IMG/VR virus record: IMGVR_UViG_3300027280_000004
Location: 1-40,551 of that record
Source of the DNA: a virus
Strand: one strand, 5' to 3'
DNA: 40,551 nt
Part shown: piece by piece, positions 1 through 40,551 of the stretch
Numbering within the stretch: the first letter of the stretch is position 1
Layout of the letters: each line of letters starts with the position of its first letter
Program-made: the position numbers and the translations under genes
Notes under the pieces: model-generated
Databases searched by the model: none
Told to the model about the DNA's origin: nothing
Seen by the model: the letters and a program-made list of their open reading frames with translations, nothing else

Positions 1-1505
1 AACCCTGAGTAGAATGATAGGGCTACAACAGCATCTGAGTTAGAGGCTTCATCTGCTATTTTCCAAGGGTAGAAAGCCTGTAGTGTAAGGTCTAAGATAA
101 GTATGTTGTTTAACTTAGCCTCTACAGCTTCCTCATTGTCAGGATATGCCCAATATATTTTCTTGTTTATATTGTCATATACACTTGTGACTTTAGACTT
201 AGCTTCTGTAGAAATCTTATCCCAAAAGGATTGTATTGTTGGTATGGTTATATTCTGTTCTGAACCCTGACCTGATACTTCGTCAATGTTTAGTGTATGA
301 ATACCAAAACGTGACCACCAGAAAGGTAAGCCTTCAGCTTGAATAAATGTTTGTGGATTAAGTAAACCTATGTTAGACACACGGTTAACACCGTAAGCTG
401 TGGCTGAGAAGATACCATCAACACCTGTAATCTGCCACACACCGTTCTCCGCAAAGATAAATAATGATGAACGGAAAGGATATAGAAGCTGTATGTTAAC
501 AGCATCTGGTATGTTTAGAACACCACCGTCAGTATCTAACAGGTCTGACAAATACTCAGCTGTTGGATCGTTCTGTTGGTGACAATTACCTAAGTCCTCT
601 GTGTCTTCAACAAGACGAGAGAACAGGATTGTACCTGCATGTTTAGCACTTGTTAGACCTGCATAGAACACTCGACCTGAGAATGATGCAACGGATTTAA
701 AACGAGATGATTCTGTTTCAGTAGCTAGACCACTACGTACTTTACTAAAGAAGTCTAGTATGAAGTGACCATTACCAGTTAAGGTTGTACCAGCAAATAC
801 CTTATCCCATTCAGCTTCGTCGTAGTTACCGTCTTGATCCTTACCTGCATACCAAGGGTGTGTCAGAGGCTTAGTGAAATCAGATGGACCACCACTCTGT
901 CCCCACCCTGTATTCTTAGCATCGTATGTACGAGCTGCAGATGGTGAGTTGTCTTCTGTGCTATAAGTATCTGTGTCACCCTGCCAATCGAAGTCCCTGA
1001 CCTTAAACGATATGGATGATACTGATATACTAGAACCATTGTATGACACAACAATAGTATTGATACCAGCTGAGGATACTACAAGGTTACCATTAATACT
1101 AGCAAACTGACAGTTAGAGTTGTTAGCACCTGATGAACCTGAGAACTCATAAGAAGATAAGTTAACAGTACCACCTTGTATCTGTGCTGAGTACGGTAGT
1201 TCAGCTTTATTATAAAAATATAGAGTGTTGCCTTTTTGCACCACTAAGAACTCAAGAGCTGCATTACCACCAACGTTTACCCAGTTACCTGTGTTAACTC
1301 TTTCGGAGTCACTGATGGTAAAGGATGACAGAACATTGTTACTCTCTAGAGCTACACCTTGTCGCCTACGCCGTGAACCGTCACGTCGAAGATCACAGTT
1401 CAACTCATTAACAGAAGCACCTTCTGGAAACGTTAACTCAGCAGCCTCAGTGATAAGACCTTTGACAAAGTTGTTAACTGTCTTTTGTGTTAAGCTTTGG
1501 GCCAT
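1..1505 (-). CDS. Tail tubular protein B (nozzle), N-terminal part; gene continues across the window ends
   Basis: Minus-strand frame opening with ATG at 1505 (MAQSLTQKTVNNFVKG) that stays open to base 1. Codons are in phase with the frame that enters at 40551 and stops at 40143, so the whole gene is 1505 + 409 = 1914 nt, 637 codons plus stop. It lies after tail tube A and before the GNAT and internal virion genes, as T7 gp12 lies between gp11 and gp13/14. The family forms the hexameric nozzle at the tip of the short tail. It is shorter than T7 gp12 (794 aa). The start overlaps the preceding small gene by 32 nt. Role inferred from position and from the C-terminal pattern described in the 40143-40551 entry. 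Confidence 0.8.
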   Translation of the reverse strand, partial: MAQSLTQKTVNNFVKGLITEAAELTFPEGASVNELNCDLRRDGSRRRRQGVALESNNVLSSFTISDSERVNTGNWVNVGGNAALEFLVVQKGNTLYFYNKAELPYSAQIQGGTVNLSSYEFSGSSGANNSNCQFASINGNLVVSSAGINTIVVSYNGSSISVSSISFKVRDFDWQGDTDTYSTEDNSPSAARTYDAKNTGWGQSGGPSDFTKPLTHPWYAGKDQDGNYDEAEWDKVFAGTTLTGNGHFILDFFSKVRSGLATETESSRFKSVASFSGRVFYAGLTSAKHAGTILFSRLVEDTEDLGNCHQQNDPTAEYLSDLLDTDGGVLNIPDAVNIQLLYPFRSSLFIFAENGVWQITGVDGIFSATAYGVNRVSNIGLLNPQTFIQAEGLPFWWSRFGIHTLNIDEVSGQGSEQNITIPTIQSFWDKISTEAKSKVTSVYDNINKKIYWAYPDNEEAVEAKLNNILILDLTLQAFYPWKIADEASNSDAVVALSFYSG

Positions 1506-1782
1506 TCTCTACCGCCTTGCGTTGTTGTCTCTCTTTGCTGAAGTTCTCTCTCCGAACTGCCTGAGTCTCTCTTTTATTACTCAAGTACTTCGTGACAGCT
1601 TTCTTAGCTTCAGCTATGGATGAGTACCTACCGTTTAACTGGTGAGGTACTGTACCTACTTCTACTTTGACAATGAAGAATATAAATCCACCTAGTTCTT
1701 TTTCGATAATAAGGTTGGTTGCCATCTTATCTGACTTACAGACACACCTTTGGTTAGATGTATCTTCAATGAACTCTAACAT
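1474..1782 (-). CDS. Small protein between tail tube A and nozzle, unknown function
   Basis: 102 aa, rich in Lys, Arg and Glu toward the C-terminus (many KR and RE pairs). The start overlaps the stop of the tail tube A gene, and the 3' end overlaps the nozzle start by 32 nt, so it sits translationally coupled inside the tail operon. An aromatic-hydrophobic core (GGFIFFIVKVEV, about residues 31-42) is followed by a charged, probably helical tail. No recognised domain. It could be a tail assembly factor or a minor virion protein; that is inference from position only. Confidence 0.6.
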   Translation of the reverse strand: MLEFIEDTSNQRCVCKSDKMATNLIIEKELGGFIFFIVKVEVGTVPHQLNGRYSSIAEAKKAVTKYLSNKRETQAVRRENFSKERQQRKAVENGPKLNTKDS

Positions 1783-2513
1783 TAAGTTCTCCCGTAAACT
1801 GGTCTTTTGTTTGCCTTCTTAGTATTGTGCATGTCATTCTGCACATAGGCTTTCAAACGTCTAGCTGACTGCTCAACCTTAGGGTCTGAACCACTCTTGA
1901 ATAAAGAGAAGCAGGTAGACTTAGCCTCAGCTAAAAGGTAAGGTAGCATGTTGTCATCTAGGTCAGGCTCAAAGGAGTCAGTAATAGAGAACGTAGGATA
2001 AACAGAACCATATGCTCTTGTCTTGTCAGCTGCTAGTACAGAATCAATTGTACTGTCATATGAGTTCATTACAATGTGTTCATCATCGAAGGATGTGTAG
2101 TATGTTGGTTGTATGTCATTAAGAACGAACAGGTCTGTGTTACCCTGTTTGTCAGCAATCTTAAGTGAGTTAGGTGAGTGTTCGTCCATCTTAAGGATAA
2201 ACTCTAATGGCTCAATATAGTAGATTGCCTTGTAGCTAGAACCTGCAGCTGATGTATTGTAGTGTATACTCTCGATCTGCTTAACGTTAGCTGGGTATTT
2301 AAAATGGGTGGGTCTTGTACTGTCTGACAAAGAGGTAAGCTTTAGGAGTTGCCTATGCTCAGGTATGTCACGAGCTGATACAATGTTATAGTATGCGTCT
2401 TCAATTACCGAAGCTACTTGTTGAGCTTCTATTGTGTCACTTATTGCGTTAACATCCTCTGAGTCCATATCACTCAGAATGCTTTGAACCATTTCTAGGA
2501 GTGTACGTTTCAT
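1782..2513 (-). CDS. Tail tubular protein A-like (head-tail adaptor, T7 gp11 type)
   Basis: 243 aa, starting MKRTLLEMVQSILSDMDSE. The N-terminal helical part and later segments (IEDAYYNIVSARDIPEHRQL near residues 37-56; DDNMLPYLLAEAKSTCFSLF near 187-206) match the pattern of gp4/gp11-like tail tube A proteins, which form the ring joining portal to nozzle. It lies between the capsid region and the nozzle gene, as in T7-like phages. The start touches the stop of the upstream gene (shared base 2513). T7 gp11 is about 196 aa, so this one is somewhat longer. Assignment rests on position plus overall pattern. Confidence 0.7.
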   Translation of the reverse strand: MKRTLLEMVQSILSDMDSEDVNAISDTIEAQQVASVIEDAYYNIVSARDIPEHRQLLKLTSLSDSTRPTHFKYPANVKQIESIHYNTSAAGSSYKAIYYIEPLEFILKMDEHSPNSLKIADKQGNTDLFVLNDIQPTYYTSFDDEHIVMNSYDSTIDSVLAADKTRAYGSVYPTFSITDSFEPDLDDNMLPYLLAEAKSTCFSLFKSGSDPKVEQSARRLKAYVQNDMHNTKKANKRPVYGRT

Positions 2514-2983
2514 TATGATCTATCCAATACAATTGTAAATCTTAGTTTAGCTTGGTTAGTGGATGCACCGTTACTAGATACTGTAATAAAACTATCTGCT
2601 GTAACTGTGTTATTTGTTGAAGGAGATAAGGTGTCAACATCACCAGCAGCTGAACCTGATGCTGTAATTGTAAGTGTACCCATAGAAGCAGCTGAAGAGT
2701 TCTTTACATCTACTGTGGCATCAGCTGAACTGATTGCACCTTCAAGAACTGTTATTACTTTAGATATTGTACCTGCGTAGGGTACTGGGATATGTACAGT
2801 CTCAACCGATGAGATATCCTCTAGGTATCCGTTAAGAGTTTCACCTACTAAGGTTTCTTTAGCTGTCCAAGCACCTGACCCTGAACCATTAGCTACATAT
2901 ACCCTACCAGCAGCTGCCGTTGCAGTACCTTTAGGTTCGTGAATGTAGGGGTCTGTAAGTGAACTGTGGTTTACGTTAGCCAT
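2513..2983 (-). CDS. Probable virion structural protein (head fibre/decoration-like)
   Basis: 156 aa, Ser/Thr/Ala/Gly-rich and beta-type. The N-terminus contains HEPKGTATAAAGRVYVANGS (residues 14-33), a motif I recognise from structural proteins of many phages, encoded next to the capsid gene and often annotated as head fibre or hypothetical structural protein. It is the first gene after the capsid terminator and the 3034-3062 promoter, with ribosome binding site GGAGAG 8 nt before the ATG. High-copy expression fits a decoration role, but this is inference. Confidence 0.6.
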   Translation of the reverse strand: MANVNHSSLTDPYIHEPKGTATAAAGRVYVANGSGSGAWTAKETLVGETLNGYLEDISSVETVHIPVPYAGTISKVITVLEGAISSADATVDVKNSSAASMGTLTITASGSAAGDVDTLSPSTNNTVTADSFITVSSNGASTNQAKLRFTIVLDRS

Positions 2984-3033
2984 TGTTATCTCTCCGTAGG
3001 GGTATATACTACTGGCCCTGCCAAGGTAAATAT

Positions 3034-3062
3034 ATTATACCGTAGTTTTAAACTTCTGTCAA
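3034..3062 (-). promoter_or_regulatory. Perfect sigma70 promoter after the capsid gene
   Basis: On the minus strand: TTGACA (3062-3057), 17-nt spacer, TATAAT (3039-3034). Both hexamers match consensus and spacing is optimal. Expected start is about 3027, some 44 nt before the ATG at 2983. It follows the capsid terminator directly and would drive the decoration-like protein, tail and internal virion genes. Confidence 0.85.
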
Positions 3063-3065
3063 TAG

Positions 3066-3104
3066 AAAAGTAAGGTAGGGCTAACTAAAGCCCCACCCCT
3101 TATA
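3066..3104 (-). terminator. Intrinsic terminator after the major capsid gene
   Basis: On the minus strand an 8-bp stem, GGTGGGGC (3097-3090) with GCCCTACC (3081-3074) and one G-U pair, has an 8-nt loop and is followed by a U-rich stretch (ACUUUUCUAUU). It lies 12 nt past the capsid stop codon and just before the 3034-3062 promoter, so capsid transcription is at least partly separated from tail transcription. Confidence 0.75.
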
Positions 3105-3109
3105 GATAA

Positions 3110-4084
3110 TTATACGTCAGGGTTAGTTACTACTGTAACGATACCTTCTGGACGGTACTTCTTAACACCGTAACGAGCTGTTGTAACATACTCATGACGT
3201 TGGAAGTCTTTGTTGTACTCATAGTCAACTTCTGGCATTTGTCTCCAAGCACCCACGAATGGGTTAGATGTTGGATCAGCTGAGAAGAATAGGTTAGCAA
3301 CACCATTGTTAGATGAGAAGTCATTAGCTGTTGAGCCATCTTTCTCTACTAATGCTGCGTCAGCTACTGTTGACTTCAAGTAGTTAGATGTGTATACATC
3401 AAACCCATATACGTTAGCTACGAAACGCATACCTGTTGCAACACCTGCACTTACAATACCTTCAAACTTAGGGTTGTTTGATACGTTAGTAATGTTAGTT
3501 AATGTGTTTAACATGTATTCAGCTGATGGATCAACAATAGCAACCATACCACGATCTGCAACGTTTGACTTTTTCAAGGCATAACGAGCAAATGCGAAGT
3601 CAGCTAATTCTAAACGTCCAGCATTACCACCTGAGATACGGTGTGCAACACCATCAAGAGTTTCTGCTGAGTTAGCTGACACACCTACTTCTGGTGCTGA
3701 GAATGTTGTTGACTCGAAGTGTTCCATGATAGCACGTTCTTGCTCAGGAACAAATCTAGCTTCCAATTGTGCACTATAGAATGAATCTTGTGCAGCTTTC
3801 TTTGTCAAGTATGACGCAGACTGTAGGTATTGGTCTACAGTGAAAGCAAATTCAGCTGTGTCCATCGGTGTATATGCAACTTGTGTATCTTCTGTGTAGT
3901 TAGCAGTTACAGTTTTACCGATTGTTGGGATTGTAAATGAATCACCATCTGGGAATCCATCTAGCATACGCACGTATTTTTGTGCTTGCATTTCATCCCG
4001 AAGGATGTCTTTTAGTTCAGAAGAATAAACCTCTGCCCTGATTAAACGCTGTGTATCAGCATTTGAGGAAATCATACCAGCCAT
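3110..4084 (-). CDS. Major capsid protein
   Basis: 324 aa, starting MAGMISSNADTQRLIRAEVY. It follows the scaffold gene and precedes the tail genes, the standard place for the podovirus HK97-fold capsid protein. Visible features fit the family: an N-terminal helical arm (residues 12-36), the FTIPTIGKTV beta segment near residues 50-60, the long helical part with PEQERAIMEHFE near 112-124, and a C-terminal beta-rich YGVKKYRPEGIVTVV. Length is close to T7 gp10A (345 aa). A terminator lies immediately downstream, as usual for an abundantly expressed capsid gene. Confidence 0.85.
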   Translation of the reverse strand: MAGMISSNADTQRLIRAEVYSSELKDILRDEMQAQKYVRMLDGFPDGDSFTIPTIGKTVTANYTEDTQVAYTPMDTAEFAFTVDQYLQSASYLTKKAAQDSFYSAQLEARFVPEQERAIMEHFESTTFSAPEVGVSANSAETLDGVAHRISGGNAGRLELADFAFARYALKKSNVADRGMVAIVDPSAEYMLNTLTNITNVSNNPKFEGIVSAGVATGMRFVANVYGFDVYTSNYLKSTVADAALVEKDGSTANDFSSNNGVANLFFSADPTSNPFVGAWRQMPEVDYEYNKDFQRHEYVTTARYGVKKYRPEGIVTVVTNPDV

Positions 4085-4106
4085 TGTGCTAGTCCTTTCT
4101 TAGAGT

Positions 4107-4874
4107 TTAGTTACCGAAATTATCCCCTAAACGCATTCTATCTTGTAATAGTTGTTGCTGCATTTTAGGTTCATAGTACTGGTTAGGGTTCTCTCGACGT
4201 AGCTTCTGGTAGTATTGCCAATTTCTATCCGTCGAGACTTGCATGTTGACACCCTCAGTGCGTACTGAGCCATTAACCATAGGGTTAAATGTTGGCTTAG
4301 GTTCACCGATCAGAGTGAAGAAGGCGTTAGGAGATTCAGAAGCAATTTCACTTAAACGATCCATTGACATTCCTAACTCTGCAGCTTTCTTCTTAACAAC
4401 CTCTTCAGCATTAGTGCCAAAGCTTTTGTCAAGTTCCTCATCAACACGTTGTAGATTTGTCTTAGTGACAGCATCTGCTTCACGTTGAGTAAGTGTCTGT
4501 TCAACAAGGCTCTTCAGGTCTTCCTCACTGATGTTACGAGTGGTGTTCTCTCCGTCAGTGTTACTGTTGTTATTGTTGGGCACTCCATTATTCACTGCAG
4601 TAGATTCAGTGGCCTTTTTCTGGAGCTGTTCAAGAACTTCTTCCTGATACTCTTTCTTCTTCAAGTCTTCACGCATTTGTGTCAACTGACCTTCTAGAGT
4701 TTGGATATAGCCATCGGCTTCAATTTTACCTTTAGCTAGAACCTCAGGGTCTTTCCAGTTCTCTCCCTTTGCCTCTACGAGCTTTGACAAAAAAGAACCC
4801 TGTGGTGAGGTTTCTTCTTGTGTTTGCTCTGGCTGAGTGGTCTGTGTGGTTTCAGTTCCCTCAGTAAATACCAT
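4107..4874 (-). CDS. Capsid assembly scaffolding protein
   Basis: 255 aa, strongly acidic and Gln/Glu/Thr-rich at the N-terminus (TEGTETTQTTQPEQTQEETS). Long predicted helix follows (LEGQLTQMREDLKKKEYQEE near residues 58-77; LQRVDEELDKSF near 140-151), and the C-terminal region is basic (LLQDRMRLGD). This composition, with the position between portal and capsid, is typical of T7 gp9-like scaffolds that guide procapsid assembly and then leave. The N-terminus is weakly conserved in the family, so the call rests on context and composition. Confidence 0.75.
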   Translation of the reverse strand: MVFTEGTETTQTTQPEQTQEETSPQGSFLSKLVEAKGENWKDPEVLAKGKIEADGYIQTLEGQLTQMREDLKKKEYQEEVLEQLQKKATESTAVNNGVPNNNNSNTDGENTTRNISEEDLKSLVEQTLTQREADAVTKTNLQRVDEELDKSFGTNAEEVVKKKAAELGMSMDRLSEIASESPNAFFTLIGEPKPTFNPMVNGSVRTEGVNMQVSTDRNWQYYQKLRRENPNQYYEPKMQQQLLQDRMRLGDNFGN

Positions 4875-4878
4875 AATA

Positions 4879-5121
4879 TTATTCCTTGTTTAAGTTGATA
4901 AGATCAAGCACAGTGGTTAGTGCTCGGTTGTATCCTATCCTGTCAGCTTGCTTATAAGCCCACGAGGGGCTGTCATAGTCTGCTGTAGGTAGGGTATCCT
5001 TTCGCATAGGCTCAAGAATCTCTTGTAGGCGTTCTAGGCTCTCACGGTTAGACATGATGCTCTGACGAACTGCCAATTTCTCTTCTTTAGTTTTACATTT
5101 GTTAAACCAAGCTGACTTCAT
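4879..5121 (-). CDS. Small protein between portal and scaffold, unknown function
   Basis: 80 aa, charged, probably all helical (MKSAWFNKCKTKEEKLAVRQ at the start). A segment near residues 48-63 with YDSPSWAYKQADRIGYNR looks conserved, as in small proteins found beside podovirus portal genes. Its ATG overlaps the last base region of the portal gene (5121/5122) and its stop is 4 nt from the scaffold start, so it is co-translated with head genes. No function can be assigned. Confidence 0.65.
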   Translation of the reverse strand: MKSAWFNKCKTKEEKLAVRQSIMSNRESLERLQEILEPMRKDTLPTADYDSPSWAYKQADRIGYNRALTTVLDLINLNKE

Positions 5122-6867
5122 TTATAAGCCCTTCTCGATTGCAATCTCTTGTTCTTCTTCGAATTGAACCTGAGCTTCTGTAGCAATCTTCTGTGTTTCC
5201 ATTTGTTCTATGACAGTTATATTCTCAGAGAACAGGGCTGGTTCACCTAGCTCATCAGCTAAGATACGAGCAAACTCTTTACCTGACATATGTGCAGCAA
5301 TGGTTGGGTCTTGTAGTTTAAGTTGGTACAGCTGTGTGATTGACTGTACACGTTGAGCACGTTCAGCAAAGTGACGAGCACCCATAGGGATGATCTTACC
5401 GTTAGCTGCTATGTCCTCTTTTGTTATCTGCTCAAAGAAGAATATGCCAGTGTCTTCGTTAAGTACTCTGATCGTATCAGCATAGTCCATGTTACGTCTG
5501 GCAGCTTCTAGCATTGTATTTAAGATTGGCTCTAAGAACACACGTTCAAAGTGAGCTGTCTTGTGCTGGAAGATACGACCTGCAGCTGTCATTAAGGACT
5601 GTACCTCAAAGGCTGTCTTCTCACCTGCACTACGTATACCCATAGCTTCACGAGGTGCACCAGCTAACATCTCCATCTTGTTCTCTAAACCTTGAATCTG
5701 GAAGTCAGCATTAAGTGCTGTTGAGTCAGGCACTAGGTAACCAACATCACCCTCATCACCTAAGTAGATACGAGCAGCTGGTTCAAAGTCGAAGTCCTCA
5801 ACGTCACCACGTATCTTAAGGATAGGGTATGCGATCTGGTCAAAGACATCAGCCTTTAAGTTCTCTAAGTGGTCAATACGGTACTGCATACCTACCAAGT
5901 TATCAAGAGGACCCATTGCATATAGGTTGTCAGGTCGTTCTCTCCAACCAGCATGGAAGACAGGTGACTTACCTAACCAGCTAGGGTTCTGTTCATTGGT
6001 GAGGATGTATGAACGGTCAACAACTGTAATGATACGGTTCTTGTGGAATGTATCAGTATCTTGGTCATATATGTCACCGTAAAATGTTAAGACTTCAACA
6101 TACTCAGACTCATAATATTCCTGTAGGGATGAGAACCCATCTGCAATAAATGCTTGTGACTTAGCTACGTCAACATCGTTACCACTCGCAGCTGAACGGT
6201 TGACCAACATCTTATCGAAGATTTCTTCCATGTACTTGTTGTCAACTGTTTCAGCAATCTTACGTTTGATCTCACCTGTTGTCATAATAGATCGGACAAT
6301 CTTAGGGGAGTTATCGAAGTCAGGTGCTAATGGATTAAAACAAATATCGAAAGGTGATATACGTACTAGCTTAGGGCCTATGTAGTTGACAACCCTTTCA
6401 CCATCCTCATACGTTGTATAGTCTTTGACAAAATCAATAGTAGCAAAGCAATTACCATACTGGATGTAATCGTTGAGTATCTTGCTTGTTGTATTCTCGA
6501 AGTTGGACTGACGAACCTTGTTATCCATATAGGCTTGGATGACATCTCGTTTAGCTTTAGTGTTAGACTCTTGGTCTTCAGCTTCGAATCTGAACCAACG
6601 TTTCTGTGGAAACAAAGCTGAGAAGTAGTTAGCATGTAAGTTGTCAGCTATCTGTGTCAGCTTAGGTGTTGTCGTACTGTTAGTCCAAGGTAACTTAGAG
6701 TTAGATGTTGTACGAGTATCTGTAGCATAGATATAGTTACGTAACTCTTTCCATTCCTCTAGCTTAGGTTTTCTAGAATTATTCCATGATGTCCAACGGT
6801 CTGCAATGTCAACTGCTACACTGTGGGGATTAATAATATTTTCGATGTCAACTGTTGTGCCAGCCAT
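5122..6867 (-). CDS. Portal (head-tail connector) protein
   Basis: 581 aa, starting MAGTTVDIENIINPHSV. It lies immediately downstream of the large terminase with the start codon touching the terminase stop. Characteristic segments of podovirus portals are visible: RDVIQAYMDNKVRQSNFE (near residues 105-122), a stretch around NLVGMQYRIDHLENLKADVF (near 325-344), and GAPREAMGIRSAGEKTAFEV near 403-422, which matches the conserved GxR(T/S)AGEKTAFEV motif of T7-like and SIO1-like portals. The C-terminal part is helical and acidic. The protein forms the dodecameric DNA entry ring and docks terminase. Confidence 0.9.
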   Translation of the reverse strand: MAGTTVDIENIINPHSVAVDIADRWTSWNNSRKPKLEEWKELRNYIYATDTRTTSNSKLPWTNSTTTPKLTQIADNLHANYFSALFPQKRWFRFEAEDQESNTKAKRDVIQAYMDNKVRQSNFENTTSKILNDYIQYGNCFATIDFVKDYTTYEDGERVVNYIGPKLVRISPFDICFNPLAPDFDNSPKIVRSIMTTGEIKRKIAETVDNKYMEEIFDKMLVNRSAASGNDVDVAKSQAFIADGFSSLQEYYESEYVEVLTFYGDIYDQDTDTFHKNRIITVVDRSYILTNEQNPSWLGKSPVFHAGWRERPDNLYAMGPLDNLVGMQYRIDHLENLKADVFDQIAYPILKIRGDVEDFDFEPAARIYLGDEGDVGYLVPDSTALNADFQIQGLENKMEMLAGAPREAMGIRSAGEKTAFEVQSLMTAAGRIFQHKTAHFERVFLEPILNTMLEAARRNMDYADTIRVLNEDTGIFFFEQITKEDIAANGKIIPMGARHFAERAQRVQSITQLYQLKLQDPTIAAHMSGKEFARILADELGEPALFSENITVIEQMETQKIATEAQVQFEEEQEIAIEKGL

Positions 6868-8402
6868 TAGAAGGAAACTCCACCAAATCTTGAATTAAAT
6901 TGTACAACGTTATCTCGTGTACGTCTTACACTACGTGAGGGCTTTATAGCCATGTCTACCACAGAGGCCAATGCGTCGATTACGTCATCGTGTGGTGGGT
7001 TGCGAGAGGATAACTCTTCCTCTAGTATTTGAGTATTACCACCTCTGTAGTGCCACATACTAAGGTTGTCGTACCTAGGTTCTAAAGCTGAAGCTATACG
7101 TTCTTGTTTATTACCTTGGTTCTTGTTAGGTCTGTACTCTTCTATACTTATAGATAGACCGTGTTGTTTGACTAATTCTTTTAGCTGCTTAACGATTGCA
7201 ACCTGAGCTACTGTTGTCTCAGCTCTCATCTTACGGAATGACCACTTGGTTGACAAATCAAATATGTGTTGGAAGTAATCAGATATACGGTCTGTCTTAA
7301 ACCTGTCAATATCTAACACATACACATTATTCTCAGCATCTATTCCTATGACAACGATAGCTGTATAGTCAGCTTTCTTAGATAAACTAAATGCGAAGTC
7401 AACTGCTGCATATACGTTAAGTTTATTGTCTCTGTAGAACCAGTACCCATTGTCTTGTCTTAGGTGTTTACGGTCATAATACTGAAACTTATCACGACCT
7501 ACAGGTACATTATCAGGATCACTTGGGTCATTGTAGTACTGTGCTCTAAACTGTCCTTTGTCTAAGTACTGTCCTCTTTTCTTAGCTAGGACTCGTATGT
7601 CGAACCCGAACCACTTACCGTCTTTCCTTTGAGTACGAGGCCATAACATCTGCCCTGTACCATCACCACTATCTTCAACTGGCCTCTCAAAGATTTCATA
7701 AATGTTGTCATCACCTGTCTTATTACCGTCATCATCATACAAGTCTTCTGTCATCTGTAGAAGATCGTTATATAAGTCAGCTGGGTGGTAACGAGTACCT
7801 ACGACCCACTCCTTTGCGTCAGCACCCTCAATGGATGACAAAAGAGAGTATTGGCTCTTAACTTTATTTCTGCCTTCACCTGTGTACGCATTCTCGTATA
7901 CGACTATATCATCGAGTACAGCAATGTCGCAGTGCATCCCTGTAAGAGAAGTAGTAAGGCCGCCAGTAAAAACAGATGGGTCACGAACATTTTCTTTCTT
8001 ACGATCAGGATGGTCTAGCATAATCTCTGAGTTTGTCCATCGGGTACGTTTGCCTTCGTCAGCATTGACATGATCTGGCCAGTACCTTGTGTATATCTCA
8101 GAAGTTAAGATACCCTTTATGAATCCTAATTGTTTCTCAGCTAGGTTAGCTGTTGCTGATATATACAGGATTCTAAGAGTTGGTTCTTTTGTTAATTCCC
8201 ATGCTACACGATAAGCTATAAGTCTTGACTTACCGTGATCACGAGGGAACAGTAATAACTGATGTGACTTATGATCTGGTCTTGTCCACCAATCACAAAC
8301 ATCTTCGTGACATTGCCCTAGTACTTGTTCAGGTGCTATCAGTTTGATGAATGTTGCTAAGTCAGTCTCAGCTGCTTGTCTTATTTGGTCTATTGTTGCC
8401 AT
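6867..8402 (-). CDS. terL: Terminase large subunit (packaging ATPase-nuclease)
   Basis: 511 aa. ATPase domain: Walker A-type FPRDHGKSR at residues 52-60, Walker B CDIAVLDD at 158-165, coupling segment near VVGTRYHP (200-207). The RNase H-like nuclease domain has its three acidic sites: D335 in YAAVDFAFS, E395 in RAET, and D472/D473 in PPHDDVIDAL. The family translocates DNA into the procapsid and cuts the concatemer. It is separated by about 7 kb of fibre genes from the probable small subunit. A consensus-like promoter overlaps its start codon (8401-8430), so transcripts from that promoter would lack the start codon. Confidence 0.95.
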   Translation of the reverse strand: MATIDQIRQAAETDLATFIKLIAPEQVLGQCHEDVCDWWTRPDHKSHQLLLFPRDHGKSRLIAYRVAWELTKEPTLRILYISATANLAEKQLGFIKGILTSEIYTRYWPDHVNADEGKRTRWTNSEIMLDHPDRKKENVRDPSVFTGGLTTSLTGMHCDIAVLDDIVVYENAYTGEGRNKVKSQYSLLSSIEGADAKEWVVGTRYHPADLYNDLLQMTEDLYDDDGNKTGDDNIYEIFERPVEDSGDGTGQMLWPRTQRKDGKWFGFDIRVLAKKRGQYLDKGQFRAQYYNDPSDPDNVPVGRDKFQYYDRKHLRQDNGYWFYRDNKLNVYAAVDFAFSLSKKADYTAIVVIGIDAENNVYVLDIDRFKTDRISDYFQHIFDLSTKWSFRKMRAETTVAQVAIVKQLKELVKQHGLSISIEEYRPNKNQGNKQERIASALEPRYDNLSMWHYRGGNTQILEEELSSRNPPHDDVIDALASVVDMAIKPSRSVRRTRDNVVQFNSRFGGVSF

Positions 8403-8430
8403 TATACCCCAAGTTGATTACGGTTGTCAA
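8401..8430 (-). promoter_or_regulatory. Sigma70-type promoter overlapping the terL start codon
   Basis: Minus strand TTGACA (8430-8425), 18-nt spacer, TATAAT (8406-8401). The last two bases of the -10 box are the A and T of the terL ATG. Expected transcription start is near 8394, inside terL, so it would give an mRNA serving portal, scaffold and capsid rather than terL. Both hexamers are perfect; spacing is one base above optimum. Confidence 0.65.
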
Positions 8431-8443
8431 CCTCAAAGTTTCT

Positions 8444-8629
8444 TTACTCAGCATCCGCAATAGTTAAAGTACCAGCTTCGACTTGCTTGAGTATCTCTGC
8501 GTAGTGACGATTGGCTGAGTCTAGTGGGACAAACATCTCTTGTCCGTCTATTGTTGCGTGGATGCCTGAGTTGCTGTTACCCATGTTAGCAATATATTGT
8601 GCCGTTGTAATGTTCATATGATTTTCCAT
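8444..8629 (-). CDS. Small conserved phage protein next to terL, unknown function
   Basis: 61 aa (MENHMNITTAQYIANMGNSN at the start; possible alternative start at Met5). The C-terminal pattern, VPLDSANRHYAEILKQVEAG then LTIADAE, resembles a short protein that marine podoviruses and myoviruses often encode beside fibre or terminase genes. No function is known to me. It lies 2 nt after the fibre gene stop and about 40 nt before terL. Confidence 0.65.
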   Translation of the reverse strand: MENHMNITTAQYIANMGNSNSGIHATIDGQEMFVPLDSANRHYAEILKQVEAGTLTIADAE

Positions 8630-8631
8630 GA

Positions 8632-9720
8632 TTATAACTCCGCATCAAGCTGAAAAAACTCACTACCTGTAGGGCTACTGCTGGTAAATCTTACCCAGTA
8701 GGCACTGCCCTGCGTAAGTGAACCACTTCCGTTAGCCCCTAGTTGAAGATTATTTGTCGCAATTTCAAACCCTACTAAGCTAGTACAGGAGCTATCGTTG
8801 GCTTGCCCTGTCACAACAAAGTCCCCGACACCAGAATGTGTAAACGTGGGACTTGTTCTCATTTTTACAGGGAAGTTCAAAACGCCGTAAGCGACCACTG
8901 CATTATAAGCCGCCATATTCACTACATTATGAAAGGTTGTCTCTTTAGTCACCCTCCAACAATACCTCTGGCAAGCCAATAGTTCTTGTCCTACATTTTT
9001 ATGCTCGAATGGAGTTGCAGTGTCGCCGACCTCTAGTTGGACTCCTGTAAGATAAAAGGTTGCGCCGTTGTTTGCTATTAACTGTGTTTCACCAGATGCA
9101 GTTCTTGCACTAGAGGCCGCCCAAGCACCTGCTGTGCCTTGCAAATTAGTAGCCATGCCAAAACTCCAGTAGATAGTACAGCCATTACCATTGGTCTTTA
9201 ACCAAGTACCTGTAGTATCACCTGTCAGAGTTACCTTCTTATGCTCCCAAGTATTTGCACTTGAGATAGAGTATGTGTATGGATAGACACGATTTCCGTC
9301 AGAGTTTTGGAATGATCCTGCAAAAGTTCCAGTGACACTTGATCTTACCCAAAATGACAAAGTTACTGTTTTAGCTGAAGATGTTCCCCACCCCAAGTGC
9401 GCCATGTTGTTACCTTCGATACGTTGGCGTACCCATGCCTGTTCTCCACTAGCTAAACTAGTATCTGCGGAAGTAACTGTCCATTTTGATGAATAGTAAA
9501 AATCATCAGGTGCTGTAGTAGACTGCTCTATATTAAGACTACCTCCTGTACCTTCATAAGTTTGAAACCTGTCAATAAGAAATATTGCACCACTAGATAA
9601 ACTGCTTGATGTACCACGTTGTGCCACTTGCATAGCACCGTTGATTATAAGATTTCTGTTCGACAAAGCCCCATCGTCATAGGCGTTACCCAAGTCTGCT
9701 AATTGTCTAGCTTTAGTCAT
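8632..9720 (-). CDS. Tail fibre/appendage protein with carbohydrate-binding-like region
   Basis: 362 aa. The N-terminus LADLGNAYDDGALSNRNLII leads into NGAMQVAQRGTS (residues 29-40), a motif I recognise from many phage tail fibre and receptor-binding proteins, followed by a beta-sandwich-like region (FWVRSSVTGTFAGSFQNSDG near 126-145; FYLTGVQLEVGDTATPFEH near 221-239, the usual end of such modules). The rest is Ser/Thr/Gly-rich beta sequence. A strong ribosome binding site (AAGGAG) precedes the ATG. Likely receptor or surface polysaccharide binding. Confidence 0.75.
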   Translation of the reverse strand: MTKARQLADLGNAYDDGALSNRNLIINGAMQVAQRGTSSSLSSGAIFLIDRFQTYEGTGGSLNIEQSTTAPDDFYYSSKWTVTSADTSLASGEQAWVRQRIEGNNMAHLGWGTSSAKTVTLSFWVRSSVTGTFAGSFQNSDGNRVYPYTYSISSANTWEHKKVTLTGDTTGTWLKTNGNGCTIYWSFGMATNLQGTAGAWAASSARTASGETQLIANNGATFYLTGVQLEVGDTATPFEHKNVGQELLACQRYCWRVTKETTFHNVVNMAAYNAVVAYGVLNFPVKMRTSPTFTHSGVGDFVVTGQANDSSCTSLVGFEIATNNLQLGANGSGSLTQGSAYWVRFTSSSPTGSEFFQLDAEL

Positions 9721-9730
9721 AAGTTACTCC

Positions 9731-10114
9731 TTATGGTTTTGTAGGCCAAGTCACATCATCTAGTGAAGTTGCACTTGATGTAATGTCACGTAGTGCTTGT
9801 CTGTATGCAGTCTGTGCAGAAGTCATTGTATGATCAGACCCTGCCCACCAATCAGTAGCTGCAATCAAACGATCACGTTCTGCCCTGAGTAGCTTCATAG
9901 GTTCAGCCGCAATAAGTTCATCTTTCTTAGCTGATACTGCCGACCAAGTTGTACCCCAATCAGATGGGTCTTGGCTCTCAATAGCTGAACCATTTGCATC
10001 TGCGCCTGTTACTTTGGCGTACATGGTTGTGAACTCAGCTTCTGTTGTTGGTTCGCCACGGAGTACCCACTCTGTAACACCCAACTCTGATAATGCTGTT
10101 GATATTGTTGTCAT
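9731..10114 (-). CDS. Tail fibre assembly / tail chaperone-like protein
   Basis: 127 aa. The C-terminal half has LLRAERDRLIAATDWWAGSD (residues 74-93) followed by TAYRQALRDI and the terminal DVTWPTKP. This RDxLLxxTDW...YRQALRDI...WPxxP signature is common in phage proteins encoded beside tail fibres, usually annotated as tail fibre assembly or tail chaperone. It is preceded by an ideal Shine-Dalgarno sequence (AAAGGAGG). Its position between fibre genes fits a chaperone or small fibre-associated part. Confidence 0.65.
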   Translation of the reverse strand: MTTISTALSELGVTEWVLRGEPTTEAEFTTMYAKVTGADANGSAIESQDPSDWGTTWSAVSAKKDELIAAEPMKLLRAERDRLIAATDWWAGSDHTMTSAQTAYRQALRDITSSATSLDDVTWPTKP

Positions 10115-10136
10115 TTTATTTGGCCTCCTTTAGCCG

Positions 10137-10706
10137 TTATTTTTGTATTTCGTACACTACAAATGAAGATACTGATTGATAGTATGCACTATTATTAGCC
10201 TCAGATTTACCTCTATTGATAGCTCCACCATTGTAACAACTTGCTTGTATCAGCCATGTTATAGGAGTTGTTGTATCAGATGCAGATGTATTGTCTGCGT
10301 AATCACCACTCATATAGAAGGCTTGGTAAGAGTTTGTACCCCCAGTGTCTCCAGATTTGTATGGGTTTATATGGGCTGTTGTTGCTGTTCTACTTTCAAC
10401 ACCTGATGCTATATAGTCACTTTGGGTATTGTTATCACGCAGTATGCGAAAGCCCATAGAAAAATAATCACAAGAAATAGAGAGAGATGGACATAATATA
10501 AATTTACTGTTTGTTGACTTAGGTGTAAGTGTTACACTTAGGTTTGTAACATTAGTATAATTATAAGTGCCTATACTCATGTGACCTGTGAAAACTGCAT
10601 TACCAACCTGTAACACATTACCTGATGTATTAATCCCTAAATCAGCCGCTGTTGGTGTACCACCATTGGCTTTCTGTAGAGTATCGACTTTTATTATACT
10701 GGTCAT
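10137..10706 (-). CDS. Fibre-like protein, paralog 3 of a tandem set
   Basis: 189 aa. The start MTSIIKVDTLQKANGG and the central LSVTLTPKSTNSKFILC match the plan of the two upstream neighbours (short N-terminal KVDxL motif, then a beta domain with L(S/T)xTPKxxxSKxxV). The family is common in marine phages beside tail fibres; probably a trimeric appendage or receptor-binding part. It overlaps the upstream paralog by 4 nt (ATGA). It is the most diverged of the three in its C-terminal half. Confidence 0.6.
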   Translation of the reverse strand: MTSIIKVDTLQKANGGTPTAADLGINTSGNVLQVGNAVFTGHMSIGTYNYTNVTNLSVTLTPKSTNSKFILCPSLSISCDYFSMGFRILRDNNTQSDYIASGVESRTATTAHINPYKSGDTGGTNSYQAFYMSGDYADNTSASDTTTPITWLIQASCYNGGAINRGKSEANNSAYYQSVSSFVVYEIQK

Positions 10707-11197
10707 TGTGCGATCTCCATTAAGGTTATTGTTGAGGTAGAGCCACCATCGTGTAAACGAAGATTAGTGCTATTAGCTGTTGATGATAGTTTTCCATTAA
10801 CGGAATAAGTTACAGCATTTGTTGTACTTGGTGAGTCTAAGTAGTTCATAGTTCCATGTACTGAAAAAGAGTAATACCCATTAGAGGCTGTCCCTGCATA
10901 GCTATCACTTCTTCTAAATGCAATTTCCGTAGTTCCCCTTAAAATTTGCAGGTAAAACTTAGGACCAGAGTTTCCGTTCTGATACGTTTCTGCTGACAGA
11001 CTTACCAACACAAGTATTTTTGAAGTTGCAACTTTTGGTGTAATAGATAAAGTTAATCCAGTTGCGGTATATGATGTACTAGCTATATTACTACCTGTAG
11101 TGACAGTTTGTTGCACTGTTTGTATAACATGCCCTGCAATATGCACACCATTGCCACTGGTCTTCTCAACGAGGCTATCGACTTTTAATGTACTCAT
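10703..11197 (-). CDS. Fibre-like protein, paralog 2 of a tandem set
   Basis: 164 aa. N-terminus MSTLKVDSLVEKTSGNGVHI, then AGHVIQT and TLSITPKVATSKILVLVSL. These elements recur in the same order in the gene upstream (AGHVIQT; LSITITPKSASSKIIVS), so the pair arose by tandem duplication. It ends IAQ like the upstream copy (LVVQEIAQ there, LMEIAQ here). Start and stop overlap neighbours by 4 nt, giving translational coupling. Probable minor fibre or receptor-binding protein; exact role not known. Confidence 0.6.
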   Translation of the reverse strand: MSTLKVDSLVEKTSGNGVHIAGHVIQTVQQTVTTGSNIASTSYTATGLTLSITPKVATSKILVLVSLSAETYQNGNSGPKFYLQILRGTTEIAFRRSDSYAGTASNGYYSFSVHGTMNYLDSPSTTNAVTYSVNGKLSSTANSTNLRLHDGGSTSTITLMEIAQ

Positions 11198-11772
11198 TGT
11201 GCGATCTCCTGTACCACTAAAGATGATGATGTTCTTTGATGCTCCACACTATCAGCATCACTTCCACTGCGGTTAAGGTAGGCAGTTCCTGCGCCTGTTC
11301 CTCGTATAGCAAATTGTAATGTGTAGGTTACTGCTGAAGTAGTATTAGGTGTGTCTGTTATTTGTAGTGGTATATTAAGCATAGTGTTACCATCTTGGTT
11401 ACTAGTACCACGCCCACTTCCTGCTCTAATTCTATTACCACTTGCATTACCAATACCTATTGGTGTGGAATCTCTTATCATCCGTAGAATAGTAGACCCA
11501 TCTGCACCATTACTTGAACCCGTACTTGCTACTGCACTCACAATTATTTTTGATGAAGCACTTTTTGGAGTTATAGTTATTGATAAACTTGAATTTGCAA
11601 AGGAATTTGAAGATGCTTTGGAAGTAGTAGATTCAGTTATAACAGAAACATCTGTTAAAGTCTGTATAACATGCCCTGCCGCATAAAGTGTTTGACCACT
11701 TGGTATTATCACCTTGTTTGCATTAGACCCAGATGTTGGCCCTATTAAGTTTTCGACTTGTAATGTACTCAT
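11194..11772 (-). CDS. Fibre-like protein, paralog 1 of a tandem set
   Basis: 192 aa, starting MSTLQVENLIGPTSGSNANK. It has AGHVIQT (about residues 32-38) and a beta domain around LSITITPKSASSKIIVSAV, shared with the next gene. The C-terminal SSSLVVQEIAQ closes the domain. The start codon directly adjoins the stop of the 150-aa protein upstream. Probably part of the tail appendage cassette; receptor specificity would explain duplication and divergence. Confidence 0.6.
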   Translation of the reverse strand: MSTLQVENLIGPTSGSNANKVIIPSGQTLYAAGHVIQTLTDVSVITESTTSKASSNSFANSSLSITITPKSASSKIIVSAVASTGSSNGADGSTILRMIRDSTPIGIGNASGNRIRAGSGRGTSNQDGNTMLNIPLQITDTPNTTSAVTYTLQFAIRGTGAGTAYLNRSGSDADSVEHQRTSSSLVVQEIAQ

Positions 11773-12225
11773 CTATATCACCGTTAAGTTTCCATTGACT
11801 GTCAGAGTAATACCCGATGCCACAGTAAGTGGCCCTGTAGCACTAGCATTTTCATCTGCGTCAATTGTTGTGTTAGTGTTTAGCTCTTGTTCATTAACTC
11901 GAAAGATGTCACCTGCTCTTGTTCCAACTGTTCCGTTGTCACCTTTAAACATACCACCACCTGATACACCTGACACTACAAATGTGGTATAGGCAACAAC
12001 TTCTACTACATCACCTGCTGCTGCACCTGATGCTAAGACAACATCTGAGCCATTCGTAGCTGTGTAATCTGTATTATTTACTAAGTGGATTCCATTCATG
12101 AAAAGATCAAGATACAAAGGAGTATAGCCTGAAGTAGCAAATGTTGTCTGCCCTGCAGTAGCTGTGAAGCTATCCCTTGTCTGTGTGGCCTGTGGTACTG
12201 GCTGTGTGCCTATGTAACCTGACAT
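11773..12225 (-). CDS. Fibre/appendage protein with MSGYIG N-terminus
   Basis: 150 aa. Begins MSGYIGTQPVPQATQTRDSF, the N-terminal anchor type seen in many marine phage fibre proteins, followed by a beta domain (FTATAGQTTF; LYLDLFMNGIHLVNNTDY near 37-54) and the terminal ITLTVNGNLTVI. The next upstream gene starts MAGYIGSK, so the two share an anchor motif and may dock at the same place on the tail. It lies 3 nt from its neighbour. Confidence 0.6.
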   Translation of the reverse strand: MSGYIGTQPVPQATQTRDSFTATAGQTTFATSGYTPLYLDLFMNGIHLVNNTDYTATNGSDVVLASGAAAGDVVEVVAYTTFVVSGVSGGGMFKGDNGTVGTRAGDIFRVNEQELNTNTTIDADENASATGPLTVASGITLTVNGNLTVI

Positions 12226-12228
12226 ATT

Positions 12229-13566
12229 CTAAGCCTCCAATGCTGTTAGTCTTGCCTCAATGGAAGCAAATCGTTGTTCGTTATATGCGGCTACAAAAGA
12301 TAGTAACTCTGGGTAACGAATACCTAGTCTAGTTTTACTTGTTGCGCCTTCTGGTGCTTCATCTTCTATTTCGTATGTGTCAGTACGAGTGTAAGCATCT
12401 ACTGCTTCAACTGCTTCTGTAGTTATGTTGCCGTCTTCATCAGTTACTTCAGCTACAGCTTCAACTGCTGGTACTTCTGTTTGTGTTTCCCACCATGTGC
12501 TTGAGATAAACAATGCGTAGTCACCAGCATCTAAACCTTCTGCTGTAAAAGCCGCCTGTACGTCTTGGGCTATGACACCTGTATGAGTTCTAGCGTTAGC
12601 TCCATTCTCAGCTACACTGTCTTTCCATCTGAATGTCTTAAACAATGATGACAGGCGTTTACCTACTAACATTTCTGTTGCTGTAAGTGATGCTATGTCT
12701 TGCTTCTCATTGAAGTCAGATGTTTGGATTGTGCCGTTGGTTGCGTAGATATCGTCGAATCTATTAGAAGACCAACCTATATCCATTGTATTGTCTCTAT
12801 TGTTACCAGTGGTAGTAGCAGGTCCAAAAGCATCTACACCCGACGAAGGAGCTGCTATCTTTATTCCATTTCCATTTGAGCATATATATAGTAAATTACC
12901 ATCTGCAGTACCAATATTACCTACATCCGAGTTAGCCTTACGCATCCTTATAATCATACCATCATCTGTATGTCTGTTGAGCAACAATACAGGTTGGTTT
13001 AAAGAAGTGGCTGTAAAAGCATAATCATCTGTTTCACCAGTTCTAAGTTCTACTCCATTAACAGTCATACCTGATGCAGTCTTACCCACCAACACTTTGC
13101 CTGACGAGTCGATGCGCATACGTTCTGAGTTGTTAGTGTAAAACCTAATACGATTATTAGAAGAACTTGCGTCTATAGCTGTTGACCCTGCACCCCAAAA
13201 TATCTGTTTGTCGTCAGTGGATATATTAATATGTCCTGATGAGGTAATGCGCATACGTTCTGTGTTGTTAGTACCAAAGTACATTTCATTAGCTGTTACT
13301 GATATGGTGTTGTAACCTTGCGAAGAACCACTGTCTCTTATTTCTACACGAGCATCTGCATCTGTAGACTGAAAAACAGCTACATTGTTTCCAGTGCCTG
13401 AGTTTACATGCAAGGCTCTTTCAGGCGAACTCGCCCCAATACCAACATTAGAGCCACTAACTGTTATAGCACCATTAGGATCATTCACAAACTCAGCATC
13501 AGCTTCAGCTTCCGTGTATCCATCAACTTGTGTGACAGATGATTTACTTCCTATATATCCAGCCAT
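12229..13566 (-). CDS. Tail fibre with C-terminal S74 intramolecular chaperone domain
   Basis: 445 aa from the ATG at 13566, giving the typical MAGYIGSKSSV N-terminus; an in-frame start at 13587 would overlap the upstream gene and add seven atypical residues. The middle has repeated beta elements (NNTERMRITSSG and NNSERMRIDSSG, about 45 residues apart). The C-terminus carries the S74 chaperone: TSDFNEKQDI, containing the Ser and Lys of the self-cleavage dyad, and THTGVIAQDVQAAF. The family trimerises fibres and then cuts itself off. The C-terminal part has an acidic repeat (VEAVAEV / VEAVDAY) and a final coiled coil. Confidence 0.85.
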   Translation of the reverse strand: MAGYIGSKSSVTQVDGYTEAEADAEFVNDPNGAITVSGSNVGIGASSPERALHVNSGTGNNVAVFQSTDADARVEIRDSGSSQGYNTISVTANEMYFGTNNTERMRITSSGHINISTDDKQIFWGAGSTAIDASSSNNRIRFYTNNSERMRIDSSGKVLVGKTASGMTVNGVELRTGETDDYAFTATSLNQPVLLLNRHTDDGMIIRMRKANSDVGNIGTADGNLLYICSNGNGIKIAAPSSGVDAFGPATTTGNNRDNTMDIGWSSNRFDDIYATNGTIQTSDFNEKQDIASLTATEMLVGKRLSSLFKTFRWKDSVAENGANARTHTGVIAQDVQAAFTAEGLDAGDYALFISSTWWETQTEVPAVEAVAEVTDEDGNITTEAVEAVDAYTRTDTYEIEDEAPEGATSKTRLGIRYPELLSFVAAYNEQRFASIEARLTALEA

Positions 13567-13567
13567 A

Positions 13568-13879
13568 TTATGTTTGCTCCAATACACTCACGATAACATC
13601 TACGTCACCACTTGCATCTGAAGAGGTAACTGTAACTACGTCAGTTGCTTCACCGATAATCTTACCATCTAGGACTGACAAAGCTGACCCTACAGGAACT
13701 GGTGCACCTTTGACAAGATACTTACCTGCCACCTTAACGTCTACCGTTAATGATGCAGCCCCTGTGTTAGCTACGTTACACCCGATGACAACTGCTGTTG
13801 TTGCAGCTGGAACTGTGTATGCTGTTGTTTCTGATGTGTCAGTACATGATACTGTATAATTTTTAAATAAGTTTGCCAT
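13568..13879 (-). CDS. Small structural-type protein of the fibre cassette
   Basis: 103 aa, beta-rich and Val/Thr/Ala-rich (MANLFKNYTVSCTDTSETTA at the start; VVIGCNVANTGAASLTVDV near residues 30-48). The pattern resembles short phage structural proteins with a single beta-sandwich. The stop is 2 nt from the S74 fibre start. Probably an appendage part or fibre connector; no precise function recognised. Confidence 0.55.
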   Translation of the reverse strand: MANLFKNYTVSCTDTSETTAYTVPAATTAVVIGCNVANTGAASLTVDVKVAGKYLVKGAPVPVGSALSVLDGKIIGEATDVVTVTSSDASGDVDVIVSVLEQT

Positions 13880-13886
13880 TGATCTA

Positions 13887-14129
13887 TTATCCTAATGCTA
13901 TTGCTAATGCTACTGATGTACCAGCTGCTTCGAAGTCAGTAGTAGCAGATGCTGCAGCCGTACCAGCATCGGTTATATCTGAAAGTGTGTGGGTATGGTT
14001 ACCTGCTAAATACGTCAGGAGTTGAGCACCTGTCAACTTACGGGATGTACCACCATCATTAATCTCGAACTCTTGAGTACCTGTACCTGCACTGGCTGCT
14101 GGTAACTCGGATATTTTAATGTTAGCCAT
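13887..14129 (-). CDS. Short fibre-anchor-like protein (ISELP type)
   Basis: 80 aa. Begins MANIKISELPAASAGTGTQE and continues FEINDGGTSRKLTGAQ, a pattern found at the N-terminus of many phage fibre proteins. Here it is a free-standing short protein, perhaps an adaptor or the remnant of a longer fibre. The start codon directly adjoins the stop of the upstream 243-aa gene. Confidence 0.55.
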   Translation of the reverse strand: MANIKISELPAASAGTGTQEFEINDGGTSRKLTGAQLLTYLAGNHTHTLSDITDAGTAAASATTDFEAAGTSVALAIALG

Positions 14130-14861
14130 TTAGTAGACCCTCTTCCATCTGTTTGAAACATTCTTGTAGACTTTCTCAGGTAAAGTCCAATCACCACCCC
14201 ATTTAACGTATGGGTCAAATTCTTTCCAGATACCATTCTCTTTGATGTAAGCTGTAGCTGCGAATGGTCTTACTAATCCGTCAGCATTAATTGTACCGTA
14301 TACACTGTTAGGAGATGCATCACTGGCAACTCTTACATTACCATCTTCAGTTACCCTTGTGTCACCTAGTTCTGTTAGGCGTATGATGTTATCTTCTGGT
14401 GACTCAAAAATTGCTGATAGTCTTAAGTTGACAACGTTAGCTAATGATCCTGTTGTCTGTGCTGCGAAGCTTGCATTCCTAATTCGTTTAGCTTCTGACA
14501 CATTTGAGCTTGTTGAGCTTAAGGCTATAGAACCTTGAACTCTTGTTGTGGCTTGTGCTTGTTGAGTACCTACACCCTGTAGAGCTATCTCACCATTCTT
14601 AATCAGAGATGCACTTGAAGCTAACGAACTTGTTGCTGTTGCACTGACAGAGGCAGGTCTTGATATTGTCCCTGCGTAAAGTACACTACCAACATTAGCT
14701 AAGGATGCTGATACCTGTTGCTTTCTGCTTCCTGATGGTGCTAGGCTACCTGAACCTGAGAGTGAGATTGACCCTGTAAAATACCGTTCAGATACCCTTG
14801 AGTCTGACTGTTCGGTAACCCTGAGGTCACCACTCTCTGTAATACGATAACCTTGAGCCAC
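14130..14861 (-). CDS. Fibre-like structural protein with repeated RVTE motifs
   Basis: 243 aa. An N-terminal ITESGDLRVTEQSDSRVSE (residues 7-25) is echoed near residues 162-178 as LTELGDTRVTEDGNVRV, an internal duplication flanking a long Ser/Ala-rich low-complexity middle. The C-terminus is aromatic and basic (YVKWGGDWTLPEKVYKNVSN, then RWKRVY). This looks like a thin fibre or spacer protein of the virion. No known domain beyond that. Confidence 0.55.
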   Translation of the reverse strand: MAQGYRITESGDLRVTEQSDSRVSERYFTGSISLSGSGSLAPSGSRKQQVSASLANVGSVLYAGTISRPASVSATATSSLASSASLIKNGEIALQGVGTQQAQATTRVQGSIALSSTSSNVSEAKRIRNASFAAQTTGSLANVVNLRLSAIFESPEDNIIRLTELGDTRVTEDGNVRVASDASPNSVYGTINADGLVRPFAATAYIKENGIWKEFDPYVKWGGDWTLPEKVYKNVSNRWKRVY

Positions 14862-14874
14862 AGGACTTGTCCCT

Positions 14875-15267
14875 TTATGCTACAGTTAGGTCAATATTAC
14901 CAACTGCGAACTCTAAGCTGTCACCATCTAGCACTGTCTTAGCTGCTGCTAATGCTCCGTGCCATAGTAGGTTACCACTGGATGATGCATCATGTATACC
15001 CATGTGAGTAACTGAACCCCAATCACCACCGTCAGCTGTGAAGACTACAGCACCTGAGTTAGATGTTGTGCCAGCTCCTGATGTTGCAGCTGCGAAAGCT
15101 ACAGTCTCACGAGCATAACCGTTACCTGATAGTTCTGTACCACCACCTGCATCTGAAGGTGCTGATGTATATAATGCTACATACCAAGCTGTGGGTCGTG
15201 TTGCACTACCTGAAGTCATCAGGTAATCTAAGATTAGTTTCTCTGAATAGTCTGAAAGGGCTGCCAT
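14875..15267 (-). CDS. Conserved phage appendage protein
   Basis: 130 aa. It has the features of a small structural family common in phages: YVALYTSAPSDAGGGTELSG (residues 29-48), then GYARETVAF, and a WGSVTHMGIHDA element near 84-95, ending EFAVGNIDLTVA. Members are encoded in tail fibre loci. An ATG preceded by GAGGAA fits well. The exact position in the virion is not known. Confidence 0.65.
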   Translation of the reverse strand: MAALSDYSEKLILDYLMTSGSATRPTAWYVALYTSAPSDAGGGTELSGNGYARETVAFAAATSGAGTTSNSGAVVFTADGGDWGSVTHMGIHDASSSGNLLWHGALAAAKTVLDGDSLEFAVGNIDLTVA

Positions 15268-15297
15268 TTATTTTATTCCTCGTTTAATTTTTCTTTT

Positions 15298-15588
15298 TTA
15301 ACTTACTTTGAACCATACGTCACCATCATTACCACCACTAGGTGCGTAGGCACTAACTGTAACATTATCTAAGAGGTTTAAAAGATTGACACCATCAACA
15401 TAGATGTTACCTGCGTTTAATATGTCATTACCATTCAAATCGAAGTCAGCTTGCATGGCGTTAGGGGTACTACCGTCTAATGACACAACGTTATCAAAAC
15501 CTGTACGGAGTGACTCGAAGTTAGCATTCAATGTGGTGTTGGATGCATACCCTGATGCTATAGTTGTAATGTTCGGTTTCTTAGCCAT
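15298..15588 (-). CDS. Small fibre-cassette protein
   Basis: 96 aa, starting MAKKPNITTIASGYASNTTL, then NANFESLRTGFDNVVSLDGS. The FDLNGNDILNAGNIYVDG element (about residues 49-66) is recognisable from N-terminal domains of tail fibres in cyanophages and other marine phages. Here the protein ends after about 30 more residues (GGNDGDVWFKVS), so it may be a connector for the other fibre proteins. It lies 6 nt from the stop of the probable small terminase. Confidence 0.6.
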   Translation of the reverse strand: MAKKPNITTIASGYASNTTLNANFESLRTGFDNVVSLDGSTPNAMQADFDLNGNDILNAGNIYVDGVNLLNLLDNVTVSAYAPSGGNDGDVWFKVS

Positions 15589-15594
15589 TTGCTT

Positions 15595-16122
15595 TTAGTT
15601 CACCTTAATACCTAGGCGTTCAGCATCTTCTGTAAGATGTGACAAAGCCTGTTTGTTTTGATCTTCATCTTCTCTAGCTTTTAACTTCTGTTTAGCCTGA
15701 GAAGCATTCTCCTTGTCTAACCAACCCTTATCTAATAATAACTTGGCTGCACTAAAGGAACTTCTGCCTTTTGTCTTCATCTCTTCAGCTATTGCTTTAA
15801 TAGCCTCTGACTTGACCTTGACCTCAACTTCACTTCTCCATCTGGCTACATGTACCTTTATGTTAGCTGCGGATGATACCGTCTTCCATATATCCCATGA
15901 ACCGAAGACTGTTTGAGCAAACTCATACTCAGTTGGGTCAGATGGAGCTAATTGTAGGTATAGCTTCTGTAATGACAAATACATCTTACCGTGAGCTTCT
16001 AAGTCTCTATCCTTAAGTGTGAATATGGCATCTTCGGTATCTGAGTAACATAACTCATAAAACAGACTTTTAGTCTTTGTCTTACCGTTCGATCCTTTGA
16101 AGTTATCATACTGGAACATCAT
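15595..16122 (-). CDS. Probable terminase small subunit
   Basis: 175 aa from ATG 16122 (MMFQYDNFKGSNGKTKTKSL); the frame extends further upstream, but that would run through the promoter at 16162-16191. The protein is helical and charged, with SDPTEYEFAQTVFGSWDIWK (residues 57-76) followed by VHVARWRSEVEVKVKSEAIK and SSFSAAKLLLDKGWLD, a pattern resembling small terminase subunits of marine podoviruses. The tail is basic and acidic coiled coil. It is the first gene of the late operon, about 33 nt after the predicted start. Assignment is by resemblance; distance from terL is unusual. Confidence 0.5.
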   Translation of the reverse strand: MMFQYDNFKGSNGKTKTKSLFYELCYSDTEDAIFTLKDRDLEAHGKMYLSLQKLYLQLAPSDPTEYEFAQTVFGSWDIWKTVSSAANIKVHVARWRSEVEVKVKSEAIKAIAEEMKTKGRSSFSAAKLLLDKGWLDKENASQAKQKLKAREDEDQNKQALSHLTEDAERLGIKVN

Positions 16123-16161
16123 GGGGGTATGTTTACCTTTAGTATAAATAATAATACGGAC

Positions 16162-16191
16162 AGTATACCATGAGACAAATATAGTTGTCAA
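16162..16191 (-). promoter_or_regulatory. Late operon promoter (extended -10)
   Basis: Minus strand TTGACA (16191-16186), 18-nt spacer, TATACT (16167-16162), with TG one base upstream of the -10 box (extended -10). Predicted start near 16155, leader of about 33 nt to the ATG at 16122. It is divergent from, and only about 40 bp from, the plus-strand promoter at 16230-16258. Confidence 0.75.
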
Positions 16192-16229
16192 CACCTAATT
16201 TATTTATTTATTAAAAGTATTCTTTATTA

Positions 16230-16258
16230 TTGACACAGGTGTAAATTGTATGTATAAT
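16230..16258 (+). promoter_or_regulatory. Perfect sigma70 promoter for a non-coding RNA
   Basis: TTGACA at 16230-16235, 17-nt spacer, TATAAT at 16253-16258. Both hexamers and the spacing match consensus. Predicted start about 16265. The first gene on this strand begins only at 16860 and a terminator intervenes at 16432-16470. Confidence 0.85.
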
Positions 16259-16264
16259 TCCATT

Positions 16265-16470
16265 ATAGCTGCGGAGGCAGCCTATATATGTATATACTAT
16301 AAGTATACCAAGGTATCTCCTGTTAGTATAACGTATAATCCCTTGGTCTATTACGGTTACTCTATACCACATTGTACTATGGTATTGGTAAACTACCGTA
16401 AAGCTTAAGGACACGTTCAGATTCTACTGTAAAGCCCACCCTAGGTAAATCCTTCGGTGGGTTTCTTTTT
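16265..16470 (+). ncRNA. Candidate structured phage small RNA, about 205 nt
   Basis: Bounded by a perfect promoter and an intrinsic terminator. Stems seen by eye: (1) GCTGC 16268-16272 with GCAGC 16277-16281 and a GGAG loop, lengthened by four A-U pairs across one bulge, so the 5' end is base-paired; (2) ACCAAGG 16307-16313 with CCTTGGT 16341-16347; (3) a nested pair, TTACGGT 16351-16357 with ACCGTAA 16395-16401 enclosing ATACCA 16364-16369 with TGGTAT 16380-16385; (4) the terminator hairpin. The 5' loop exposes a Shine-Dalgarno-like GGAG. I do not recognise it as tRNA, 6S RNA or another known family. Function unknown: it could act on host or phage mRNA, or on a protein. Confidence 0.65.
16432..16470 (+). 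terminator. Intrinsic terminator of the candidate small RNA
   Basis: AAGCCCACC (16432-16440) pairs with GGTGGGTTT (16456-16464; one G-U), with an inner AGG/CCT stem, followed by CTTTTT (16465-16470). There is no T-run on the other strand, so it acts on plus-strand transcription. Confidence 0.85.
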
Positions 16471-16472
16471 GC

Positions 16473-16793
16473 ATGCTAGGAAAAATATATAGAAAATCTT
16501 ATGGTGCATTGTACATACAACAGGATACCCCGTGCACCCCTGCGTTCCTCCCTATTGTTTTGCATGTGCAAAGCCCCACCCCTTACCAAAATGGTTTAAC
16601 GTTGAACTATCTCTTCCCTGGTAAGCATTATCGTAAGGGAAATACACCACAGTAATACACTTTTGCTTTATCCCTTTGTAATAACTGACAAATTATAATG
16701 TCTTATTCTTTATGACACGTTCAGTTTATCCAATGCATTATATAGTATGTTTACCTAACGATAATAATTCTTTTATTTATTTCATTTTAGGTA
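16473..16793. other. Non-coding control region with inverted repeats
   Basis: No credible gene in about 320 nt. It holds GGTGCA/TGCACC (16504-16509 and about 16532-16537), TTTGCA-TG-TGCAAA near 16558-16571, and TTCCCT/AGGGAA (about 16614-16641). GACACGTTCAG at 16714-16724 repeats 16410-16420, and TATGTTTACCT at 16746-16756 repeats 16128-16138. Such a symmetric, AT-rich region between the two transcription units could contain the replication origin, a packaging signal or operators; none of these is shown directly. Confidence 0.5.
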
Positions 16794-16823
16794 TTGACAG
16801 TTTTAATTCCTTAGGTTTATCTT
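16794..16823 (+). promoter_or_regulatory. Early operon promoter
   Basis: TTGACA (16794-16799), 18-nt spacer, TATCTT (16818-16823; four of six). Predicted start near 16830, about 30 nt before the first early gene. The -35 box is perfect and the -10 weak, which suggests that activation or repression is possible. A GGTGTCA element overlaps the start region (16824-16830). Confidence 0.55.
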
Positions 16824-16859
16824 GGTGTCATTAACAATTTAAACAAAGGATTTAAAACA

Positions 16860-17093
16860 ATGGCACTTAAATATAATACATTCATAGCAAGTAACCAAGA
16901 ATTGAAAGGCATGGTTAAAGCTTTAAGGGATTACACAAAAGCAAGTAAACTTTCAATGCAAATAGAAAAGGATAATATGGGTTATTGGTTAAGGTTAAAT
17001 AAAGGCAAGCATACAGGAAAGGATGTTTTTAGGGCTATGAAAGGTTCTAATGGAACTTATTTAGTTAGACATGTTGAAAACTTATTTACCTAA
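16860..17093 (+). CDS. Early protein, unknown function
   Basis: 77 aa, basic (MALKYNTFIASNQELKGMVK; KGKHTGKDVFRAMKG near residues 49-63). It is the first gene of the rightward unit, with AAAGGA about 8 nt before the ATG and promoter 16794-16823 just upstream. First early genes of lytic phages commonly act on host RNA polymerase, nucleases or defences, but nothing in this sequence identifies a target. AT-rich like the following small genes. Confidence 0.7.
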   Translation: MALKYNTFIASNQELKGMVKALRDYTKASKLSMQIEKDNMGYWLRLNKGKHTGKDVFRAMKGSNGTYLVRHVENLFT

Positions 17094-17105
17094 TTGATTT
17101 TATTA

Positions 17106-17172
17106 TTATTGGTGTCATCTACTAGGGTGGCACTTGTTAATACTAAACTTAAACCAAAACAGAAAGAGAAAC
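17106..17172 (+). repeat. Duplicated early leader, copy 1
   Basis: Holds GGTGTCA (17111-17117) and GGTGGCA (17126-17132), 15 nt apart and able to pair as GTGTCA/TGGCAC, followed by AAACAGAAAGAGAAAC (17157-17172) just before the ATG at 17177. All three elements recur upstream of the gene at 17784. Confidence 0.7.
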
Positions 17173-17176
17173 TATA

Positions 17177-17464
17177 ATGGCATACAATAAATTAAGTAAT
17201 TACAAAACAACTTGGACGGAAAACAACAACGGTGGTTGTGTCACATATACAAAAACAAATATTGTTAAATGGACTAAGGATACAATACAATTAAACTCGG
17301 ATGGGTGGGAAAGTGTAACAACTAAAAGAAAAATGAACCAAGCAAGCCACCAGTTTTGTTTGCAGTATTCAGTATTCCAAAAGAATTTTGATTGGTTTGT
17401 CACAACGCCAAACGGTGAAACAATACCTTATTTTGATGGTATGATAATCTTTAGAGAGGTTTAA
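17177..17464 (+). CDS. Conserved phage early protein, unknown function
   Basis: 95 aa. The central DGWESVTTKRKMNQASHQFC (about residues 42-61) and the following YSVFQKNFDWFVTTPNGETI belong to a pattern I recognise from small proteins of many unrelated phages and some plasmids, where the function is unknown. A duplicated leader precedes it. The predicted fold is beta-rich with many aromatic residues. No catalytic motif is visible. Confidence 0.7.
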   Translation: MAYNKLSNYKTTWTENNNGGCVTYTKTNIVKWTKDTIQLNSDGWESVTTKRKMNQASHQFCLQYSVFQKNFDWFVTTPNGETIPYFDGMIIFREV

Positions 17465-17468
17465 TGTT

Positions 17469-17696
17469 ATGACAGATAAAGTAATATTCAGAAAGTTTTC
17501 TGACGGTGATGTAATAGCACTATTTCCAGAAATCAAAGGCTATGCTCAATTTATTCAATCATATATGCACATAGGACAACACGGGGACGCATCAAAGGAG
17601 CTTATTAAAAGCTTAAGTATTCCACATCCAGACGAATACAAACCTTTGTTAGATGAATTGACAAGTATAGGTTATAAATTAAAGGTGGTAAAATAA
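17469..17696 (+). CDS. Conserved small protein (HIGQHG family), unknown function
   Basis: 75 aa. The start VIFRKFSDGDVIALFPEIKG and the central SYMHIGQHGDASKELIKS (about 31-48), then LLDELTSIGYKLKVV, fit a family seen in phages, plasmids and integrative elements with the pattern VIFRK..DG.V.ALFP...Y.HIGQHG. No biochemical role is known to me; its spread among mobile elements suggests a host-takeover or anti-defence role, which is speculation. Spaced 4 nt from the gene before, with AGAGAGG upstream. Confidence 0.7.
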   Translation: MTDKVIFRKFSDGDVIALFPEIKGYAQFIQSYMHIGQHGDASKELIKSLSIPHPDEYKPLLDELTSIGYKLKVVK

Positions 17697-17720
17697 AAGA
17701 GACGAATAAATTTAGTATTA

Positions 17721-17780
17721 TCGGTGGCATCTTTTATTGGTGTCACTAAATAATATTAAAACCTAAACAGAAAGAGAAAC
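17721..17780 (+). repeat. Duplicated early leader, copy 2
   Basis: GGTGGCA (17723-17729) and GGTGTCA (17739-17745), 16 nt apart and in reversed order relative to copy 1, again able to pair (GTGGCA/TGTCAC), then AAACAGAAAGAGAAAC (17765-17780), identical to copy 1 over 16 bases. Confidence 0.7.
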
Positions 17781-17783
17781 AAA

Positions 17784-17957
17784 ATGATTGATAAAGATAT
17801 AATAATGAATTTAACAGATATAGAAATATCATGTTTAGAAATTGTTTCATGTAACTTTGAAACGCAAGCTGACATTGAGAAAGAACTCTACAGGATCGCA
17901 GAGCTATGCAAAACTTTGTCAAATGAATTAAGGGATAGGATACAGGAAGATGAGTAA
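17784..17957 (+). CDS. Small acidic helical early protein
   Basis: 57 aa, read directly from the sequence: starts MIDKDIIMNLTDIEISCLEI and ends LRDRIQEDE. Acidic, probably two helices, three cysteines. The ATG follows the duplicated leader with its AGAAAGAG ribosome-binding element, and the 3' end overlaps the zinc ribbon gene by 8 nt. This arrangement suggests the two are made together. No known family recognised. Confidence 0.6.
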   Translation: MIDKDIIMNLTDIEISCLEIVSCNFETQADIEKELYRIAELCKTLSNELRDRIQEDE

Positions 17958-18135
17958 ATCTTTAAGCTGTTGTCCTGAGTGCCTGAGTAAAGGCTATAGG
18001 CTTAAGCTAAAAATAATTGATACAAGGGAATATTTTAAACTTGGCTACCCGTCAACTAAACGCCGTAAAAAATGTTTGACGTGTGGATATAGAGTTAATA
18101 CTGTAGAAATACAATTGGAAAAGGAGAATAAATAG
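17950..18135 (+). CDS. Zinc ribbon protein resembling the NrdR N-terminal domain
   Basis: 61 aa with Cys8, Cys11, Cys42 and Cys45. The second knuckle and its flanks, KRRKKCLTCGYRVNTVEI (residues 37-54), and the IIDTRE segment between the knuckles (22-27) resemble the NrdR zinc ribbon pattern (C-P-x-C, VIDSR, RRRRECxxCGxRFTTxE). The ATP-cone of NrdR is absent. NrdR represses ribonucleotide reductase operons, and this phage carries its own RNR. It may bind DNA alone or interfere with host NrdR; equally it could be an unrelated Ogr/Delta-like zinc finger. Confidence 0.6.
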   Translation: MSKSLSCCPECLSKGYRLKLKIIDTREYFKLGYPSTKRRKKCLTCGYRVNTVEIQLEKENK

Positions 18136-18276
18136 ATGAAAAGATATTACGTTGAATATGTAGATCATTGGAACGATTATAATCAAACTTATATTTATCT
18201 AAAGGCAAAAGATACATTTACAATTTATAAAACATTGTATGATTATGAGATAATAACAATAGAAATAACTGAATAG
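18136..18276 (+). CDS. Very small Tyr-rich early protein
   Basis: 46 aa, translated by hand: MKRYYVEYVDHWNDYNQTYI at the start, ending EIITIEITE. It follows the zinc ribbon stop directly (GGAGAATAAATAG then ATG), with GGAG as ribosome binding site. Nine tyrosines in 46 residues; beta-prone. No family recognised. Good spacing and signal support it being a gene despite its size. Confidence 0.5.
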   Translation: MKRYYVEYVDHWNDYNQTYIYLKAKDTFTIYKTLYDYEIITIEITE

Positions 18277-18293
18277 CAAAGGAAAATAAATAA

Positions 18294-18497
18294 ATGGATG
18301 TTCAAGATAGATTAAGACTTGCTCATGAAACGGTATGCAAACAAGAGAATAAAAGAATGCGTCAAGTCTTTAACATGCGTAATTATAAAGAGGGTGACCA
18401 GTGGACACAACAAAAGAATAGACAGGTTACAGGTGCTAAGGGTGGTAAACAAAACAAACTCAAAAGACTTTGGGTAAAAGAAAGGAATACAAGATGA
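18294..18497 (+). CDS. Small basic early protein
   Basis: 67 aa, highly basic (MDVQDRLRLAHETVCKQENK; QVTGAKGGKQNKLKRLWVKE near 44-63). AAAGGAAAA precedes the start. Composition suggests nucleic-acid binding; no domain recognised. Its stop region overlaps the next start at 18494. Confidence 0.55.
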   Translation: MDVQDRLRLAHETVCKQENKRMRQVFNMRNYKEGDQWTQQKNRQVTGAKGGKQNKLKRLWVKERNTR

Positions 18498-18733
18498 GTA
18501 ATAAGATAAGTTTAGAAGGGTGCTATACAGTTGCGGCATATTCTGAGATAGAATTGCCAGAAGGTAAGACAGGCGAAGACATAAGGCACGTCTATGACAA
18601 ATGGGGTACGTTATACATAGAGCTAGACGATGGCAAAGTGTACGAGTACGAGATTGATTATGGTGATGTCGACAGTAAACGACTAGACTATATGGATTTA
18701 TATACAGATGAAAGGGAGCTACTAAATGTATAG
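18494..18733 (+). CDS. Small acidic early protein
   Basis: 79 aa from ATG 18494 (MSNKISLEGCYTVAAYSEIE), chosen over the in-frame 18470 start because AAGGAAT lies correctly before it and overlap with the previous gene falls to 4 nt. Strongly acidic (EIDYGDVDSKRLDYMDLYTD near 55-74), beta then acidic tail. Such acidic small proteins in phage early regions can mimic DNA, but there is no direct evidence of that here. Confidence 0.6.
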   Translation: MSNKISLEGCYTVAAYSEIELPEGKTGEDIRHVYDKWGTLYIELDDGKVYEYEIDYGDVDSKRLDYMDLYTDERELLNV

Positions 18734-18884
18734 AGTTAGGACATATGACAAAGATGGTAAGCTAATACAAACCTATTGCAGCTACAACAGGTCTACGTTA
18801 GAAGCTTATGTGAGTTCGTCACTAGATAAGGTGAAGGGTATTAAACATATTAAGAGTTGGGAAGAGGATAGAGAAAATGGATAA
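18726..18884 (+). CDS. Small early protein, unknown function
   Basis: 52 aa by direct reading: MYRVRTYDKDGKLIQTYCSY at the start, ending WEEDRENG. The pattern YRVRTYDKDGKLI looks like a single small beta-sheet unit. It overlaps both neighbours by 8 nt (18726-18733 and 18877-18884), so it lies in a chain of overlapping frames. AAAGGGAGC before the start is a good ribosome binding site. Confidence 0.55.
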   Translation: MYRVRTYDKDGKLIQTYCSYNRSTLEAYVSSSLDKVKGIKHIKSWEEDRENG

Positions 18885-19005
18885 GCAAGAATTTTATGAT
18901 TGGATTTATAATGGTGATGCATCCTTTGAAGCTATAGAAGATTTAGGTGATGGTAACTTTGCTGTATACTTTTGTGATATAGAAGGTGATGATGATGATG
19001 ACTAA
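18877..19005 (+). CDS. Very small acidic early protein with Asp tail
   Basis: 42 aa by direct reading (MDKQEFYDWIYNGDASFEAI, ending with five consecutive Asp). It overlaps the gene before by 8 nt and the gene after by 11 nt or more. The poly-Asp is encoded by a run of GAT repeats, which also supplies alternative ATG starts for the next frame. Function unknown; acidic composition again suggests a decoy-type or protein-binding role, which is inference. Confidence 0.5.
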   Translation: MDKQEFYDWIYNGDASFEAIEDLGDGNFAVYFCDIEGDDDDD

Positions 19006-19156
19006 ATCTAAACCATTACATAGATACCACAATGAATTAATCAAAGAGATAGACGATGCTGAGTGGTTGGATAAAGAAATATCTGACCACGAGAAGCAAG
19101 AGAATAAAGAGTATCTTATATCTTTAACTAATGGTGGTAAGGCATACCGTAATTAA
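18995..19156 (+). CDS. Small charged early protein
   Basis: 53 aa from ATG 18995 (MMTKSKPLHRYHNELIKEID); ATG codons at 18989, 18992, 18995 and 18998 are all in frame, and AGAAGG at 18981-18986 best suits 18992 or 18995. Helical and charged, ending NGGKAYRN. No family recognised. Confidence 0.5.
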   Translation: MMTKSKPLHRYHNELIKEIDDAEWLDKEISDHEKQENKEYLISLTNGGKAYRN

Positions 19157-19165
19157 CCTATAGAA

Positions 19166-19191
19166 CCCTTGTCAGGGACAAGCCCTAGGGT
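19166..19191 (+). other. Hairpin in the intergenic gap
   Basis: CTTGTC (19168-19173), AGG loop, GACAAG (19177-19182) gives a 6-bp stem; a palindrome CCCTAGGG (19183-19190) follows. There is no T-run afterwards, so it is not a typical intrinsic terminator. It could be a processing site or operator in the leader of the replication genes. Confidence 0.45.
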
Positions 19192-19231
19192 ATCAACATT
19201 ATTTAATCTGTCAAGAGGGAAAATAAATTAA

Positions 19232-19477
19232 ATGGATTACAGAGCATACATAAGAAGAGGCAAGCAAGAACTCGAAGTCTTTGGACAGGTTTGGGATGAC
19301 GGTTCTGGCTACTGGGATGAACACCAGTTCATTGTAGATCAAGAGCCAGAGTTTGCTATCACAGAACTATATGATAACGAAGATAGAGAGATCGTTAAGC
19401 TTACCACCTTGACACCTGAAGAAATACAGGTCATTTTAGATATGTTTACACAAGATTATTGGGATCAAATATTATGA
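19232..19477 (+). CDS. Acidic protein upstream of primase-helicase
   Basis: 81 aa, very acidic (MDYRAYIRRGKQELEVFGQV; then many Asp and Glu, LTPEEIQVILDMFTQDYWDQ near 60-79). The stop overlaps the primase-helicase start as ATGA, so translation is coupled. AAGAGGGAAAA precedes the start. No family recognised; it could be a partner of the replisome or a host-directed early protein. Confidence 0.65.
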   Translation: MDYRAYIRRGKQELEVFGQVWDDGSGYWDEHQFIVDQEPEFAITELYDNEDREIVKLTTLTPEEIQVILDMFTQDYWDQIL

Positions 19478-21102
19478 GTAACTGGTTAAGCCATAAGGAA
19501 TGTCCATATGAGGACTGTGGCAGCACAGATGCCTTCAGCTACAATACTGAGAGCTGCTCAGGCAGGTGTCATAGCTGCGAAAGAGTTTACCCTAGGACTA
19601 AAGACAGTAAGTTCGAGTGGGCAGAAGAAACATACCCTGTAATGGGGCAAGAGCAAAAGGATGGATGGGATATGAACCCACAACAAACGCAGATTAAACC
19701 TGTACCTACCGAGGTACTAACATCAGTATACAGGTCAGTAAGATCAATAAGCAGAGAGACAATGCAGTTCTATGGTGTCAAGACATACGTTGACAGCAAT
19801 GGTAAAGAGGTTAAGCAAGAGTACCCATACCCATCAGGTGGCATAAAGACTAGATTTTTCCCAAAAGAATTTAGAGCTACCAACCTTAAGTCAGATGAAC
19901 TATTCGGTATGAACCATTGGAACGCAGGGTCAGGTAAGATTGTCACCATAACTGAGGGTGAACTAGATGCTATGTCAGCATACCAAATGTGTAACTCAGC
20001 TAAGTATTCATCAGCCTTTGTGTCACTACCATCAGCTACACCATCAAATAAACTTTGGACTAAAGCTGCAGATTGGTTAGGATCATTCGAGAAGATCATA
20101 CTATCCATTGAACATGATGATCAAGGGAATGCTGTAGCACAAAGGATAGCTAACCTATACCCTAACAAAGTATACAGGGTACAACATGACAAATACAAAG
20201 ATGCTAATGAGTTCCTAGAGGCAGGTGCTCGTAATGAATTTTATAATGCATGGTTCAATGCTAAGAAGTATACACCTGAGAACATAATCAATACATCAGA
20301 TCAGTTCCTTAAGATGTACAACAATAGTGAGAGCCATGTATATGTTGAGACAGGGGTACAAGAGTTCGATGACTTATGTATGGGTCTGATGCAGGGTCAC
20401 TTCACCTTGTTCAAGGCACAGACAGGCATAGGTAAGACTGAGTTCATGAGATACTTAGAGTACCACATACTTACCAAGCACCCTGAGATAAGCATTGCAG
20501 CTTGGCATATGGAAGAGACAAAACTTAGATCACTACTTGGGTTGGTGTCATATGAACTAAAGGATAACCTGACACGTAAAGATTTGATAGCACAAGCAAG
20601 TGCTGAACAGAAAGTACATGATGCTATCGTTAAGCTAACTAAAGATGAGAGACTATATCAGTTTTTCTTGAATGATGAGGATGATCCTATAGATATACTA
20701 GGACACATCAGGTATTTGTCACAAGCATGTGGTGTTCAGTATATATTCTTTGAACCTATCCAAGATATTGCAGCTAACATGGGTGGTGATGAAAGCAAAG
20801 AACAATTCCTAGCTGATCTATCTGTAAGGTTATCTAAGTTAGCTGCTGAGTTAGGCGTTGGCATTGTGACAATCGGACATACCAATGATGATGGTGCTGT
20901 TAAGTACTGCCGTATGATAGAGCAAAGAGCATCAGTTGTTGTTGAGTTACAACGAGATAAGATGTCAGAAGATATTGATGAAAGAAATACAACCAAGCTT
21001 CTTGTCACAAAGAACAGACCAGTTGGACCGACAGGATATGCAGGTCAGTTGACTTTCAATACAGATAGCTTTACTCTGTCAGAAAAATATGGAGAGTACT
21101 GA
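19474..21102 (+). CDS. Bifunctional DNA primase-helicase (T7 gp4 type)
   Basis: 542 aa from ATG 19474, which overlaps the previous stop (ATGA) and puts the zinc ribbon at the very N-terminus, as in the family. Domains: zinc ribbon with Cys10, Cys15, Cys32 and Cys35; TOPRIM primase with EGELDAMSA (161-169) and IEHDDQG (212-218); RecA-like helicase with Walker A AQTGIGKTE (315-323), EE in AWHMEETK (343-350) and a Walker B-like YIFFEPIQDI. Length is close to T7 gp4 (566 aa). It unwinds the fork and primes the lagging strand for the polymerase encoded next. Confidence 0.93.
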   Translation: MSNWLSHKECPYEDCGSTDAFSYNTESCSGRCHSCERVYPRTKDSKFEWAEETYPVMGQEQKDGWDMNPQQTQIKPVPTEVLTSVYRSVRSISRETMQFYGVKTYVDSNGKEVKQEYPYPSGGIKTRFFPKEFRATNLKSDELFGMNHWNAGSGKIVTITEGELDAMSAYQMCNSAKYSSAFVSLPSATPSNKLWTKAADWLGSFEKIILSIEHDDQGNAVAQRIANLYPNKVYRVQHDKYKDANEFLEAGARNEFYNAWFNAKKYTPENIINTSDQFLKMYNNSESHVYVETGVQEFDDLCMGLMQGHFTLFKAQTGIGKTEFMRYLEYHILTKHPEISIAAWHMEETKLRSLLGLVSYELKDNLTRKDLIAQASAEQKVHDAIVKLTKDERLYQFFLNDEDDPIDILGHIRYLSQACGVQYIFFEPIQDIAANMGGDESKEQFLADLSVRLSKLAAELGVGIVTIGHTNDDGAVKYCRMIEQRASVVVELQRDKMSEDIDERNTTKLLVTKNRPVGPTGYAGQLTFNTDSFTLSEKYGEY

Positions 21103-21314
21103 TGCAAGAACTATTAGAATATGATCCTTTGGTATACATAACAGCCAGTATATATTTCTTGGGTGTTGTTAATCACTACGTGCTTATGAATACAATACAC
21201 ATAATACTCGAAGCACCAAGAGATTCCACAGCAATGCGTATTAAAGCTATCTTGTGGCCTTGGGAATTAACACTATGCTTGTGGGCTACATGGCAAGACA
21301 GGGATTACGAATGA
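21102..21314 (+). CDS. Small membrane protein in the replication operon
   Basis: 70 aa. Hydrophobic segment near residues 11-34 (VYITASIYFLGVVNHYVLMN) and a second near 47-62 (KAILWPWELTLCLWATWQ) suggest two membrane passes. The start shares a base with the primase-helicase stop (TGATG) and the end overlaps the polymerase start (ATGA), so it is coupled to both. Its role is unknown; it may link replication to the membrane or act against superinfection. Confidence 0.6.
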   Translation: MQELLEYDPLVYITASIYFLGVVNHYVLMNTIHIILEAPRDSTAMRIKAILWPWELTLCLWATWQDRDYE

Positions 21315-22207
21315 AAATATTAGCAATGGACATTGAGACTGACGCATTGGATGCTACTAAGATACATGTCATCTGTGCTCAGGATGTTGACACCAATGAG
21401 AAGTATCAGTTCCTTAATGTATGTACAATACCTGAGGAAAGAGAAGCTTTCTTTCTACTGTGTCAACAGACAGATAAGTTTATATTTCACAATGGGATAG
21501 GGTTCGATGTTAAAGTAATCAACAGACTGTTACAACCTAACCTGATTAACCCAAGTGATGTCATTGACACATTGATCATGTCAAGGCTTATAGACTACAG
21601 CATCAAGGGTGGTCACAGTCTCAAGGCATGGGGTCAAAGACTAGGTGAGTTTAAGGTTGGGTTTGATCAGTTCGAAGTATTGACACAAGAGATGGTTGAC
21701 TATTGTCATCAGGATGTTGAGGTTACAGTTAGACTATACAATAAGTTTAAGTCTAGTATCTTTGACCCTGATCTACAGGATGCCATCAAGTGTGAACATG
21801 ACATACAAATCTTATGTGAAGAGATGACAGATGCAGGGTTCTACTTCGAGAAAGATAAAGCTGAACACCTCTTGGATGAGGTTGAGCTACGCATGATAGA
21901 ATTAACTGAAAGTTTCCAACGTGATTTCCCACCACAATTAGAAGAGGTGAACAGGATTAAGTACCGAAAGAAACAGGATGGTACTACGATGGCAAGTGTA
22001 AAGAAAGCACAAGAGAAATACTTTAAGACAACAGTTGATTGGTCAGTTAACCCACCCGACTTAGTGTGCTACGATTGGATAGAGTTTAATCCAGCATCAC
22101 CTAAGATGAGAATAGAAAGACTATGGGAAGCTGGTTGGCAGCCATACGAGAAAACAAAGGGACACATACAATATGATAGAGAACAAAAACAAAGATCGTG
22201 GAGATAA
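21311..22207 (+). CDS. DNA polymerase A, exonuclease part (first frame of a split gene)
   Basis: 298 aa from ATG 21311 (MKILAMDIETD), which overlaps the upstream stop. 3'-5' exonuclease motifs are intact: Exo I D7/E9 in MDIET, Exo II HNGIGFD ending at D66, Exo III YCHQDVEV with D135. DTLIMSRLIDYSIKG (86-100) matches the T7 polymerase pattern. The frame continues into the thumb-equivalent region (EFNPASPKMRIERLWEAGWQ) and then stops after about 20 more residues, where homologues run straight on into the palm. The polymerase part is in the next frame (+1) with a 35-nt overlap. Confidence 0.85.
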   Translation: MKILAMDIETDALDATKIHVICAQDVDTNEKYQFLNVCTIPEEREAFFLLCQQTDKFIFHNGIGFDVKVINRLLQPNLINPSDVIDTLIMSRLIDYSIKGGHSLKAWGQRLGEFKVGFDQFEVLTQEMVDYCHQDVEVTVRLYNKFKSSIFDPDLQDAIKCEHDIQILCEEMTDAGFYFEKDKAEHLLDEVELRMIELTESFQRDFPPQLEEVNRIKYRKKQDGTTMASVKKAQEKYFKTTVDWSVNPPDLVCYDWIEFNPASPKMRIERLWEAGWQPYEKTKGHIQYDREQKQRSWR

Positions 22208-23204
22208 GTTTGCACGTTATGGTTGGACATTATCTGAGGCTAACCTTGAGACACTGCCTGATGAAGCACCTGCAGGTGGTAAAAGATTAGCTGAGTGGTT
22301 GACACTTGAAGGTAGGAGATCATCGTTGGTTGAATGGCTAGGACATTGTGGTGATGACCACCGTATACATGGCAGGTTCACACATCTTGGTGCATGGACA
22401 GGACGTATGGCTCACTCAGCACCTAACCAAGCTAACATACCATCTGAGTTTCATGGTACACCTAAGTCAGCTGTTGAGGAAGTTAAGGCTAGGTATGACG
22501 GACAGTTCCGTGCCTTATGGGGTGTCGAGAAAGGTAACTACCTAGTGGGTACGGATGCTGAAGGGATTCAGCTGCGAGTACTTGCACATCTAATGAAGTC
22601 AGAAGAATATGTGGATGCTATTGTGTCAGGTAAGAAAGAGAACGAGACTGACATACACAACCTGAACAAGAAAGCATTAGGTATGTCACACATAACAAGA
22701 GATGATGCTAAGACTTTCATCTATGCATTTTTACTAGGGGCAGGTACAGCTAAGATAGCTCAGATACTACGTGTCAATCAACGTGAGGCAAGTCAATGTG
22801 TTGAGAACTTTATGCAATCAATCCAAGGGCTTGCTAACCTAAAGAAGAAAGTCATACCACACATAGCTAAACGTGGTTGGTTCAAAGGTATGGATGGACG
22901 TAAGGTTCTAGTACCATCTGAACATAAGACACTCGCAGGTATGCTGCAGAATGGTGAGTCTGTCATCATGAAACACTCAGCACTACAGTGGGTACGTCAG
23001 GCTAAGGATAAAGAGATAGACTTTAAGCTTGTCACATGGCCTCATGATGAATGGCAGACTGAGGTGTGTGGTAATTATGCAACAGCTGAGGAGTTAGGGG
23101 CTATGCAACGTCAATCTTTTGTTGACATAGGAGAGAAGTTTAATATGGTATGCCCATTAGCAGGGTCAACTGACATCGGACGTAACTGGAAGGACACTCA
23201 CTAA
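22173..23204 (+). CDS. DNA polymerase A, polymerase part (second frame of a split gene)
   Basis: 343 aa. Motif A: GTDAEGIQLR with D128 and E130; motif B (O-helix): RDDAKTFIYAF with R176, K180 and Y184; motif C: PHDEW with D292. Y184 aligns with T7 Y526 and E. coli F762, so this is the tyrosine type. The C-terminus DIGRNWKDTH matches the GxNWxxxH ending of T7 polymerase. The ATG at 22173 has GGGA 10 nt upstream, so independent translation is possible. Deleting one A from the AAAAA run near 22190 would join both frames as EQNKDRGDKFARYGW. Confidence 0.88.
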   Translation: MIENKNKDRGDKFARYGWTLSEANLETLPDEAPAGGKRLAEWLTLEGRRSSLVEWLGHCGDDHRIHGRFTHLGAWTGRMAHSAPNQANIPSEFHGTPKSAVEEVKARYDGQFRALWGVEKGNYLVGTDAEGIQLRVLAHLMKSEEYVDAIVSGKKENETDIHNLNKKALGMSHITRDDAKTFIYAFLLGAGTAKIAQILRVNQREASQCVENFMQSIQGLANLKKKVIPHIAKRGWFKGMDGRKVLVPSEHKTLAGMLQNGESVIMKHSALQWVRQAKDKEIDFKLVTWPHDEWQTEVCGNYATAEELGAMQRQSFVDIGEKFNMVCPLAGSTDIGRNWKDTH

Positions 23205-23306
23205 ATGTTACCTTATATCGTAGCACTCTCACCTGTAATTTTTGTATTGACAACAGAATTAATTGTTTATATTGTAACTAAATCAGAAGCTAAAAAAGGA
23301 AATTGA
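23205..23306 (+). CDS. Very small membrane protein between polymerase and SSB
   Basis: 33 aa by direct reading (MLPYIVALSPVIFVLTTELI, then VYIVTKSEAKKGN). One membrane span with a basic C-terminal tail. AAGGA lies 10 nt before the ATG and the stop is one base from the SSB start. A sigma70-like promoter for ssb lies within the gene. Small single-span proteins are common in phage replication regions; no function is known. Confidence 0.5.
   Translation: MLPYIVALSPVIFVLTTELIVYIVTKSEAKKGN
23247..23275 (+). promoter_or_regulatory. Candidate promoter of the SSB gene
   Basis: TTGACA (23247-23252), 17-nt spacer, TATTGT (23270-23275; four of six). Predicted start near 23282, giving a 25-nt leader to the SSB ATG at 23308. 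With the terminator at 23815-23845 this would make a short monocistronic SSB mRNA. Confidence 0.55.
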
Positions 23307-23307
23307 T

Positions 23308-23796
23308 ATGGCTGATAAAAAGAAAACTAAGTATGGTGTATTCGAAGGGTCTTTATACTATGCCCGTGTATTCCAAGACAACATGGACAACTCAGATTAC
23401 CATGTAAATACACAAGGTCAGTACAACACAATGTTTGTACCTAAAGACAGTGAAGAAGTTAACCGTATGATTGCGATGGGTTTCCCTGAGACAGCAATGG
23501 GTAACCAAATGATTAAACCTATTGATGCAGCAGGTGGTAAGGTAGGTATGAAACTTAAACGTCCTAACGTACACCCATCTGGCATTGATGATTTCGGTGG
23601 TGCACCTTCAGTAACCAAAGGTACTACAAGTTCTAAGTGGGACTTTGTAGAAGATGGTGCACTAGGTAATGGTACAACAGCTAAGGTTAAGCTATCTATT
23701 TATGGTGAAGGATCAACAGCATCTGTACGCCTAGAAAAGATTGGTATCTTAGAGCATGTAGCCTATGAAGAATTAGCCACAGAAGATCGTTGGTAA
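23308..23796 (+). CDS. Single-stranded DNA-binding protein (T7 gp2.5-like)
   Basis: 162 aa, starting MADKKKTKYGVFEGSLYYAR. Basic N-terminal part, a beta-barrel-type core (VGMKLKRPNVHPSGIDDFGG near 89-108; TTAKVKLSIYGEG near 122-134) and an acidic C-terminus closing with an aromatic residue (YEELATEDRW). Acidic tail plus terminal aromatic is the T7 gp2.5 arrangement that contacts polymerase and helicase. Position between polymerase and exonuclease also fits. It has its own candidate promoter and a strong terminator. Called from position and layout, as SSBs of this type diverge strongly. Confidence 0.65.
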   Translation: MADKKKTKYGVFEGSLYYARVFQDNMDNSDYHVNTQGQYNTMFVPKDSEEVNRMIAMGFPETAMGNQMIKPIDAAGGKVGMKLKRPNVHPSGIDDFGGAPSVTKGTTSSKWDFVEDGALGNGTTAKVKLSIYGEGSTASVRLEKIGILEHVAYEELATEDRW

Positions 23797-23814
23797 GCTT
23801 TCCCTCCCCGACTT

Positions 23815-23845
23815 GGGCATCCCTTAATTGGGGTGCTCTTTTTAT
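23815..23845 (+). terminator. Strong intrinsic terminator after SSB
   Basis: GGGCATCCC (23815-23823), TTAATT loop, GGGGTGCTC (23830-23838), 9 pairs with two G-U, followed by TTTTT (23839-23843). It ends the SSB transcript; genes downstream need read-through or another promoter. Confidence 0.9.
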
Positions 23846-23864
23846 TATATAAAGGATTATATCT

Positions 23865-24584
23865 ATGATGACAAAACCTAAACAGGTGTTAGTAGATGGT
23901 GATCCGTTTGCATATCGTGCAGCTTTCTCATGTGAGAACGATCCAGTTGAGGATGCACTAGATAAACTAGATGAGATACTTGAGCAATCACTTAACGAAG
24001 TGATGTGGGAACTAGACCCTGAGCAGTATCAAGTATTCCTGACAGGCAAAGGTAACTTCAGGTACAAGTACTCTATTACGCATGAGTACAAAGGTAACCG
24101 TAAGAACACAGAGAAACCTCAGCACCTACAAGCTATCCGTAAACACATGATAGATAACTGGGATGCTGTTGTATCTATAGGTGAAGAGGCTGATGACCTA
24201 TGTGGTATATGGGCTACTAACTATGGTAAAGAATCTATTGTCATATCTATAGACAAGGACATGCTGCAGATACCATGCTCACACTACAACCCTAACAAAC
24301 GTACAATGACAGAGATGGGTGAGTTTGAAGGCTTACGTTTCTTCTATACTCAAATCCTAACAGGTGACAAGGCTGACAACATCATAGGCTTGTATGGTAT
24401 AGGTCCTAAGAAAGCTGACAAGATACTTGCTGACTGTACAACTGAGGCTGGTATGTACGAGGAATGCTTACGTTCCTATGGTGGGGATGAGGCAAGGGTC
24501 ATTGAGAATGCTAGACTACTCTGGCTTCGACGTTACGAGAACCAAATATGGGAGCCACCTAAATGCGTTTCAGATCAGGCTTAG
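23865..24584 (+). CDS. 5'-3' exonuclease / flap endonuclease (T7 gp6 role)
   Basis: 239 aa. FEN-type acidic clusters: VDGDPFAYRAAF with D11 and D13, YKGNRK in the arch region, GEEADDL, and DKDMLQI. The helix-three-turn-helix DNA-binding motif is GDKADNIIGLYGIGPKKADK (about residues 171-190). The family removes RNA primers and helps degrade host DNA. AAAGGA lies before the ATG and the 3' end overlaps endonuclease I by 22 nt. In T7 the order is also SSB, endonuclease, polymerase and exonuclease, here rearranged. Confidence 0.9.
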   Translation: MMTKPKQVLVDGDPFAYRAAFSCENDPVEDALDKLDEILEQSLNEVMWELDPEQYQVFLTGKGNFRYKYSITHEYKGNRKNTEKPQHLQAIRKHMIDNWDAVVSIGEEADDLCGIWATNYGKESIVISIDKDMLQIPCSHYNPNKRTMTEMGEFEGLRFFYTQILTGDKADNIIGLYGIGPKKADKILADCTTEAGMYEECLRSYGGDEARVIENARLLWLRRYENQIWEPPKCVSDQA

Positions 24585-24934
24585 AGAAGAGGACAGCAGC
24601 CTACCTCAAGAAACTAAAGATTAAATTTGAATACGAAAAGATGCGTATCAAATGGCAAGACCTAAGATTTAAAACATATACCCCTGACTTTGTGCTTGAC
24701 AATGGTATAATAATCGAAACAAAAGGGCGGTTCATTCACTCAGATAGAACCAAGCATTTAATGGTCAAGGCACAACACCCCGAACATGATATTCGTTTTG
24801 TATTCAGCAACCCTGCAGCTAAATTGTATAAGGGTTCTAAGACTACATATGGTGATTGGTGTGAGAAGAATGGATTCAAGTATGCTAAAGAAATTATTCC
24901 TGTCGAATGGACTAAAGAAAAGAAAAGAAGGTGA
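24563..24934 (+). CDS. Endonuclease I (Holliday junction resolvase, T7 gp3 type)
   Basis: 123 aa. The T7 endonuclease I catalytic set is present: E8 in SGLEKR, D42 in YTPDF, E52 and K54 in ETKGRF, followed by RTKHLMVKAQHPEHDIRFVF and the conserved KLYKGS...YGDWCEKNGFK...PVEW ending. This PD-(D/E)XK nuclease resolves branched DNA before packaging and cuts host DNA. Slightly shorter than T7 gp3 (149 aa), lacking part of the basic C-terminal tail. Confidence 0.93.
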   Translation: MRFRSGLEKRTAAYLKKLKIKFEYEKMRIKWQDLRFKTYTPDFVLDNGIIIETKGRFIHSDRTKHLMVKAQHPEHDIRFVFSNPAAKLYKGSKTTYGDWCEKNGFKYAKEIIPVEWTKEKKRR

Positions 24935-24963
24935 TTGACAATGTTTGATTTTGATAGTAAAAT
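24935..24963 (+). promoter_or_regulatory. Candidate internal promoter upstream of mazG-RNR
   Basis: TTGACA (24935-24940), 17-nt spacer, TAAAAT (24958-24963; five of six). It lies at the start of the 61-aa gene, so a transcript from about 24970 would serve mazG, DUF1127 and RNR. It could supply the genes downstream of the SSB terminator. Confidence 0.45.
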
Positions 24964-25126
24964 TCGTGCTCTTGTCCAAAATTATGGGTTAGAACTTCTC
25001 CTTGAACAGAACGAAATATCAGAAGAGTTTGTGGTATCATGGCTTGTGGAAGAGAAAAGAATTGATGTCGAAGATTACTTTAATCTAGATGCAGAATTAG
25101 AAGAGTGGAAGAGGATAGAGGAATGA
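24941..25126 (+). CDS. Small acidic protein before MazG, unknown function
   Basis: 61 aa from ATG 24941 (MFDFDSKIRALVQNYGLELL); an in-frame TTG six bases upstream is less likely, as AAGGTG sits correctly for the ATG. Acidic and helical (SEEFVVSWLVEEKRIDVEDY near 27-46). Its stop overlaps the MazG start (ATGA). Similar short acidic proteins accompany endonuclease I in other podoviruses, but no function is known to me. Confidence 0.6.
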   Translation: MFDFDSKIRALVQNYGLELLLEQNEISEEFVVSWLVEEKRIDVEDYFNLDAELEEWKRIEE

Positions 25127-25452
25127 GTAAAGTAAAAACATTAGATGAGTACCAAAGGGCAGCTGCAACCACAGCTATCTACCCTGAGAATAGAGCATTA
25201 GAATATTTAAGTTTAGGTTTGTCAGCTGAGGTTGGTGAGCTTACAGGTAAGTTAGCTAAGTGGTATCGTAAAGATGAGATGGCATACCCACATGGTGACG
25301 TATTAGATGAGCTAGGTGATGTACTGTGGTTTGTCAGTGAGTTTGCTAGGCAACATAACACCAGCTTATCTAAGTTAGCAAATAGGAATATTAGTAAGTT
25401 GTCAGATAGATATGAACGTGGTGTTCTTAAGGGATCAGGAGATAAGAGATGA
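25123..25452 (+). CDS. MazG-like nucleoside triphosphate pyrophosphohydrolase
   Basis: 109 aa from ATG 25123, overlapping the upstream stop. All-alpha NTP pyrophosphatase signature: E36 and E39 in SAEVGEL, E63 and D66 in LDELGDVLW, which coordinate Mg2+. Marine phages often carry MazG; proposed roles are dNTP pool sanitation or lowering ppGpp-type signalling so the starved host keeps transcribing. It is the first of a coupled set MazG, DUF1127, RNR (ATGA overlaps), so nucleotide supply is the likely theme here. Confidence 0.85.
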   Translation: MSKVKTLDEYQRAAATTAIYPENRALEYLSLGLSAEVGELTGKLAKWYRKDEMAYPHGDVLDELGDVLWFVSEFARQHNTSLSKLANRNISKLSDRYERGVLKGSGDKR

Positions 25453-25640
25453 AAGCATTCGGACGTTGGTGGTATAGGTTTATTAACTACATGATTACAT
25501 GGCAGCTACATAGAGATGCAGTTAAGCATTTAAATAAGTTGACAGATAGGGAGTTAAAAGATATAGGTCTTACTCGTGGAGAAATTGATCGTATGATCTG
25601 GTTCAAAGAAGACAAGAAAGATAGAGGGACAAAAGAATGA
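25449..25640 (+). CDS. DUF1127 (YjiS-like) small protein
   Basis: 63 aa. The C-terminal half has the DUF1127 pattern: LNKLTDRELKDIGLTRGEID (about residues 29-48). The N-terminal half is aromatic and basic (WWYRFINYMITWQLHRDAVK). DUF1127 proteins are typical of Proteobacteria, notably alphaproteobacteria, where members affect phosphate and carbon metabolism and bind RNA. It overlaps MazG and RNR by 4 nt on each side, so all three are coupled. It is probably captured from a host; a role in nucleotide metabolism or host regulation is inference. Confidence 0.8.
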   Translation: MKAFGRWWYRFINYMITWQLHRDAVKHLNKLTDRELKDIGLTRGEIDRMIWFKEDKKDRGTKE

Positions 25641-27532
25641 ACAACTACTTACCAACAGATTACCAAGCATTTATACATAAGTCACGTTATGCTAAATACT
25701 ACGAAGGTAAAGGCCGTGAGTCTTGGGGTGACACAGTAGATAGGTACATGGATAATATTGTAGGTAACTTAGCTGACATAGTTACCAAGAAAGAAATCAA
25801 AGAAGCTATACTAAACTTAGCTGTTATGCCTAGCATGAGATCATTGATGACAGCAGGTAAGGCTGCAGAACGTGACAATACATGTATGTATAACTGTTCA
25901 TACTTAGCTGTCGATGATGTTAAGGCATTCGATGAGGCTATGTTTATTCTACTGTGTGGTACAGGTGTTGGGTTCTCAGTTGAACGTCAGTCAGTACAGA
26001 AGCTACCTGAAGTACCAACCTTATTTGTCAGTGAGACTAACATAGTTGTCAAAGACAGTAAGGAAGGTTGGGCTAAGGCTCTACGTCAGATGATCGCATT
26101 ACTTTACAGTGGTGAAATACCAACATGGGATGTATCTAAAGTTAGACCTGCAGGTGCACCTCTTAAAACGTTTGGTGGTAGAGCATCAGGACCTGCTCCA
26201 TTGGTTGACCTGTTCACCTTTGTCATCAAGACATTTAAAGATGCACAAGGACGTAGGCTATCCTCTCTTGAGTGCCATGACATTATGTGTAAGATAGGCG
26301 AAGTAGTGGTGGTAGGCGGTGTACGCCGTAGTGCTATGATTTCATTGAGTAATTTATCAGATGACCGTATGCGTCATGCTAAGTCAGGCTCATGGTGGGA
26401 CAACGATCCACAACGAGCATTAGCTAACAACTCTGTGTCATACACTGAGAAGCCTGACAGCTTATCGTTCATGAGAGAATGGATGGCCTTAGTTGAATCA
26501 GGTTCAGGTGAACGAGGTATCTTCAACAGGCAAGCATCTAAGGTACAAGCTGCTAAGAATGGTAGGCGTGATGCTGACCATGACTTCGGGACTAACCCAT
26601 GCAGTGAAATAATTTTAAGACCGTCACAATTCTGTAACTTAACAGAGGTGGTTGTAAGAGCAACAGACACACTAGACACCTTAAGTGAGAAGGTAAGGCT
26701 TGCAACTATCTTAGGTACTATTCAATCTAACTATACTAAGTTCCCATACTTACGTAAGGTCTGGAAGAATAACACCGAAGAAGAAAGACTACTTGGTGTG
26801 TCGTTAACAGGTGTCATGGATAATCCATTGATGACACTCAAAAACAAAGGATTGGAGAAGACTCTTGACCATCTTAAACAAATCGCCGTTGCTACTAATG
26901 CTACTTGGGCTGAACGCCTTAATATCCCTGTCAGTACTGCTATCAGCTGTAATAAACCAAGCGGTACTGTCAGCCAATTGGTTGACTCTAGCAGTGGCAT
27001 TCATGCTCGTCACTCAGCCTATTATATTAGGACTGTTCGTGGAGACAACAAAGACCCGTTGACACAATTCATGATTGACCAAGGTATTCCTAATGAGCCA
27101 GATGTAATGAAGCCAGATGCTACAACAGTATTTAGTTTCCCTATGAAAGCTCCTAGGGATGCTGTGGTTACAGCTGACATGACAGCCATTGAACAACTTG
27201 AGATGTGGTTAGCTTATCAACGATCATGGTGTGAACACAAACCATCTGTTACAATTAATGTTAAGAGTGATGAGTGGTTTGAAGTAGGAGCATTTGTATA
27301 CAAACACTTCGATGAGATGAGTGGTGTGTCATTCCTACCGTTCAACGAACATACATACCAACAAGCACCATACCAAGATGTTGACAAAAAGAAATACTTA
27401 GAGACACTAGGTCAGATGCCTAACAAGATTGATTGGTCATTACTGTCAGATTACGAGAACGAAGACAATACAGCTGGAAGTCAGACAATGGCATGTAGTG
27501 GTGACGTTTGTGAGATGGTAGACTTAACATAA
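25637..27532 (+). CDS. Ribonucleotide reductase, class II (adenosylcobalamin-dependent)
   Basis: 631 aa. Key residues follow the monomeric class II enzyme of Lactobacillus leichmannii: C87 (NCSYL) as the first redox cysteine, N320-P-C322-S-E324 as radical site, C333 (QFCNLTEV) eleven residues after C322 as in the reference, and a C-terminal CSGDVC pair five apart for reduction. No glycyl radical motif or small subunit, which excludes classes III and I. It makes deoxyribonucleotides for phage DNA and needs vitamin B12 from the host. Shorter than the L. leichmannii enzyme (739 aa). This enzyme is the marker of SIO1/cobavirus-type phages. Confidence 0.93.
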   Translation: MNNYLPTDYQAFIHKSRYAKYYEGKGRESWGDTVDRYMDNIVGNLADIVTKKEIKEAILNLAVMPSMRSLMTAGKAAERDNTCMYNCSYLAVDDVKAFDEAMFILLCGTGVGFSVERQSVQKLPEVPTLFVSETNIVVKDSKEGWAKALRQMIALLYSGEIPTWDVSKVRPAGAPLKTFGGRASGPAPLVDLFTFVIKTFKDAQGRRLSSLECHDIMCKIGEVVVVGGVRRSAMISLSNLSDDRMRHAKSGSWWDNDPQRALANNSVSYTEKPDSLSFMREWMALVESGSGERGIFNRQASKVQAAKNGRRDADHDFGTNPCSEIILRPSQFCNLTEVVVRATDTLDTLSEKVRLATILGTIQSNYTKFPYLRKVWKNNTEEERLLGVSLTGVMDNPLMTLKNKGLEKTLDHLKQIAVATNATWAERLNIPVSTAISCNKPSGTVSQLVDSSSGIHARHSAYYIRTVRGDNKDPLTQFMIDQGIPNEPDVMKPDATTVFSFPMKAPRDAVVTADMTAIEQLEMWLAYQRSWCEHKPSVTINVKSDEWFEVGAFVYKHFDEMSGVSFLPFNEHTYQQAPYQDVDKKKYLETLGQMPNKIDWSLLSDYENEDNTAGSQTMACSGDVCEMVDLT

Positions 27533-27547
27533 CAGAAAGCATCAGCA

Positions 27548-27895
27548 ATGGATATAATACTAGGACTTGCACTTAGTCTACACTTAGGACTAGAGGGTGA
27601 CTACAATGAGATCCACCCTCATGTGCAAGTAAGAGATGGTTACTTCATTGCTGGTGCTTACTACAACAGTGAGAATAAAGTAAGCCCATACTTAGGTATC
27701 AGATCTGAGGGTGAGCTAGGCTATCTAGAGTTTGGTATAGTAGATGGATATGATGCATTCGATGCACCTGTGCCTTTTACTAGGATAGGCTACACACTGG
27801 ATGACAACTCATCTGTATTTGTGTCACCAGCATTAGAAAAAATAAACAAGAATGTTACATCAGGTCTTGTCATAGGTTTAGAAGTTAGTTATTAA
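27548..27895 (+). CDS. Possible exported or membrane-associated beta protein
   Basis: 115 aa. Short hydrophobic start (MDIILGLALSLHLGLEGDYN) without the basic residues of a normal signal peptide, then beta-prone segments rich in Tyr and Gly (FIAGAYYNSENKVSPYLGIR near 32-51; LGYLEFGIVDGYD near 58-70) and the final SGLVIGLEVSY. The pattern of strands ending in aromatic residues resembles a small outer-membrane-like or beta-sandwich protein. Similar proteins occur beside RNR in marine podoviruses; function unknown. Confidence 0.55.
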   Translation: MDIILGLALSLHLGLEGDYNEIHPHVQVRDGYFIAGAYYNSENKVSPYLGIRSEGELGYLEFGIVDGYDAFDAPVPFTRIGYTLDDNSSVFVSPALEKINKNVTSGLVIGLEVSY

Positions 27896-27927
27896 TAACC
27901 AACAAGAGATTAAATAAGGGAATACAA

Positions 27928-28386
27928 ATGGTAGTTAAAAGACAATTCAGTAGGGCATTGTATGAGGCATATGATGGTAAGGCTAAAGACAGATTAGTTG
28001 AGTACCTCACCAGTGTAGGCCATACTATTGTCAGTACTGAAGAGAACTTCAATGTAGATGTTGTATCTCAGAAAGGTGACTACACCTACTTCAATGAGGC
28101 TGAGGTTAAGACAGGATGGAAGGGTGATTGGAATACTAACTGGGCAGAGATAAGATTACCTGAACGTAAGGGTAGGCTTGTCAAACTGTATAAAGAAAAG
28201 AATGGTGTGCTTAACTTCTATATCTTCAGGGCTGACATGCAGCAAGCATGGAGAATTAAAGACACCTTACTAACAGAAGAAAGCCTGAAGGAAGCTAAGG
28301 GTAGATACATTACCAAAGGTGAGAAGTTCTTCCATATTCCATACACAGATGCTGAATTAATTAACTTAGAGAAAGAAGATGTATAA
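27928..28386 (+). CDS. Possible PD-(D/E)XK-type nuclease
   Basis: 152 aa. An N-terminal helix (RQFSRALYEAYDGKAKDRLV) is followed by NVDVVSQ and FNEAEVKTGW, giving D44, E59 and K61 in a D-x14-E-x-K arrangement typical of the PD-(D/E)XK fold, on beta strands as expected; EIRLPERKGRLVKLYKEKNG then supplies conserved-looking basic residues. This would suit a resolvase- or restriction-type nuclease. AAGGGAA precedes the ATG. The fold call is by motif only. Confidence 0.5.
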   Translation: MVVKRQFSRALYEAYDGKAKDRLVEYLTSVGHTIVSTEENFNVDVVSQKGDYTYFNEAEVKTGWKGDWNTNWAEIRLPERKGRLVKLYKEKNGVLNFYIFRADMQQAWRIKDTLLTEESLKEAKGRYITKGEKFFHIPYTDAELINLEKEDV

Positions 28387-28646
28387 TGGCTAAATGGAAT
28401 TTAGATGCTGTACGTGATGAGGTAGAGGATGATGTTGTCAACCAACCACCACACTACGGTAACGGTAGGATAGAATGCATAGAGTATATGAGGGACAACA
28501 TGGATCACATGATGTTCATGGGTTACCTAGAAGGTAATGCTAAGAAGTACATGCATAGGTACAGGTACAAAGGTAAACCTGTAGAAGACCTAAGGAAAGC
28601 CAAATGGTACTTAGAATATCTTATACGAGAGATGTCACAAGAGTAA
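28386..28646 (+). CDS. DUF3310 protein (T7 gp1.7-like family)
   Basis: 86 aa. DUF3310 pattern: VNQPPHYGNGRIECIEYMRD (about residues 18-37), then YLEGNAKKYMHRYRYKGKPV (near 49-68) and DLRKAKWYLEYLI. The family includes T7 gp1.7, a nucleotide kinase; many members are small stand-alone domains of unknown activity. The ATG overlaps the preceding stop. It is the last gene of the rightward unit before the bidirectional terminator, in a neighbourhood of nucleotide metabolism genes. Confidence 0.8.
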   Translation: MAKWNLDAVRDEVEDDVVNQPPHYGNGRIECIEYMRDNMDHMMFMGYLEGNAKKYMHRYRYKGKPVEDLRKAKWYLEYLIREMSQE

Positions 28647-28650
28647 TAAA

Positions 28651-28690
28651 AAAGCCCCTCAGGATTTCTCCTTGGGGCTTCTTCTTTATT
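28651..28690. terminator. Bidirectional terminator between the convergent arms
   Basis: AAGCCCC (28652-28658) pairs with GGGGCTT (28674-28680), with an inner AGGA/TCCT stem. Plus side is followed by CTTCTTTATTTC; minus side by TTTTTTATT. It separates the rightward early/middle genes from the leftward late genes. Confidence 0.9.
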
Positions 28691-28775
28691 TCTTCTTCAT
28701 TGGTTTCTTTTTAACAGGTTTCTTTTTATTTGTACCCTTACCGTAGGGAACTTTCTTTCCGTTCTTGTATGGCAT
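28686..28775 (-). CDS. Tiny Lys-rich protein at the end of the late operon
   Basis: 29 aa by direct reading (MPYKNGKKVPYGKGTNKKKP, then VKKKPMKKK). GGAG six nt before the ATG is a strong ribosome binding site. About half the residues are lysine, so it is likely to bind DNA or RNA, or possibly membranes. Very short basic proteins of the MPYKNGKKVPYG type occur in other marine phages. No function assigned. Confidence 0.55.
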   Translation of the reverse strand: MPYKNGKKVPYGKGTNKKKPVKKKPMKKK

Positions 28776-28787
28776 AACGTTTCTCCT

Positions 28788-28949
28788 TTATTGTTTAGCC
28801 GCCCACATATTGTCAATCATATTAGGGTATTTCCTACCAGCTCTAGATGCTCTAGCTCTAGCCTTTTTCTTCTGCCCATCTGTCAACGGTTTAGATTTAC
28901 CTAAAGACTTAGGACGTTTCTTTTTCCATACGGGTTGTTTATTAGCCAT
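28788..28949 (-). CDS. Small Arg/Lys-rich conserved phage protein
   Basis: 53 aa by direct reading: MANKQPVWKKKRPKSLGKSK, then PLTDGQKKKARARASRAGRK, ending MIDNMWAAKQ. The pattern KKRPKSLGKSKPLT..QK.KA..RA..AGR.YPN..DN recurs in marine phages. Highly basic N-terminal two thirds with a conserved aromatic end. The start overlaps the stop of the 88-aa gene (TAATG). A nucleoid-like or packaged protein is possible; not shown. Confidence 0.65.
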   Translation of the reverse strand: MANKQPVWKKKRPKSLGKSKPLTDGQKKKARARASRAGRKYPNMIDNMWAAKQ

Positions 28950-29215
28950 TACCACTTCACCTTGTTAGCCCAGTAAGCTGCACTCATCTTACCTTTTTTA
29001 ATGTTCTTAGCATGACGTGCCTTGAATGCTTTATTTCTAGCTGATCCTTTCGGACTACCTTTGACACCCTTCTGCCCAAACCTAATTACCTTTTCTTTAC
29101 CACCAGCACAAGCCTTAACAACATGTGACTTAGTTTTGTGACTTGGTGTAGTCCTAGGGGAGTTACACTTCATCTTAGCTTTGTTAAGTTTCTTAGGCAC
29201 GTTCTTACCTCTCAT
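28949..29215 (-). CDS. Conserved basic phage protein (KVIRFGQ type)
   Basis: 88 aa, highly basic. Segments KMKCNSPRTTPSHKTKSHVV (about residues 14-33), GGKEKVIRFGQKGVKGSP and KAFKARHAKNIKKGKMSAAY followed by WANKVKW are the shared pattern of a phage and marine virus family of unknown function, in which Cys, His and the final aromatic residues are kept. Start touches the upstream stop. With its two neighbours it makes a block of three basic proteins at the late operon end. Confidence 0.7.
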   Translation of the reverse strand: MRGKNVPKKLNKAKMKCNSPRTTPSHKTKSHVVKACAGGKEKVIRFGQKGVKGSPKGSARNKAFKARHAKNIKKGKMSAAYWANKVKW

Positions 29216-29670
29216 TAGTTAAGTGGGTTGTCTACTAGGGAATCATAGGCTTTCCATATATCATCTATTTCTGTTTGGTATTTGTCAAGCTTATCACCCA
29301 AACTATCAGTGATCCCAGTCGATCTCTCAACTTGACTACGTAAGTCAAGCAAGTCTTTCTGTTGTTCCAAGATTGTTTGCATCTGCGTACTAATCGTTGA
29401 CAACCTTGTGTTAAGTCCTCTAACATCATTATCTTGTACCGCCTGTTCTAGTGTTTGTATACGAGAACCTAAGTCCCCTGCTGTTTTATCGAATGTTCCT
29501 GACTTAGTGACAACTGTCTCAATGCCTGACTCAACAGCATAGAACCTTTGTAATGTGTCATAGCCGTAGTATATACCACCACTAAGAGAACCTAAGATGG
29601 GTAGGGCAGCAGCTATGTACCACCCTTTGAATGTAAACCCACCAACTTTTACTTCAGCATCTTCTATCAT
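29215..29670 (-). CDS. Membrane-anchored coiled-coil protein
   Basis: 151 aa. One transmembrane segment near residues 17-37 (WYIAAALPILGSLSGGIYYG) followed by about 100 residues of probable coiled coil (LGSRIQTLEQAVQDND; LSTISTQMQTILEQQKDLLD). This is the build of inner-membrane spanins and of some holin-associated proteins. It overlaps the exported 274-aa gene by 4 nt. It might be a second i-spanin candidate or another lysis regulator; less likely than the 88-aa protein beside the lipoprotein. Confidence 0.55.
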   Translation of the reverse strand: MIEDAEVKVGGFTFKGWYIAAALPILGSLSGGIYYGYDTLQRFYAVESGIETVVTKSGTFDKTAGDLGSRIQTLEQAVQDNDVRGLNTRLSTISTQMQTILEQQKDLLDLRSQVERSTGITDSLGDKLDKYQTEIDDIWKAYDSLVDNPLN

Positions 29671-30491
29671 GGCTGAGGATCGTTGTTAGCTAATGAACCG
29701 TGTTGCATTATATACGTAGCAGCACCGTAGATGTCATCAGCATCCTTCATTTCACTTGTTAAGTAACCGTTCCAACCTGTAGCATTACCGTAGTTATCCC
29801 ATGTAATGACAAACTCGTCAACACTTTGTGTGTATGTTAAGGCTGAGTAGTTACCTATGACAATGCTGTTCTGTGCTGCATAGCTGTCAATGCTTGCTGT
29901 AAGGCTTTCAGTATTAGCAGCTGCCATGAATGCACCAGCTTGTTGAGCATACCCTTCAACAGAATCTAATGCTTGGTTGTATGTGGCTACTTCAGCTGCA
30001 TCTATAGAGTACTCATCTGTAGAAAGCATGTCTTGTAGAGCTACCTGTTCAGGTGCTGTGTCAGCTTCCATTGCAACTTCAGCAACTGACGTAGCTGTCA
30101 TAAGAACATCTGTAGCATCAACCAATGTGTCAACAGCTAAGGCTAAGTTGTTCATAGCAGCTACATGTTCTTGTACGAAGAGCTGTTCAGCTGTTGTAGC
30201 TGTAGCATAATCATGTTGCATTACCTGATCAACAGCATCTAGGTAAGCTGTAAGCATAGAACTAGAAATATGACCATCATCTAATGATCCATCTACTATG
30301 ACACCACCAACCTCAGCATAACCTGTAGCACCAACACCCAACTGAATTGACAACTGTAGTCTGTTATCTATAACATTAATACTATCAATCAGTGCTTGTA
30401 GTTTCTCTTCCCCTGTCTGTGCGTTTGCTTGTCCTGAAACGGTCACTAAGACTGAGCTTGCTAACAGTAGTTTTTTCATCTGACTCTTCAT
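29667..30491 (-). CDS. Exported protein of unknown function
   Basis: 274 aa with a clear Sec signal peptide: MKSQMKKLLLASSVLVTVSG then QANA before a predicted cut ahead of QTGEE. The mature part is acidic, Ala/Thr-rich and probably helical (LTAYLDAVDQVMQHDYATAT near 80-99), with aromatic C-terminal elements (ITWDNYGNATGWNGYL). Start at 30491 or, equally possible, 30479. Its first 107 nt overlap the end of the upstream gene in another frame. A periplasmic role in lysis or virion exit is suggested only by position. Confidence 0.65.
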   Translation of the reverse strand: MKSQMKKLLLASSVLVTVSGQANAQTGEEKLQALIDSINVIDNRLQLSIQLGVGATGYAEVGGVIVDGSLDDGHISSSMLTAYLDAVDQVMQHDYATATTAEQLFVQEHVAAMNNLALAVDTLVDATDVLMTATSVAEVAMEADTAPEQVALQDMLSTDEYSIDAAEVATYNQALDSVEGYAQQAGAFMAAANTESLTASIDSYAAQNSIVIGNYSALTYTQSVDEFVITWDNYGNATGWNGYLTSEMKDADDIYGAATYIMQHGSLANNDPQP

Positions 30492-31098
30492 TTGATTCTA
30501 TGTCCTCTCCTACCTTTAACAAGGTGTCCCAAAATTGTTTGTCATCAACATACCCCACCACATAAACGGAAGGATTCTCTCTATACTTTAGTAAAGCATT
30601 CTTACCCATAAGAAGTTTACCAGTTTTGAAATCGTTTACAGGGCAGGGCGTATTAGCTAAAACCATCGCCTTAAATACAGCTGGATCAGCACATAAAATA
30701 CTGATGCCAGAAATCTGCAAACCTAAACCTCCTACTTGCTGAGGTGCTCCTAAAAGCCTAGCATTCTTACGTCTGTTACAGGAGTTATCTTGCTGCATAC
30801 CACCTGATGACAAGCCTATGACACTTAACTGTATACCTACAGAACTTGGCATTAAGCATGAGTCGTTACCACCGCCACCCATAATCGTAGGTGCTATACT
30901 GGACATGACAGGAGCTTTATCCCCTGCACCTGTCGCATTGTAGTTGTTGGTAACAGTTTCGTCTGTGTTGTTACTGTCTACTGTACTGTCTTGGTAATTA
31001 TTACTGAAGTCACCTGTAACATCATTGGCTAGTACACTGGTCACCAAGAACATCTTTAAGATTAGAGTCTTGGCACATAAGCTGAACAGCTGCTTCAT
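30385..31098 (-). CDS. Exported protein of the late/lysis region
   Basis: 237 aa from ATG 31098, giving a signal peptide MKQLFSLCAKTLILKMFLVT-SVLA ahead of ND; a frame start at 31128 would add ten residues. The mature part has an Asn/Thr-rich start (DETVTNNYNATGAGDKAPVM) and a conserved-looking middle (MGGGGNDSCLMPSS; NRRKNARLLGAPQQVGG; ISILCADPAVFKAM), with several cysteines that could form periplasmic disulfides. The C-tail is charged and overlaps the 274-aa gene. Resembles proteins of unknown function in other marine podoviruses. Confidence 0.65.
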   Translation of the reverse strand: MKQLFSLCAKTLILKMFLVTSVLANDVTGDFSNNYQDSTVDSNNTDETVTNNYNATGAGDKAPVMSSIAPTIMGGGGNDSCLMPSSVGIQLSVIGLSSGGMQQDNSCNRRKNARLLGAPQQVGGLGLQISGISILCADPAVFKAMVLANTPCPVNDFKTGKLLMGKNALLKYRENPSVYVVGYVDDKQFWDTLLKVGEDIESNEESDEKTTVSKLSLSDRFRTSKRTDRGRETTSTD

Positions 31099-31240
31099 CT
31101 TTACCGATAAGAGATAGTGTTTGTGCATTTAAATTTCTTTGACATTTAGGCTCGTTGTTAGGACATACCGAAGGGAACTGTATTGTTGTGGACGTACAGG
31201 CAATCAATACCAAAACTAATACGAGGTAATATTTAATCAC
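31022..31240 (-). CDS. Probable outer-membrane spanin lipoprotein (Rz1-like)
   Basis: 72 aa. MIKYYLVLVLVLIAC is a lipoprotein signal with lipobox L-I-A-C, cleaved before Cys15; the mature part is about 58 aa. It overlaps the 88-aa membrane/coiled-coil protein upstream by 8 nt and the exported protein downstream, the overlapped arrangement usual for Rz/Rz1 pairs. The mature sequence has three more Cys, less Pro than classical Rz1. It would join the inner-membrane partner to disrupt the outer membrane at lysis. Confidence 0.6.
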   Translation of the reverse strand: MIKYYLVLVLVLIACTSTTIQFPSVCPNNEPKCQRNLNAQTLSLIGKDEAAVQLMCQDSNLKDVLGDQCTSQ

Positions 31241-31499
31241 GTCTGCTGTCTTCCATCATAATCCTGATTGACTTAATGTTCTCATCAATACGAGCTAGGG
31301 TTAAAGCTTGTGTTTGTACAATCTTATCGAGGGTTTCGATACGTACTTCATGACGTAGTATCTCACGAGTGTTGTTCTTAACGGAGTTGTCAAGTGATGA
31401 CACATACCATACAAGAGCTATGGTTTGACAGATGATAGCTACTACTAGAGTAACAGGTACTGTCTTCGATAAGTGCCAATCAGTTTCTTTGTCCATCAT
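31233..31499 (-). CDS. Probable inner-membrane spanin (Rz-like)
   Basis: 88 aa from ATG 31499, which overlaps the holin stop as ATGA. Short charged N-terminus (MMDKETDWHLSKTV), one transmembrane segment (about residues 15-35, PVTLVVAIICQTIALVWYVS) and a coiled coil (DKIVQTQALTLARIDENIKS). WHLSKTVP at the N-terminus is a motif of a phage lysis-region family. Adjacent lipoprotein and holin make an i-spanin the best reading; a holin accessory protein is an alternative. Confidence 0.6.
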   Translation of the reverse strand: MMDKETDWHLSKTVPVTLVVAIICQTIALVWYVSSLDNSVKNNTREILRHEVRIETLDKIVQTQALTLARIDENIKSIRIMMEDSRRD

Positions 31500-31939
31500 T
31501 TTGTAAACCCTGCTCCGAAGTATAGGCCAACAATAGCTGACACAATGTGAGTATCTAGTGGTGTTATGACAAAGCCAGAGGCAGCTTGCCATCTTACAGT
31601 TTCGTTAGCACCAAGTAGCCAGTTAATAATACCACCCTCAACTTCAGTGTAACCTACGATAACGTTTATCTCAGGGTAGAATACAGCAACTAACTTAGGC
31701 AGTACAATTATAGCAAACACAGCTGACAGAGCTATAAGCCTACGTGTCCAAGCAAAGTGTTTGTCAGTCTTACCAGCTTCACGAGCTATGTTAACTTGTT
31801 CAGCATTGAAGTTAGCTCGTTCCATGAGCATCTTGTTGTTCTCTTGTTTAGCCTTAATGCTTTGACCCCATATGGACATGACCCCACCGAGAACGGTAGA
31901 GCCTAGCATTGTAATTAGTTCTAATGGTAATCCAAACAT
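31496..31939 (-). CDS. Holin, three-transmembrane (GTA/phage 3TM type)
   Basis: 147 aa. First hydrophobic helix near residues 8-25 (LITMLGSTVLGGVMSIWG), a charged helical linker (QENNKMLMERANFNAEQVNI), second membrane segment near 67-89 (RRLIALSAVFAIIVLPKLVA) and a third near 127-145 (HIVSAIVGLYFGAGF). This fits the 3TM holin family known from gene transfer agents and marine phages. It follows the 913-aa virion protein and is coupled to the spanin-like gene. It would permeabilise the inner membrane at the end of infection. Confidence 0.75.
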   Translation of the reverse strand: MFGLPLELITMLGSTVLGGVMSIWGQSIKAKQENNKMLMERANFNAEQVNIAREAGKTDKHFAWTRRLIALSAVFAIIVLPKLVAVFYPEINVIVGYTEVEGGIINWLLGANETVRWQAASGFVITPLDTHIVSAIVGLYFGAGFTK

Positions 31940-31957
31940 TTATTTAGACTTTCTTTA

Positions 31958-34699
31958 TTAGTTTACACTTAATGTACCCAGTGTTTCGTTTAAGTCAGGC
32001 TTAGTCCAAGACTTCAACACTGTTCCGTCTGCTTTACGGATGTCATACTTAGTACCTGTTCTTTTACCGTTTGTTTCAACGGAAGTAGTGACAATATCTG
32101 CAGCTTCTTCACCTGTTTTTGCGACAAGATTATACGTTGCTAGTCTACGTTTTAACAAACCTCTTGGGTAATTGTTTACTGAAACATTGTTTACTTTTTC
32201 TTTACCAGATCTAAAGTTAGTAGTGAACCCAATTAAATTGTCAGTTGTTTGAGTAGCTTCATCTTTGCTTGTCTCATCCAACATTGTTTTAACAGAAGAC
32301 CAACCCGTACTTTCAACACCAGCATTCCAAGCCATATCATACGCAGCCTCTTTAGCTTTATCCGATAAATCTTCAAAGCCTGTACCATAATTCTCCCCAG
32401 CTTGCTTGCCAAACTCCACATAAACAGCCTTTGCAAACTGTTCATCCGAAGAATAAGAAGACCTAGAAAGACCAAACTTAGTAGCACCTGAATAATCTAT
32501 ATCAGCTAAATCTGACTCTTTTAAACCATGAGTTCCTGTAGGATCAATAGCAGTACCATCAGATTTCTTAATGCTATTTTTGTCAGGGACTATACCATAG
32601 GGTAGTGTAATTATATTCCTACCATCTAAGTGTATATCTGTACCTTCCGATTCTGTTAAAGAGTTAAACCCACTTTGTAAGGGAGCTGCTAGAGTAATAG
32701 TAGGGTTACCATCTGAATCAAGAGGTGTTACTACAATCTCTTCGTCAGGTTCTCTAGGTGTAGCTTCAGCATTAGACTCAAAGTCAATATCTTCTAATGG
32801 TACTCCTATAAAATCTTCATTGATAGCTGCAGTTACATCCGCATTCTGATCAGCTGTTAAGTTATTGTTGGTATCTATTAGGTTATTGTTGGTATCTACT
32901 GGAGCTGCATCATCCTCTTGACGAGTAAGTATCATAGATTCCATAGTAGATGGGTCACCACCTAACCTACGCCAGTAGTTAGCATATGTCTTGAACTGGT
33001 TGTTAGCTCGTGTAATCTCTGAGTAGTTTCTACCTAGAGCCTCAACACCCCAACCTTTACCACGTAACTCTGTTCGTTCACCCGTTGACAAAGCCCTACC
33101 ACTATCTTTAATCATGCGGTAGATATTACCACCGTAATACTTGTCAGCTTTAGCTTGGAATAAACCACCAGCCCACTCTGAAGGACTTGTAGTTTTCTCA
33201 GCTTTCAGTTTAACCTCACCAATACCTGTCAATTCAAATACTGTACTCTCTACAATACCTTTCATTGTGGTAGCAAAGATATTAGACTGAGACTGTAGTG
33301 CATCCTTTAACTGGTTGACAGCAAGTGTATGGCCTTCAGGGTCTAACTTCTTGACAATATTTAGTTTGTCAAATACATCGTTGGCATATAATACATCCAT
33401 TGTTTCTTTACTTAAGAGTTTGTTTGATGTACTGACGTTAACTGTAGCTTGACCAACACCATTCAAGAATGAATCTCTATGCTCAGGTTGGTTAAGGTTC
33501 ACAGGTTCTGTTAACTTCACCTTAAAATCAAAAGCATTGTTTATTGCATTTAATCTGTCTTTGTCACTACGGTCTGTGGCTATTTCCAATTCTTCATTGT
33601 TGTGTAGTATGACAGCTGCACCAACTTCAGGTTCATCTAAACCGAATACATTTAAGTTAGTGTACACTGTGTCTTTAGTTTCTGTCTTTTCTAAAGTCTT
33701 TAAGATTTCAGGCCATTTACCAGCAACATAACTAGACCAATCAACTTTATCTGACAATAAAGCCTGAGCTAATATAGGGTCTGTTTTACCTAACACTTTA
33801 GCTTGCTTTAGAAGGGCTGCAGATATTGGCTCCATTGCTGCCATAGTTTCAGCTGTAAGCATATCTTTGTCATACGTTTCAAGACGACCCAGAAGAGAAT
33901 CTAATGTGTCAATCTGTGATTTAACAGGGGAGAACTCATCGGCTGTTATGTTGAGTGGTCTTGTAAGTTGAGACTTAGCTATATCAAAGCTAGTTCTTAG
34001 TTGAACCATAGACTCAGGGCTGACATCACCACCAGCTATTTCAGCTTGTAGACCTACTAAAGCTATTGCTCTAATGTTCTGTAGTATTTTGTTAGCATGA
34101 GGCATATATGACTCTTGAAATTCCATCTTGTCTATGTTAGATGCTGACGTTATATATAATGCCGCAGCTTCAGAAGTCTTCATATCATTTAAGGCTACAG
34201 TAGCTACATCTTGACTCGTGAAAGGTTTACCTGATTGACTTAACTTTTGTTCAGCTAGGAACATATATGCAGGGTTTTCTATTAACTGTTTGTTAGCTGC
34301 CTCAGCTGCTGCCATAGCAGGGTTAAAGGTTAGAGAACTTATGTCAACACCTGTACGCCTAAATACAGCATCAGCCTCACCGTCACCTAATTGAAAACCT
34401 AAAGATTCATATGAGGATACAGCTGAGTTAATACCAGCCTTAAGACGTGTTGGGTCTGTTACACCTTTAAGCTTGTCTAGCTGTGTGACAAAATTAGCAA
34501 AACCAGCTTTATTCAAGGAAGCTTCTGTAGGTTTACCTCTAGTTTGTGCTTTGGAATATGCATCCATAGCACCAAACAAACCTTTTGTCAGGTTAGCCAT
34601 GCCTTGAGCTGCAGCTGCTGAAGCACTGGCACTAGGTGCATTGACACCCTTCTCATAGGCTGTACCTTCGTCACCTAAATCCATAGCAAAACCTGCCAT
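31958..34699 (-). CDS. Large internal virion protein with C-terminal lysozyme-like domain
   Basis: 913 aa. The N-terminal two thirds are Ala/Lys/Asp-rich and helical, as in T7 gp15-type ejection proteins. From about residue 680 the sequence resembles GH24 (T4-type) muramidase: LTESEG with E685, D692 in HLDGRN and T698 in ITLPYG match the Glu-Asp-Thr triad order with the same Asp-Thr distance as T4 lysozyme (six), and DKAKEAAYDMAWNAG matches the later helix. The Glu-Asp gap is shorter than in T4 (7 against 9). Likely locally digests peptidoglycan on entry and perhaps at lysis. Fold call is by eye. Confidence 0.7.
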   Translation of the reverse strand: MAGFAMDLGDEGTAYEKGVNAPSASASAAAAQGMANLTKGLFGAMDAYSKAQTRGKPTEASLNKAGFANFVTQLDKLKGVTDPTRLKAGINSAVSSYESLGFQLGDGEADAVFRRTGVDISSLTFNPAMAAAEAANKQLIENPAYMFLAEQKLSQSGKPFTSQDVATVALNDMKTSEAAALYITSASNIDKMEFQESYMPHANKILQNIRAIALVGLQAEIAGGDVSPESMVQLRTSFDIAKSQLTRPLNITADEFSPVKSQIDTLDSLLGRLETYDKDMLTAETMAAMEPISAALLKQAKVLGKTDPILAQALLSDKVDWSSYVAGKWPEILKTLEKTETKDTVYTNLNVFGLDEPEVGAAVILHNNEELEIATDRSDKDRLNAINNAFDFKVKLTEPVNLNQPEHRDSFLNGVGQATVNVSTSNKLLSKETMDVLYANDVFDKLNIVKKLDPEGHTLAVNQLKDALQSQSNIFATTMKGIVESTVFELTGIGEVKLKAEKTTSPSEWAGGLFQAKADKYYGGNIYRMIKDSGRALSTGERTELRGKGWGVEALGRNYSEITRANNQFKTYANYWRRLGGDPSTMESMILTRQEDDAAPVDTNNNLIDTNNNLTADQNADVTAAINEDFIGVPLEDIDFESNAEATPREPDEEIVVTPLDSDGNPTITLAAPLQSGFNSLTESEGTDIHLDGRNIITLPYGIVPDKNSIKKSDGTAIDPTGTHGLKESDLADIDYSGATKFGLSRSSYSSDEQFAKAVYVEFGKQAGENYGTGFEDLSDKAKEAAYDMAWNAGVESTGWSSVKTMLDETSKDEATQTTDNLIGFTTNFRSGKEKVNNVSVNNYPRGLLKRRLATYNLVAKTGEEAADIVTTSVETNGKRTGTKYDIRKADGTVLKSWTKPDLNETLGTLSVN

Positions 34700-34711
34700 A
34701 ATTACATATCC

Positions 34712-37700
34712 TTATTTTTGTTGTTGTTGGAAAACCTGTGCATCAAACTCAAGACCTAATCTTGTAGCATTTTTTATCATGTCAGGGAAGGTTTCACCTC
34801 GTGCAAGTCTCTTCTGAATCTGTACTTTTATTTGATTCGAGAAGGGTTGCGCCCAAAGCTCATCGTTTATCTCGTAGAAGAGTTTCTCACCTTTTAGCAT
34901 ATCATCTTTATTACCTTCTGTCAAGAGCCTTATGGCATAATCAGACTTAGCCCTCATTCTTTTCTCGAAATCACGTACAACTTTAGTCTCTTTGTAGATC
35001 ATTTCGTTTAAATCATAGAAGTTTTGTACAGGTGCTGGTGTCGCACCGAATAATACTGCAGCCCAAGTTATGGGGTCTAGGTCACCTACTGACAGCTTAC
35101 GTGTACGGCTACGATAATTACCTGTCTCAATTAGTTCTTTTATCTTGATACCTTTATCAAAAGTAGAAATGTTGCGTACTAACTGTGTCAAATCCTCACG
35201 AGCTATTTCACCTTGCCCTTTGAACATAGCAGCAAAGGCTGATGTAGCTACTTTGTACATGTCTCTTGCAATCTCACCAGATGGACCAGCAAGTACTGTC
35301 ATAAACTCATCATCGAAAAGTTTACGGTATGTGTCTACAAGCTGATCTACAGGAGCTACACGAGTAGCATATGCTGTCTCAGAACCTAATAGCTCAGACA
35401 GTAAGGCATCAATAGTACCATACTTAATACGGTTAAACATCTTGACAGTCTCAGGGTCTTGAGGGTCATATCCTAGTTTCTCTGTGACGTAACCTGCAGA
35501 TTTACCTAAGCCTAAACCTGTTAACCCGAACATCGGCCCCATTGCAGCAAACATACGTATACGTTCACCAGCTGTAAAGTTACGACCAACTGTAATATTT
35601 TCTAATGCTCGTAAAGAAAACGATAACCACTGTGTTGGTACTCTCATTGGTCCTGACTGTGCAAAACTACGTGATGATGTAGTCATACGGAATGACAAAT
35701 CTTGTTCACGGTTAGTTATCCAGAGTTTACCTTCGGGTGATAGTGGGTCAATTAATGGACGTTTAACTCTATGCTCTAAGAAAGCTGTGGTAAGAGCTGA
35801 CATACGTGTAGCTCGTTCACCTTCCTTAAATAAGAAGGTTGACTTATCTAAAAACTTATTAGCATTGTCAGCAGCTTTACCTGTAAGAGTACTTGAAGCA
35901 CCAAACTTCTGTGCCTGTTGAAGTTCTAGGATTTGTGTGTCAATAATGTTACGACCACTCTCATCAATATACCTGATTAAACTGGTTAGTTCATCTTCAT
36001 CAATAAGTTTAAGTTTAGCTAACCGTTTTATTGCTAGACTACGAGATGGCCCTACTGGTAGTTTAGTAATAATCAACATAGGTGCTGTTAGACCTAGGGC
36101 TTTACTACCTTGTACTGGTGATACAGCTGCTATTGTTAGTGCATGCAGTGACTGTAAAAAGAATTGGTCAGGGTTAAGGAAACCAAACTTGGAGTAGAAC
36201 CCAACCTTCATAAGAGTAGACGATGGGTCAGTCTTAGCTAGATCGACCTTCATACCTGATTTCTCGAAAACATTCTCAGCTACTGAGTTACTAAAGGATT
36301 CCCACTTGTCACTTAACCATGTTGGTTGGTTGAGCCTACGTTTAATAACATCTTGTTGTTCACGTAACTGTGCTGCTGTGTCATTAAACTTACCTGTCTT
36401 AGTTACCTTAGCTCCTAAGAAACGATTAAGGAAATCACTCTCTGGGACACCTTTAGGAAACTCTACAATGTTAGGGTTGTTGTTAGCTAACTTAGTCCAA
36501 CCTACAATAGCATTCTGTGATGCTGCACGGTTAGTATACCCGAACACCTCAGAACCGAACTGGTCTGCTATAGCTGATACAGGGCTTGCGTTGACAGCTT
36601 CCTTACCACCAAACTCAAACAATGGTGTGTCACCACGTTTAGTGTTTAGGCGAGTACCTACAACTTCACCGTAAGTAGAACCAGATAGAGATATATCCTC
36701 ACCTTGGTCAACTATACTTACCTTCTCATCACGAGCTTTTGCTACAAACTCTTCTCTAAACTTAAAGTTGTACTTTGTACCTAAAGTAACTAAGTCTTCG
36801 TAGTCAACTATGTGTTTATTCCAAGAATTATTCTGTCTGATTACATCACCTAGGTCATCATACTCAGGTTTAGATAAGGCAAGCTTACCTATATCGTCAA
36901 CACCTTGAGTATCCATAAGTGCTTTAACTTTACGGGTGATGTTATTTATTTGTAAGACAGCTAACTGTGCTTGCTCTTTACCGAAAGAACCTAACAGTGT
37001 CTTAAATCCACCACTAATCTTGTTACCTGACACCAAGGTTTGTTCCTTAGTTGTACCAACAAACCAACGGAACTCAGCATTTGTACGAGGACCACCTACG
37101 TTGTAAGGCATAACATCCACACGTTCTAGTGCACGAGTAGACTTGACGTTAGTGACAAACAAATGATCCATATATGTACTAGGAACTTTAAATACGATTT
37201 GGTCTGGATTTAGTTCTGCTTTACGAATGCTACGTCCTGTAGCAAAGTCTAATACTAATTCGTCATCTGGTAGTTTTACTCTTACATTGTCAACACGGTA
37301 AACAATATCTGCAAAGTCATCTGTAAACTCAGCATATACACCACCCTCAGCTACAACTTTCTTAAGGCGATCACTTGATCTGATCTGCCAAGATGTATCA
37401 CTGATGTCAATTATAGCATCATAAGCTTCTAAGGTTTGTTTGGATGGGGTACTACCGTACATAGTCTTGTACAATGCTTCAAAGCTTTCCTTAGTAGGAG
37501 CTTTACGTAAGTATGACAACTCACCATCTCTTAGTTGTGTCATAAAGTCACTTAGGTTCGTTCTCTCAGAACCCTTAACTTTGTTAATAATCTTCTGGTA
37601 TGGTTTAACTAGGTCACCTACTAAAGCTTGACCAGCTTCAGCTTGCATAAACTTACCACCAATCTTCTCACCTAGACGAACAGTAGCTGGACCAAACATT

Positions 37701-39160
37701 TTATTAATTGAGTCACCAATAATACCACCCTTGTCAAACCTATCAGCTGCCTCAGGTAATTTAAGTATGTCTACTCGTTGTTCAGCTTCTATGAAGTAAC
37801 CGTTACCCTCTTCTCTCTTGACAACCTTAAGACTTGGGTCACCCTCAGCTATAGCTTCAGCATCTCGTTTCAAACGGAAAGGAGCACCTGAGCCATTCTT
37901 ACCCATACGGACCACAACCTTGTAGTCGTCTGATCCTTCGTCAAAGATTTTACGGCTGTTAACAACCACATCATTTGTACGACTAGCTATCTTAACAGCA
38001 ATATCATCAGCTGCTTTGGCTATTGTTGATGCTGATACATACTCACCGAAAGAACCTCGACGGTTCATCTCTTCAATCTTTTCCATCAGGACTGTCTTAC
38101 GGTTGTTCTGACGTAAGGTGACACCTGAGGGACGTGCTGATGGTCCTTGTACTGGGTCTAGTTCTTCAGGTAGGTTACGCCCTGCAGCTATCTCATCGAC
38201 CTGTATACCCATGTCATCTACTGACTTAGATAGTACATTAGCTGCTGGTACTTCACCTTTAATGACAGCAACAGCATCTACAGGTCTACGTACTTTTGTC
38301 AGAGACAATAGCTTGTTTGCTGTAGTTGAGTTCTTACCAGCTTTGAGTGCTGTTGCAAGTGTTGTAGCACCTTTAAGGTAACCTAAGGTAGCTATGTCAG
38401 CTACACCAAATACAGCATTAGCTCCAGCCATAGGATCATTACCTACGTATAGAGCATCGTTAGCTGACTTGTGTAAGTTCCATATAGAGTCAGTAGAGAA
38501 GATACCCTCACTCTTACGTTCCTTTACATACTCCTTAGCCCACTCCTCAAACTCACTAGGTTTAAGGCTTGTGAATGCTTCTCGTATGTCAACACCCTCA
38601 CGATTAGAACGGAAGGTAACATTCTCGAAAGCACCTATTGTAATCTCACGTAAGATGTTAACGTCTAAGAATGTTAGAGCCTTAGATAAACCTGACTGAT
38701 CGTTATCCTCTATCTCTCTTTGGATAAGACGATTCCATGTTTCCATGTTGGTGAGGGTACGAGCACCGTAAGGATTAATATCGTTGTCAGATAACATAAG
38801 GTTCTGCATGAGCATATACTCAGGTAAACCCATGTCCTCACCTTTGTCTTTACGGTTCTGGATTACTTCTGCAATGTCTTCAGGTTTTAGTCCATCGTTG
38901 TAGGCTTGGTCTATTGACAAATTATAGTCGAACTCACCACCTTCTGTCTTTACCACAGACGTATGGTTGGTGTCACCGTTAGCACGAGCCTCACGGATTT
39001 CATTCTCGTCGCCATCTATTGCAATAGCTAACTCTTGAGCTTTAATAGTTTCAACTTCAGATAGTGGGTTAAACACTTCTGTTTCATTTTCTTCCTCTAG
39101 TTGTTGAGATAATGTTTGAGAGTTGAAAATAGAATCTTCAAGAGTCAAGATGTTAGCCAT
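34712..39160 (-). CDS. Giant internal virion protein (T7 gp15/gp16-like)
   Basis: 1482 aa, the largest gene. It follows a gp14-like protein and precedes the 913-aa virion protein, the place of the T7 core proteins gp15 and gp16. N-terminal part acidic and helical (EETENETEV-type cluster near residues 20-35), then long helical stretches; near 1010-1140 a more hydrophobic section (FGFLNPDQFFLQSLHALTIA; PMLIITKLPVGPSRSLAIKR) could enter membranes during ejection. No transglycosylase motif seen. T7 gp16 is 1318 aa. Role as channel/ejection protein is inferred from position, size and composition. Confidence 0.75.
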   Translation of the reverse strand: MANILTLEDSIFNSQTLSQQLEEENETEVFNPLSEVETIKAQELAIAIDGDENEIREARANGDTNHTSVVKTEGGEFDYNLSIDQAYNDGLKPEDIAEVIQNRKDKGEDMGLPEYMLMQNLMLSDNDINPYGARTLTNMETWNRLIQREIEDNDQSGLSKALTFLDVNILREITIGAFENVTFRSNREGVDIREAFTSLKPSEFEEWAKEYVKERKSEGIFSTDSIWNLHKSANDALYVGNDPMAGANAVFGVADIATLGYLKGATTLATALKAGKNSTTANKLLSLTKVRRPVDAVAVIKGEVPAANVLSKSVDDMGIQVDEIAAGRNLPEELDPVQGPSARPSGVTLRQNNRKTVLMEKIEEMNRRGSFGEYVSASTIAKAADDIAVKIASRTNDVVVNSRKIFDEGSDDYKVVVRMGKNGSGAPFRLKRDAEAIAEGDPSLKVVKREEGNGYFIEAEQRVDILKLPEAADRFDKGGIIGDSINKMFGPATVRLGEKIGGKFMQAEAGQALVGDLVKPYQKIINKVKGSERTNLSDFMTQLRDGELSYLRKAPTKESFEALYKTMYGSTPSKQTLEAYDAIIDISDTSWQIRSSDRLKKVVAEGGVYAEFTDDFADIVYRVDNVRVKLPDDELVLDFATGRSIRKAELNPDQIVFKVPSTYMDHLFVTNVKSTRALERVDVMPYNVGGPRTNAEFRWFVGTTKEQTLVSGNKISGGFKTLLGSFGKEQAQLAVLQINNITRKVKALMDTQGVDDIGKLALSKPEYDDLGDVIRQNNSWNKHIVDYEDLVTLGTKYNFKFREEFVAKARDEKVSIVDQGEDISLSGSTYGEVVGTRLNTKRGDTPLFEFGGKEAVNASPVSAIADQFGSEVFGYTNRAASQNAIVGWTKLANNNPNIVEFPKGVPESDFLNRFLGAKVTKTGKFNDTAAQLREQQDVIKRRLNQPTWLSDKWESFSNSVAENVFEKSGMKVDLAKTDPSSTLMKVGFYSKFGFLNPDQFFLQSLHALTIAAVSPVQGSKALGLTAPMLIITKLPVGPSRSLAIKRLAKLKLIDEDELTSLIRYIDESGRNIIDTQILELQQAQKFGASSTLTGKAADNANKFLDKSTFLFKEGERATRMSALTTAFLEHRVKRPLIDPLSPEGKLWITNREQDLSFRMTTSSRSFAQSGPMRVPTQWLSFSLRALENITVGRNFTAGERIRMFAAMGPMFGLTGLGLGKSAGYVTEKLGYDPQDPETVKMFNRIKYGTIDALLSELLGSETAYATRVAPVDQLVDTYRKLFDDEFMTVLAGPSGEIARDMYKVATSAFAAMFKGQGEIAREDLTQLVRNISTFDKGIKIKELIETGNYRSRTRKLSVGDLDPITWAAVLFGATPAPVQNFYDLNEMIYKETKVVRDFEKRMRAKSDYAIRLLTEGNKDDMLKGEKLFYEINDELWAQPFSNQIKVQIQKRLARGETFPDMIKNATRLGLEFDAQVFQQQQK

Positions 39161-39167
39161 AATTTAG

Positions 39168-39695
39168 TTACCCTGCTGTTGATGATGTAATATAGTCACT
39201 TCCAGTACCAAAAGTTTTTTCACCTGCACTTAAAGAAGGTGGTCTTGAACCAATGTTACTAAAACCAAATTGAGCTACTTGCATACCAATGTTTGATATA
39301 GCTCCATATCTTTGGGATGCTGCTGTTTGTTGTGCAGCAAGACCTGACAACCCAGTAAACTGCTGACCTAACCCACTCATCATAGAACCAAAACCTAGGT
39401 TAGAACCAAGCTGAGATGACAAAGATGATATGCCGCCTTGGAATCCTGATGATGTTGCTACACCACGACCTTGTGCAGATTGTTGTCCTCTTGCTCTAGC
39501 TATGATACTAGAACGTACAGCACTTCTACGTTGACGAGTGGCTGTTTGTTGTTGTTGCTGGATTTGAACTTGAGTAGCTTGTTGTGAAGCTTGTGCAGCT
39601 TGTTTAGCAGCTTTTGCTTGTTTCTGAGCACCTACTACTGCTACACCAGTACCTACAACTGCTGCCCCTATTGCTATGGTCGTTAATGCTGCCAT
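39168..39695 (-). CDS. Internal virion protein (T7 gp14-like)
   Basis: 175 aa. Starts with a hydrophobic Ala/Gly/Val-rich segment (MAALTTIAIGAAVVGTGVAV), then an Ala/Gln-rich helix (KQAKAAKQAAQASQQATQVQ) and a basic RQRRSAVRSSIIARARGQQ stretch, ending Gly/Ser/Gln-rich. A hydrophobic start, Ala/Gln helix and basic middle is the build of gp14-type proteins, which enter the outer membrane during DNA ejection. Position before the giant internal protein agrees. Confidence 0.75.
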   Translation of the reverse strand: MAALTTIAIGAAVVGTGVAVVGAQKQAKAAKQAAQASQQATQVQIQQQQQTATRQRRSAVRSSIIARARGQQSAQGRGVATSSGFQGGISSLSSQLGSNLGFGSMMSGLGQQFTGLSGLAAQQTAASQRYGAISNIGMQVAQFGFSNIGSRPPSLSAGEKTFGTGSDYITSSTAG

Positions 39696-39696
39696 T

Positions 39697-40143
39697 CTAA
39701 ATCTCCTTTATGTACACGGACTCAGCCTTTTTATAGCCCATCCTAGTGTATAGATGTTCTAGGTTAGAGATACCTTCAATATCTCCCATACCTATTTGAT
39801 TTGCGCCTTTGTCAATAGACCATTTTTCAAAAGCTTTTACTAATCTAATGGAGCTTGGTTTACCTCTATATTCTTTTGTAATAAACCATGCAAGTTCAGT
39901 AGATTGAACTTTGTGTGACATGTAAACTTCAATAACAAAACCTAGTATTGAACCTACAATTTCACCGTCTACTTCTAATACAAACAAAACCATGTTGTCG
40001 TTCAGTAAGGCTGAATTAAGGAATGCTTCTGTTTTATTCTTGTCCCAAGTATGTGTGCTGGGTGCTTCTTTAGAAAACTCTTTGGCTAGTATTAGAACAT
40101 CAAAGATGTCTTCTTCTGTTGCTTCTCTAATTATAGTTGACAT
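39697..40143 (-). CDS. GNAT-type N-acetyltransferase at the T7 gene 13 position
   Basis: 148 aa. GNAT fold elements: N-terminal IREATEEDIFDVLILAKEF, beta-strands around VLFVLEVDGEIVGSILGFVI (about residues 52-71), an acetyl-CoA loop-like YRGKPSSIRLVKAFEKWSID (near 93-112; the usual Q/RxxGxG/A is here R-G-K-P-S-S) and the C-terminal LYTRMGYKKAESVYIK. GNAT proteins between nozzle and gp14 genes recur in marine podoviruses where T7 has gene 13. It may modify a virion or host protein, or only keep the fold. The start touches the nozzle stop. Confidence 0.75.
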   Translation of the reverse strand: MSTIIREATEEDIFDVLILAKEFSKEAPSTHTWDKNKTEAFLNSALLNDNMVLFVLEVDGEIVGSILGFVIEVYMSHKVQSTELAWFITKEYRGKPSSIRLVKAFEKWSIDKGANQIGMGDIEGISNLEHLYTRMGYKKAESVYIKEI

Positions 40144-40551
40144 TAAAACCTATTGTTTCTACCTTGTACCAGACCCCAACCTAAAAGAATAAAGTCTTTG
40201 CCTTGTTCACTCTCATACTTGATACGTACAGAACGACCATGACCTCTTACTTTAAGTCTAGTTGTAATAACATCCTCAGGGTAATTAAAGGTTGCTAGAT
40301 TGTCAGGGTCTACAACTACAGGGTGCTTCAGTCTGTATGCCTGTTGACCAGCACCAAAGTTAGAGTTGAAGTCCCATGCTGTTGACACAAGCAATGAGGA
40401 TGGTCTGATTGATTCATACCCTGCTTGTTCACTACCAGTAAAACCTTCTTCTGTCAACCTAGAGTAAACTGCAATGTAGGGTGTATTCTTTTTAGCTATT
40501 AGGTCACCAACAAAGTCATACCCTGTCTCAGCAAAGGATGAGTAGTTAATA
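40143..40551 (-). CDS. Tail tubular protein B (nozzle), C-terminal part; continues at base 1
   Basis: The minus-strand frame is already open at 40551 and ends at 40143. It reads INYSSFAETGYDFVGDLIAK onwards to the stop, with the closing pattern RLKVRGHGRSVRIKYESEQG then KDFILLGWGLVQGRNNRF. VRGxGRSxxxxxESExGKDFxLLGW is the C-terminal signature of gp12-type nozzle proteins. The codon spanning the joint (bases 2, 1, 40551) is TTT. An internal TTG at 40457 should not be taken as the start. Confidence 0.85.
   Translation of the reverse strand, partial: INYSSFAETGYDFVGDLIAKKNTPYIAVYSRLTEEGFTGSEQAGYESIRPSSLLVSTAWDFNSNFGAGQQAYRLKHPVVVDPDNLATFNYPEDVITTRLKVRGHGRSVRIKYESEQGKDFILLGWGLVQGRNNRF

Follow-up and report, generated by a model that had tools for sequence, protein, structure and literature searches.

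The window analyzed here is the whole 40,551-bp stretch of a virus record, whose terminase is 92.8% identical to that of Roseobacter phage CRP-5 and 84.9% identical to that of Lentibacter phage ICBM2 (both Zobellviridae, Cobavirinae, Veravirus), and the phage is a marine, Veravirus-like cobavirus. On the plus strand, at 17950..18135, lies a 61-aa ORF with an ATG start that encodes a stand-alone NrdR-type zinc ribbon without an ATP-cone, as indicated by a PF22811 match and by an AlphaFold2 (AF2) model compared with Foldseek. Its translation, MSKSLSCCPECLSKGYRLKLKIIDTREYFKLGYPSTKRRKKCLTCGYRVNTVEIQLEKENK, contains four cysteines arranged CX2C...CX2C, with Cys8 and Cys11 (NrdR C3 and C6) forming the first zinc knuckle (17971..17982, +) and Cys42 and Cys45 (NrdR C31 and C34) the second (18073..18084, +); residues 37-48, around the second knuckle, read KRRKKCLTCGYR. 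The ORF sits in the left part of a rightward small-gene cluster that leads into genes for a primase-helicase, a split family A polymerase, endonuclease I, MazG, and a B12-dependent ribonucleotide reductase (RNR). The MazG-type NTP pyrophosphohydrolase, a nucleotide-metabolism neighbor, lies at 25105..25452 (+; PF03819, E 4.9e-6), and the class II (B12-dependent) RNR of 631 aa at 25637..27532 (+), with PF21995 and PF02867 both over cut-off, 82.3% identity to the ICBM2 RNR, and an NCBIfam RTPR score of 302.6 bits that stays under the equivalog cut-off of 340. The family A DNA polymerase is made up of two overlapping ORFs, exonuclease and polymerase (21305-22207 and 22173-23204), as annotated in ICBM2.

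Directly upstream of the ribbon is a 57-aa ORF (17784..17957, +) that has no Pfam match at E 0.01 and whose end overlaps the ribbon start by 8 nt; the two are probably cotranslated, and the stretch covering both aligns as DNA in several near relatives. Among 12 cobavirus-type ribbon sequences, window included, dN/dS of the ribbon against the window copy is 0.07-0.25 (11 relatives), and the median over the 61 pairs with at least five synonymous changes is 0.10 (range 0.03-0.19). With such low values the ORF behaves as a real gene, and it is under purifying selection. RNA folding predicts a hairpin before this two-gene cistron (17723..17747, +; -11.8 kcal/mol, z -4.9) and another before an early cistron at 17111-17134 (-12.4 kcal/mol, z -4.1). 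The GGTGKCA arms are swapped between the two copies (GUC/GGC), so that the stem is kept, and the hairpin is perhaps an mRNA processing or stabilizing element. Elements of about 80 bp resembling these hairpins are found in many relatives, and a GGTGKCA pair (in a copy that was not folded) precedes gp02 of CRP-5, a phage without the ribbon, so the hairpin is not a ribbon signature.

With respect to domain identity, PF22811 (Zn_ribbon_NrdR) matches the ribbon at E 2.1e-6; the alignment spans profile positions 3-42 of 42 and scores 28.0 bits, where the curated cut-off is 27.2. This margin is thin for the window ribbon, and six close relatives score 24.7-29.5 bits, three of them under the cut-off; the more distant stand-alone ribbons of CRP-901, RcZahn, Ssp-JY39, S-CRES1, and IMG/VR locus L069 reach 34.5, 39.0, 46.7, 54.6, and 59.6 bits, respectively. 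The sole further Pfam family listed for the ribbon is DUF7129, at 12.2 bits (cut-off 30). The full-length NrdR model TIGR00244 aligns at positions 3-43 of 147 only (E 0.0051, 16.9 bits, cut-off 124.65), which indicates a ribbon alone. The C-terminal ATP-cone through which NrdR senses ATP and dATP has no room in a 61-aa ORF, and its family, PF03477, was found in none of 11 records, window included; the same search was positive in 12 of 14 control genomes. Pfam describes PF22811 as the N-terminal domain of NrdR-like repressors, and in the window it makes up almost the entire protein.

Comparisons with known structures point the same way. A phmmer search of the PDB puts NrdR in its top four rows, at E-values (0.19-0.26) that are nonsignificant and weak alone. 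The AF2 model, made with 23 aligned sequences (pLDDT 79.9, pTM 0.55), shows three strands and one short helix; Foldseek against the PDB lists NrdR in all of rows 1-12 (E 0.014-0.14), followed by an eIF5A chain (0.22), and VIA-align lists NrdR in rows 1-5 (Z 4.7-5.6), followed by a chain of a Rip1-small terminase complex (4.6) and ZPR1 (4.3). These E-values and Z scores are modest, and the Z margin over the next rows is small taken alone. Neither Ogr/Delta nor Lar appears in the two fold lists, an absence that by itself excludes nothing. Taken together, there is a strong case that the ORF encodes the DNA-binding zinc ribbon half of NrdR only.

The ribbon retains more of NrdR than its cysteines. 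According to structural reports, base reading by the ribbons of Streptomyces coelicolor NrdR falls to D15 and R17, while R12, R26-29, and R37 hold DNA phosphates, R17A no longer binding the nrdRJ promoter and D15A losing specificity (PMC9110341); Escherichia coli NrdR ribbons pair via residues 39-45, R27, R29, and E42 being linked by salt bridges (PMC12176259); and each box is gripped by a ribbon pair (PMC9110341, PMC12176259). In our alignment, K21, D24, R26, K37-R38-R39-K40, R48, and E53 of the window ribbon fall on NrdR R12, D15, R17, R26-29, R37, and E42. By these correspondences, D24-T25-R26 (18019..18027, +) would be the base-reading pair of D15-S16-R17 (role from PMC9110341), K37-R38-R39-K40 (18058..18069, +) the phosphate and dimer patch of RRRR 26-29, and the segment from R48 to E53 (18091..18108, +) would run from NrdR R37 to E42, the residue of the ribbon-ribbon salt bridge (roles of the last two from PMC9110341 and PMC12176259). 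Across 47 distinct phage ribbons, many of them near-identical, we observe R17 in 44 and D15 in 38 (plus 3 E, 5 N, and 1 K), R/K26 in 44, R27 in 46, R28 in 40 (7 N), R/K29 in 47, R/K37 in 45, and both T/S40 and E42 in all 47. The alignment collapses 86 sequences to 50 (47 phage, 3 NrdR), leaves out L020 (a copy of the window) and L101, includes two rows cut by contig ends (L013, L050), and has the N-terminal extensions of L042, L051, L053, and L054 trimmed. Conservation at D15-R17 and at 29-36 is partly ascertained, because the search patterns for the loci used those stretches; R27, R37, and E42 lie outside the peptide patterns, with tblastn confirmation still favoring look-alikes. Judged from the alignment, the retained residues are those that should be expected of a DNA-binding, pairing NrdR ribbon, beyond what zinc binding would need. 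Two features speak against an NrdR-like binder: the loop between the cysteine pairs is six residues longer than in NrdR, and two of the four RRRR positions are lysine.

The ribbon thus has in common with NrdR (TIGR00244; E. coli and S. coelicolor structures) the two CX2C knuckles, D15/R17, the Arg-rich patch, R37, E42, and the predicted fold, and differs from it in being phage-encoded, in these loop and patch positions, and in having no ATP-cone and hence no nucleotide sensing of its own. The first-pass annotation of this DNA had read the ORF, with its four cysteines and the residues around Cys42, as an NrdR-like ribbon lacking the ATP-cone in a phage with its own RNR, and had made that reading depend on structure comparison and on the arginines near Cys42. 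All of this is borne out: the fold searches place no other zinc family ahead of NrdR, and the arginines are conserved.

Sequence comparison places the ribbon in a wide group of stand-alone NrdR ribbons from phages, most of them unannotated, including those of CRP-901, RcZahn (gp96), S-CRES1, and Ssp-JY39. In IMG/VR we found 19 close relatives, and 75 loci by profile (19 included). In a survey covering 50 of the then 80 loci, PF22811 was matched at E 0.01 in 49 of 50 records and over the cut-off in 33, with four of the 49 reaching just 12.7 bits; the exception is ICBM2, included as a ribbon-less sibling. The ribbon was likewise not found in CRP-5, and with two of the closest named phages lacking it, the ribbon is an accessory gene in the cobaviruses. 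The ribbon ORFs of CRP-901 (L021:5980-6177) and S-CRES1 (L096:2501-2707) are absent from the deposited annotation, and RcZahn gp96 (L024:2977-3192, MW677529), whose gene shares 8 nt with the end of the ThyX gene, is annotated as Ogr/Delta-like, with 14.1 of 26.3 bits for Ogr_Delta. The PHROG families phrog_36879 and phrog_10675, which carry no functional label, are matched by the ribbons of EBPR siphovirus 2, S-CRES1, RcZahn, and several IMG/VR records, and by the window ribbon at E 0.099 and 0.17 only. Many matches in fecal "Bacteriophage sp." records, which may be full NrdR, stand outside these counts. In bacterial genome contigs, one scan for stand-alone ribbons returned a single locus, the full-length NrdR of a Candidatus Spyradenecus MAG.

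A phage RNR is not a constant companion of the ribbon. An RNR large chain is present in 8 of the 50 records, and seven of these eight are ribbon-bearing (six cobavirus-type records and G017); the other records are mostly fragments, so that RNR absence there means little. Five complete ribbon-bearing phages, CRP-901, RcZahn, Ssp-JY39, MW202777, and MW202675 (the last with a variant ribbon that reaches 23.1 bits, below the PF22811 cut-off of 27.2), have no match to PF02867, the window NrdJ, or class III PF13597, which indicates that the partner of the ribbon is not always a phage RNR. S-CRES1 combines its ribbon with a 778-aa frame that matches the window NrdJ at E 4.5e-12, under the PF02867 cut-off, and the partial record of EBPR siphovirus 2 has, near the ribbon, a 104-aa gene labeled RNR alpha that gave no match in the RNR searches.

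Candidate target sites were sought with a weighted NrdR-box scan, for a consensus that we take to be acaCwAtATaTwGtgt, with significance judged against shuffled sequence (200 shuffles for the 300-bp promoter scan). As controls, all three E. coli nrd promoters show box pairs spaced 15 bp apart whose scores were matched by none of 200 shuffles, nor by any of 60 shuffles of 6-10 kb loci. Box pairs at 15-16 bp spacing precede nrdJ in five of seven Rhodobacterales promoters (P <= 0.015), namely two near-identical Ruegeria, Paracoccus seriniphilus, Paroceanicella, and Rhodobacter CZR27; these promoters come from Rhodobacterales other than the window phage's own host, and the sample covers seven of eight rows, with Paracoccus albus left out. 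The 300-bp scan found no pair above chance before nrdJ in Cereibacter (P = 0.195) or on a Phaeobacter plasmid (P = 0.885). Over whole 4.9-kb loci, a scan that did not take in the Phaeobacter locus (L115), the best pair lies just before nrdJ in five of six, with P <= 0.017 in four and P = 0.083 in CZR27. On the Phaeobacter piscinae plasmid, pS26_106 (L115:1465-3750), a linear record, genes for a protelomerase, an SSB, and a replicative helicase lie next to nrdJ; the plasmid looks like a phage-plasmid that brings its own RNR, and none of its NrdR-box pairs exceeds chance. A full-length NrdR is present in one of the Rhodobacterales, Pseudorhodobacter turbinis (L102), and a comparative study of 196 genomes reconstructs 186 NrdR regulons, covering 20 of the 21 proteobacterial groups considered (PMC5343134).

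The window itself gave a different result. No box pair above chance was found in the 300 bp before its nrdJ (P = 0.925), before the ribbon cistron (P = 0.165), or in the early region (P = 0.465); the window-wide scan returned 12 sites against 16.9 expected (20 shuffles), with a best pair of 36 against 37-41 in the shuffles, and P = 0.917 at canonical box spacing. Of 16 phage stretches scanned at canonical spacing (14 ribbon-bearing, 2 ribbon-less), only the RcZahn half-genome beat its shuffles, with P = 0.017, unremarkable among 16 tests. Covered in this way were the window, CRP-901 for 50 of its 53 kb, one half of RcZahn, six IMG/VR records in pieces, and ICBM2 and CRP-5 in their left parts; the small IMG/VR piece L090, Ssp-JY39, MW202777, MW202675, EBPR siphovirus 2, and S-CRES1 were left out. 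Recognizable sites for an NrdR ribbon are therefore found in the hosts' order rather than in the window phage, in scans that report sites only. The search for NrdR boxes that the first-pass annotation had proposed for phage and likely hosts was thus negative for the former and positive for five of seven Rhodobacterales nrdJ promoters, and its suggestion that the ribbon directs phage RNR expression is not supported: no box pair stands out anywhere in the window, the region preceding nrdJ included, two siblings with closely related RNRs lack the ribbon, and the five complete ribbon phages have no RNR that we could find.

Host NrdR binds DNA as a dATP- and ATP-loaded tetramer that bridges two boxes. 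A ribbon without an ATP-cone could not be switched by ATP or dATP, and by itself would not form such a tetramer. We propose, at even chances, that it acts as a nucleotide-blind NrdR DNA-binding dimer at host nrd promoters and most likely upsets host repression; DNA binding, dimerization, host target, and derepression are all steps that we infer. Two copies would pair by way of the third strand, in the manner of NrdR ribbons, and the pair would bind one NrdR-box-like palindrome without needing dATP. Its most likely target would be the host nrd promoter or promoters, where it could compete with host NrdR for boxes or form mixed pairs with host NrdR ribbons, so that the dATP-triggered shutoff of host RNR would be blunted during phage DNA synthesis. 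Competition for boxes and release of host nrd genes, as first suggested for this ORF, is plausible and fits the distribution. We favor loss of host repression because a ribbon phage with no detected RNR has no benefit to expect from turning host RNR off. The anatomy does not force derepression, because an occupied box may still block promoter or polymerase, and the genes could also stay repressed.

That the ribbon instead regulates phage transcription by binding sites of its own, in the early region or the nrdJ promoter, is, in our estimate, unlikely. A small gene with a DNA-binding fold in an early-type region, with intergenic repeats before its cistron, would suit such a role, but no NrdR-box pair in the window rises above shuffles. 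The site specificity of the ribbon may have changed. The sole perfect 10-bp box core in the window, at 8590, is not conserved in any of the three relatives with 260 bp of corresponding sequence, the nearest differing by a single base. The intergenic repeat, for its part, was rejected as a ribbon target, since an RNA hairpin is predicted for it and CRP-5, which lacks the ribbon, has the GGTGKCA pair as well.

Somewhat less probable still is a constitutive repressor, in which ribbon dimers, or host NrdR cones joined to phage ribbons, would sit on host boxes at any dATP level, keeping host RNR off while the phage uses its own. Both the DNA-contact and the dimer residues are retained, the window phage does have an RNR, and, with one ribbon pair per box in NrdR structures, a capped NrdR dimer could in principle bridge two boxes; the five complete ribbon-bearing phages without a detected RNR, however, would restrict their own dNTP supply in this way. 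Zinc ribbons are versatile, and the NrdR likeness could be the relic of a domain that now binds something else, be it RNA polymerase, RNA, or a host protein. Lower in the VIA list there are ribbons of RNA polymerase and ZPR1, and the Lar restriction-alleviation profile matches RcZahn gp96 weakly (E 5e-4, under cut-off), but most of the 47 distinct sequences keep the D/R pair for base reading, the Arg patch, R37, and E42, which makes this reading improbable; a Lar identity was rejected on profile scores.

An Ogr/Delta-type late-gene activator, as the label of RcZahn gp96 and weak sub-cut-off scores for L021, L024, and L071 might suggest, was likewise rejected on profile scores and is very improbable, given that Ogr_Delta reaches 13.9-19.0 of 26.3 bits wherever it is listed, that PF04606 is unlisted for the window ribbon at E up to 10 (HMMER filters dropping most weak matches) and PF22811 is over its cut-off, that NrdR comes first in Foldseek, and that the second knuckle is CX2C rather than the CX4C of Ogr/Delta zinc fingers, which are also small phage zinc proteins.

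Phages need much dNTP, and many carry their own RNR. They also face the widespread host repressor NrdR, which phage-made dATP should switch on. A free NrdR DNA-binding domain would be a direct and cheap handle on it, being a 61-aa protein with known target sequences and a known repressor as its competitor. It also offers a testable label for unannotated or "hypothetical" phage proteins such as those of phrog_36879 and phrog_10675, RcZahn gp96, and the unannotated CRP-901 and S-CRES1 ORFs. More tentatively, and with doubt outweighing confidence, we suggest that different phages repeatedly kept a nucleotide-blind NrdR ribbon as a transcription factor mimic, one that removes host NrdR from nrd promoters or uncouples it from them and so breaks the dATP feedback on host dNTP supply. 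If true, such ribbons would form a class of host-takeover regulators that has had no name so far, accompanying a phage RNR in some phages and standing in place of one in others.

NrdR itself and its Pfam domain are already known; among the listed matches of a literature search that largely excluded subscription journals, none describes a phage protein consisting of a free-standing NrdR ribbon. Phage Cp-1 orf6 is reported to interact with Streptococcus pneumoniae NrdR in a protein-protein screen (PMC4840434), a cyanopodovirus ORF is named NrdR (PMC8790148), NrdR stands in a table of gut-phage sporulation genes (PMC10294663) or enters only via a cited NrdR paper (PMC9913540), and neither zinc nor promoter nor transcriptional regulator occurs as a word in the main text of the cobavirus paper (PMC6775973). 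Cp-1 orf6 is, like the ribbon, a small phage protein tied to host NrdR, a likeness by description.

Two variants extend the range of these small proteins. A 113-aa ribbon (L066:2152-2493, with four identical copies in L064, L065, L067, and L068) lacks the usual D15-S-R17 pattern, scores only 12.7 bits with PF22811, and has a second cysteine cluster in its tail (CYDCIHWDNKGC...C). In Loktanella phage pCB2051-A, which carries a host-type nrdJ, LOKG_00077 (L101:5899-6111) resembles the second half of the ribbon (RKKCPVCGLTYNTVD) without the first CX2C knuckle; since this zinc protein has no PF22811 match, the phage was left out of the box counts, and the 300-bp scan gave P = 0.025 before nrdJ, at a noncanonical 13-bp spacing, and P = 0.055 before the 70-aa gene.
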